From Pseudanabaena sp. FACHB-1998 (GTDB taxonomy: Bacteria > Cyanobacteriota > Cyanobacteriia > Pseudanabaenales > Pseudanabaenaceae): a stretch of 38,902 nucleotides of DNA. The stretch spans positions 1-38,902 of the forward strand of contig NZ_JACJQA010000047.1 of the NCBI RefSeq assembly GCF_014696355.1, in the 5' to 3' direction. How positions within the stretch are numbered: the first letter of the stretch is position 1; each line of letters begins with the position of its first letter. The notes beneath the pieces were generated by a model. The model did no database searches. It saw only the letters and a list, made by a program, of their open reading frames with translations, and had not been told where the DNA came from. Below, piece by piece: positions 1-38,902 of the stretch. Made by a program: the position numbers and the translations under genes.

Positions 1-62
1 CCTGCGTTATACTCTGACCAGTTGCGGATCTGATATTGCTCTTTCATTGGCTGTTTTGCCAT
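1..62 (-). CDS. Transposase N-terminus (partial, IS5-type)
   Basis: An open frame starts at the ATG whose first base is 62 and runs off the left edge after 20 codons. The residues include QYQIRNWSEYN, which resembles the opening of DDE transposases of IS5/IS903 elements, where a Y-x-I/V-x-NW-x-x-YN segment precedes the catalytic domain. No catalytic residue is visible in the part present. It sits just inside the terminal repeat that ends at 113, which supports the call. Whether the gene is intact beyond the edge is unknown. Confidence 0.6.
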   Translation of the reverse strand, partial: MAKQPMKEQYQIRNWSEYNA

Positions 63-113
63 CCTTATTTATATTTAATCTACCCTTCCATCCCTCTTTT
101 ATGCAACAACGCC
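1..113 (-). mobile_element. End of an IS5-family-like insertion sequence, cut by window edge
   Basis: The first 113 bases look like the 5' terminus of an insertion sequence read on the minus strand. The presumed outer end at 113 reads GGCGTTGTTGCAT on the minus strand, which resembles the terminal inverted repeats of the IS903-type branch of the IS5 family. A transposase reading frame begins about 50 bases inside. The other end and the target duplication lie outside the window, so whether the element is intact cannot be judged. The family assignment rests on the end sequence and 20 residues of protein recalled from memory. Confidence 0.6.
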
Positions 114-185
114 AACCACAAGTATGAATGGCGGTGTTTCTTGCTTTCATCCATACTTGGGGTTTTATACCAACTCAAATTGATT

Positions 186-224
186 AAAGAAGGATGACAA
201 AGCTAAGCTTTGTCATCCTTCTTT
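186..224 (-). terminator. Palindromic terminator of the 223-4788 kinase gene
   Basis: A perfect inverted repeat: 18-bp arms (186-203 and 207-224) around the trinucleotide TAA, closed by GC on each side. It begins inside the stop codon (223-225) of the minus-strand kinase. The A-rich left arm gives a U-rich end to a minus-strand transcript. It is a member of the GC-NNN-GC palindrome family described in the findings. Confidence 0.7.
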
Positions 225-3200
225 ACAGTTGATCGTAATTTAATGATTGGAAAAATTCGGCTACTTGTAGTGCTTCTATTTCCATTTCTTGAATAAGAGT
301 TTCTACTTGATTAATATTATCTTGTAAATAGTTATGGCTTTGAATACATGATTTACATAAAAATTGTAGATCTTGACAGAGATTAAAAAGCTTGATAGCT
401 CCAAAAGTACCACTTCCTCCCTTGAGGGCATGGCTTTCATGGTCAATTGTTTCTAAATCAAGCTGCTTTATCGATTCTTGCATTTTGGCGATCGCCATTT
501 TTGTATGCCTTAAATAGATGGAGATTAACTTGGATAGATTTTTTTCTCCGACTGAATTCTTGAGGTTGGAGAGGGTTTGTGAATTTATGGACTGATCGAT
601 TTTGCTTTGATTAAGAATTTTTACTGTTTTTTGTAATACTTCGATCAGAGTTTCACTCTGTAAGGGCTTAGTGAGATATTCATTCATGCCAGATGCTAAG
701 GCAGAGTCGCGGGATTCATTAAAGGCATTAGCTGATAGCCCAATAATCCAAGGAGAATAATTAGGTAATTGACGGATCTTATGACTTGCAGTTAATCCGT
801 CCATTACAGGCATTTGAATATCCATGAAAATAAGGTCGTAAGAATTTTTTTCAACTGCTTGTAATGCTTCTAATCCATTATTTACGGAATCACTTTTGTA
901 GCCTAGTCGATCTAGCATAATCAGCAAAATCTGTTGGTTAACGAGATTATCTTCTGCCACTAAGATTTTTAATGGATGCTGGTTTGATAGGTTAATACTT
1001 AGGGATGATGATATCGGTATTGGAGATGGTGGGATAGAAGGTAGCTTTTGCTGGAAAATATCACTATATGCTTGATAAAGCTTAGCTGGAAAAATTGGCT
1101 TGGTAATAGAAGTTACAAACTTTAAGGGATGAAGATTTACGTGTGTGTTGATTGACACCAAGAAGATGAATTTCAATTCTGGATTAATATTTTGAAGATC
1201 CTTTGCTAGTTCTATTCCCTCCACATCGGCTAAGTTACTATCGATGAGAATTACATCAAAATCATGCTGATGTAGTAATTGCAGAGCATCCGCAGCACAA
1301 TAGACATTTGTAACTTCGATCGCCCAAGACTGACTATATAAAGATATGGCTTCTTGAATTGTTGTACTATTGCTGATGCTAAGAATCTGCTTCCCTTTAA
1401 TACTATCGTCGATTTCGGGCGGTATCGTTCTTACCTCTTTAGCTTGTATAGAAAACTTAAAAGTTGAACCTTTGTCAACATCGCTTTCGACTGAGATCGA
1501 GCCTCCCATTAGTTCACACAGTTCTCTACAAATTGCTAATCCTAGTCCCGTACCGCCATATTTGCGGTTAATGGAGCCATCGGCTTGACTAAAAGCTTGA
1601 AATATCTTGTCGATCGCGTCAGGAGCAATGCCAATACCCGTGTCACGTATTTGAAAAATTAATTCATGGATGTTACTGGATTGATCTATTAATCTAGAAT
1701 CAACAGTAATCACAATTTCTCCATTTTCTGTAAATTTAACCGCATTGCTTACCAAATTGACTAAAATCTGGCGTAAACGATTATAGTCACCCATAAACTG
1801 GGTTGGTAAGTTCTGATTGATTAAAGCTACTAGTTCTATGGATTTTTCGGTAATACGGGAGGTCATCAGATTTACGACTTCTTCCACACATTGTTGCAAG
1901 CTGAAAGTATGTTCTTCTAGTTCAAAACGTCCAGACTCAATGCGTGAAAAGTCAAGGATGTTGTTAATTACGGAAAGCAAAATATCACCGCCTTGACGAA
2001 TTGTCGAGACATATTGTTGCTGTGAGGGAGACAAGGGGGTATTAAGCAAAATATCGGTCATGCCAATTACTGCATTCATTGGCGTTCGCAACTCATGGCT
2101 CATGACTGCAAGGAATTCACTTTTGGCTTGATTGGCTGCCTCAGCGAGTTTTGCGGCTGTAAGTTTGGCTTCAGTTTGCTTGCGTTCCGTTACATCTTCT
2201 ACGCTGGTAATAATTTGTAGAGGTTTATTATTACTATCTTTGATCAGACTAACTCGACTAATAGCATCAATGATATGACTATCTTTATGAATATATTGCT
2301 TTTCAATTTGGATATGAGTAGTTTCATCATTAACAAGACTCTGCAAAGCTGCAATAGTTATACCTATGGAATCAGGATGGGTAATATCGAGTGCTTTCAT
2401 ATTTAGCAATTCGCTGGCGGAATAGCCATAGATCTTACAAAAGCTTTGATTGACGTTTAAGAAGTTGCCGTCTAAATCAAGAGTGGCTATACCAACTGGT
2501 GCATTCTCAATCGTTAGACTCAGAATTGCTTTGTTATATTGTAGTTTTGCGGCTACTGCTAGGCGATCGCTAATATCTTGAGCAGTGCCATTTAGCTTTA
2601 TGATGCTTCCATTTCCATTATATTTCGCATGACCTCTGGCTTCAACATAGCGCTTTAACCCATGAGAATCTAATGCTTGTAATTCTAATTCTATACAATA
2701 GGATTTTCCTGTTTCAATAGTGTTCTGAACAGCATCATGTAGTTTTCGACCAGAGTCTAGGGTATAGTCGAGGAGATGTTCTTCATAGTTGGGAGTCCCT
2801 CCTGCTGGGTCTCGACCAAAAATATTAAACAACTCTTTTGACCATGTAATCTTGTTAAGTAAAATGTCCCATTCCCAACTGCCGATCTTTGCAGCTTTTT
2901 GGGCTTCTTCTAGCTTGGCTTCACTTTCTCGCAAGGCTAATTCGATCTTTTTGCGATCGCTAATGTCTTGAGCAGTTCCATAAAGTCTGCTTACCTGTCC
3001 ATCAGTGTTAAATTCTGCATGACCGATCACATAAAGGTAACGATAAGAACCATCGGTTTGCGATATTCGCAATTCTTGATAATATGACTCACCTTTACTG
3101 ATAGTTAGTTGTATAGCTTGTGAGTGTTTTGCGCGATCTTCCTCGATGTACAGTAGCAAGACATCTTCATAGGAAGGAGCGCCTAGATTAGGATCACGAC

Positions 3201-4788
3201 CGTAGATATGAAATAACTCCTGCGACCAATTAGCCTTATTAGAGATAACATCCCATTCCCAATTACCAACCTTGGCGACTCGCTGAGCTTCTTCTAGCCT
3301 TGCTTCACTTTTGCGTAATTCCTTTTCGATCGCCTTCATATCACTAATATCGCGTCCTTCAGGAATTAGTAAAGCTACTTGTCCTGATTCATCGCGGAGG
3401 GGACGAATAGAAAAATCAATGGTCACTACGGTTTGTCCTGCGCCTAATATATCAATTTCATAACGAATAAATTCACCTGAAGCGGCTCTCTTAACTGATT
3501 CTTGGACACTATTTCGAGTTGCTTGAGAAATTGAGAACCAGTCTGTCTCCCATAGGGGTCTACCAATTACTTCCTCACTTTTTATGCCCCCAAAGTCAAG
3601 AGCAGTTTGATTGGCTTCTAATAAAATTCCTTCATTGCTTAGTAACCCCGTAAACTGAAAGGTGTTGTTAAAGATGCCTTTGAATTTTAGTTCACTTTCC
3701 TTTTGATCGCTAATATCAAAAGCTGAACCACGTAAAACTGAAGTTTTACCATCAAAAGCTAAACCTAGATAAGCATTATCGCGAACCCAGATAATTTTAC
3801 CATCCCGCCTGATCATCCGATATTCGCAACAAAAGGGTTCGCCTGTTTCTATTGTTTTGCCAACCTGCTGCTGGACGCGATCGTGATCGTCAGGGTGAAC
3901 GTAGTCTGTCCAACTATTAAAAAATCCAGCATCCCATTCTGCGGCTGGCACATCTAAAAGAGCTTTTAACTGAGGGCTGATATAGGCAAATTCAGTACCC
4001 TGAGAAATTGGCGACACGTAGGACACACTGGGAATCTGTTCGATCAAAGTCCGATATTGATTAGTCCAGTGAAATATAGTGTTATAGGCAAGTTCAGATT
4101 TTTCTATCTGTTCGACTAAAATAGATTTTTGATATTCTTTAATGAGGAAAATCTCTAGTTGAGTAGCTATTTGTTGCATTAAGGTGATATCGTCTTGGCT
4201 CCAAGATGTATCAAAGGATTGATGGGTAATTCCTGTACATTGCTGAACTGTTAAAAATCCCCATAGGGACTGTTCGCTATTCAGTTCGGGTAAGATAATT
4301 GGGGTCAGGATCAATCTCTTGCCAAAAAATATTTCTGCTAGCCTTTCTGGGCATTGGGTTAAACCAGAGGTGTACAAATCGAAAATTGTCCCTGAATTAG
4401 TCCCTGAATTGCTTTCTCCCCATTGATATTCTTCATTCAAGATTGTTTCGATACTGGGCTGTATGCAAATATCACAGTTAGGAGCGATCGCTTTGGCTAT
4501 GGTCTTTCCCTGAATTCCACGGCTCTGATTCGCTTCCCCTGATTGATCAATTTTCACTATAGCTACATGAACTGCTTGAAATAAATTTAAGAGTTTGGTC
4601 GTAATTGTCTCAAAAACTTCTTCAATATTTTCAATCCCTCGAATAGCTTGTAAAATTTCATTACTAATGAGTATTCTTTCTCTCAGTTGTTCTATCTTTA
4701 AAATTAATTGTTCAGCCTTGATCGAATTTTCTTCTGTTTTCGCTGATTTATCACTTTCAGTATTTAAGTTATGAGATAGATTGCCCAT
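223..4788 (-). CDS. Multi-PAS hybrid sensor histidine kinase with two receivers and an Hpt domain
   Basis: A very large (1521 aa) soluble phosphorelay kinase; no membrane segment is visible. Approximate domains in order: N-terminal coil (20-50); a GAF-like domain (50-215) without an obvious bilin-binding signature; five PAS domains (about 245-365, 370-485, 495-615, 625-745, 750-870); HisKA with H898 in VMSHELRTP; HATPase with N box (NLVSNAVKF, about 1011-1019) and G boxes (DTGIGI, GGTGLGL); receiver 1 (1133-1240); receiver 2 (1273-1390) with D1323; and Hpt with H1453 in HALKG. Receiver 1 keeps D1183 and K1230 but lacks the usual N-terminal acidic pair, so it may not be phosphorylated. PAS3 and PAS4 look like a tandem duplication (both start EEAQ..AK.G.WEWD). 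The phosphate path would be H898 to D1323 to H1453 and on to an unknown partner. The signal sensed is not evident. Confidence 0.92.
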   Translation of the reverse strand: MGNLSHNLNTESDKSAKTEENSIKAEQLILKIEQLRERILISNEILQAIRGIENIEEVFETITTKLLNLFQAVHVAIVKIDQSGEANQSRGIQGKTIAKAIAPNCDICIQPSIETILNEEYQWGESNSGTNSGTIFDLYTSGLTQCPERLAEIFFGKRLILTPIILPELNSEQSLWGFLTVQQCTGITHQSFDTSWSQDDITLMQQIATQLEIFLIKEYQKSILVEQIEKSELAYNTIFHWTNQYRTLIEQIPSVSYVSPISQGTEFAYISPQLKALLDVPAAEWDAGFFNSWTDYVHPDDHDRVQQQVGKTIETGEPFCCEYRMIRRDGKIIWVRDNAYLGLAFDGKTSVLRGSAFDISDQKESELKFKGIFNNTFQFTGLLSNEGILLEANQTALDFGGIKSEEVIGRPLWETDWFSISQATRNSVQESVKRAASGEFIRYEIDILGAGQTVVTIDFSIRPLRDESGQVALLIPEGRDISDMKAIEKELRKSEARLEEAQRVAKVGNWEWDVISNKANWSQELFHIYGRDPNLGAPSYEDVLLLYIEEDRAKHSQAIQLTISKGESYYQELRISQTDGSYRYLYVIGHAEFNTDGQVSRLYGTAQDISDRKKIELALRESEAKLEEAQKAAKIGSWEWDILLNKITWSKELFNIFGRDPAGGTPNYEEHLLDYTLDSGRKLHDAVQNTIETGKSYCIELELQALDSHGLKRYVEARGHAKYNGNGSIIKLNGTAQDISDRLAVAAKLQYNKAILSLTIENAPVGIATLDLDGNFLNVNQSFCKIYGYSASELLNMKALDITHPDSIGITIAALQSLVNDETTHIQIEKQYIHKDSHIIDAISRVSLIKDSNNKPLQIITSVEDVTERKQTEAKLTAAKLAEAANQAKSEFLAVMSHELRTPMNAVIGMTDILLNTPLSPSQQQYVSTIRQGGDILLSVINNILDFSRIESGRFELEEHTFSLQQCVEEVVNLMTSRITEKSIELVALINQNLPTQFMGDYNRLRQILVNLVSNAVKFTENGEIVITVDSRLIDQSSNIHELIFQIRDTGIGIAPDAIDKIFQAFSQADGSINRKYGGTGLGLAICRELCELMGGSISVESDVDKGSTFKFSIQAKEVRTIPPEIDDSIKGKQILSISNSTTIQEAISLYSQSWAIEVTNVYCAADALQLLHQHDFDVILIDSNLADVEGIELAKDLQNINPELKFIFLVSINTHVNLHPLKFVTSITKPIFPAKLYQAYSDIFQQKLPSIPPSPIPISSSLSINLSNQHPLKILVAEDNLVNQQILLIMLDRLGYKSDSVNNGLEALQAVEKNSYDLIFMDIQMPVMDGLTASHKIRQLPNYSPWIIGLSANAFNESRDSALASGMNEYLTKPLQSETLIEVLQKTVKILNQSKIDQSINSQTLSNLKNSVGEKNLSKLISIYLRHTKMAIAKMQESIKQLDLETIDHESHALKGGSGTFGAIKLFNLCQDLQFLCKSCIQSHNYLQDNINQVETLIQEMEIEALQVAEFFQSLNYDQL

Positions 4789-5063
4789 GATTTTTTGGAT
4801 CGTGAAGTTGATTTATTCAGGAAAACAAGCTCTTCTGGTCTTGCAGCACAAACTGTATATTTTGATACAATAAATCAAGATTTAATAGGCATATAACCGT
4901 TGTGGTCAAAGGATTCTAATTGCTATTAGTTAAAATTATCTCTATAAACCCAGAAGAGCCGAAAAACACTGAGTTATATAGAAAATAATCATCTTAAAAA
5001 TTGAGACTTATACTATTCATATCAGTCCCCCCTATAAAACTAGTATAACCGCTTTATTCATGC

Positions 5064-5122
5064 TTAATACCAATTCATAAAAGTGTGATCACACTTTTAT
5101 GAATTGAAAATCAAACCCAGAA
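5064..5122. repeat. Dispersed palindromic repeat, family B, copy 1
   Basis: A 36-bp perfect palindrome (5071-5106, centred on TGATCA) is flanked by TTAATAC on the left and by CAAACCCAG on the right. A second copy in the opposite orientation lies at 25174-25230 and shares both flanks and the AAGTGTGAT core. The repeat is thus longer than its palindromic heart. Confidence 0.6.
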
Positions 5123-5147
5123 TGTATAGCTGTTGATATTCTTAACC

Positions 5148-5190
5148 AAAGAAGCCAGTTGCGGCGTTTCGCACCGCAACTGGCTTCTTT
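5148..5190. repeat. Long hairpin in a divergent spacer
   Basis: Perfect 17-bp arms (5148-5164 and 5174-5190) enclose a 9-base loop. The right flank continues into GATTTGTCCTAATGCAAG, the outer shell also seen around the 14745-14773 hairpin. Lying between divergent genes, it is not a terminator of an annotated transcript. Confidence 0.65.
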
Positions 5191-5362
5191 GATTGTGATT
5201 TGTCCTAATGCAAGATTAAAGCGAATAATTAGCGATGGATGGGCGAAGCTACGTATCCCTAATTATTTACTGAGAAGGCTGCAACTGCTTACTAGATTTT
5301 ACTTTTTGAGGTTTGCTTAGGAGATTTGCTACACTGACACAAGTAATCTCTAGTATTGATTG

Positions 5363-6838
5363 ATGATCATGAGAAGTAACCTGCTACTTACCAAAGAACT
5401 ACCTAACTTGCAATATGCCCTTGTAGGCGATCGCTTTGACGAAACATGGGAAGCCCCTCTCTCAATTTTATTAGGACTTGGTCGGGCCGCAGGAGCCGAT
5501 TTTGTAGAATTTTTTCTAGAGCGCAATAACTATATAAGTTGTCTTGCCGAAGACGACACTATAACCAGTATCTCTCCAAGATTGTCAACAGGTGCAGGTA
5601 TTCGAGTTTTTAAGGGCAAGGCTGATTGCTACGTCAGTACTAATGATTTAACTTTTTTAGGGCTTAAATCTTCTCTCGAAAGAGCTTTATCTATTGTCGG
5701 ATTACAACTTCCTTCTCAAAACTCAATTATTCCTTCTATTCAATTAGAACTATTTCGTGATTATGCTGCTAAGAGAAGCAAAGATGAATGGATTTCTCAA
5801 TGTAGTCCTATGCGTGAAATGGGAGAGATTTTGCTAGGGGCTAATCAGTTACTAGCCCAAAAAGGTAAACATATTCAATCAAGGCGATCGGGTTACTTTC
5901 GAGATTGGCAGGAAATTCTAGTAGCAGCGAGTGATGGCACATTTGCTAGAGATATTCGCTTGACTCAGTCGGTCGGGTCTAACTTGCTTTGTGCGGATGG
6001 TGCAAATCGCTCATCGATCAATAAACGGGTTGGCGGTACGAGCGATCCCAGCTATTTACGCCATTGGGACTATGAACCTGTGGTCGATGAAATTGTGGAA
6101 GCCGCAGGAAAAATGCTCTACGCTGATTATGTGGAATCTGGCTCCTATCCCATTATCATGGCAAATCAATTTGGCGGTGTCATCTTCCATGAAGCCTGTG
6201 GTCATTTACTAGAAACGACAGGGATTGAGGCAAAAACTACACCTTTTGCGGAAATGAAAGGTCAAAAAATTGCCCATGAAAATCTCACGGCATGGGATGA
6301 AGGACGCTCTGAAGAAGCTTTTGGAACTATTGATATGGATGATGAGGGAATGCCGACCCAACGCACTCTCTTGATCGAAAATGGAATTCTGAAAAACTTT
6401 ATTAGCGATCGCGCGGGAGAGTTACGCACTGGTCATCCACGCACAGGCAGTGGTCGCCGTCAAAGCTACGCCTATGCCGCCGCAAGTCGGATGCGAAATA
6501 CTTACATTGATGCGGGAGAATTTTCTCTCGACGAATTGTTTGCGACCGTAGACAAGGGCATCTATTGCAAAAAAATGGGTGGCGGTAGTGTTCTTCCAAC
6601 TGGACAATTTAACTTTGCTGTTGATGAAGCCTATTTAATCGAAAATGGCAAAATTACTAAACCTCTTAAGGGTGCAACCCTAATTGGTGATGCTAAGGAA
6701 GTTATGCAGGAAATTTCGATGAGTTCCCGCGATCTTGAGCTAGCCGCAGGTTTTTGTGGTTCTGTCAGTGGTAGTGTTTATGTCACTGTTGGTCAGCCCC
6801 ACATCAAAGTTGATGCCATCACCGTAGGTGGTCGTTAG
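5363..6838 (+). CDS. tldD: TldD-type metalloprotease subunit
   Basis: A TldD/PmbA-family protein of about 491 aa, close to the usual 480. TldD and its partner TldE form a cytosolic zinc protease that in other bacteria degrades unfolded short peptides and matures modified peptides such as microcin B17. The zinc-binding HEACGH motif is present (about residues 276-281), as are the family's long glycine- and arginine-rich segment ([14 protein letters not shown]) and the C-terminal AGFCGSVSG cysteine region. I start at ATG 5363; the frame opens at TTG 5360, and ATG 5369 is also possible. No clear ribosome binding site decides between them. TldE/PmbA is not in the window. Confidence 0.93.
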
Positions 6839-7221
6839 GTTTCAATAAATAGGTAGTGGGCAGCAAAGCCGCCCACTACCTATTTATTGGTGAAATAGGA
6901 TTGTGACACTCCGCGTGCATCACAGTTTATGAGATTTAATCGCGCTAGCTACCCATTAGTCAGGCAAGCTACTACCCTCTTACAAATGTTAATTTTTGGT
7001 TTTGATAGAAAATCAACTTTATTGCAATATTTTTTCGTACTATCAGTTGTTTTTTAGTGTTGTCTAGGGTATGCTCATTGGCTAGCTACATAAGAAAACT
7101 AACTACTGGCTTCCATTTGCATTTAATTTACTTGAATAGTATCTTTTTGTAACTGATTTGCGACTGCTATATCATTAAAACCAATTGTATTGATTAAGCT
7201 TTCTAGTAAGGTGAACGGGTC
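6839..7221. other. Spacer between tldD and the second kinase
   Basis: A 383-base spacer. It begins with the tldD terminator hairpin (6843-6889). The rest is AT-rich without a convincing ORF. A GCTAGCTAC-like segment occurs twice (about 6944-6953 and 7080-7089). The promoter of the 7222 kinase must lie here, but I cannot place it. Confidence 0.5.
6843..6889 (+). terminator. Palindromic terminator after tldD
   Basis: Perfect 19-bp arms (6843-6861 and 6871-6889) enclose a 9-base loop that contains GC-AAA-GC. It starts 5 bases after the tldD stop, and the right arm ends in a T-rich run. Confidence 0.75.
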
Positions 7222-9702
7222 GTGCAAGCAAATGTGATCGATGTTCCTCAATCAACGATACTTGTGGTTGACGATGATCCCGATATTCGCCATGAGCTAG
7301 CATCTGCATTGAGAGATCATGGCTATAGCGTAAAGACGGCAGGAGACGGAAGTGAAGCCCTATTGTTGGCAAATACGGATTTACCTGACTTAATTTTGTT
7401 GGATGTGTCGATGCCATTAATGAATGGCTATGAGGTATGCCGACTTCTCAAGGCAAATACTGATACCGAAGATATCCCCATTATCTTTATCAGTGGTAAT
7501 GAAGATATTAAAGATAAGCTTGAAGCTTTTTCAATTGGTGGGGCTGACTATATTACTAAGCCACCGCAAATGTCGGAAGTTTTTGCGCGTGTACATTTGC
7601 ATTTAACCCTCAGACATTTGCAAATGCATCTAACTCAAAAAAACCATGAACTGTCGCAAGCGGTCTTTGACAGAATTGGTACGCTCAAGGATCTCCAACG
7701 CACTAATCTTTTGCTGCACGCTCAGAAAGAGGCAGCGATCGATGGTATTTTTGCGGTAGATGAACAAGGTCGAATCGCTAGTTTTAATCGCCGCTTTTGT
7801 GAAATGTGGAATATTCCCCATGATCTGCTCATTGGGGAAGGAGTTGATGCTCAGATTAGTGGTTATCCCTTGGGGGCATTTTTAATTAAGTCCTATATTC
7901 CTGAAGTTTTAGTTAACTTGTTAGAGACTACCTATGACGATCCTGATGTCGTTAGGCGGGGTGAAATTGTTCATGGCGATCGCATATTTGACTATTACAC
8001 CAGCCCCGTTAACTCGGATCAAAAAAGATTTTTTGGCTTGATTTGGTGTTTTCGCGACATTACGGCTAAGAAACAAGCGGAGTTACGGCAATCGCAATTA
8101 ATGGAAGATCTTCGTCAAGCCAAAGAAGAAGCGGAGGAAGCGGTACGCACTAAGGCAGCATTTCTAGCAATGATGAGTCATGAAATTCGCACACCGATTA
8201 ATGGGGTGATCGGGATGACTCAACTGTTAGCCGTTACGGAGCTTAATAGCGAGCAGTCAAAATATGTAAGGACGATCCAAGTAAGTGGCGAAATGCTGCT
8301 CTCTGTGATTAATGATATTTTAGACTTCTCGAAGATCGAATCAGGAAAATTGGAATTAGAGAATGCTCCGCTAGATGTCAGAGCCGTAGTGAGAGATATC
8401 TATGATGTGCAGTTGGTCAAAGCTAAAGAGAAGAAACTGAAGTTTGAAGTGAGTATGCAGTCTAATGTGCCGCCATTTATTGTGGGAGATGTCACCAGAC
8501 TGCGTCAAATTTTATTGAATCTTGTATCCAATGCGTTGAAATTTACCGAATCTGGCGCTGTCAGAATTTCTGTGCGATTAGTTTCCGATCGCCTTCCTCA
8601 GGATGATGTTCCCTTTCAGGTGCTTTTTTCGGTCAGCGATACAGGGATTGGGATTAGTGACGAACAGATGCAACGATTATTCCAACCCTTTACCCAAGCC
8701 ACAGCTTCTACCTCTCGTAAGTATGGAGGGACGGGGCTAGGACTAGTTATCTGTAAAAAACTAGTGGAAACAATGGGAGGGCAAATTCAAGTGGAAAGTC
8801 GAACTAATCAAGGTTCTACCTTCTCATTTACAGTAACTACCCAAATCGCTAAGGAGCAGCCATCCTACACATTGCAAGATGCAATGAATAAAAATGTTGT
8901 TTCATCGGCAAGACTGGGCGATCGCTTACCCCTCAAGATTTTGATTGCAGAGGATAATTTAATCAATCAAGAGCTAGCAATGGGAATGCTGATCAAGATG
9001 GGCTATCAACCTGATGTGGTGGATAATGGCTTAGCTGTGCTTGAAGCCCTACAGGTTAAGCATTACGATTTGCTATTGCTCGATGTCCAGATGCCTGAAA
9101 TGGACGGTTTAGAAACTGCTGACTACTTAGTTAACCATTGGGAGGAGTTACAAGCGGGCTATGAGCGTCCGACCATTATTGCCATGACCGCAAGTGCAAT
9201 GCAAGGCGATCGCGAAATGTGTTTGCGGGCTGGGATGGACGATTACATCAGTAAACCCATTATGATGGACTCTCTGCAACGCACGATTGAAAAGTGGGCT
9301 TTGGGTAGCCATATTGAGGGTGAAGCAACTTTAATTCCTAATGTCCCACCAAAAACGGATGTTCCTTCCGTCATCGATCACGCTGCCATCCAAAACCTCG
9401 AACAAATTAATCCAAAGTTGATTGGGCGCATGATTCATCTATTTACTACTGAAGAAGCTCCTGCTCTGTTGGAAAGTCTGCGTAGGGCGATCGCTAATAA
9501 CGATCTTAAAGAAGTCAGCTATAGCGCTCACACGCTTAAAGGTAGCAGCAATATTTTAGGGGCGAAGGCTTTAGGTAGGCTATGTCAGGAGGCTGAACTC
9601 AAGGGTAAGAAGGGTGAAGATACAGGATTGACTGCTCTATTTATGGAAATTGAGCAGCAGTATAAAATTGCTTGCCAAGAGCTATCTAAATTTGCCAGCT
9701 AG
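7222..9702 (+). CDS. Hybrid histidine kinase REC-PAS-HisKA-HATPase-REC-Hpt
   Basis: An 826-aa cytosolic phosphorelay kinase with a receiver at the N-terminus. Domains: REC1 (12-128, acidic pair DDD at 17-19, phosphoacceptor D61, K113); a coil (135-170); PAS (about 172-285); HisKA with H320 in MMSHEIRTP; HATPase (about 415-540; NLVSNALKF, DTGIGI, GGTGLGL); REC2 (571-690, D621, K678); and Hpt (about 725-815) with H770 in HTLKGSS. All signature residues are present, so a complete internal relay H320-D621-H770 is likely, with REC1 taking input from another kinase. The start is GTG at 7222; AAGG at 7208-7211 is a plausible ribosome binding site. No membrane segment is seen, and the PAS ligand is unknown. 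Confidence 0.93.
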   Translation: MQANVIDVPQSTILVVDDDPDIRHELASALRDHGYSVKTAGDGSEALLLANTDLPDLILLDVSMPLMNGYEVCRLLKANTDTEDIPIIFISGNEDIKDKLEAFSIGGADYITKPPQMSEVFARVHLHLTLRHLQMHLTQKNHELSQAVFDRIGTLKDLQRTNLLLHAQKEAAIDGIFAVDEQGRIASFNRRFCEMWNIPHDLLIGEGVDAQISGYPLGAFLIKSYIPEVLVNLLETTYDDPDVVRRGEIVHGDRIFDYYTSPVNSDQKRFFGLIWCFRDITAKKQAELRQSQLMEDLRQAKEEAEEAVRTKAAFLAMMSHEIRTPINGVIGMTQLLAVTELNSEQSKYVRTIQVSGEMLLSVINDILDFSKIESGKLELENAPLDVRAVVRDIYDVQLVKAKEKKLKFEVSMQSNVPPFIVGDVTRLRQILLNLVSNALKFTESGAVRISVRLVSDRLPQDDVPFQVLFSVSDTGIGISDEQMQRLFQPFTQATASTSRKYGGTGLGLVICKKLVETMGGQIQVESRTNQGSTFSFTVTTQIAKEQPSYTLQDAMNKNVVSSARLGDRLPLKILIAEDNLINQELAMGMLIKMGYQPDVVDNGLAVLEALQVKHYDLLLLDVQMPEMDGLETADYLVNHWEELQAGYERPTIIAMTASAMQGDREMCLRAGMDDYISKPIMMDSLQRTIEKWALGSHIEGEATLIPNVPPKTDVPSVIDHAAIQNLEQINPKLIGRMIHLFTTEEAPALLESLRRAIANNDLKEVSYSAHTLKGSSNILGAKALGRLCQEAELKGKKGEDTGLTALFMEIEQQYKIACQELSKFAS

Positions 9703-9711
9703 AATTCACAG

Positions 9712-9758
9712 TAAAATATTTTTGTGGTGCGGCGAAGCCACACCACAAAAATATTTTA
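9712..9758 (+). terminator. Palindromic terminator after the second kinase
   Basis: Perfect 18-bp arms (9712-9729 and 9741-9758); inside these, a further GGC-GAA-GCC stem. It lies between the kinase stop (9702) and the ABC ATPase start (9775), leaving only 16 bases before that ATG. Confidence 0.7.
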
Positions 9759-9774
9759 TGGCACGAATTTTAAT

Positions 9775-10395
9775 ATGCTCTCCATTCAAAATCTCTGCTA
9801 TCATCCACCAGCAACCCCTGAGGCAATTCTTAAAAATATTTCCTTCGATTTACAAGATCGGCAATTAGGCTTAATGGTGGGGCCCAGTGGCTCTGGTAAA
9901 AGTACATTGCTAGAAATTCTGGCAGGATTTGTAGAATGGACTAGTGGCGGTATTTATTGGAAATCCCAAGAACTTTTGCCCGATCACCTCCAGCAAATAT
10001 GTGGCTTAGTTTTTCAATTTCCCGAACGACATTTTTGCGGCAGTACTATTTTAGAAGAGCTAAGGTTGGGGCATATCGATCTTGATGGCGATCGCATTCA
10101 GGGAGCCTTAAACTCCGTGGGATTGAGTCATCTCAATCCGAGTACTTCGCCACAGTCTTTGAGTGGTGGACAGCAAAGACGCTTAGCCCTTGCTGTGCAA
10201 TTAATTCGGCAACCAAGTTTATTGCTGCTGGATGAGCCAACAGCAGGATTAGACTGGTCAATGCGAAAGCAAATTCTTGGCATATTACAAGAACTAAAAA
10301 AAGATTGGACTATTCTGGTAGTTACCCATGAGCCTGAAGAACTTGGCTCTATGGCCGATCAAACTTGGGCGATCGCCCAAGGCAAAATTGCTTAA
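9775..10395 (+). CDS. ABC transporter ATP-binding protein (ECF/CbiO-like)
   Basis: A compact 206-aa ATPase subunit. Walker A is GPSGSGKST, the Q-loop is VFQFPERHF, the signature is LSGGQQRR, Walker B is LLLLDEPTAGLD, and the switch histidine is in VVTHEPEEL. The FQFPE Q-loop resembles the A components of energy-coupling-factor and CbiO-type importers, which drive vitamin or metal uptake with separate membrane partners. No such partner is nearby. I chose ATG 9775, because the upstream GTG at 9724 lies inside the terminator hairpin and would add 17 residues unlike the family. The substrate is unknown. Confidence 0.85.
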   Translation: MLSIQNLCYHPPATPEAILKNISFDLQDRQLGLMVGPSGSGKSTLLEILAGFVEWTSGGIYWKSQELLPDHLQQICGLVFQFPERHFCGSTILEELRLGHIDLDGDRIQGALNSVGLSHLNPSTSPQSLSGGQQRRLALAVQLIRQPSLLLLDEPTAGLDWSMRKQILGILQELKKDWTILVVTHEPEELGSMADQTWAIAQGKIA

Positions 10396-10415
10396 GCTAT
10401 AGCTGTCAACTATTA

Positions 10416-10456
10416 AAAAGAATAAGGGCGGCACTTTGTGCTGCCCTTATTCTTTT
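10416..10456 (+). terminator. Palindromic terminator after the ABC ATPase
   Basis: A 19-bp stem with one G.U pair, made of 14-bp outer arms (10416-10429 and 10443-10456) and an inner GCAC-TTT-GTGC. It starts 20 bases after the stop and ends in TTTT. Confidence 0.75.
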
Positions 10457-10542
10457 GGATTTTGTAGCGATTGTTGAACTCAATCAACAAAAGATTGACG
10501 TTTGCTATACACTATTGGCAGATAGTAACTAGATATTTAACT

Positions 10543-11007
10543 ATGACCTTCACAACAGAATCGCCAATATCTCCTGTAGAAGCAGAATCTAGTTTTGCAA
10601 CACATCCTAATCACATTGTGCAAACCATCCAAACTGTGATTGCTAGCATGGATGCTGACAATTCAGCCTTGGAAAATCAAACAGAGGATACGTGGAAATT
10701 TCAATATGGCACTGTAGAAGTAGTTGTCAATATTACAGGAACCGAACCTACCGATACCTTTACGGTCTTTTCTAAAGTATTAGCGGCTCCTTTCAAAGAT
10801 GAAGCGAAAATGACTCGCTGGCTTTTAGAAAAAAATGCTGCTGACACTTTTGAAGCTCGTTATGCCATTCAAAATGATCAAGTGTTAGTTTTAGCCTCTC
10901 GCTCTGTGGAGGATTTATCGCCTGCGGAAATTTCTCGCATTATTACCATCGTGGCAGCGATCGCTGATGATAATGACGAAGTTCTTAAGGAAAACTTTGG
11001 CGCTTAA
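10543..11007 (+). CDS. YbjN-like domain protein
   Basis: A small acidic cytosolic protein (154 aa). The middle (about residues 25-140) has the alternating strand/helix pattern of the YbjN / type III secretion chaperone-like fold, which cyanobacteria carry in several single-domain copies. Its role there is unknown; in E. coli YbjN affects stress and motility phenotypes. No signal peptide, cysteine pair or catalytic motif is seen. I start at ATG 10543 (MTFTTESP), because the longer frame from 10471 would add a basic stretch not expected in the family. It is flanked by hairpins on both sides and so is probably transcribed alone. Confidence 0.7.
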   Translation: MTFTTESPISPVEAESSFATHPNHIVQTIQTVIASMDADNSALENQTEDTWKFQYGTVEVVVNITGTEPTDTFTVFSKVLAAPFKDEAKMTRWLLEKNAADTFEARYAIQNDQVLVLASRSVEDLSPAEISRIITIVAAIADDNDEVLKENFGA

Positions 11008-11047
11008 TGTTGCCACCTGAGCTACAGTACTTGACACTCAAACCACA

Positions 11048-11096
11048 GTCAAAAAAATCAAAAGCGTTGCTAAGCAACGCTTTTGATTTTTTTGAC
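11048..11096 (+). terminator. Palindromic terminator after the YbjN-like gene
   Basis: Perfect 23-bp arms (11048-11070 and 11074-11096) around a TAA loop. The inner AAAAGCGTTGC core is shared with the hairpin at 12490-12540. The right arm ends in a run of seven T. Confidence 0.8.
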
Positions 11097-11112
11097 CAAA
11101 AGCTAGCATAAG

Positions 11113-11149
11113 AAATAGTGGTGTGGGGCAAAGCCTCACACCACTATTT
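11113..11149 (+). repeat. Second hairpin before the ligase gene
   Basis: A 17-bp stem including one G.U pair, made of 13-bp outer arms (11113-11125 and 11137-11149) and an inner GGC-AAA-GCC. It follows the previous hairpin by 16 bases and ends 42 bases before the ligase ATG, so it lies in the leader or promoter region of that gene. Confidence 0.6.
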
Positions 11150-11191
11150 GTGGATTTAAAATATGACAAATTATTGAGATTTATTGAGACT

Positions 11192-11899
11192 ATGAAGAAA
11201 TCATGGCAGCTTAAGCCCTATGCGGAGACATCAGGAAAGCTGCACATGGAATTAGATAATTTTTTATTAGAGCAACATAGCCTCGATCCTGAGTCTTCAT
11301 CAATTTTGCGATTTTATCGATGGACACCCCCAGCAATTTCTCTGGGATTTCATCAAAAACAATATCCTGATCGCTGGAATGCGATCGCTCAGCAATATCA
11401 ACTGGAAATTGTGCGTCGTCCTAGTGGTGGGCGAGCCGTTCTTCATCAAGGCGATCTTACCTATGCCGTAATTACTAATGTGGAAATTGAGGGCAAATCG
11501 CGATCGCACCGTGAAATGTATGAATATATTTGTGGATTTTTGATCCAAGGGTTTGCATCTTTGGGAATCTCTTTGAATTATGGAAAGTCGGGGCGAGGTT
11601 ATATTCATAACCCCAGTTGCTTTTCTACCGCGACTAATGCGGATTTAGTCATAAATGATGGTCGGAAACTCATCGGTAGCGCACAGGTATACCGTCGTAA
11701 CTCAGTTTTACAGCATGGTTCAATTGCGATCGCTCCAGATCATCATTTGCTAACCGAACTCTTTCAAACAGAAGTTCCCATTGTTGGTTATCAGGAACTA
11801 TTACAGGAACATAACACCGAAAGTGAAATGATGATAATGGAATTAATCAAAGTACTATCGGAGTCGGCGCGGCAACACTTTTGCACGCAGTTCTTGTAA
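11192..11899 (+). CDS. Lipoate/biotin protein ligase family protein (LplA-like)
   Basis: A protein of about 235 aa from the BPL/LplA/LplB family, which attaches or transfers lipoyl, octanoyl or biotinyl groups to carrier-domain lysines. The signature [17 protein letters not shown] is clear, and a conserved lysine is in the later [21 protein letters not shown] segment, as in lipoate ligases. Cyanobacteria often have such a short LplA-like protein, and which acyl group it uses is not readable here. I start at ATG 11192; the frame extends to 11123, inside a hairpin. The 3' end overlaps the convergent rluE-type gene by 45 bases. Confidence 0.85.
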
Positions 11900-12457
11900 T
11901 TCATAATCGGTTAGCATCCGCCATTTACCAACTTCCAGATCATCTAGACGCAAATGGGCGATCGCTACCCGTACTAATCGTAAAGTAGGGAATCCCACGG
12001 CTGCGGTCATTTTTCGTACTTGGCGATTTTTGCCTTCAGTTAAAGTGAGTTCAATCCATGCTGTGGGAATATTTGCCCGAAAGCGAATCGGTGGATTGCG
12101 AGCAGGCAGATCAGGTTCATTCTCTAACCTTGTCACTATGGCTTTTTTAGTGCGATAGCCTTGGATGGTTACACCTTCCCTTAATTGTTGCAACGCTTCT
12201 TCGGTGGGGACTTTCTCTACTTGCACCCAATAGGTACGGGAATGCTCAAATTGAGGATCGATTAAATGATGTTTTAGCTGTCCATCATTGGTCAGCAGCA
12301 ACAAACCTTCACTATCAAAATCTAATCTACCTACAGAATAAACATTGGGTATCTCAATATATTCTTTTAAAGTTGAACGAGGCGAAGCACTATCATCGGT
12401 AAATTGACAGAGTACTCCATAAGGCTTGTAAAAAAGAATATATTGGCGATCGCTCAT
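11855..12457 (-). CDS. rluE: 23S rRNA pseudouridine synthase, RluE/RsuA family
   Basis: A 200-aa pseudouridine synthase without an S4 domain, as in RluE, which modifies U2457 of 23S rRNA in E. coli. Key segments are [13 protein letters not shown] near the start, the catalytic aspartate in [17 protein letters not shown], and [22 protein letters not shown] near the end, split here by position only. I start at ATG 12457 ([12 protein letters not shown]); the 21 residues upstream are unlike the family and run into the hairpin at 12490-12540. The last 15 codons overlap the 3' end of the convergent ligase gene. Confidence 0.88.
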
Positions 12458-12489
12458 AAAGTTACAGCCTGTTGAGGCTTTAAGTAATA

Positions 12490-12540
12490 CATAAGATATT
12501 TTAAAAGCGTTGCTTTGCAACGCTTTTAAAATATCTTATG
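12490..12540 (-). terminator. Palindromic terminator after the CAP-domain gene
   Basis: Perfect 24-bp arms (12490-12513 and 12517-12540) around a TTT loop closed by GC. It lies 12 bases past the CAP gene stop on the minus strand and shares the core AAAAGCGTTGC with 11048-11096. Confidence 0.78.
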
Positions 12541-12552
12541 AGTTTTCAGTGT

Positions 12553-13110
12553 TTAATTGCGAGGAGTTCCAAATACCTGTACCCAATAATGTCGATAACG
12601 GGAATTTGGTGAAATTGCATAACCAAATCCAATTTCCGTAAACTTTTCATTAAGAATATTAGCGCGATGCCCTGTACTATTCATCCATTGTCGAACTGTT
12701 CCTTCAGGTGTGGCTCTACCTGCGGCGAGGTTTTCGCCTAAAAATGAGTATTTATAGCCCACAACCTTCGTGCGATCAGCCATACTGGAGCCATTTTTCC
12801 CCGTATGGCTAAAGTAATTCTTGTTTGCCATATCCTCAGCATGGAATTGAGCGGCTCTAGTTAACTTGACGGAAAGTTTTAAAGGAGCTAAGCCTAATTT
12901 TTTGCGTTCTAAGTTAGTGAGTTTTAATAGCTCAGTTTCAAACTTAGTAACACCAATTCCTTGACTGACTTTTAGGGAATCTTGGCGAAATAAGGATGGA
13001 ACTTGCGATTGGGTTACATCTTGGGAATAGGGATTTATAGCGATCGCTGGTGTCTGTGATATTCCCCCATAAGCCAATAGCACACCACAAATGAGAAAAC
13101 TTGATTTCAT
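12553..13110 (-). CDS. Secreted CAP (SCP/PR-1) domain protein
   Basis: A 185-aa exported protein. The N-terminus (1-24, ending AIA) is a signal peptide. The CAP domain spans about 62-183, with the family's HAEDMA, GENLAAG, W-x-x-S-x-GHR-x-N and GFG..YWVQVFG segments; the usual two His and two Glu of the CAP cavity appear to be present. Bacterial CAP proteins are mostly of unknown role, with lipid binding and peptidase activity both proposed. The gene is alone on its strand, with a hairpin after it and the EAL operon divergent from it. Confidence 0.88.
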   Translation of the reverse strand: MKSSFLICGVLLAYGGISQTPAIAINPYSQDVTQSQVPSLFRQDSLKVSQGIGVTKFETELLKLTNLERKKLGLAPLKLSVKLTRAAQFHAEDMANKNYFSHTGKNGSSMADRTKVVGYKYSFLGENLAAGRATPEGTVRQWMNSTGHRANILNEKFTEIGFGYAISPNSRYRHYWVQVFGTPRN

Positions 13111-13196
13111 AAAAATATCTAAAATCTTTAAATAAATTCTCTTTCTATTTTGACCTTACAGCATCTAGATAGTTCCCGAACTAAGATATTTCCTTA

Positions 13197-13238
13197 CTTT
13201 ACTTTTCAACAAATCATAAGACTTATTGAAAAGCAAAG
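13197..13238. promoter_or_regulatory. Stem-loop in the CAP/EAL divergent spacer
   Basis: CTTT-A-CTTTTCAA at 13197-13209 pairs with TTGAAAAG-C-AAAG at 13226-13238: 12 pairs with one mismatch and a 16-base loop. It does not have the GC-NNN-GC loop of the terminator family. Its function is unknown. Confidence 0.4.
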
Positions 13239-13383
13239 TGCTGTATTATTGATGCACTCATAAAAATTTAAGACCCAATCGGTCCATCTTATAATTAATA
13301 GAGTGTAACTATTTGAGCATTTACATATCTATTAACATTTCTGTTTGCTACGGAGTATTCCGAGATCCTTTGTAGGTTTTAGA

Positions 13384-13424
13384 GTTTTAGGAATATTACC
13401 GCTTTTATGTCCTCTTCCTAAAAC
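13384..13424 (+). promoter_or_regulatory. Stem-loop upstream of the EAL-BLUF operon
   Basis: GTTTTAGGAA (13384-13393) pairs perfectly with TTCCTAAAAC (13415-13424) across a 21-base loop. It ends 56 bases before the EAL start codon and so may lie in the 5' leader. This is a structural observation only. Confidence 0.4.
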
Positions 13425-13480
13425 TAATTTAGGTTTCTATAGGCATAAGGAAAAATATCAAAAATATTAGGCATCTCTCT

Positions 13481-14239
13481 ATGAATAACTCGCAAGAACA
13501 TCAGCCAATTGGTTGTTCTGAATGTACCAAAAGTGCTGATCTAGGATTTGACTTTACAATGGCTCTACAGCCCATTGTGAATACATCTTCTCGTGAGGTT
13601 TTTGCCCAAGAAGCCTTAGTTCGAGGCTTAAATAATGAGCCAGCGGGTGCTGTTTTGGCAAAAATCAATGATCAAAATCGCTACCGCTTTGATCAGACTT
13701 GTAGAGTCAAGGCTGTCCAACTAGCAGCAAGTCTAAATATTCAATCTTTTATCAGTATTAACTTTCTGCCGAATGCGGTTTATAGTCCCGAATTATGTAT
13801 TCGTACAACTATTGAAGCTGCTGAAGCTTTTAAATTTCCTGTTAATCGGATTATTTTTGAGATAACTGAAGGTGAACAAATTAAAGATCATGGGCATCTG
13901 CGAGAGATTGTCCATTACTATAGGCAAAGGGGATTTTTAACTGCGATCGATGATTTTGGATCAGGATATTCAGGGTTAAACCTATTGGCTGAATTTCAAA
14001 CTGATTTGGTTAAGTTAGATATGGGACTGATTAGAAATATCGATCAAAATAAAAGTCGCCAATCAATTGTAAAGGGTATAGTCCAAGTATGTGGTGAATT
14101 AGATATTAAGATCATTGCGGAAGGGGTTGAAACATATGAAGAATTGACGGTTTTACAATCTTTTGGGATTGAGCTATTTCAAGGTTTTTACTTTGCTAAA
14201 CCTAAATTTCAGGGTGTAGCAACCATAAACAATCTATAA
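13481..14239 (+). CDS. Stand-alone EAL-domain cyclic di-GMP phosphodiesterase
   Basis: A 252-aa protein that is nearly all EAL domain (about 25-245), with no GGDEF or membrane part. EAL enzymes hydrolyse c-di-GMP to pGpG. The expected active-site positions are present: EALVRG (E44), N in ISINFLPN, E in FEITEGE, the metal pair in AIDDFGSGYS, K in LVKLD, E in IIAEGVET and Q in LFQGFYFAKP, so it is probably active. A CSEC pair (C12, C15) precedes the domain. The sequence style resembles the EAL half of BLUF-EAL fusion proteins, and the next gene, 29 bases on, is a BLUF protein with no effector. The pair probably makes a split light-controlled phosphodiesterase. Confidence 0.93.
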   Translation: MNNSQEHQPIGCSECTKSADLGFDFTMALQPIVNTSSREVFAQEALVRGLNNEPAGAVLAKINDQNRYRFDQTCRVKAVQLAASLNIQSFISINFLPNAVYSPELCIRTTIEAAEAFKFPVNRIIFEITEGEQIKDHGHLREIVHYYRQRGFLTAIDDFGSGYSGLNLLAEFQTDLVKLDMGLIRNIDQNKSRQSIVKGIVQVCGELDIKIIAEGVETYEELTVLQSFGIELFQGFYFAKPKFQGVATINNL

Positions 14240-14268
14240 ACTTTATGGGCTTTTAAATTTTATTTATT

Positions 14269-14715
14269 ATGTATACAAGTATGGCACTTTATCGTTTGAT
14301 TTACGTTAGTCAATCTGTCTCTAATTTAGAGTATTCCGATCTCGTTGATATACTCGAAAAGTCTGAGCGCAATAATAAAGTTGTAGGAATTACAGGAATG
14401 CTTAGTTTTGGCGATTCCATGTTTTTACAGGTTTTAGAAGGTAGTCGGCGGACAATTAGCCAAACCTATAACCGTATTCTCTTGGACAAGCGCCATGTTA
14501 ATGCGGAACTCATTGATTTTTCTGAGATTGAACATCGAGATTTTGGGGCTTGGTCAATGAAAGTTGTCCAGATTGATAATCAAATGGGAGTACGTGATTT
14601 AATCCTGAAACATTCACATTCATCCACTTTTTCACCTATTTCTATGACTGGCAACCAAAGTCTAAGTTTTTTGCGGGAACTAACAGACCTTTATCAAAAA
14701 GGTAATAGGGCTTAA
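14269..14715 (+). CDS. pixD: BLUF blue-light photoreceptor, PixD-like
   Basis: A 148-aa single-domain flavin photoreceptor with the size and layout of cyanobacterial PixD: a BLUF domain (about 5-98) plus a two-helix C-terminal tail. The photocycle residues are visible: Tyr in YRLIYVSQ, Asn in RNNKVVGITG, Gln in FLQVLEGS, and Trp/Met in AWSMKV. The domain binds FAD, and blue light rewires the Tyr-Gln hydrogen bonds. PixD of Synechocystis signals through the PatA-type protein PixE; here the adjacent gene is an EAL enzyme instead, suggesting control of c-di-GMP. ATG 14281 (MALYRLIY) fits the family start better than 14269; neither has a clear ribosome binding site. Confidence 0.93.
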   Translation: MYTSMALYRLIYVSQSVSNLEYSDLVDILEKSERNNKVVGITGMLSFGDSMFLQVLEGSRRTISQTYNRILLDKRHVNAELIDFSEIEHRDFGAWSMKVVQIDNQMGVRDLILKHSHSSTFSPISMTGNQSLSFLRELTDLYQKGNRA

Positions 14716-14719
14716 TTGT

Positions 14720-14804
14720 CTTGTTAGGACACAAAACCAGAAGACGAGGTGCGGCGCTTCGCGCCGCACCTCGCTTCTTGGGTTTTGATTTGTCCTCATG
14801 CAAG
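14720..14804 (+). terminator. Composite palindrome ending the EAL-BLUF operon
   Basis: The core is a perfect 13-bp stem (14745-14757 and 14761-14773) with a TTC loop. Outside it, CTTGTTAGGACA plus CAAAACC on the left is mirrored by GGTTTTG plus TTTGTCCTCATGCAAG on the right, giving an imperfect palindrome of 85 bases. This is the most complete copy of the repeat family in the window. Confidence 0.7.
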
Positions 14805-14954
14805 TGACCACAGCTATATGTTTGTAATAGAACTTCATATTTTTATTCTCTAATCCTATTGATATATCACTCTATTTATAGATGACGCACCCTCTCAGTC
14901 AAATTAGTGTGTAGTATCAACGGATTAAATATAAGTAGAATTCAAGTATTACTC

Positions 14955-15137
14955 ATGATTCATCAATTAGCAGTTCGCTTAGGTGTGTCGTGTGTGCTGC
15001 TCGCAACCCTCCCCCTCGCTACAGACGAAGTTATTAAATATGTGCAAGCTCCACATATTTTTGCGGGCATTGGCGCGATCGCCTCATGTATAGGAGCCTG
15101 TGTTCCAGTTTTAACCCTATTTCGCAACTCTGACTAA
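14955..15137 (+). CDS. Small hydrophobic protein, unknown
   Basis: A 60-aa peptide (ATG 14955, MIHQLAVRLG) with two hydrophobic stretches, about residues 8-23 and 36-55, separated by a short polar segment; probably a small membrane protein. I do not recognise the family. The frame stays open upstream to TTG 14907. It ends 8 bases from the convergent ycf35 stop and has no hairpin between. A spurious ORF is possible, though the length and hydrophobic pattern look real. Confidence 0.45.
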   Translation: MIHQLAVRLGVSCVLLATLPLATDEVIKYVQAPHIFAGIGAIASCIGACVPVLTLFRNSD

Positions 15138-15145
15138 TTCTAGGA

Positions 15146-15520
15146 CTAGTTCCAACGACCAATTACAATCCTGACCGTGCCATCTTCTAATATTTCCTGC
15201 TGCTCGATCGCAAAACCCTGTTGAGTTGCGCTTTCTAAAACGATTTTAGTCGCATATTGCTGATTTAGCTCTCCTAAAAATTCTTCGACATTCATTGCCA
15301 CGCCCCACATATCCGCAATGAGTTCATAGCGATCGCCGATTTTCCGAAAACCAAGATCGTAGGCATTGGGCATGGGGATCACATATTCCGCCGTGACTGT
15401 ATTACCTAAGTAGCCACGCACTAAAGTATTTTCCTTAACAGGATATCCGAGCGCTTCTAAGGCTTGCTTGAGCAAGTCCCCATTTTTGATTTCGACCGCG
15501 ATCGTAGTGAAGTGGGACAT
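15146..15520 (-). CDS. ycf35: Ycf35 (DUF1257) protein
   Basis: A 124-aa cytosolic protein of the Ycf35/DUF1257 family, conserved in cyanobacteria and red-algal plastids, with no established biochemical role. The N-terminus MSHFTTIAVEIKNGDLLKQA and the segments IGDRYELIADMWG and VRIVIGRWN at the end are characteristic. The length is typical. It lies 35 bases downstream of ycf46 on the same strand, separated only by a hairpin, so co-transcription with partial attenuation is possible. Confidence 0.92.
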   Translation of the reverse strand: MSHFTTIAVEIKNGDLLKQALEALGYPVKENTLVRGYLGNTVTAEYVIPMPNAYDLGFRKIGDRYELIADMWGVAMNVEEFLGELNQQYATKIVLESATQQGFAIEQQEILEDGTVRIVIGRWN

Positions 15521-15529
15521 AAATTATCA

Positions 15530-15560
15530 AATAAAGTGAATGCTCGGCATTCACTTTATT
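15530..15560 (-). terminator. Short palindrome between ycf46 and ycf35
   Basis: Perfect 14-bp arms (15530-15543 and 15547-15560) around TCG, closed by GC. It overlaps the ycf46 stop codon (15556-15558) and ends 9 bases before the ycf35 ATG, so a transcript read through into ycf35 would have it next to the ribosome binding region. Confidence 0.6.
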
Positions 15561-17172
15561 CTAGGTTAATTGCAAATCTTCGTAATTCTTGAAGTAATTG
15601 TTCATCATTAGAAGCAGTGCGTGCGCCCGACTCGGCAGCCCATTGCTTGAGAGAGGCGATTTGCTCAGAGGCGATCGCCGCCAATGGGACTGTCTCTTCA
15701 ATGGCACTAATAATATCCTCGGTTACGAAGTCTTCACGATTGCCAGAATTACCACGACCAAAGGCGCGATGAATACCGTCAATGATAACTTGTTCGATTT
15801 CTGCGCCGCTAAAATTTTTGGTATGCCGAGCTAATAGCAAAAGATCAAAATCACGCAAACGACTGGGGCGTAGTTTTTGTAAATGCACTTTAAAAATTTC
15901 TTGACGCTCGGCTTCAGTCGGTAAATTCAAAAAGAAAATCTCATCAAATCTCCCTTTTCGCAATAATTCGGCTGGCAGAATTCGCACATTGTTAGCGGTG
16001 GCAACAATAAATACGGGTGAGGTTTTTTCCTGCATCCATGTGATTAATGTGGCTAATACGCGCCGACTTGCCCCAGAGTCCCCATCACTAGGATTATTCA
16101 CGTTGCCAAAAGCCTTATCGATCTCATCAATCCACAATACACAGGGAGCCGTTGCCTCTGCGAGTTGGATCATTTGGCGCATTCGGCTCTCGCTCTCCCC
16201 CACGTAACTACCAAATAACCTTCCGATATCCAAACGCAATAGAGGTAAACGCCATTCGTTCGTGATCGTTTTTGCCGATAATGATTTCCCCGTCCCTTGA
16301 ATGCCGACCAATAACACGCCCTTAGGGGTGGGGATGCCATAACGCTTGGCTTCTTCGGTAAAGGCATCGCGACGAATCCTCACCCATTGCTTGAGGTTGT
16401 CGAGTCCTCCTACATTTTTTAGGGATTCATTAACCGTAAAAAATTCTAAAATCCCTGTTTGTCTAATTGCTTGCTGCTTTTCCGCGAGTACAGCATCAAT
16501 ATCAGCGTCATTAACCTGTTCTTTTTCGGCGATCGCCTTTGCTAAAACCCTTTGAATTCTGGTGCGACTCAGCCCTTGGCAAGCCTTAACTAATTGCTCT
16601 AGGGCTAAACCCGATAAATTAAGTTTATTCGGTGAGATTTTTTGCTTGATCAAATATTCGATTTCGGCGATCGCTGGCAAAGGGAAATCAATTGCTGTCA
16701 CTTCCTCCGTTAATTCGGTGGGGATCTCTAGCATATGGCTGGTTAGCACCAATGTACGGCGATCGCGTTTGAGATCCCGCGCTAGATTTTTTAGCTCCCG
16801 AATAATGGGAATATTGCGCTCATGGTGAGGATATTTGAGGATCGGGTGCAAATCTCGCAATACATACAAAATGTTATCGCCGTCTTTGGTTGCCTTGTCT
16901 CGTTGAGCGATTCTCGATAAAGCCGCCATCACCGAGCCTTTGTCGCCATGATTATCACTCCAGCCCCGCGCAATGTCCCAAAATATAATTCTGCGACTGG
17001 GACTAGATTGCAAAGCCACATCAATCAAAATATCTTCGACTGGCTCCTCTTCGGCAGTAACTATATATATCAGAGGATATTTGGCGCGAAGCAATAGATC
17101 AAACTGTTCTACTAGAGCTTGATAAAATTTGCTTTGATTATGAGATAAGCGATCAGGCGATTGTGGCGACAT
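15556..17172 (-). CDS. ycf46: Ycf46-type AAA ATPase
   Basis: A 538-aa AAA+ protein. The N-terminal half (1-235) is the Ycf46-specific region beginning FYQALVEQFDLLLRAKYPL. The C-terminal AAA module has Walker A GIQGTGKSLSAK, Walker B VLWIDEIDKAF, sensor 1 in FIVATANN, and the arginine-finger RKGRFDE. Ycf46 is conserved in cyanobacteria and algal plastids; work in Synechocystis links it to inorganic carbon use, but the mechanism is unknown. I start at ATG 17172 (MSPQSPDRLS); the frame extends to 17238, but that stretch lies in the tal terminator hairpin. It sits in a minus-strand run tal, ycf46, ycf35. Confidence 0.92.
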   Translation of the reverse strand: MSPQSPDRLSHNQSKFYQALVEQFDLLLRAKYPLIYIVTAEEEPVEDILIDVALQSSPSRRIIFWDIARGWSDNHGDKGSVMAALSRIAQRDKATKDGDNILYVLRDLHPILKYPHHERNIPIIRELKNLARDLKRDRRTLVLTSHMLEIPTELTEEVTAIDFPLPAIAEIEYLIKQKISPNKLNLSGLALEQLVKACQGLSRTRIQRVLAKAIAEKEQVNDADIDAVLAEKQQAIRQTGILEFFTVNESLKNVGGLDNLKQWVRIRRDAFTEEAKRYGIPTPKGVLLVGIQGTGKSLSAKTITNEWRLPLLRLDIGRLFGSYVGESESRMRQMIQLAEATAPCVLWIDEIDKAFGNVNNPSDGDSGASRRVLATLITWMQEKTSPVFIVATANNVRILPAELLRKGRFDEIFFLNLPTEAERQEIFKVHLQKLRPSRLRDFDLLLLARHTKNFSGAEIEQVIIDGIHRAFGRGNSGNREDFVTEDIISAIEETVPLAAIASEQIASLKQWAAESGARTASNDEQLLQELRRFAINLE

Positions 17173-17199
17173 ATTCGCAGTATATAGCAATCCTAAATG

Positions 17200-17240
17200 A
17201 GTTGAGAGAGTGCGCCCCCGAGGGGCGCACTCTCTCAACT
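17200..17240 (-). terminator. Palindromic terminator after tal
   Basis: Perfect 19-bp arms (17200-17218 and 17222-17240) around CGA. The arm abuts the tal stop codon at 17241-17243 directly. The outer end is GTTGA-type rather than a U run. Confidence 0.7.
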
Positions 17241-18257
17241 TTAGACTGAGCTAAGTGTTACCTCTTCGAGCTTTGCTAGACGATCTTTGAGGAGTTCTTC
17301 TAGAGTCTCTAGGGCTTTCGAGAAGCTTTTGATCCCTTCATCGAGTTTTTCTGCTGCCATGCGATCGCTGGCGTGCATCGCCTCAAAAGTAGCTTTATCC
17401 ATGGGGATCTTGGCAATATCGGCGTGACTAGCGATCGCGGGATCGAGCTTACGCACAAGTTCTCCCTCGGTCTGTTGCAACTCATCTAATAAAGGAGGGG
17501 AAATCGTTAATAGATCGCAACCTGCTAGTTCTACGATCTCTCCCATATTGCGAAAGCTTGCTCCCATGATTTCGGTTTGATAACCAAACTTTTTGTAGTA
17601 GTTATAAATTCGCGCTACGGACAATACCCCCGGGTCTTCGGGAGCAGGATAGCTGTCGCGACCTGTCTCTTTTTTGTGCCAATCGAGGATGCGTCCCACA
17701 AAGGGCGAGATTAATTTCACACCTGCCTCCGCACAGGCGATCGCTTGGTGCATCCCAAACAGCAGCGTTAGGTTGCAATGAATCCCTTCCTTCTCTAACG
17801 CTTCCGCCGCCTTGATCCCTTCCCAAGTTGCCGCAATTTTAATGAGGACGCGATCGCGGGTAAGACCATGAGCTTCATATCGCGAAATTAAATAATGCGC
17901 CTTGGCGATCGTTGCTTCAGTGTTATAGGACAAACGCGCATCGACTTCTGTGGAAACTCTCCCTGAAATTATTTCCAAGATTCCCATACCAAAGGCGATC
18001 GCTAAGCGATCGAAAGCTAAAGAAACAACTTCTGTAGGTGGGGCAGCTTCCCCCAATTCTTTTCTGGCTTCTAGCAAGGTTGCATCGACAATTTCTTGAT
18101 ATTGAGGCATTTGAGCCGCCGATGTAATCAAAGATGGATTTGTAGTTGCATCTTGGGGCTGAAACTTTTTGATTGCATTGATATCACCAGTATCCGCAAC
18201 CACGACCGTCATCGTCCGTAACTGATCGAGAAAACTTTTGGGCAAATCATTAGGCAT
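17241..18257 (-). CDS. tal: Transaldolase
   Basis: A 338-aa transaldolase that moves a dihydroxyacetone unit between sedoheptulose-7-phosphate and glyceraldehyde-3-phosphate in the pentose phosphate pathway. The Schiff-base lysine is in [12 protein letters not shown], and the N-terminal DATTNPSLI and the FVGRILDW and MGASFRN segments are family hallmarks. The start is ATG 18257 (MPNDLPKSF), chosen because GGAGG (18267-18263 on the minus strand) lies five bases upstream; longer starts at 18269 and 18299 have no such site. In cyanobacteria tal is often next to opcA or zwf; here it precedes ycf46, with a terminator between. Confidence 0.95.
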
Positions 18258-18262
18258 AACAT

Positions 18263-18267
18263 CCTCC
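18263..18267 (-). promoter_or_regulatory. Ribosome binding site of tal
   Basis: GGAGG on the minus strand, five bases before ATG 18257. It decides the start among three in-frame ATGs. Confidence 0.75.
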
Positions 18268-18379
18268 ATAGAACTAGTGATAACTAGCTGTATTTGCAAG
18301 CCTATCTTAGCCTCAAAACTTTGCGATCGCCTTTTATCAAACCTAAACGAAAATCAATGGGTATCTGAACAAAAATCAT

Positions 18380-18525
18380 TTAGAGCGTGTTTGAGAAGTT
18401 TTCTACCCCCTCTAACTCCCCCTTGAAAGGGGGAGGATTCAAGTTTCCCCCCTTTGAAAGGGGGGATTAAGGGGGGTAAAAGCAGAAATTTATGCTAGAT
18501 AGGAGACTTCTCAAACACGCTCTTA
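18380..18525. mobile_element. MITE-like element with 16-bp terminal inverted repeats
   Basis: GAGCGTGTTTGAGAAG (18383-18398) is mirrored perfectly at 18507-18522, giving a 140-base element. TTA occurs directly outside both ends (18380-18382 and 18523-18525), fitting a 3-bp target duplication of the TNA type. Inside are two C-run/G-run hairpins (CCCCCTTGAAAGGGGG near 18418-18434 and a similar one near 18446-18463). There is no coding capacity; it would need a transposase in trans, perhaps from an IS5/IS1031-type element. Confidence 0.6.
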
Positions 18526-18746
18526 CTCCCTTCCCACTATGAAATTAGCCCTTGGCAAGTGGGACTAGTGAATAGACTTCATCGGAAATAAACAAAATTA
18601 AGTTGCTAAATTGTCGCGATAAAAAACACCGATCTTCGGGCTAACATTTTCTAACATTTGCTCTCCCTCTGCTAGTTCTATCCCTTTCGAGGTCTTTATT
18701 AGGATTGCTATATTTGGGTTTAATGAAAACTCCAAACCGTTATAAA

Positions 18747-18788
18747 GTGAATAATTAGGTATAGCGGCTTTGCCGCCTGATTATTCAC
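18747..18788 (+). repeat. Hairpin immediately upstream of the Hsp70 gene
   Basis: GTGAATAAT...ATTATTCAC outer arms with an inner GCGGC-TTT-GCCGC stem. It ends 15 bases before ATG 18804, so it would lie in the leader and could affect ribosome access. It cannot be a terminator for tal, which points away. Confidence 0.6.
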
Positions 18789-18803
18789 AGAGAGTAAGCA
18801 AGT

Positions 18804-20420
18804 ATGGAATATGCGATCGATTTTGGGACGAGTAATACTGTCGTGGCGCGAATTAATGACAAGGGAGAAGTGGAAACTGTCAAATTAGCCGACTATAGCT
18901 GTCTCATTGCCGATAATCCGCCCTTAATTCCTAGCCTTGTCTATGTGCAGGATGCCGCCAAAGAACAAGTCCTAATCGGGCAAGAAGTTAGCGATCGCGG
19001 CTTCGATTTCCAAGTGAGGAATCCCCAAAATCTTAACAATGAACAGCGCTTTTTTAAGTCCTTTAAACGAGCGATTGGTTCCAATGTATCGATGTTTGTG
19101 CCAGAACTAGATGGGCGCGAAGTGGAATTTGAACTGGTGGGAGAATGGTTCTTAAAGAAGATTATTGAGCGTCTGCCCAACGTGGATTCTCTAATTTTTA
19201 CAGTTCCCGTTGATAGCTTTGAATCCTATCGAAATTGGCTGGGCGGAGTTTGCGAGAAATTAGCTGTTAATCAGGTGCGAATCCTTGATGAGCCGACGGC
19301 GGCAGCTCTAGGCTATGGCATCAGTGGCGGTGATGAAACTCTGTTAGTGATTGATTTTGGTGGTGGAACCTTAGATTTATCCTTAGTTAAATTATCCTTT
19401 GCTCAAGTTCAAATAGAAACTAATCAATCGAAATCACCACTGGACTTTCTATTGAAATGGGGCGATCGCACTATTAAAAATTCTTCCCCATCAAATAATC
19501 CAAATTCCCAAACTGCTAAAGTATTGGCGAAAACAGGGCAGAATCTAGGCGGTATTGATATTGATAACTGGATTATTGATTATTTTCATAAAGAATTAGG
19601 GTTGCCCAAAAATTCCCTTGTTACACGTCTCGCTGAACGCATTAAGATTGCCCTATCTAGCCAAGAATCTGTAACGGAGGTCTATTTTAATGATCAAACC
19701 TTTGAATCCTATGAGCTAACCTTAACCCGATCGCAATTTAGGCAAATCCTTGAACAACAGCAATTTTTTGGTAATCTCGACAGCGCTCTAGATCGCGTTC
19801 GTCAGCAAGCCCTGCGCCAAAATATTGATCTCGCTAATGTTGATGCAGTGCTTTTAGTCGGCGGCACTGCCCAAATTCCTGCGGTGAGGGAATGGGCGTT
19901 ACAACATTTCCCTTCCCAAAAAGTGAAAGGTAATAAACCCTTTGAAGCGATCGCCCACGGTGCAATCTCGCAAGGATGGGAATTAAAGGACTTTCTCTAT
20001 CACAGCTATGGCGTTCGTTATTGGGACAAGCGTTATAAAAAGCATAATTGGCACACAATCATCAAATCTGGCGCAACCTATCCCTTAGAAAAACCAGTGG
20101 AATTGACCCTTGGTGCATCTATTGCCGATCAGCCAAGTATTGAACTAGTTATTGGCGAATTAGGCGAAACTAATGTCGAAGTCTATTTTGAAGATCAACG
20201 GCTGGTTACCCGTGTATTAGATGGCAAGCAAGTCGCCGCCCAGATTCTCAATGAAAATAGCAAGGCGATCGCTAAGCTCGATCCCCTCGGTCAAGTGGGT
20301 AGAGATCGCCTTAAAGTTCTCTTTCAAGTCGATGAAAAGCGGACTTTGCGGATTACGGTTCTCGATTTATTAACCAAGCAAAAATTATTAGAAGATATAG
20401 CAGTAGTTCAGCTTGTCTAG
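18804..20420 (+). CDS. Hsp70/DnaK-family protein, atypical
   Basis: A 538-aa actin-fold ATPase of the Hsp70 superfamily, shorter than DnaK (about 640 aa). The nucleotide-binding domain fills about residues 1-385, with phosphate-1 IDFGTSNTVV, DEPTAAALGYG, phosphate-2 LVIDFGGGTLDLSLV and the adenosine segment LVGGTAQIPAV. An insert rich in S, N and K lies near 215-235. The C-terminal 150 residues are too short for the full substrate-binding domain plus lid of DnaK and end in a beta-rich part. No dnaJ or grpE is adjacent. Cyanobacteria carry several such DnaK-like proteins of uncertain client. The start is ATG 18804. Confidence 0.88.
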   Translation: MEYAIDFGTSNTVVARINDKGEVETVKLADYSCLIADNPPLIPSLVYVQDAAKEQVLIGQEVSDRGFDFQVRNPQNLNNEQRFFKSFKRAIGSNVSMFVPELDGREVEFELVGEWFLKKIIERLPNVDSLIFTVPVDSFESYRNWLGGVCEKLAVNQVRILDEPTAAALGYGISGGDETLLVIDFGGGTLDLSLVKLSFAQVQIETNQSKSPLDFLLKWGDRTIKNSSPSNNPNSQTAKVLAKTGQNLGGIDIDNWIIDYFHKELGLPKNSLVTRLAERIKIALSSQESVTEVYFNDQTFESYELTLTRSQFRQILEQQQFFGNLDSALDRVRQQALRQNIDLANVDAVLLVGGTAQIPAVREWALQHFPSQKVKGNKPFEAIAHGAISQGWELKDFLYHSYGVRYWDKRYKKHNWHTIIKSGATYPLEKPVELTLGASIADQPSIELVIGELGETNVEVYFEDQRLVTRVLDGKQVAAQILNENSKAIAKLDPLGQVGRDRLKVLFQVDEKRTLRITVLDLLTKQKLLEDIAVVQLV

Positions 20421-20461
20421 AAATATTGTGAAGCCTCGCTTTGCAAGGCTTCACAATATTT
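20421..20461. terminator. Bidirectional palindromic terminator, Hsp70 gene and arsR-type gene
   Basis: Perfect 16-bp arms (20421-20436 and 20446-20461) with an inner GC-TTT-GC. It starts at the base after the Hsp70 stop and includes the stop codon of the convergent regulator (20451-20453). Confidence 0.78.
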
Positions 20462-20804
20462 CGGGGTTGTTTTGTCCTAATACAAGTTGATTAAGTTGTT
20501 GCGATTGCGTTTCTAACCGAACTGCTAGGCGATCGCACACAATCTCACACAGACTAAAGATGATCGGATCGGCAATTTCATAATAGACACTTACCCCAGC
20601 GGGTGTTCGCGCCACTATCCCCGCCTGCGTCAAGATTTTCAAATGTTTGGACACATTGGCTTGCCCCAAATCCGTTGCGCTCATGATTTCTGTCACATTT
20701 TTAGAGCCAGACTTTAAGCAGCATAAAACCTGTAATCGGCTGAGTTCCGATAAAACCTTGAAATAATCAGCAACTTGAGCCAAGGCGGGAGAATTAGCTT
20801 CCAT
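20451..20804 (-). CDS. ArsR/SmtB-family repressor
   Basis: A 117-aa winged-helix regulator. The DNA-reading part is VTEIMSATDLGQANVSKHLKILTQAGIV, given here by position about 37-64, and the wing follows (ARTPAGVSVYYEI). It has Cys28-Cys29 in the second helix and Cys86 and Cys90 in the last long helix, a layout like the BigR/SqrR persulfide sensors rather than the metal sites of SmtB. It is divergent from a rhodanese gene, which fits a sulfur-stress repressor. The last dozen codons and the stop come from repeat sequence (a hairpin arm and the TTGTCCTAATACAAG motif), so its C-terminal tail may be a recent addition. Confidence 0.87.
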   Translation of the reverse strand: MEANSPALAQVADYFKVLSELSRLQVLCCLKSGSKNVTEIMSATDLGQANVSKHLKILTQAGIVARTPAGVSVYYEIADPIIFSLCEIVCDRLAVRLETQSQQLNQLVLGQNNPEIL

Positions 20805-20811
20805 GAAGATT

Positions 20812-20831
20812 TACTATATCACTATATGGTA
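20812..20831. promoter_or_regulatory. Candidate ArsR operator
   Basis: TACTATAT-CACT-ATATGGTA is an inverted repeat with one mismatch, in the 71-base gap between the regulator and the rhodanese gene. Position and symmetry fit an autoregulated operator of the ArsR type; this is not proven. Confidence 0.45.
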
Positions 20832-20875
20832 ATATAATAAATAATACATTCTAAATCCTAACTTTCAAAAATTCT

Positions 20876-21418
20876 ATGCATAAATCCTTAGATCGATCGC
20901 CAGTACATGAGCTAGATGCAACATCTCTCAAGCAAAAATTAGAACTACAACAAGTAACGCTAATTGATGTCCGCGAATCAGGGGAATACTCATCAGAGCG
21001 GATATCAGGTTCCATTTCTATGCCTTTGTCAACCTTTGATCCTGAACAAATTGCTCAAATCAGTATCAAGCCTATAGTCCTGTGCTGTCAGTCAGGGATG
21101 CGCTCTAGCAAAGCAACCCAGCAATTATTAGAGTATGGTTTTGAATCCGTCGGTCAGCTTCAAGGAGGGCTATCTAGTTGGAAATCCGCAGGTTTTAAAA
21201 CGGAAAGCGATCAAAATGCACCGATTAGTTTATTCCGTCAAATTCAAATTGTGGCAGGTTCCCTTGTTGCTTTGGGAACTTTATTGGGAGCCTTTGTCTC
21301 TCCTTATTATTTAATACTGAGTGGATTTGTGGGCTGTGGCTTAGTATTTGCGGGAGTTACCAATACCTGTGCTATGGGAATGCTCCTCGCCAAACTTCCT
21401 TACAATCGTGCTAAATAG
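20876..21418 (+). CDS. Rhodanese-domain membrane protein, YgaP-like
   Basis: A 180-aa protein: a cytosolic rhodanese domain (about 12-108) followed by two membrane helices (about 122-142 and 147-168), the YgaP arrangement. The active loop is CQSGMR with the catalytic cysteine at 71, preceded by another cysteine. Rhodaneses of this type carry persulfide sulfur. The C-terminal TCAMGMLLAKLPYN is typical of the DUF2892-type tail. The promoter is probably shared with the divergent ArsR-family repressor, and the DsbA-fold gene follows on the same strand. The last codons and the stop are inside the left arm of the next hairpin. Confidence 0.9.
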   Translation: MHKSLDRSPVHELDATSLKQKLELQQVTLIDVRESGEYSSERISGSISMPLSTFDPEQIAQISIKPIVLCCQSGMRSSKATQQLLEYGFESVGQLQGGLSSWKSAGFKTESDQNAPISLFRQIQIVAGSLVALGTLLGAFVSPYYLILSGFVGCGLVFAGVTNTCAMGMLLAKLPYNRAK

Positions 21419-21466
21419 GAAAGGATGGGCGGCGCAAAGCGCCGCCCATCCTTTCCTATTTAGCAC
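21408..21466 (+). terminator. 28-bp perfect palindrome after the rhodanese gene
   Basis: Arms 21408-21435 and 21439-21466 are perfect complements around an AAA loop, with GGCGGCGC next to the loop. The left arm includes the last three codons and stop of the rhodanese gene; the right arm mirrors them. This is the longest perfect stem in the window. Confidence 0.75.
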
Positions 21467-21520
21467 TACAAAAAATAATTTAAAAACAATTTAAAAATAA
21501 TTTGAGCTTCGAGAGCGATC

Positions 21521-22198
21521 ATGCAACCAATTAAGATTTTTTATTTTTCTGATGTGCTTTGCGTTTGGGCTTATATTGCTCAAATTCGCTTAGAAGAACT
21601 CAAGGCTGAGTTCTCGGACAGCATCATAATTGATTATCACTTTGTACCTGTGTTTGGTAATGCCAGAGAGAAGCTAGAGAATGGATGGCGCGATCGCGAT
21701 GGATTAAAGGGCTATAGCGATCATGTAAAGACTACGGCAAGCAAATTTGAGCATATTTCCGTACATCCAGAAATTTGGACTCAAGTAGTTCCGGCTTCTT
21801 CTACGTCGGCGCATTTATTTCTTCGAGCCGTGCATTTGCTGGAAGTCAAGGGGCTAGCACCAGCCAGCGATCGCCTTCTCGAAAAAACAGCTTGGGCTTT
21901 TCGAGAAGCATTTTTTACAAAGCTTGCCGATATCAGCGATCGCCAAGTTCAATTTGAAATTGCTAAAAAGCTAAAGCTCCCTAAAAAAGCAATTCAAGCG
22001 ATTATTGACAGTGGCGAAGCCTACGCCAGTTTATCTAAGGATATGGAGCTAGTAAAAGAGCATAATGTCACAGTTAGCCCCACGCTCATTTTTAATGAAG
22101 GTCGGCAAAGACTTAATGGGAATGTGGGTTATCGCGTCATCGAAGCTAATATTCGCGAATTACTGCATAATCTCCCAGATGAGCATTCTTGGTGCTAA
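21521..22198 (+). CDS. DsbA-fold oxidoreductase-like protein (FrnE-like) lacking the second cysteine
   Basis: A 225-aa thioredoxin-fold protein with an alpha-helical insert, like FrnE and 2-hydroxychromene-2-carboxylate isomerase relatives. The motif after the first strand, normally C-P-W-C, is C14-V-W-A17 here, so a disulfide exchange mechanism is unlikely; a single-cysteine glutathione- or persulfide-linked role is possible. The cis-proline segment is VSPTLIFN, and the protein ends ...SWC. No signal peptide. It follows the rhodanese gene by 102 bases with a hairpin between. I am confident of the fold, not of the function. Confidence 0.82.
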   Translation: MQPIKIFYFSDVLCVWAYIAQIRLEELKAEFSDSIIIDYHFVPVFGNAREKLENGWRDRDGLKGYSDHVKTTASKFEHISVHPEIWTQVVPASSTSAHLFLRAVHLLEVKGLAPASDRLLEKTAWAFREAFFTKLADISDRQVQFEIAKKLKLPKKAIQAIIDSGEAYASLSKDMELVKEHNVTVSPTLIFNEGRQRLNGNVGYRVIEANIRELLHNLPDEHSWC

Positions 22199-22225
22199 AT
22201 ACAGCGCTTGGCGCTTTCTGAAAAC

Positions 22226-22276
22226 CCAGATAGCTTTTGAAAAGCTTGCTTCGCAAGCTTTTCAAAAGCTATCTGG
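22226..22276. terminator. Bidirectional palindromic terminator
   Basis: Perfect 24-bp arms (22226-22249 and 22253-22276) around TTC, closed by GC. It lies between the convergent DsbA-fold gene (stop 22198) and livG-type gene (stop 22302). A small AGCGC-TTG-GCGCT stem precedes it at 22203-22215. Confidence 0.75.
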
Positions 22277-22301
22277 ATTACACAAATAAACAGGCTGTAA
22301 T

Positions 22302-23075
22302 TTAACCTTCATCCCCCAGATATGCCTCAATCACCGCCCGATCGTTTTTGACTACTTCAGGCTGACCGATCGCAATTAGTTGTCCAAAATCTAAAACCGC
22401 AATGCGATCGCAGAGTCCCATCACTAACGGCACATGATGCTCAATTAATAAAATCGTGAGGGCAAAGCGATCGCGCAAACTACGGATAAAATCACTCAAT
22501 TGACCTTTTTCATTAGGATTCATCCCAGCCGCAGGTTCATCTAGCAATAATAATTTCGGTTCTAGGGCAAGGGCGCGAGCGATTTCAAGGCGACGTTGAT
22601 CGCCATAGGAGAAATTTTTGGCTTTAACATCGGTGCGATCGCTTAGTCCGACCAGATCTAATAAATCATAGGCGCGATCGTAGGTTTCTTTCTCTTCTTT
22701 GGGGGTTGGCGATAGCCCTAAAACGCCATTGCAAAGCCCTGTGGTGGTGCGAAGATGTCGGGCGATCGCTACATTTTCTAAAGCCGAAAGCTCACCAAAC
22801 AAGCGGATATTTTGGAATGTGCGGGCGATGCCACATTTAGCGATTTGATGGGGACGACGATTGGTAATTTCTTGACCACCAAAAATGACTTTGCCACTAC
22901 TAGGAGCAATTAATCCTGTAATCGTATTAAATAATGTTGTTTTTCCCGCCCCATTGGGACCAATTACTCCAAAGATTTCATTTTCTTGGACATCAAAGGA
23001 AACCTCATTTACAGCCACTAAGCCGCCAAAGCGTCGAGTTACCTGCTGAATAGCTAAGGTTGAACTTGTATCCAT
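22302..23075 (-). CDS. livG: Branched-chain/neutral amino-acid ABC transporter ATPase (LivG/NatA type)
   Basis: A 257-aa ATPase of the hydrophobic amino-acid uptake family. Walker A is GPNGAGKTTLFN, the Q-loop is ARTFQNIRLF, the signature SYGDQRRLEIARAL, and Walker B LLLLDEPAAGMN, followed by IEHHVPLVM. The C-terminal LDFGQLIAIGQP and EAYLGDE are LivG hallmarks. In cyanobacteria this family includes NatA of the neutral amino-acid transporter and UrtD of the urea transporter; LivG/NatA fits best. A matching LivM-type permease lies 2.2 kb upstream on the same strand, separated by two unrelated genes. The binding protein, the second permease and LivF are not in the window. Confidence 0.9.
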   Translation of the reverse strand: MDTSSTLAIQQVTRRFGGLVAVNEVSFDVQENEIFGVIGPNGAGKTTLFNTITGLIAPSSGKVIFGGQEITNRRPHQIAKCGIARTFQNIRLFGELSALENVAIARHLRTTTGLCNGVLGLSPTPKEEKETYDRAYDLLDLVGLSDRTDVKAKNFSYGDQRRLEIARALALEPKLLLLDEPAAGMNPNEKGQLSDFIRSLRDRFALTILLIEHHVPLVMGLCDRIAVLDFGQLIAIGQPEVVKNDRAVIEAYLGDEG

Positions 23076-23664
23076 AATGCTCTGTAATATTCTCAGAAAG
23101 TATTTTTAAATTTATAGCAATCTTACATACTTTGTATAATCAGTATTCACTGATATAAAAGCCTAAAACCTGTGGCGCACACTGAGCCACAGGTTTTAGG
23201 CTTTTATATTTATGTCCATTTAAATAATTTAAGTAACTGAGCGAAACCACACGGAGGGGTGGTTCAAGTATATTAACGCCCTTGAAAAGGGAAGAAAATT
23301 TAATTTTTTCTACTTTTTAAGGAGGATTGAGGGGGATCTCTTAAAGCTTTTGACCCTAGAAAGTAATTCTCAAATGGTTTTCCAAATCTAGAAACTTATG
23401 GCTTCTTTGGTATACATGGTATAAGTTTTCACTCTATTTTTTAATTGTTTTTAGTTACATATTTGCTTAGAGAAACTTAAGAAAACGGCTTAGAGACAAG
23501 CTTTTAAGATATAAGTAACATCTGAAATACAAATATAACTTTTGTATAACCTTTGTCTAACTAAAGAATCTATCTTTATTAAAGAAAGCTTGTAATAATA
23601 AGCCCAGGTTTAAAGTTGGGAACAACCGCAATAATTCAAGCATATCTTCAAGAGGCTTTAGTCA
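23076..23664. other. Divergent spacer between the livG-type gene and the PEP-CTERM-like gene
   Basis: A 589-base gene-free spacer. It holds the 24-bp-armed hairpin at 23153-23209, a small AACCAC/GTGGTT stem near 23249-23267, and a C-run/G-run stretch (about 23270-23340) that looks like a decayed relative of the internal part of the 18380 element. GAGG before the downstream ATG (about 23651-23654) serves as ribosome binding site. No promoter could be placed with confidence. Confidence 0.5.
23153..23209. repeat. 24-bp-armed palindrome in a divergent spacer
   Basis: Perfect arms 23153-23176 and 23186-23209, loop GCACACTGA. The nearest genes point away on both sides, so it is not a terminator of an annotated gene. 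Confidence 0.65.
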
Positions 23665-24390
23665 ATGAAAATTTCCAGTTTACTTACCAATGCAGGCATC
23701 GCTACAGGACTTGCTGCTGCAATTATCTCTGCTCCATCAGCACAAGCTGCCAACTTTACATTTGGATTTCAAAATATTCTTGGTACAGGCAATACAAACG
23801 GCGATGCTATTGTTGGACAATTTACTTTTAGCATAGCTGACGATGGCGATGGCAAGACTCTTTGGCAATTCAATAACGCTGGTCCAACCGCTTCTTTCCT
23901 TTCAGAAATCTTTTTTGATTGGTCTGGTCTGCCTGCTGCTCCCATATCACTCTCTACCCTCAATACCACAGGTACTAGCTCTGGCGTGAGTTTTCAAACC
24001 ACTGGTGGGAAGTTACCTCAAGGTCAAAACGTAGTCACACTTCTAAGTCCTACATTGGGATTTGATAATCGCAGTGGAAATCAGGATGCTAACTTAGTAC
24101 TATCCGCAGTTAATTTCGGTACTGATAAGGATGGTTTAGACCCCAATCAGTCTCTTGGAGTTTCATTCAATGGTCTTGACGCTACAACACTCAACAACTT
24201 AATTCTTGCTGATAGGTTGCGTATTGGGATTCGTGCTCAAGGTATTGATCCTTCTGGTGGTAGTGATGCTTTCTTCGACGGTCCTCCTATTTCTAGACCA
24301 GTTCCAGTTCCCGGCTTCTTGATTGGTGTAGTTGCCGCAGGTGCGGTGGGTGGTTCTCGTTTACTAAAGAATAAAAAGCAAGTTGCTTAA
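23665..24390 (+). CDS. Exported protein with PEP-CTERM-like sorting tail
   Basis: A 241-aa secreted protein. The signal peptide is about 1-28 (ending AQA-A). The body is rich in G, S, T, N and D and beta-prone, with no cysteine and no enzyme motif. The C-terminus has PVPVPGFLIG, a hydrophobic stretch of about 15 residues, and the basic end RLLKNKK. This layout matches the PEP-CTERM-like sorting tails of cyanobacteria, which are processed by an exosortase-like enzyme for export or surface display. It is probably a surface or matrix protein. A hairpin follows. Confidence 0.8.
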   Translation: MKISSLLTNAGIATGLAAAIISAPSAQAANFTFGFQNILGTGNTNGDAIVGQFTFSIADDGDGKTLWQFNNAGPTASFLSEIFFDWSGLPAAPISLSTLNTTGTSSGVSFQTTGGKLPQGQNVVTLLSPTLGFDNRSGNQDANLVLSAVNFGTDKDGLDPNQSLGVSFNGLDATTLNNLILADRLRIGIRAQGIDPSGGSDAFFDGPPISRPVPVPGFLIGVVAAGAVGGSRLLKNKKQVA

Positions 24391-24401
24391 TTCTTTTCTA
24401 T

Positions 24402-24440
24402 AAAAAAGAGAGTTCGCACAAAGTGCGAACTCTCTTTTTT
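24402..24440. terminator. Bidirectional palindromic terminator
   Basis: Perfect 18-bp arms (24402-24419 and 24423-24440) around AAA. Six A at the left and T at the right ends give a U run on either strand. It sits 8 bases from the 24448 gene stop and 12 from the PEP-CTERM-like gene stop. Confidence 0.85.
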
Positions 24441-24447
24441 TGTGATT

Positions 24448-25101
24448 TTAGTGCAGAATTTCAATAGCGGTTCCGCGTTGTAAGACTTGATAAATCTCAT
24501 CCACATCTTTATTTTTGAGAGAAATGCAACCCAAAGTCCAGTTGATTTTGCGATCAATCAGCCAGTCCTGACCTTTTTCTACCCCATGAATCCCGATTTC
24601 GCCACCAATATCCTCATTGACTTTCACAGAGCCTCTAGCCTTGGCTAGAGCAAACTTCCGCCATGAATCTTGATTGGGATAGTCCAACAAAATGAACTTT
24701 GACCATTCAGAATGATAGTAAAGATCCTTCACTCGAAATATCCCTTCGGGAGTTCGTTTATCTCCTTGGCGCAATTTATCATCCTTGGGATTTGCCCCTA
24801 GAACGATCGCGTAGGACTTAATGGGCTTTTTTTGATAATAAACAGTTAATTTATATTGGGACTTTTCTATAACGATCGCGATCGCCTTTTTATCTAATTT
24901 CTGGAAATTAATCAAAGAGCTAATAACTTTATCTTGATTTAGTAATTTATTAGCTGATTTTGCCGCGCAATTTATTACACAGGGCAGCTTATTGGCAATC
25001 TCAGGACTAGCGATCGCCCCAAATGCCATCAAGCTAGCAAATAAAGCAGAGTAGCTTAAAACTTTTAGCGATCGGTGCTTAACCTTGGCAATTTGGGGCA
25101 T
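24448..25101 (-). CDS. L,D-transpeptidase (YkuD domain)
   Basis: A 217-aa exported or membrane-anchored protein. A hydrophobic segment at about 17-33 acts as signal or anchor. The YkuD domain covers about 75-216, with the strand-rich AIVIEKSQYKLTVYYQ, the conserved IGIHG histidine and the nucleophile region WTLGCISLKN, where the Cys is the catalytic residue. Such enzymes make 3-3 cross-links in peptidoglycan or attach proteins to it. It is separated from the upstream livM-type gene by three hairpins and is probably an independent transcription unit. Confidence 0.9.
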   Translation of the reverse strand: MPQIAKVKHRSLKVLSYSALFASLMAFGAIASPEIANKLPCVINCAAKSANKLLNQDKVISSLINFQKLDKKAIAIVIEKSQYKLTVYYQKKPIKSYAIVLGANPKDDKLRQGDKRTPEGIFRVKDLYYHSEWSKFILLDYPNQDSWRKFALAKARGSVKVNEDIGGEIGIHGVEKGQDWLIDRKINWTLGCISLKNKDVDEIYQVLQRGTAIEILH

Positions 25102-25132
25102 AGGAATTAAATAAATTACATAAATTTTACCT

Positions 25133-25163
25133 AAGGAAGAAATGGCTACGCCATTTCTTCCTT
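25133..25163 (-). repeat. Palindrome upstream of the L,D-transpeptidase gene
   Basis: Perfect 14-bp arms (25133-25146 and 25150-25163) around TAC, closed by GC. It ends 31 bases before the transpeptidase ATG, so it is leader or promoter sequence for that gene and lies 109 bases beyond the livM-type stop. Confidence 0.6.
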
Positions 25164-25173
25164 TTAAAAACGT

Positions 25174-25230
25174 TACTGGGTTTGGTTTTTAAATCACAAA
25201 AGTGTTATCACACTTTCGTGATTTGGTATT
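25174..25230. repeat. Dispersed palindromic repeat, family B, copy 2
   Basis: Stem 25191-25205 / 25210-25224 (15 bp, one mismatch) flanked by CTGGGTTTGG and GGTATTAA. Read on the minus strand it matches copy 1 (5064-5122) in both flanks and in the AAAGTGTGAT core. Confidence 0.6.
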
Positions 25231-25278
25231 AAATAATAATTAAAAAAATTGCAAAGCAATTTTTTTAATTATTATTTA
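25230..25278 (-). terminator. Palindromic terminator after the livM-type gene
   Basis: Perfect 23-bp arms (25230-25252 and 25256-25278) around AAA, closed by GC; otherwise almost pure A/T. It contains the last codon and the stop of the livM-type gene. Confidence 0.75.
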
Positions 25279-26219
25279 GAAGCAAAAACTTTTTGGGTTG
25301 TTTGCTTACACCATTTCAAAAATTCTGGGGTAATAATCCCTTGCGGATAAAAAATTGTACCGATCACAATTAATAAACCAAAAATAATTAATCGCCCATC
25401 CTTAAGGAAATTACCTAACCACAAAGGAATATTACTAATACTTGCCATACCCCTCAAAGCTTCAGGTAAAGCAGTTAAGAGAAGACCACCGACCACGGGT
25501 CCCCAAAAAGTACGAGAGCCACCAATCAACACAAAAGCTAAGAAGATAATACTCGCATCAAAAGTTCCCTGCCTTGCATTCCATGTATTCAAAAAATGGG
25601 CGCTTACGGCTCCCACCATTCCCGCTAAAATCGCCGCCAAAGTAAAAGCTAAAACCTTGTAATAGGTCGGATTAATTCCCATTGAATCGGCAGCTAACTC
25701 ATCTTCACGAATGGCAATCAGCGCACGTCCCACCCGAATTTTTTCGAGGCGATACATAAAAGCCATACTCAAAAATAAAAGCGGTAAAGCAATCCAAAGA
25801 TATTCCAAAGGTGATTGAAAGGGCTGAGGAATACCAAAAATGCCCACAGCACCACCCGTAATTTCCAAATTCAAAGAAACTACCCGCAAAATTTCGACAA
25901 AAGCGATCGTCGCGATCGCCAAATAAATCCCCCTGAGGCGCAACACAGGAATTCCCAAAACTATTGCCAAAAGCCCAGAAACTAATCCCGCCAACAACAT
26001 CTCCAGCAATACCCACCAGATTGGCAAAGCTCCTGTGGTTGTAGTTAAAATCTTAGTAGAGGCGATCGCTGCAATATATCCACCCAAGGCATAAAACCCC
26101 GGAGTCGCTAGGGATAACTGTCCCGCCATCAAAGGCAAATATACGGAAATCCCGAGGATCGCCCCAAAAATTGCCGAAACTAGCAAAAAACCATAGGTAT
26201 TAAAAAATTCAGCCATCAT
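25272..26219 (-). CDS. livM: Branched-chain/neutral amino-acid ABC transporter permease (LivM/NatC type)
   Basis: A 315-aa polytopic membrane protein with eight or so hydrophobic helices. LivM-family hallmarks include LPLMAGQLSLATPGFYALGGY near the start (positions about 28-48), the cytoplasmic loop with GRALIAIREDELAADSMGIN (about 164-183), and FLAFVLIGGSRTFWGPVVGG near 228-247. The start is ATG 26219 or 26216. It pairs functionally with the LivG-type ATPase at 22302, but two unrelated genes and several hairpins separate them, so the transporter genes are scattered, as is usual for cyanobacterial Nat systems. Confidence 0.9.
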   Translation of the reverse strand: MMAEFFNTYGFLLVSAIFGAILGISVYLPLMAGQLSLATPGFYALGGYIAAIASTKILTTTTGALPIWWVLLEMLLAGLVSGLLAIVLGIPVLRLRGIYLAIATIAFVEILRVVSLNLEITGGAVGIFGIPQPFQSPLEYLWIALPLLFLSMAFMYRLEKIRVGRALIAIREDELAADSMGINPTYYKVLAFTLAAILAGMVGAVSAHFLNTWNARQGTFDASIIFLAFVLIGGSRTFWGPVVGGLLLTALPEALRGMASISNIPLWLGNFLKDGRLIIFGLLIVIGTIFYPQGIITPEFLKWCKQTTQKVFASK

Positions 26220-26337
26220 TCAGATTTGTTGTTGATTTGTTGTTGATTGGTTATTTTCCCAATTGGAGCAAACCTCTTCATTTAAAAAATAACCTCCTAT
26301 TGCCTTAATTAGCTATCATTAGTCAATGAGTAACAGC

Positions 26338-26358
26338 ATCTTAAGAATGTATTAAGAT
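26338..26358. promoter_or_regulatory. Inverted repeat, possible operator
   Basis: ATCTTAA-GAATGTA-TTAAGAT, a perfect 7-bp inverted repeat with a 7-base spacer. The size suits a regulator dimer; the regulator is unknown. Confidence 0.3.
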
Positions 26359-26483
26359 TTTCTGTAAAATTAAGCACAACTCAAAGCGCAATCATTACGC
26401 GATCGCTGTTTTGAACTAAGAGCTTTTTGCATCAGCATCGGCTAATGTAAAAAAACTAACCTCATCTCACTAAGTTTTAGCGA

Positions 26484-26509
26484 TTTAATTTGTCTTAATA
26501 CAAATTAAA
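26484..26509. promoter_or_regulatory. Inverted repeat upstream of guaB3
   Basis: TTTAATTTGT / ACAAATTAAA, perfect 10-bp arms with CTTAAT between. Part of it resembles the dispersed 15-mer TTGTCCTAATACAAG. It may be an operator or a relic of that repeat. Confidence 0.35.
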
Positions 26510-26538
26510 ACCGCCATATCAACAAATAGAAAACCCTA

Positions 26539-26569
26539 GCGTAAATCTTAAACAGCAAGATTTCTACGC
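26539..26569 (+). promoter_or_regulatory. Leader stem-loop of guaB3
   Basis: GCGTA-AATCTT (26539-26549) pairs with AAGATT-TC-TACGC (26557-26569): 11 pairs, a 2-base bulge and a 7-base loop, ending 37 bases before the GTG start. It does not match the purine riboswitch core that I know. Confidence 0.4.
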
Positions 26570-26606
26570 ATCAATTAGCAACCATCAATTCTAGAGAGTA
26601 CAAACA

Positions 26607-27770
26607 GTGGACATTCAAATTGGGCGCGGTAAAACTGCACGCAGAGCCTATGGCATCGACGAAATTGCATTAGTACCAGGGGGCAAAACCCTCGATCCCA
26701 ATGTTGCCGATACATTTTGGGAAGTTGGCGGAATTCGCCGCGAAATTCCAATTATTGCCAGCGCTATGGATGGCGTTGTCGATGTGGATATGGCGGTGAA
26801 GCTTTCTCAGTTAGGCGCACTTGGTGTAATTAACCTTGATGGCATTCAAACTCGCTACGACGATCCCACTCCGATATTGGAAAAAATTGCCTCCGTAGGG
26901 GTTACCGAGTTTGTTTCCCTTATGCAAGATCTCTATGCAGAACCTGTAAAGCCTGAACTCATTCAAAAACGCATTCGCGAAATCAAAGAAAAAGGCGGTA
27001 TTGCCTGCGCTAGCAGTATTCCTGTTAATGCCTTTAAATATGGACTGATTGCGGCGGAAGCAGGTTGCGATCTCTTCTTCTTGCAGTCCACCGTAGTATC
27101 TACCACTCACATTGCTGCCGAAGGATTAGTTTCCCTCGATCTCGCAAAATTCTGCCAAGAAATGCCAATTCCTGTACTAATGGGCAACTGTGTTACCTAT
27201 GATGTCACCCTAGAGCTTTTGCGTGCAGGAGCCGCAGGGGTTCTCGTGGGTATTGGTCCTGGAGCCGCCTGTACTTCTAGAGGCGTACTTGGAGTCGGCA
27301 TTCCACAGGCTACTGCGGTAGCTGATTGTGCGGCTGCTCGGGAAGACTTCTTCAAAGAAACTGGTAAATATGTACCAATCATTGCCGATGGTGGCTTGAT
27401 TACAGGGGGAGATATCTGTAAATCGATCGCCTGTGGTGCTGATGCCGTTATGATTGGCTCTCCCTTTGCCCGAGCCAAAGAAGCTCCCGGACGTGGCTTC
27501 CACTGGGGTATGGCAACCCCTAGCCCTGTTTTGCCACGCGGAACCAGAATTCGGGTAGGTACAACAGGTTCTTTAGAGCAAATTTTGCGAGGGCCAGCAG
27601 GACTTGATGATGGCACACACAATCTTTTGGGGGCACTCAAAACTAGTATGGGAACTCTAGGAGCCGCGAGCATTCGTGAAATGCAGCAGGTGGAAGTTGT
27701 CATCGCACCTTCACTCTTAACTGAAGGTAAGGTTTACCAAAAAGCTCAACAGTTGGGTATGGGCAAGTAG
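26607..27770 (+). CDS. guaB3: GuaB3-type IMP dehydrogenase-family enzyme
   Basis: A 387-aa TIM-barrel enzyme of the IMPDH/GMPR family without CBS domains, the GuaB3 group found in cyanobacteria and actinobacteria. The N-terminus MDIQIGRGKTARRAYGIDEI is characteristic, and the catalytic cysteine loop is GPGAACTSRG. Other visible parts are ADGGLITGGDI and the phosphate-binding GADAVMIGSPFA. GuaB3 was long annotated as an IMP dehydrogenase; published work on a cyanobacterial member reports GMP reductase activity, which I recall but cannot check here. The start is GTG 26607, weakly supported by AGAG at 26594-26597. The upstream gene is divergent, and a terminator follows, so it is monocistronic. 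Confidence 0.92.
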   Translation: MDIQIGRGKTARRAYGIDEIALVPGGKTLDPNVADTFWEVGGIRREIPIIASAMDGVVDVDMAVKLSQLGALGVINLDGIQTRYDDPTPILEKIASVGVTEFVSLMQDLYAEPVKPELIQKRIREIKEKGGIACASSIPVNAFKYGLIAAEAGCDLFFLQSTVVSTTHIAAEGLVSLDLAKFCQEMPIPVLMGNCVTYDVTLELLRAGAAGVLVGIGPGAACTSRGVLGVGIPQATAVADCAAAREDFFKETGKYVPIIADGGLITGGDICKSIACGADAVMIGSPFARAKEAPGRGFHWGMATPSPVLPRGTRIRVGTTGSLEQILRGPAGLDDGTHNLLGALKTSMGTLGAASIREMQQVEVVIAPSLLTEGKVYQKAQQLGMGK

Positions 27771-27808
27771 CATTTAAAAACTCATAAGTGCTTGTGCAAA
27801 ATAAATTA

Positions 27809-27859
27809 CCAAAACCCGTAAAGTTGCGCTCCGTAGGGGCGCAACTTTACGGGTTTTGG
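27809..27859 (+). terminator. Palindromic terminator after guaB3
   Basis: Perfect 21-bp arms (27809-27829 and 27839-27859); the 9-base loop itself holds CC-GTA-GG. The right flank ends GGTTTTGGTTTG, reminiscent of the outer shell of the 14720 copy. Confidence 0.8.
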
Positions 27860-27986
27860 TTTGTAATTAATTATGCCTAGCTACTTAACAATTCAGAAAA
27901 TAGTGAAGCAATTTTCTAAATTGTGATGAAACGAAAAGAGAATCGAGTTTTTTGGTATTACTAATCTCTTTTCATTTTTATGTTCT

Positions 27987-28077
27987 AAATTTCTATATTG
28001 CGTCCCTTCGAGGTACATTCTCTCAAATCATTTAATCTCACAAATTAAAGAGAATTGCTATATAATTATAGAAATTT
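27987..28077. ncRNA. Nested stem structure, possible leader or small RNA
   Basis: Three inverted repeats are nested. AAATTTCTATA (27987-27997) pairs with TATAGAAATTT (28067-28077); ATTCTCT (28017-28023) with AGAGAAT (28049-28055); and TTAAT (28032-28036) with ATTAA (28044-28048). All are perfect. The region is AT-rich, so chance contributes, but the nesting is striking. It ends 132 bases before the first response regulator. Confidence 0.3.
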
Positions 28078-28209
28078 GAAGAATTAAGCAATATTAACTG
28101 TCCAAAAAACATTGCTGGCATGTTATCAAGGTAAGTAGGGGAAACTGTAGGGATTATTTCTAAAAATATTTACTGGTGACAGATCAAGCTGGGGAATAAC
28201 CAAATTACT

Positions 28210-28587
28210 ATGGCAAAGATTCTACTAATTGAAGACAATGAAATGAATCGTGATATGTTATCTCGAAGACTAAAGCGTAGGGGGTTTGATGTGGTAGTTG
28301 CTTTTGATGGGGAGTCAGGAGTAAGCACCGCTAAATCAGAACTTCCTGATTTAATTGTGATGGATATGAGCTTGCCAATCCTCGATGGCTGGGAAGCGAC
28401 AAAACGGCTAAAGCAAATAAATTCTACTTGCAACATTCCAATTATCGGCTGTTCGGCTCATGCCATGGTGGGCGATCGCGAAAAAGGAATGGAAGCAGGA
28501 TGTGATGATTACGACACTAAACCAATTGAATTTGGGAGACTCTTAGGAAAAATCGAGAAGTTACTGGAGAAATATAGTGGAAATTAG
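28210..28587 (+). CDS. Single-domain response regulator (DivK/CheY-like)
   Basis: A 125-aa stand-alone receiver. The acidic pair is E8-D9, the phosphoacceptor D52 in VMDMSLPILDGW, the threonine/serine switch in GCSAHAM, and the lysine in TKPIEF. This resembles receivers often encoded with hybrid kinases in cyanobacteria (DivK-type: EDNEMNRDML). It is the first gene of a three-receiver operon and overlaps the next gene by 11 bases, suggesting translational coupling. No kinase is in the operon; the hybrid kinases elsewhere in the window are possible partners, but that is speculation. Confidence 0.92.
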   Translation: MAKILLIEDNEMNRDMLSRRLKRRGFDVVVAFDGESGVSTAKSELPDLIVMDMSLPILDGWEATKRLKQINSTCNIPIIGCSAHAMVGDREKGMEAGCDDYDTKPIEFGRLLGKIEKLLEKYSGN

Positions 28588-29587
28588 CGAGGCGCAAATA
28601 TTAATAGTTGATGATGACCGAATGAATCGGGAAATTCTCTTTCGGCACTTAATAAATTTAGGATATACAAACATTAGCTTGGCAGATAGTGGGAAAACAG
28701 GGCTGGAGATAGTTGACGCTCAACCTATTGACTTGATTTTGCTAGATATGATGATGCCCGTGATGAATGGCTTAGAAATGCTGGTGCGGTTGAAATCCAA
28801 TCAAAAATCACGAGTTATTCCCACAATTATCATATCTGCCTTGGATGAGAAGGAAATGATGCTTTCCAGTATTCAAAATGGAGCAGAGGATTATTTAATT
28901 AAGCCCTACGATCGCTTTCTGCTTAAAACCAGAGTAAGTGCCTGTCTTGAGAAAAAACTGCTGTACGATCGCGAAGCTTTAAACAAGAAAAAATTAGAAG
29001 TTGCTTACGAAGAATTAGCGCTCGCCTATTATCAATTAGAAATAGTCAAAAATGAATTAGACGCGCTATCCCATCGGGATGGCTTAACGGGGATTTCTAA
29101 TCGCCGTTATTTTGATACGGTTTTGGAAAGAGAGTGGAATGCGGCAAAGAGAGAAAGAAAAAATTTATCGCTCATTTTATTTGATATTGATTATTTTAAA
29201 AAATATAATGACACTTACGGACATCTGGCGGGCGATGATTGTCTATGCCAAGTGGCAGGTACGGCTTCGCAAGTGGTTAAGCGTCCCCGTGACACCTTAG
29301 CGAGATATGGTGGTGAAGAATTTGCCGTGATCCTTCCCGATACGGATGCCTTGGGAGCAAGCTTTTGCGCTGAAGGGATTCGCGATCGCATCGAATCTTT
29401 GCATATACATCACATAGCTTCACAAATTCATCCCTACGTCACCGTTAGTGTGGGAGTCTCCTCCATTAACCCTCATTTAGAAGTTGCTATTTCTCAGCAA
29501 TTAATTAAAGAAGCGGATTTGGCTCTATATGAGGCAAAGCGGGAGGGTAGAAACTGCGTTAAAGTATGGTCGAACAAAGGTCGATAA
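28577..29587 (+). CDS. Response regulator diguanylate cyclase (REC-GGDEF, PleD-like)
   Basis: A 336-aa protein: receiver (about 6-125; DDD at 12-14, phosphoacceptor D57, K109), a coiled linker (130-165), and a GGDEF domain (about 165-333). The active site is GGEEF at 245-249, and an RxxD inhibitory site (R236-D239) lies five residues upstream, so product feedback by c-di-GMP is expected. The enzyme would condense two GTP into c-di-GMP when the receiver is phosphorylated and dimerises. GTG start at 28577 within the previous gene. It is the only visible output of this operon. Confidence 0.94.
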   Translation: MEISEAQILIVDDDRMNREILFRHLINLGYTNISLADSGKTGLEIVDAQPIDLILLDMMMPVMNGLEMLVRLKSNQKSRVIPTIIISALDEKEMMLSSIQNGAEDYLIKPYDRFLLKTRVSACLEKKLLYDREALNKKKLEVAYEELALAYYQLEIVKNELDALSHRDGLTGISNRRYFDTVLEREWNAAKRERKNLSLILFDIDYFKKYNDTYGHLAGDDCLCQVAGTASQVVKRPRDTLARYGGEEFAVILPDTDALGASFCAEGIRDRIESLHIHHIASQIHPYVTVSVGVSSINPHLEVAISQQLIKEADLALYEAKREGRNCVKVWSNKGR

Positions 29588-29624
29588 AAAGAATTTTTAT
29601 TGGGAAATAGTTGGGTAATTATAT

Positions 29625-30338
29625 ATGGAATTCCAAAATTTTCAGGTCTTAATTGTAGATGATAACGAAATAAATCGCGATATGCTAGCGCGGAGACTGC
29701 GGAGAAAAGACTTTGATCTATCAATGGCAGTGGATGGACGTGAGGCTCTGTCTATGATTCAGTCACAACCTTATGATTTAATTCTGTTAGATATCATGAT
29801 GCCTGAGGTGGATGGATATGCGGTTCTGAAGTATATAAAAAAAGAATCAAGATTCCATAATATTCCCGTGATCATGATTTCGGCACTGGAAGAAATGGAC
29901 AGTGTGATGAAATGTATGGAAATAGGTGCAGATGATTATCTTACTAAGCCCTTTGATCCTGATATGTTGAAAGCCGCCGTTAATCGTTGTTTAGCGGACA
30001 AGATTAAGCCTGCGGGGAGACCGCCTTCCAACCCCACGCCTGCGATTACTTATATCCAAGAGCCTCCAACGGTTGCAGTCAAAAATCAAACTACATCGGT
30101 GAACTTTCCTGAAGATACAACTCGCGGAACATCAACGGCGGCGTTAAGTATTGATGATGTTGTATTTCGGATTATGAAAAAAGGATTTATTAATCGGAAG
30201 AGTTACCTTTATTTTAGCAAGGCTATTTTCAATACCTTATTTGAGAATGCAACTTTGAGCGAGCAAGATGTTTATCAAATTCGTTCTCTTTTTGATGCTA
30301 TTCAAGCGGGACGAATTAAAGTAGTTGACTCAAATTAA
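29625..30338 (+). CDS. Response regulator with uncharacterised C-terminal domain
   Basis: A 237-aa protein. The receiver (about 6-125) has D12-D13, phosphoacceptor D56 in LLDIMMPEVDG, and the lysine in YLTKPFD. A proline- and threonine-rich linker (about 130-170) leads to a 65-residue C-terminal region starting SIDDVVFRIMKKGF and ending IQAGRIKVVDSN, predicted mostly helical. I do not recognise that region; it has no helix-turn-helix, GGDEF, EAL or kinase motif. It starts 37 bases after the cyclase gene and ends the operon. Confidence 0.88.
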   Translation: MEFQNFQVLIVDDNEINRDMLARRLRRKDFDLSMAVDGREALSMIQSQPYDLILLDIMMPEVDGYAVLKYIKKESRFHNIPVIMISALEEMDSVMKCMEIGADDYLTKPFDPDMLKAAVNRCLADKIKPAGRPPSNPTPAITYIQEPPTVAVKNQTTSVNFPEDTTRGTSTAALSIDDVVFRIMKKGFINRKSYLYFSKAIFNTLFENATLSEQDVYQIRSLFDAIQAGRIKVVDSN

Positions 30339-30376
30339 AAATTGATGTTACGTGGAAGTTAGTAAAGCCCTAGCTA

Positions 30377-30525
30377 CTCTCCCGCAGGCTACCGTGTACA
30401 AGTATGTCTACGTTTTAAGGTTTAGATCCCCCTAAATCCCCCTTTTTAAGGGGGATTTAGGGGGATCTCTGGTAACTTACGATATTGCGACAACTTGTGT
30501 ATACACAGTAACTCCCACAGGAGAG
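30377..30525. mobile_element. MITE-like inverted element (candidate)
   Basis: CTCTCCCGCAGG...GTGTACAAGT at the left (30377-30403) is imperfectly mirrored by ACTTGTGTATACAC...CAGGAGAG at the right (30493-30525). In the middle is a perfect 19-bp palindrome (30424-30442 and 30450-30468) of C-run/G-run type. There is no ORF. It may be a non-autonomous element or a common cyanobacterial intergenic repeat; the ends are only approximate. Confidence 0.45.
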
Positions 30526-30531
30526 AATAAT

Positions 30532-30574
30532 CCCCGAAAGAAAGGCAGCGCTTCGCGCTGCCTTTCTTTCGGGG
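30532..30574 (+). terminator. Palindrome between the response-regulator operon and proA
   Basis: Perfect 20-bp arms (30532-30551 and 30555-30574) around TTC with GCGC next to the loop. It is 194 bases after the operon end and 59 before proA, so it could end the upstream transcript or lie in the proA promoter region. Confidence 0.6.
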
Positions 30575-30633
30575 GAAGGATTGCTATACCATAGAAAATT
30601 AGTAGAAACCGATAAAAGGTAATAGAGATTAAC

Positions 30634-31962
30634 GTGTCTACCAATGTATCTGGAAATTTAGGATCTGGAAATTTAACAGAAACGATTCAAAGTACCCGCA
30701 CTGCCGCGATCGCGTTGGCAAAATTGCCGAGTGCATCTAAAAATATCGCTCTAGAAGCGATCGCGGTGGCACTAGAAAAAAATGCAGATCGAATTTTGAC
30801 GGCAAATCAAAAAGATGTCACGGCGGCGATCGCGGCTCAATTGCCTAACGCCTTAATTGCCAGACTAAAGCTGGATGCAAATAAATTGCAAAGCATGATC
30901 GCAGGGGTGCGCGATGTGATCCGTCTGGCTGACCCCATCGGCGATCGCCAAATTCATCGAGAGCTAGATGCAGGCTTAATATTAGAGCGTCTGTCCTGTC
31001 CTTTGGGCGTAATCGGGGTGATTTTTGAGGCGCGTCCCGATGCGGTGACGCAAATTGCCGCCCTTGGGATCAAGTCGGGAAATGGGGTAATTCTGAAAGG
31101 GGGCAGTGAGGCGGTAAATTCCTGTGAGGCGATCGCGGCGGTAATGCAGGAAGCCTTAGAGCAGAGCTATACCGAAAATCAAGGGGTTTCGCCCCATGTC
31201 GTACAGCTATTAACCACCCGTGCCGAAACCCTCGCCATTTTGCAAATGGATAAATTAATCGATCTGATTATTCCTAGAGGTTCTAATCAGTTTGTGCGCT
31301 ATATCCAAGACAATACGCATATTCCTGTGTTGGGACATGCCGATGGCGTTTGTCATTTGTATGTTGATGGGTTGGCAGATGTCACTAAAGCTGTAGTGAT
31401 CGCGGTCGATAGCAAGACCCAATATCCGGCCGCTTGTAATGCCATTGAGACTTTGTTAGTTCATGGCGCGATCGCCTCTAAATTTCTGCCCCTTGCCCAA
31501 GCTGCCCTGCAAACCAAGGGGGTGAAGCTATTGGGTTGCGATCGCACAAGAGCCATTATTGATATTCAAGCGGCTACTGAGGCAGATTGGTCTACGGAAT
31601 ATTGCGATTTGATTTTGTCGATCAAAATTGTGGATACGTTAGAAGCAGCGATCGCCCATATCACTCACTACGGCTCCAAGCATACCGAAGCAATTGTTAC
31701 TGAAGATCAAGCGATCGCGGATATTTTTACCAGTGATGTTGATGCCGCAGGGGTTTATCACAACTGCTCCACGCGCTTTGCCGATGGTTTTCGTTATGGC
31801 TTTGGCGCAGAGGTCGGCATTAGTACTAATAAGATGCCTCCACGCGGACCCGTTGGTTTAGAAGGTTTAGTCACCTATAAATATCGTTTAGTAGGCAATG
31901 GTCATATAGTTGCTGACTATGCGGGTGCTAATGCTAAGGCATTTACCCATCGAGATCTCTAA
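30634..31962 (+). CDS. proA: Glutamate-5-semialdehyde dehydrogenase (gamma-glutamyl phosphate reductase)
   Basis: A 442-aa NADPH-dependent enzyme for the second step of proline synthesis, reducing gamma-glutamyl phosphate. Family segments are [21 protein letters not shown] (about residues 116-136), the catalytic cysteine in [14 protein letters not shown], and [16 protein letters not shown] at the end. The length is slightly above the usual 420 because of an N-terminal extension rich in S, N and G. GTG start at 30634. The last codon is TAA inside a hairpin arm. proB is not in the window. Confidence 0.95.
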
Positions 31963-32010
31963 ATAAAAAATGAGTTGCAGCGCTTTGCGCTGCAACTCAT
32001 TTTTTATTTA
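31960..32010. terminator. Shared terminator of proA and aat, bounded by both stop codons
   Basis: Perfect 24-bp arms (31960-31983 and 31987-32010) around TTT. The left arm begins with the proA stop TAA, and the right arm ends with the complement of the aat stop TAA. The palindrome therefore runs exactly from stop to stop of the two convergent genes. Confidence 0.85.
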
Positions 32011-32589
32011 TGTAAATTGGCAAGATCTGGCTAATCCTTTTTGTAAAAGCTCTTGGTAGATGAGATCCTCAACTTCAAAAGCGCCAAATCTTTCTAAGTG
32101 CGGATTCATTAACTGAGCATCAAATAGAGCATAACCACGCGATCGCAAATGCTCCACTAATTTCACCATCGCCACCTTCGAGCCTTCAGGAATTTTAAAA
32201 AACATGGATTCACCAATAAACATTCCACGAATAGCGATCCCTAAAATTCCTCCCGCCAATTGATCCCCTTGCCAAGTCTCGAAACTATGCGCCCAGCCAG
32301 CTAGATGTAAATCTTGATATAAAGCTATCAACTCTTGCGAAATCCATGTGGTTTCGCGATCGGCGCAGCCCTGTACGACTTGGCTAAAGGCGCTATCAAT
32401 CCTTACTTCAAAACGATTTTGGTTGAGGACACGTTGCAAAGACTTGGGATAACGAAACCGATTATCTAAAGGAATTAAAGTGCGCGCATTGGTGTAGTAC
32501 CACTCGATAGGCTGACCATCCCCTTCAGACATCAAAAAATAGCCTTGGCTATAGCCGTCAATAATGCTACGGATATTAAATCTTTCCAC
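32008..32589 (-). CDS. aat: Leucyl/phenylalanyl-tRNA-protein transferase
   Basis: A 193-aa enzyme that adds Leu or Phe from aminoacyl-tRNA to proteins with N-terminal Arg or Lys, marking them for ClpS/ClpAP-type degradation (N-degron pathway). Hallmarks: AGWAHSFETWQGDQLAGG (about residues 97-114), the GESMFF segment, SKVAMVKLVEHL, and DAQLMNPHLERFGA. It is shorter than the E. coli enzyme (234 aa), as in many cyanobacteria. Convergent with proA, sharing a terminator; a long spacer lies upstream. Confidence 0.93.
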   Translation of the reverse strand: MERFNIRSIIDGYSQGYFLMSEGDGQPIEWYYTNARTLIPLDNRFRYPKSLQRVLNQNRFEVRIDSAFSQVVQGCADRETTWISQELIALYQDLHLAGWAHSFETWQGDQLAGGILGIAIRGMFIGESMFFKIPEGSKVAMVKLVEHLRSRGYALFDAQLMNPHLERFGAFEVEDLIYQELLQKGLARSCQFT

Positions 32590-32787
32590 GAATAGAATTT
32601 CAACTCGTAATTAGGAAACTGATTATTGTCAACTTTACTTGTTTTAGGATCTCTTAATAAATATACATATCCGATCTGTAGTGGTCTACTAAGTAAATAT
32701 GTACTTAAAACGAAAAATGAAATGAAAAATTTATATATATTTTAATTGATAAAAATTTAGCTAAAAACAAGTTACAAAAAGTAAACA

Positions 32788-32970
32788 AAATAAATGGCTT
32801 GCTCTTGTTAAGTATAACTACTTATTAAGAGCAAGCCATTTATTTGTATAAACTGTTTTTAAATGGGTTTTGAAATTCAGAATCTTTAAATAGGCTGATT
32901 CCGTTTGAATGATCATATTTTGCTAGATCTTATACAAAAACTGGGATCGCTTAATATTTTCTTTATAGTT
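32788..32970 (-). ncRNA. Candidate small RNA, tandem copy 1
   Basis: Conserved block 32873-32970 followed, on the minus strand, by a hairpin with perfect 19-bp arms (32827-32845 and 32788-32806) and a T-rich tail. Within the block, ATTCA (32875-32879) pairs with TGAAT (32906-32910), and GAATC (32880-32884) with GATTC (32897-32901), with a CGTT bulge and a 12-base loop. TATGAT on the minus strand (about 32918-32913) could be a -10 box, but that would start transcription inside the block. Strand is inferred from the terminator-like hairpins; the structure itself is strand-symmetric. Confidence 0.4.
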
Positions 32971-33145
32971 TGAACTACCTCTTTAGAATGAGACTAACTA
33001 CCGATCCCGAAACCCTTGAGTAATCAAGATTTTGCTGTAAATAAGCAAAAATACTGATTTTGCCACCTATTTATCCCAGACCTAGCGATTAAGGCTCGTT
33101 TTTTTAAGAGTTAAATATGAAATTTGTGAGAACGGCAATAAAAAC

Positions 33146-33327
33146 AAGTGGCTTCCTAGAGCTAGGTAGAAATTACCACTTGCTTTAGGAAACCACTTAT
33201 TCTTTTTGTTTTTTATTAAGTTGGTATTTAAATTCAGAGCCTATATATATGCTGGCTCCGTTTGAATAATCATATTTTGATAGAAAATCGCACACTTTGG
33301 AGATCGCTTAATATTTTCTTTACGGTT
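33146..33327 (-). ncRNA. Candidate small RNA, tandem copy 2
   Basis: Matches copy 1 without gaps (73 of 98 positions by my count), offset 357 bases. The same stem forms with ATTCA (33232-33236)/TGAAT (33263-33267) and GAGCC (33237-33241)/GGCTC (33254-33258); two pairs differ from copy 1 and both remain paired. The loop length (12) and CGTT bulge are kept. On the minus strand a 13-bp stem with one G.U pair (33198-33186 and 33158-33146) is followed by GTTTTTATT, a good intrinsic terminator. Length and order are nearly the same as in copy 1. Confidence 0.45.
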
Positions 33328-33555
33328 AAGTAAAGTCTTTTTGGATTTGAGTATTTATACTTATTATTTATTGCATTCTAAATGTGATTTTGCAGAATTT
33401 AATATCAATACTGATAGCGAATATGTTGCTCAAATCGTCGTTTTAATTGTTTTCTTAATATACATTTACAAGTTTTTAATTGTTGATTTTTGTATCGATT
33501 TGTTGTGATTAATGTCAATATGTATCACCTACTTAATAATCTAGCTACCTAGAGC

Positions 33556-33610
33556 TAAACCGAAAAAGAGAAATGCAGCGCGAAGCGCTGCATTTCTCTT
33601 TTTTGGTTTA
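33556..33610 (-). terminator. Palindrome downstream of the amylase gene
   Basis: A 26-bp stem with one G.U pair (33556-33581 and 33585-33610) around GAA, with GCAGCGC next to the loop. On the minus strand the trailing arm ends GGTTTA after CTCTTTTTC, a U-rich run. Confidence 0.75.
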
Positions 33611-33620
33611 AGGTATACCC

Positions 33621-33657
33621 AAAAGTAGAAAAAGCGAAACTCACTTTCTCTACTTTT
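33621..33657 (-). terminator. Stem-loop at the amylase stop codon
   Basis: AAAAGTAGA-A-AAAG (33621-33634) pairs with CTTT-C-TCTACTTTT (33644-33657), one mismatch, 9-base loop. It overlaps the stop codon (33650-33652) and ends in TTTT on the minus strand. Two hairpins in a row follow this gene. Confidence 0.65.
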
Positions 33658-35125
33658 TGATCCATACAGAGACTGAACCACCATTACAGCGAAACTCTGC
33701 CCAACCTTCTTCATTGGTGATCACAGGCTCATCTACCTGCTCGGTGATATCGATATAGGTACTATTAGGCTGTCCGACATTCATCCATTTACGACCTTCC
33801 TCACTATTACTTAACACCACGGCCATACCGCCAGCATGTTCTTCATCTCCTAATCTTGTCCAGCCAATCGTATTGGGATGGTCGAAATAATCAATCTGCT
33901 CACCATAGGAATAGGTTTGACGTGCAAAAAGAAACTTATCCAACCAGCCTTGATGACTCTCCATCCAAATTTCATACTCGTTACCATCTTTCCCCTTATC
34001 TTTGTAATGTGCGCCGTAATAATCAGCATAAAAAATACAAGGATATCCTTCTTGTCGCAATAAAATTAGCGCATAGGCAAGAGGCTTAAACCAGTCTTCG
34101 ACAATTGACTCCAAGGATTGTAATGGTTGCGAATCATGGTTTTCAACTAAGGTAACTGCAAGGGTTGGCTGGACTTTGACTAAAGTGTTTTCAAAGATTT
34201 TACTGAGGTCATAGTCTTGCCCAGCTTGACTAGCTAGATGAAAATTCAAGTGCAAAGGCGCATCAAACAGATCGATCTTACCCTCGGTAACCGCAATGAA
34301 ATTATTTAAAGCTTCTACTTCGTAAGACCAATATTCTCCCACCGCAAATAAATCTCGTTTAGCATGGTGACGCACATGCTCTAACCATTCTGGAAAGAAA
34401 CTCGCTGATACATGCTTAACCGCATCAAATCGAAATCCATCAACCTTGGTTGTATCATAAATCCATTCTCCCCAATATTTAAGTTCTCCCTGCACTTCAG
34501 AATTTTGCATGTCAAGGTCGCAACCCATCAAATAATCAAAATTCCCCTTCTCGAGATCAACGTCATTATCAAAGGATTTTCCTTTTAGTAGATAGATAGC
34601 ATCTTCCCCTTCGTTGTAGGCGTTGTAATCAATCCCATCAAAATGCCACCAATGCCATTCCATCGTAGAGTACTTACCCTTACGTCCCTCAAAGGTGAAA
34701 TGAGTCCAAGCTTTGATCTTTTGATATTCGCCGACTGTCTCATGGCGATTTTCCGTACTAAAGGGTGTAGCTTCTACTTCTTCTGGATGGTCCGCTCCCA
34801 TCTTGTGATTAAACACTACATCAGCATAGATCTGGATTCCTGCTTTCTGAGCGGCTTGGATAGCACGAATATATTCGTCTTTAGTACCATATTTAGTTCT
34901 AATGGAACCTTTCTGGTCAAATTCTCCAAGGTCGAATAAGTCATAAGTGCCATAGCCTACATCCATACCACCCGCAGTACCTTTGTATGCAGGGGGTAGC
35001 CATAAGGAAGTAATACCAGCTTTTGCTAATTCTTCAGCTTTTTCGGCTAACTGATTCCATAAGCTTCCGTCATCTGGCAGATACCAGTGGAAGTACTGCA
35101 TCATCACGCCATTCTGATTAGACAT
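33650..35125 (-). CDS. Alpha-amylase, GH13 subfamily 5 type
   Basis: A 491-aa glycoside hydrolase without a signal peptide, hence cytoplasmic, likely cleaving internal alpha-1,4 bonds of glycogen or maltodextrins. It opens with GVMMQYFHWYLPDDG, typical of the bacterial liquefying/cytoplasmic amylase group. The four GH13 regions are visible: DVVFNHKMGAD, GFRFDAVKHVS (nucleophile D), FAVGEYW (acid/base E) and LVENHDSQP (transition-state D). A C-terminal beta domain follows, ending in GSVSVWIKK. I start at ATG 35125 (MSNQNGVMM) with GAGA nine bases upstream; the frame extends to 35152. Confidence 0.92.
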   Translation of the reverse strand: MSNQNGVMMQYFHWYLPDDGSLWNQLAEKAEELAKAGITSLWLPPAYKGTAGGMDVGYGTYDLFDLGEFDQKGSIRTKYGTKDEYIRAIQAAQKAGIQIYADVVFNHKMGADHPEEVEATPFSTENRHETVGEYQKIKAWTHFTFEGRKGKYSTMEWHWWHFDGIDYNAYNEGEDAIYLLKGKSFDNDVDLEKGNFDYLMGCDLDMQNSEVQGELKYWGEWIYDTTKVDGFRFDAVKHVSASFFPEWLEHVRHHAKRDLFAVGEYWSYEVEALNNFIAVTEGKIDLFDAPLHLNFHLASQAGQDYDLSKIFENTLVKVQPTLAVTLVENHDSQPLQSLESIVEDWFKPLAYALILLRQEGYPCIFYADYYGAHYKDKGKDGNEYEIWMESHQGWLDKFLFARQTYSYGEQIDYFDHPNTIGWTRLGDEEHAGGMAVVLSNSEEGRKWMNVGQPNSTYIDITEQVDEPVITNEEGWAEFRCNGGSVSVWIKK

Positions 35126-35529
35126 TGTTAAATTCTCGATGTAATGTATCAAAAGAAATTTAATTATATTAGCAACTTAAAGCTTTAATCTATACACAGA
35201 GAGCTTTCTAGACTTCTAATCCCCCAAATAAATATACAAATCATACATCAAAAATTACATAGGAGGTTCTTATACTCGATCTAGGCTAGAGCTAGTACCC
35301 ATAAAGTTTTGAGCCTATTTTGATTTAGTTTTAACGAGGTGTGCGATCGCATATATATCATCTAAATACTTATTGTTACATTTTGTGTCGTAATTAATCA
35401 ATTCACTCATTTTGTTCATGAAATCGACCATGACTCACCACTATAAAAACCCTATTTGAAGAAAGTTATAAAAATCGCAGGTAACCATAGATACTCCCTT
35501 CTCGTCGAAAAAAATAGACATATAAAACC

Positions 35530-35572
35530 AAGGATTAGTAGTGCGGCGCTTCGCGCCGCACTACTAATCCTT
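35530..35572. repeat. Palindrome in the amylase/clpB divergent spacer
   Basis: Perfect 20-bp arms (35530-35549 and 35553-35572) around TTC, with GCGGCGC next to the loop, identical in core to 14751-14757. Both flanking genes point away. Confidence 0.65.
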
Positions 35573-35625
35573 AGCTGGTAAGGAAGTAGGTAAAAGAACT
35601 AATCGGAAATTCCTAAGGGTTCAAC

Positions 35626-35666
35626 CAAACAAAGGCGATCGCTAAATTAGCGATCGCCTTTGTTTG
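35626..35666. repeat. HIP1-containing 41-bp palindrome
   Basis: Perfect 20-bp arms (35626-35645 and 35647-35666) around a single A. Each arm carries GGCGATCGC, so two HIP1 octamers face each other seven bases apart. It lies 124 bases before the clpB start. Confidence 0.65.
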
Positions 35667-35775
35667 ATTCTGAAATCGCGGCAGCCTAGTACGGAAACAC
35701 ACACTCTTTAACAAGGTAGAACCGATCCCATTAAAAAGTCAGACACTCTAAGATATTCACAGATGTTTAAACCAC

Positions 35776-35782
35776 AGGAGGT
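35776..35782 (+). promoter_or_regulatory. Ribosome binding site of clpB
   Basis: AGGAGGT, a full anti-16S match, eight bases before ATG 35791. It is the strongest such site seen in the window and fixes the clpB start. Confidence 0.85.
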
Positions 35783-35790
35783 AACTCGCG

Positions 35791-38415
35791 ATGCAACCAA
35801 CTAATCCTAATCAATTTACCGAGAAAGCATGGGCAGCGATCGCAAGGACACCCGATGTGGTCAAAGCCGCCCAACAACAACAAATAGAGCCAGAGCATTT
35901 ACTAAAATCCTTGCTAGAAGAAGAAGGGCTAGCATCAAGTATTTTTAGCAAAGCGGGGATTAGTATTCAGCGTTTGCGCGATCGAACCGATGAGTTTATT
36001 AATCGTCAGCCCAAAGTATCTAGCTCAAATACGGCGGTGTACTTAGGCAAAAACTTAGATGTATTACTAGATCGTGCCGACAAGGAACGTAAGAGTTTTG
36101 GCGATGATTTTATTTCCATTGAGCATATCCTCTTGCCCTACTGCAAAGACGATCGCTTCGGCAAATCCCTCTATCAAGAAATGGGACTCGATGAAGCAAA
36201 GCTCCGTAATATTATTCAGCAAGTACGAGGCAGTCAAAAAGTGAATGACCAAAATCCCGAAAACAAATATGAAGCTTTAACTAAATATGGTCGTGATCTT
36301 ACAGAATTAGCCCGTGAGGGTAAGCTCGATCCCGTCATCGGTCGTGATGATGAAATTCGCCGCACGATCCAGATTTTGTCGCGTCGCACTAAAAATAATC
36401 CTGTCTTAATTGGGGAGCCGGGGGTAGGCAAAACGGCGATCGCCGAAGGGCTAGCTCAACGCATTCTTAGTGGTGATGTCCCTGAATCTCTCCAAGATCG
36501 TAAGCTGATTGCTCTCGATATGGGCGGCTTGATTGCGGGGGCAAAATATCGAGGTGAATTTGAAGAAAGGCTGAAAGCGGTTCTCAAGGAAGTTACCGAA
36601 TCAAAAGGGCATATCATTCTATTTATTGATGAAATTCATACCGTTGTCGGTGCGGGAGCTACTCAAGGCGCAATGGATGCAGGTAACTTGCTGAAGCCGA
36701 TGTTGGCGCGAGGTGAGTTGCGTTGTATTGGTGCAACTACTTTGGATGAATATCGTAAATATATTGAGAAAGATGCAGCCCTTGAGCGTCGTTTCCAACA
36801 GGTTTATATCGATCAGCCCAATGTCGAAGATACGATTTCAATTTTGCGGGGCTTGCGCGATCGCTACGAGTTGCATCATGGCGTAAAAATTTCGGATACC
36901 GCCTTAGTTGCCGCCGCTACCCTTTCCAATCGCTATATTAGCGATCGCTTCCTACCTGACAAAGCGATCGATCTCGTTGACGAATCTGCGGCGAAGCTAA
37001 AAATGGAAATCACTTCTCAACCTGAAACCCTTGATGAAATCAATCGTAAGGTAATTCAGCTAGAGATGGAATGTCTCTCTCTCAAAAAAGAAACTGATCG
37101 CGAGTCCCTAGATCGCCTCGAAAAATTAAACAAGGAATTGGGGGACTTGAAGGAAGAACAAACTACTCTCAAGGCTCAGTGGGAAGCAGAGAAACAAGTA
37201 ATCGATAACATCCGTAAACTCAAGGAAGATATTGATCATGTGAATCTAGAAATTCAGCAAGCAGAACGCAATGGCAATGATTTGGCTAAGGCTTCAGAAC
37301 TTAAGTATGGCAAACTTCTCGAACTTCAACGTCAGTTAGAAATTGCGGAAGTCCACCTCAAAGAATCACAAACTTCAGGGCGATCGCTATTGCGTCAAGA
37401 AGTCACAGAAGAGGATATTGCCGAAATCATTTCTAAATGGTCAGGTATTCCCGTTAGCAAGCTGGTGGAATCGGAAAAAGAAAAGCTCTTACAACTTGAA
37501 GATGTCCTTCACGATCGCGTAGTTGGTCAAGAGGAAGCAGTAACAGCAATCGCCGATGCAATTCAGCGATCGCGTGCAGGGCTTGCCGATCCGAACCGTC
37601 CGATTGCAAGCTTTATCTTCTTGGGACCTACAGGTGTCGGTAAAACGGAACTTGCCAAAGCTCTCGCCGCCTATCTCTTCGATACCGAAGACTCGATGGT
37701 GCGGATCGATATGTCCGAATATATGGAGAAGCACAGCGTTTCCCGTTTAGTCGGCGCACCTCCCGGCTATGTGGGCTATGAAGAAGGCGGACAATTAACT
37801 GAAGCCGTGCGTCGTCGCCCCTATGCTGTAATCCTCTTTGACGAAATCGAGAAAGCGCACCCCGATGTATTTAACATCATGTTGCAAATCCTTGATGATG
37901 GTCGTGTTACCGATTCCCAAGGGCGCACTGTTGACTTCAAGAACTCAATTATCATTATGACCAGCAACGTTGGCTCGCAATATATTCTCGATATCGCAGG
38001 AGATGATTCTCGCCATGAAGAAATGCGGGCAAGGGTAATGGAAGCGATGCAATCAAGCTTCCGTCCTGAATTCCTAAACCGTATTGATGAAATTGTGATC
38101 TTCCATGCCTTACGTCGTGAGGAGTTACGCCGTATTGTCAAACTCCAAGTTCAGCGCTTAGAAAAACGTTTAGGCGATCGCCGCATGACTCTAAAACTTG
38201 CGGATGCGGCTCTCGATTTCATCGCTGAAGTGGGCTATGACCCTGTGTACGGAGCGCGTCCCCTCAAACGCATCATTCAGCGACAACTGGAAACCCAGAT
38301 TGCGAAAGGTATTTTGCGTGGAGAATTTAGCGATGGCGACACTATTTTTGTGGATATCGAAAATGAGCGTCTTGCCTTTAAAAGGTTTGCCGCAAATTTA
38401 GCCACTGTTTCTTAA
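35791..38415 (+). CDS. clpB: ClpB disaggregase (ClpB1 type)
   Basis: An 874-aa hexameric AAA+ chaperone that pulls proteins out of aggregates together with DnaK. Order: N-domain with two Clp repeats (about 1-145), NBD1 with Walker A GEPGVGKT (208-215), Walker [10 protein letters not shown] and arginine-rich ALERRFQQV, the coiled M-domain (about 410-530), then NBD2 with [29 protein letters not shown], sensor 1 TSNVGSQ and sensor 2 GARPLKR. The N-terminus [14 protein letters not shown] matches the heat-inducible ClpB1 of cyanobacteria rather than ClpB2. The full M-domain implies coupling to DnaK. Monocistronic, with a terminator after it; no CIRCE upstream. Confidence 0.96.
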
Positions 38416-38417
38416 TT

Positions 38418-38460
38418 AAAAATATGAGAGGCGGTGCTTCGCACCGCCTCTCATATTTTT
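38418..38460. terminator. Bidirectional palindromic terminator of clpB and the Uma2 gene
   Basis: Perfect 20-bp arms (38418-38437 and 38441-38460) around TTC, with GGCGGTGC next to the loop; AAAAA and TTTTT at the two outer ends give U runs on either strand. It overlaps the convergent stop codon by two bases. Confidence 0.85.
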
Positions 38461-38902
38461 ACTCATCAATACCAAGCGATCGCAGCTTTGCTAGTAATAA
38501 CTCCACCTGTTTTTGAGCAGCATCTGCTCGTTGTTGTTCAGCCTTGGCTTTTTGGCTCTCTATATCAGCTTGTTCATCAGTAGTGAGATAGCGATCGCCT
38601 TTTTCATCAAACCAGCTTAAAACTTCCCGCCGAAAGCGATCGCTTGGCAATACAGCCCGTCCCATCCCTAAGCCGATTTCTGGCATCCACAATGGTTCTC
38701 CAATTTGCAATTGATAATCACCATCCACTAATTTATAAACCTCAAAGGGCAAATGTCCATCACGCCGCCAGAATTGAGGATTATAAATTACATAATACTT
38801 AACCCCTAATTTGCGATAAATCTCTAATTTCTTCTCATACTCATCGCCATAGGTATGGGACACAACTTCTAAGGTCAAAATTGGGGCGGTATAGTCTTCT
38901 TC
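38459..38902 (-). CDS. Uma2-family (DUF820) protein, 5' end outside the window
   Basis: The frame is open from the right edge (38902) to the stop at 38459; the TTG at 38878 is internal, because the upstream codons EEDYTAPI continue the family sequence. Uma2 proteins have a PD-(D/E)XK nuclease-like fold and are present in many copies in cyanobacteria, with unknown function. Visible here are LTLEVVSHTYGDEYEKK (the catalytic-type Glu and Lys region), YYVIYNP, and a C-terminal coiled tail rich in A, E, K and Q (about the last 40 residues). The N-terminal third is missing from the window. Confidence 0.85.
   Translation of the reverse strand, partial: EEDYTAPILTLEVVSHTYGDEYEKKLEIYRKLGVKYYVIYNPQFWRRDGHLPFEVYKLVDGDYQLQIGEPLWMPEIGLGMGRAVLPSDRFRREVLSWFDEKGDRYLTTDEQADIESQKAKAEQQRADAAQKQVELLLAKLRSLGIDE

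Follow-up and report, generated by a model that had tools for sequence, protein, structure and literature searches.

A candidate small RNA family of cyanobacteria with a conserved hairpin and its own upstream element, present as a tandem pair in Pseudanabaena

Described small RNAs of cyanobacteria and the present locus

Few small RNAs (sRNAs) are known to span the cyanobacteria, Yfr1 and Yfr2 among them. As far as the accessible parts of the cited papers go, Yfr1 is characterized by the motif CACUCCUCACACC (PMC4734099), and Yfr2 by a motif which is nearly complementary to Yfr1 (PMC6778093). In the same partial view of the literature, PsrR1/SyR1 is an RNA of 131 nt from the region between fabF and hoxH (PMC2662882, PMC6202907), SyR2 has a length of ~140 nt and lies between apcC and prmA (PMC2662882), Sye_sRNA1 of S. 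elongatus UTEX 2973 comprises ~200 nt and is located beside psbD or cobB (PMC6091082), and Nc117 is an RNA of 102 nt between slr0550 and slr0551 (PMC5946031).

The window analyzed here, which is the whole stretch of 38,902 nucleotides from Pseudanabaena sp. FACHB-1998, contains two similar units on the minus strand (Table 1). We consider it probable, at roughly 85%, that these represent an independently transcribed, trans-acting sRNA family with two tandem genes at this locus, duplicated within the genus; no transcript, target or regulator has been observed. A narrower statement, that each unit is an RNA gene which is conserved, structured and specific to one strand and which has an upstream element and a terminator of its own, can be regarded as established at the level of sequence comparison.

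The present RNA resembles PsrR1/SyR1 in being a free-standing, intergenic cyanobacterial sRNA gene conserved beyond one genus, Yfr1 and Yfr2 in being a class-wide cyanobacterial sRNA with short conserved motifs, and Sye_sRNA1 in its wide conservation. Lengths, loci and printed oligonucleotides nevertheless speak against identity with PsrR1, SyR2 or Yfr2, and identity with Sye_sRNA1 is likewise rejected. The motifs of Yfr1 and Yfr2 are other than those found here, and Sye_sRNA1, with its ~200 nt, contrasts with the ~77 nt of the S. elongatus-like match of the present RNA. Eight printed SyR1/SyR2/Yfr2 oligonucleotides share runs of 8-13 bases with 186 RNAs of the family, compared with 7-13 bases for three shuffles of each, and for three of the eight the run is one or two bases longer than in the corresponding shuffles. 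PsrR1 differs in length, locus and its oligonucleotides (at most 9 consecutive bases shared); for SyR2 the longest shared run has 11 bases (8-10 for the shuffled oligonucleotide), and for Yfr2 13 bases (Yfr2a_for; shuffled 8-11), the remaining oligonucleotides reaching 8-10. Nc117 was compared by place only, not by sequence.

It is quite possible, though not what we expect, that the RNA is already known under another name or number, for example as an unnamed entry in the supplementary tables of PMC4734099, a study whose accessible part gives 627 candidate segments for Nostoc PCC 7120, including 151 that have homologues in at least 10 genomes. Against this, Rfam 15 returned no match at its gathering score over the whole window, in agreement with the first-pass annotation of this DNA, which had recognized no named RNA, and nothing fitting was found in the literature, the search being confined to open-licence papers. 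When 1051 bases and 11 loci were scanned permissively against Rfam, all matches at the RNA stayed below threshold, such as Thr_leader with 30.7/55 bits at locus L067.

Two tandem units and the structure they share

Block 32873-32970 agrees with block 33230-33327 at 73 of 98 positions, a count which reproduces that of the first-pass annotation, whereas the top ungapped 98-nt match in dinucleotide shuffles of the 1060-nt spacer (n=200) reached only 53, with a mean of 48.8. The 21 bases at 32945-32965 recur without mismatch at 33302-33322, as had also been noted, and by their position we infer them to be an upstream promoter element and no part of the RNA. Start to start, the units lie 357 nt apart, and on the minus strand they can be aligned from ahead of the 21-base block through the T tail of the long hairpin. 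Together with the covariation of these hairpins within each set of orthologues, this alignment contradicts the earlier description of the two 3' hairpins as unrelated; as judged from it, they are homologous. The order in each unit is upstream element, -10-like TATGAT, 5' hairpin, AU-rich linker and long 3' hairpin with T tail. Each gene would possess its own promoter and intrinsic terminator and yield an RNA of ~125 nt, in which an AU-rich linker is predicted to join the 5' hairpin, whose 12-nt loop is conserved, to the terminator hairpin.

Table 1. Features of the two putative RNA genes, in window positions; the RNA ends of both copies are inferred.
Feature	Positions	Strand	Basis and remarks
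Copy 2 upstream element GTAAAGAAAATATTAAGCGAT	33303..33323	-	~-61 to -41; consensus matching over class loci
Copy 2 -10-like TATGAT	33269..33274	-	Weakly conserved over class
Copy 2 inferred RNA, ~125 nt	33138..33262	-	From -10-like box, conserved hairpin and terminator; no transcript data
Copy 2 5' hairpin, 7 bp, 12-nt loop	33235..33260	-	Covariation
Copy 2 3' terminator-like hairpin	33144..33201	-	T tail ~33136-33144; whole-RNA fold of 22 copies
Copy 1 upstream element ATAAAGAAAATATTAAGCGAT	32946..32966	-	Consensus matching over class loci
Copy 1 -10-like TATGAT	32912..32917	-	Weakly conserved over class
Copy 1 inferred RNA, ~126 nt	32780..32905	-	Same basis as copy 2; no transcript data
Copy 1 5' hairpin, 7 bp, 12-nt loop	32878..32903	-	Covariation
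Copy 1 3' terminator-like hairpin	32788..32845	-	27-nt arms, 93% complementary, T-rich tail; whole-RNA fold of 17 copies

The inner stem of the 5' hairpin had been described as 5 bp long, with two positions swapped between the copies and still paired; the stem and the swapped pairs are confirmed, and its length must be corrected to 7 bp in each copy (CGGAATC/GATTCTG and CGGAGCC/GGCTCTG on the minus strand). Conservation was assessed in an alignment of 41 copies (44 were extracted, 43 remained after that of genome G030 was dropped, and the G014 pair, identical to the G013 pair in the tree, was omitted). Here, 99.7% of 287 cells are paired (286/287), compared with 91.8% after shuffling, and compensatory double changes affect 5 of the 7 pairs in 40 cells, compared with 10.4; none of 500 shuffles matched the paired share and the double changes. 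The number of further pair types in these copies (6, shuffled 7.1) is not above chance. A broader alignment with 95 distinct rows, which was fitted to the structure and drew half its rows from an exact loop pattern, contains 97 double-change cells (24.9 shuffled; 0/500 shuffles), without an excess in the number of pairs concerned (5, shuffled 4.5), and in all 95 rows the second pair of the stem is an invariant G-U.

An outer ATTCA/TGAAT stem, proposed in the first-pass annotation, can be drawn in both copies and is rejected: none of its five pairs covaries over the 41 copies, where its pairing (92.7% of cells) is the same as in shuffles (92.8%). Its bases follow the -10-like box and precede the inferred start. 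Folds of the whole RNA comprise 29 pairs for copy 1 (17 rows), 12 of them with double changes, and 21 pairs for copy 2 (22 rows), of which 10 show double changes, 8 of these in the 3' hairpin; in a simple hairpin scan, the 3' hairpin of copy 2 scored 13, under the cut-off of 16. When single copies were folded, the minus strand barely surpassed shuffles (z of -0.87 and -1.15), and the plus strand gave -1.53 and -2.72, so that copy 2 folds better there. We reject an RNA from the plus strand despite this better fold, because the second pair would become A-C in 95 of 95 rows and the T tails are on the minus strand.

The hairpin loop follows the motif AGC..A.AUAAA, in which both edges are conserved and the middle is free. 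Over 98 rows, the loop has 12 nt in 89 cases, 11 in 6 and 10 in 3, and no conserved reading frame was found among them. A small peptide starting at the ATG that the U-A form of the first pair creates can be dismissed, as this ATG is present in just 52 of the 98 rows. At loci L065, L067, L071, L075, L100, L102, L180 and L194, the loop hairpin is doubled inside one RNA.

How such an RNA might act is a matter of inference. We lean slightly toward the exposed loop and the linker pairing with mRNAs as the route of trans action, and hold an action on mRNAs to be more likely than one on a protein. The latter reading stays open because the loop middle is free, the G-U is invariant and hairpins are repeated: the RNA would bind or titrate a protein, with the AGC..A.AUAAA hairpin as a recognition module that is repeated within the RNA, or by gene duplication, for capacity. 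Under a strict rule, 35 of 186 loci have a second hairpin of the same type within one RNA, although at L143, if not elsewhere too, this looks like chance. CsrB/RsmY-type titrating RNAs likewise combine repeated hairpins and a fixed loop motif, GGA, in a single RNA; the loop described here is not GGA, and there are seldom more than two hairpins. With a single hairpin at most loci, no known protein partner, and a loop count that leans on loci chosen by exact pattern, we regard protein binding as unlikely, if well worth keeping in mind. More doubtful still is the fuller proposal of an ancient cyanobacterial sRNA with a near-private promoter element, whose modular hairpin would bind an unidentified RNA-binding protein and whose capacity would be tuned by hairpin repeats or, as in this genus, by gene duplication.

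Distribution and flanking signals

The sRNA reading of the first-pass annotation, a duplicated small RNA under structural selection, is upheld, but its scope of two local copies proved far too narrow. Neither of two outcomes that it had named as refuting, the absence of homologous structures from related genomes and a stem that breaks in related copies, was met with. BLAST gave matches in 28 of 38 family genomes, two of which (those in G030 and G007) are not this RNA, and a first covariance model (R1, E<=0.1) found matches in 35 of the 38. Among the 26 genomes of the genus, 24 carry the RNA by this model, 17 in two copies and 7 in one, and two gave no match; some of these assemblies are highly fragmented. 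On a tree built from 43 rows, each of the labels copy 1 and copy 2 can be explained by two changes, and by one in 55% of bootstrap trees, with none of 500 shuffles as low. This fits a single early duplication within the genus, but support is weak for many branches and the bootstrap had not converged. The tandem pair offers a natural experiment on sRNA duplication.

Beyond the family, R1 matched 120 of 388 class genomes at E<=0.01, and a second model (R2, 98 rows) 251 of 388 at the same threshold, among them 211 of 334 good-quality genomes, and 123 of 160 genera; 137 of the 388 were without a match to R2. Part of the larger figure arises by construction, because R2 includes rows from many of those genomes. 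A set of 52 matches rests on R1 alone, at loci retrieved through R1 matches. If an sRNA is spread on this scale with its own conserved element, this would suggest a core regulatory circuit, testable in model strains. In a phylum-wide sample, R2 matched 112 of 386 genomes, all of them in the class, the number sampled outside it not being established. The genome itself contains the two copies only. The exact loop pattern occurs in at least 115 stretches, a set whose loop conservation depends on this very selection; among the matches listed, 114 have cyanobacterial titles and the genera include Nostoc, Fischerella, Calothrix, Microcystis, Trichodesmium, Spirulina, Symploca and others.

A search of 13 genomes at E<=5 found nothing in G008, G030, G002, G050, G069, G041 and G175, only chance-level matches in G038, G062 and G353, and matches at 3.8e-4 in G048, 0.018 in G067 and 0.024 in G250. 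Two genomes of family f2 (1.7-1.8 Mb) and two of family f14 gave no convincing match. One contig carrying the RNA (L133) is titled Candidatus Gracilibacteria and is probably a mis-binned cyanobacterial contig. At four loci of Fischerella/Calothrix type (L116, L125, L153 and L196), the model match extends over 129-132 nt, compared with ~118 nt, and the spacing between element and hairpin is longer; these are perhaps differently regulated paralogues.

The class-wide counts of promoter and terminator signals were made on 186 loci which are distinct over 120 nt, relatives included. A strong hairpin lies 3' of the RNA motif in 126 of 184 loci and in 0 of 184 shuffled ones, with a T-rich tail in 115 of the 126. 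This hairpin score replaced an initial terminator rule that was met at 110 of 184 loci, but also at 20 shuffled ones and 68 on the reverse strand. A simple promoter/terminator scan missed the proposed promoters and gave no terminator. The -10 box is clear in the genus Pseudanabaena; across the class, conservation is confined to its first T (1.9 bits) and A (1.0 bit), and TANNNT occurs at the expected place in 34 loci compared with 24 in a control window, so that a class-wide -10 box cannot be claimed.

Across 81 rows from outside the family, the consensus reads aTaAAgAAAa.aTTA.GaAat - spacer - Ta.....agtTc-AAAtGgGGTCAGCcaATATAAAGACCcTaAa.aTaAA, and at least 13 of 16 consensus bases of the upstream element are present in 152 of 186 loci, usually 63-65 nt ahead of the hairpin; a control window gave 0 of 183. 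With at most one mismatch, the element is found in the genome itself at the two copies only. Of its sites in 15 other genomes, all 3 exact ones and 6 of the 7 with one mismatch coincide with RNA loci; two-mismatch sites in these genomes lie mostly off RNA loci, and a reversed control pattern also occurs. By these counts, the element is nearly private to the RNA loci. The sole one-mismatch site elsewhere in the 15 genomes (G073:C68:19315-19335) may belong to a further gene that the same regulator controls. Genomes G061 and G088 each have two separate RNA loci, with an upstream element of its own at each.

The element contains the half-sites TAAAGAAA and TTANGAAA, 11 bp apart. We infer that, at -61 to -41, it would bind a dedicated activator, and an 11-bp direct repeat would suit a response regulator of the OmpR/PhoB type, although no regulator has been observed. 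HLR1, the element of RpaB-regulated promoters, has a full consensus of two TTACA-type repeats and can be set aside, as both half-sites differ from these. Two TTACA-type repeats also make up the HLR1 examples in the accessible part of PMC6331805. The SphR Pho box consists, as far as the accessible part of the source goes, of 8-bp repeats CTTAACCT that are arranged in tandem and separated by 3-bp linkers (PMC1906773). Read on the other strand, the element (CNTAATNT-TTT-CTTTAT) has a Pho-box-like period and some likeness, but its second base is free and its orientation reversed, so that it would be Pho-box-like, though probably not a Pho box as defined.

Neighboring genes and probable independence from them

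Within the family, aat is near the RNA in 22 of 28 loci (~1.5 kb flanks) and clpB in 8 of 28. At 167 loci, the same-strand upstream neighbors include genes for DUF3493 (62), a HAD hydrolase (55), YceG/MltG (30) and DUF3727 (19). Downstream, 31 of the 167 have a same-strand AA_kinase+PUA gene, proB (one counted upstream), and a DUF1565/SLH-type gene is found on the opposite strand in 45, mostly downstream, with four counted upstream. The clusters were named from one representative each, and the 167 loci are not all independent, because named loci and genomes partly overlap on the same contigs.

These neighbors bear on the reading of the RNA as a cis-acting leader or attenuator of the downstream gene, proB in many genomes and aat here. 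It draws on the same-strand proB-type genes, which in L234 and L238 begin immediately after the terminator, and on the precedent of sRNA read-through into a gene, the 'actuaton', as described in the accessible part of PMC5386190. Yet the downstream gene varies among genomes, aat is oriented against the RNA in L012, the convergent DUF1565/SLH gene stands at 45 loci, and the two serial copies each have their own element and terminator. Since there is no fixed neighbor, the genes found including aat, clpB, proB, the convergent DUF1565/SLH gene and others, and since aat runs against the RNA at one locus, the RNA is not simply a leader, and we consider a cis-acting role improbable. A functionless mobile or repetitive palindromic element, suggested by tandem copies and large hairpins, is scarcely credible given just two copies in the own genome, both retained in 17 of 26 genus genomes, recurring neighbors over the class and compensatory changes.

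For the trans-acting sRNA that we favor, the conservation of the structure beside different genes and its doubling away from proB in the genus are arguments in support. The criterion for such an RNA, a promoter and a terminator of its own that are independent of the neighbors, is met, by sequence alone. Following transcription, the RNA would be released as a separate sRNA and would then act in trans, both steps being inferred.

An alpha-amylase gene (33650-35152) lies between the RNA pair and clpB, among the 28 family loci at the present one only, within the ~1.5 kb flanks considered. Right behind it, two further long inverted repeats at 33556-33610 (26-nt arms, 96% complementary) and 33621-33657 (17-nt arms, 88%) are probably the terminators of the amylase gene.
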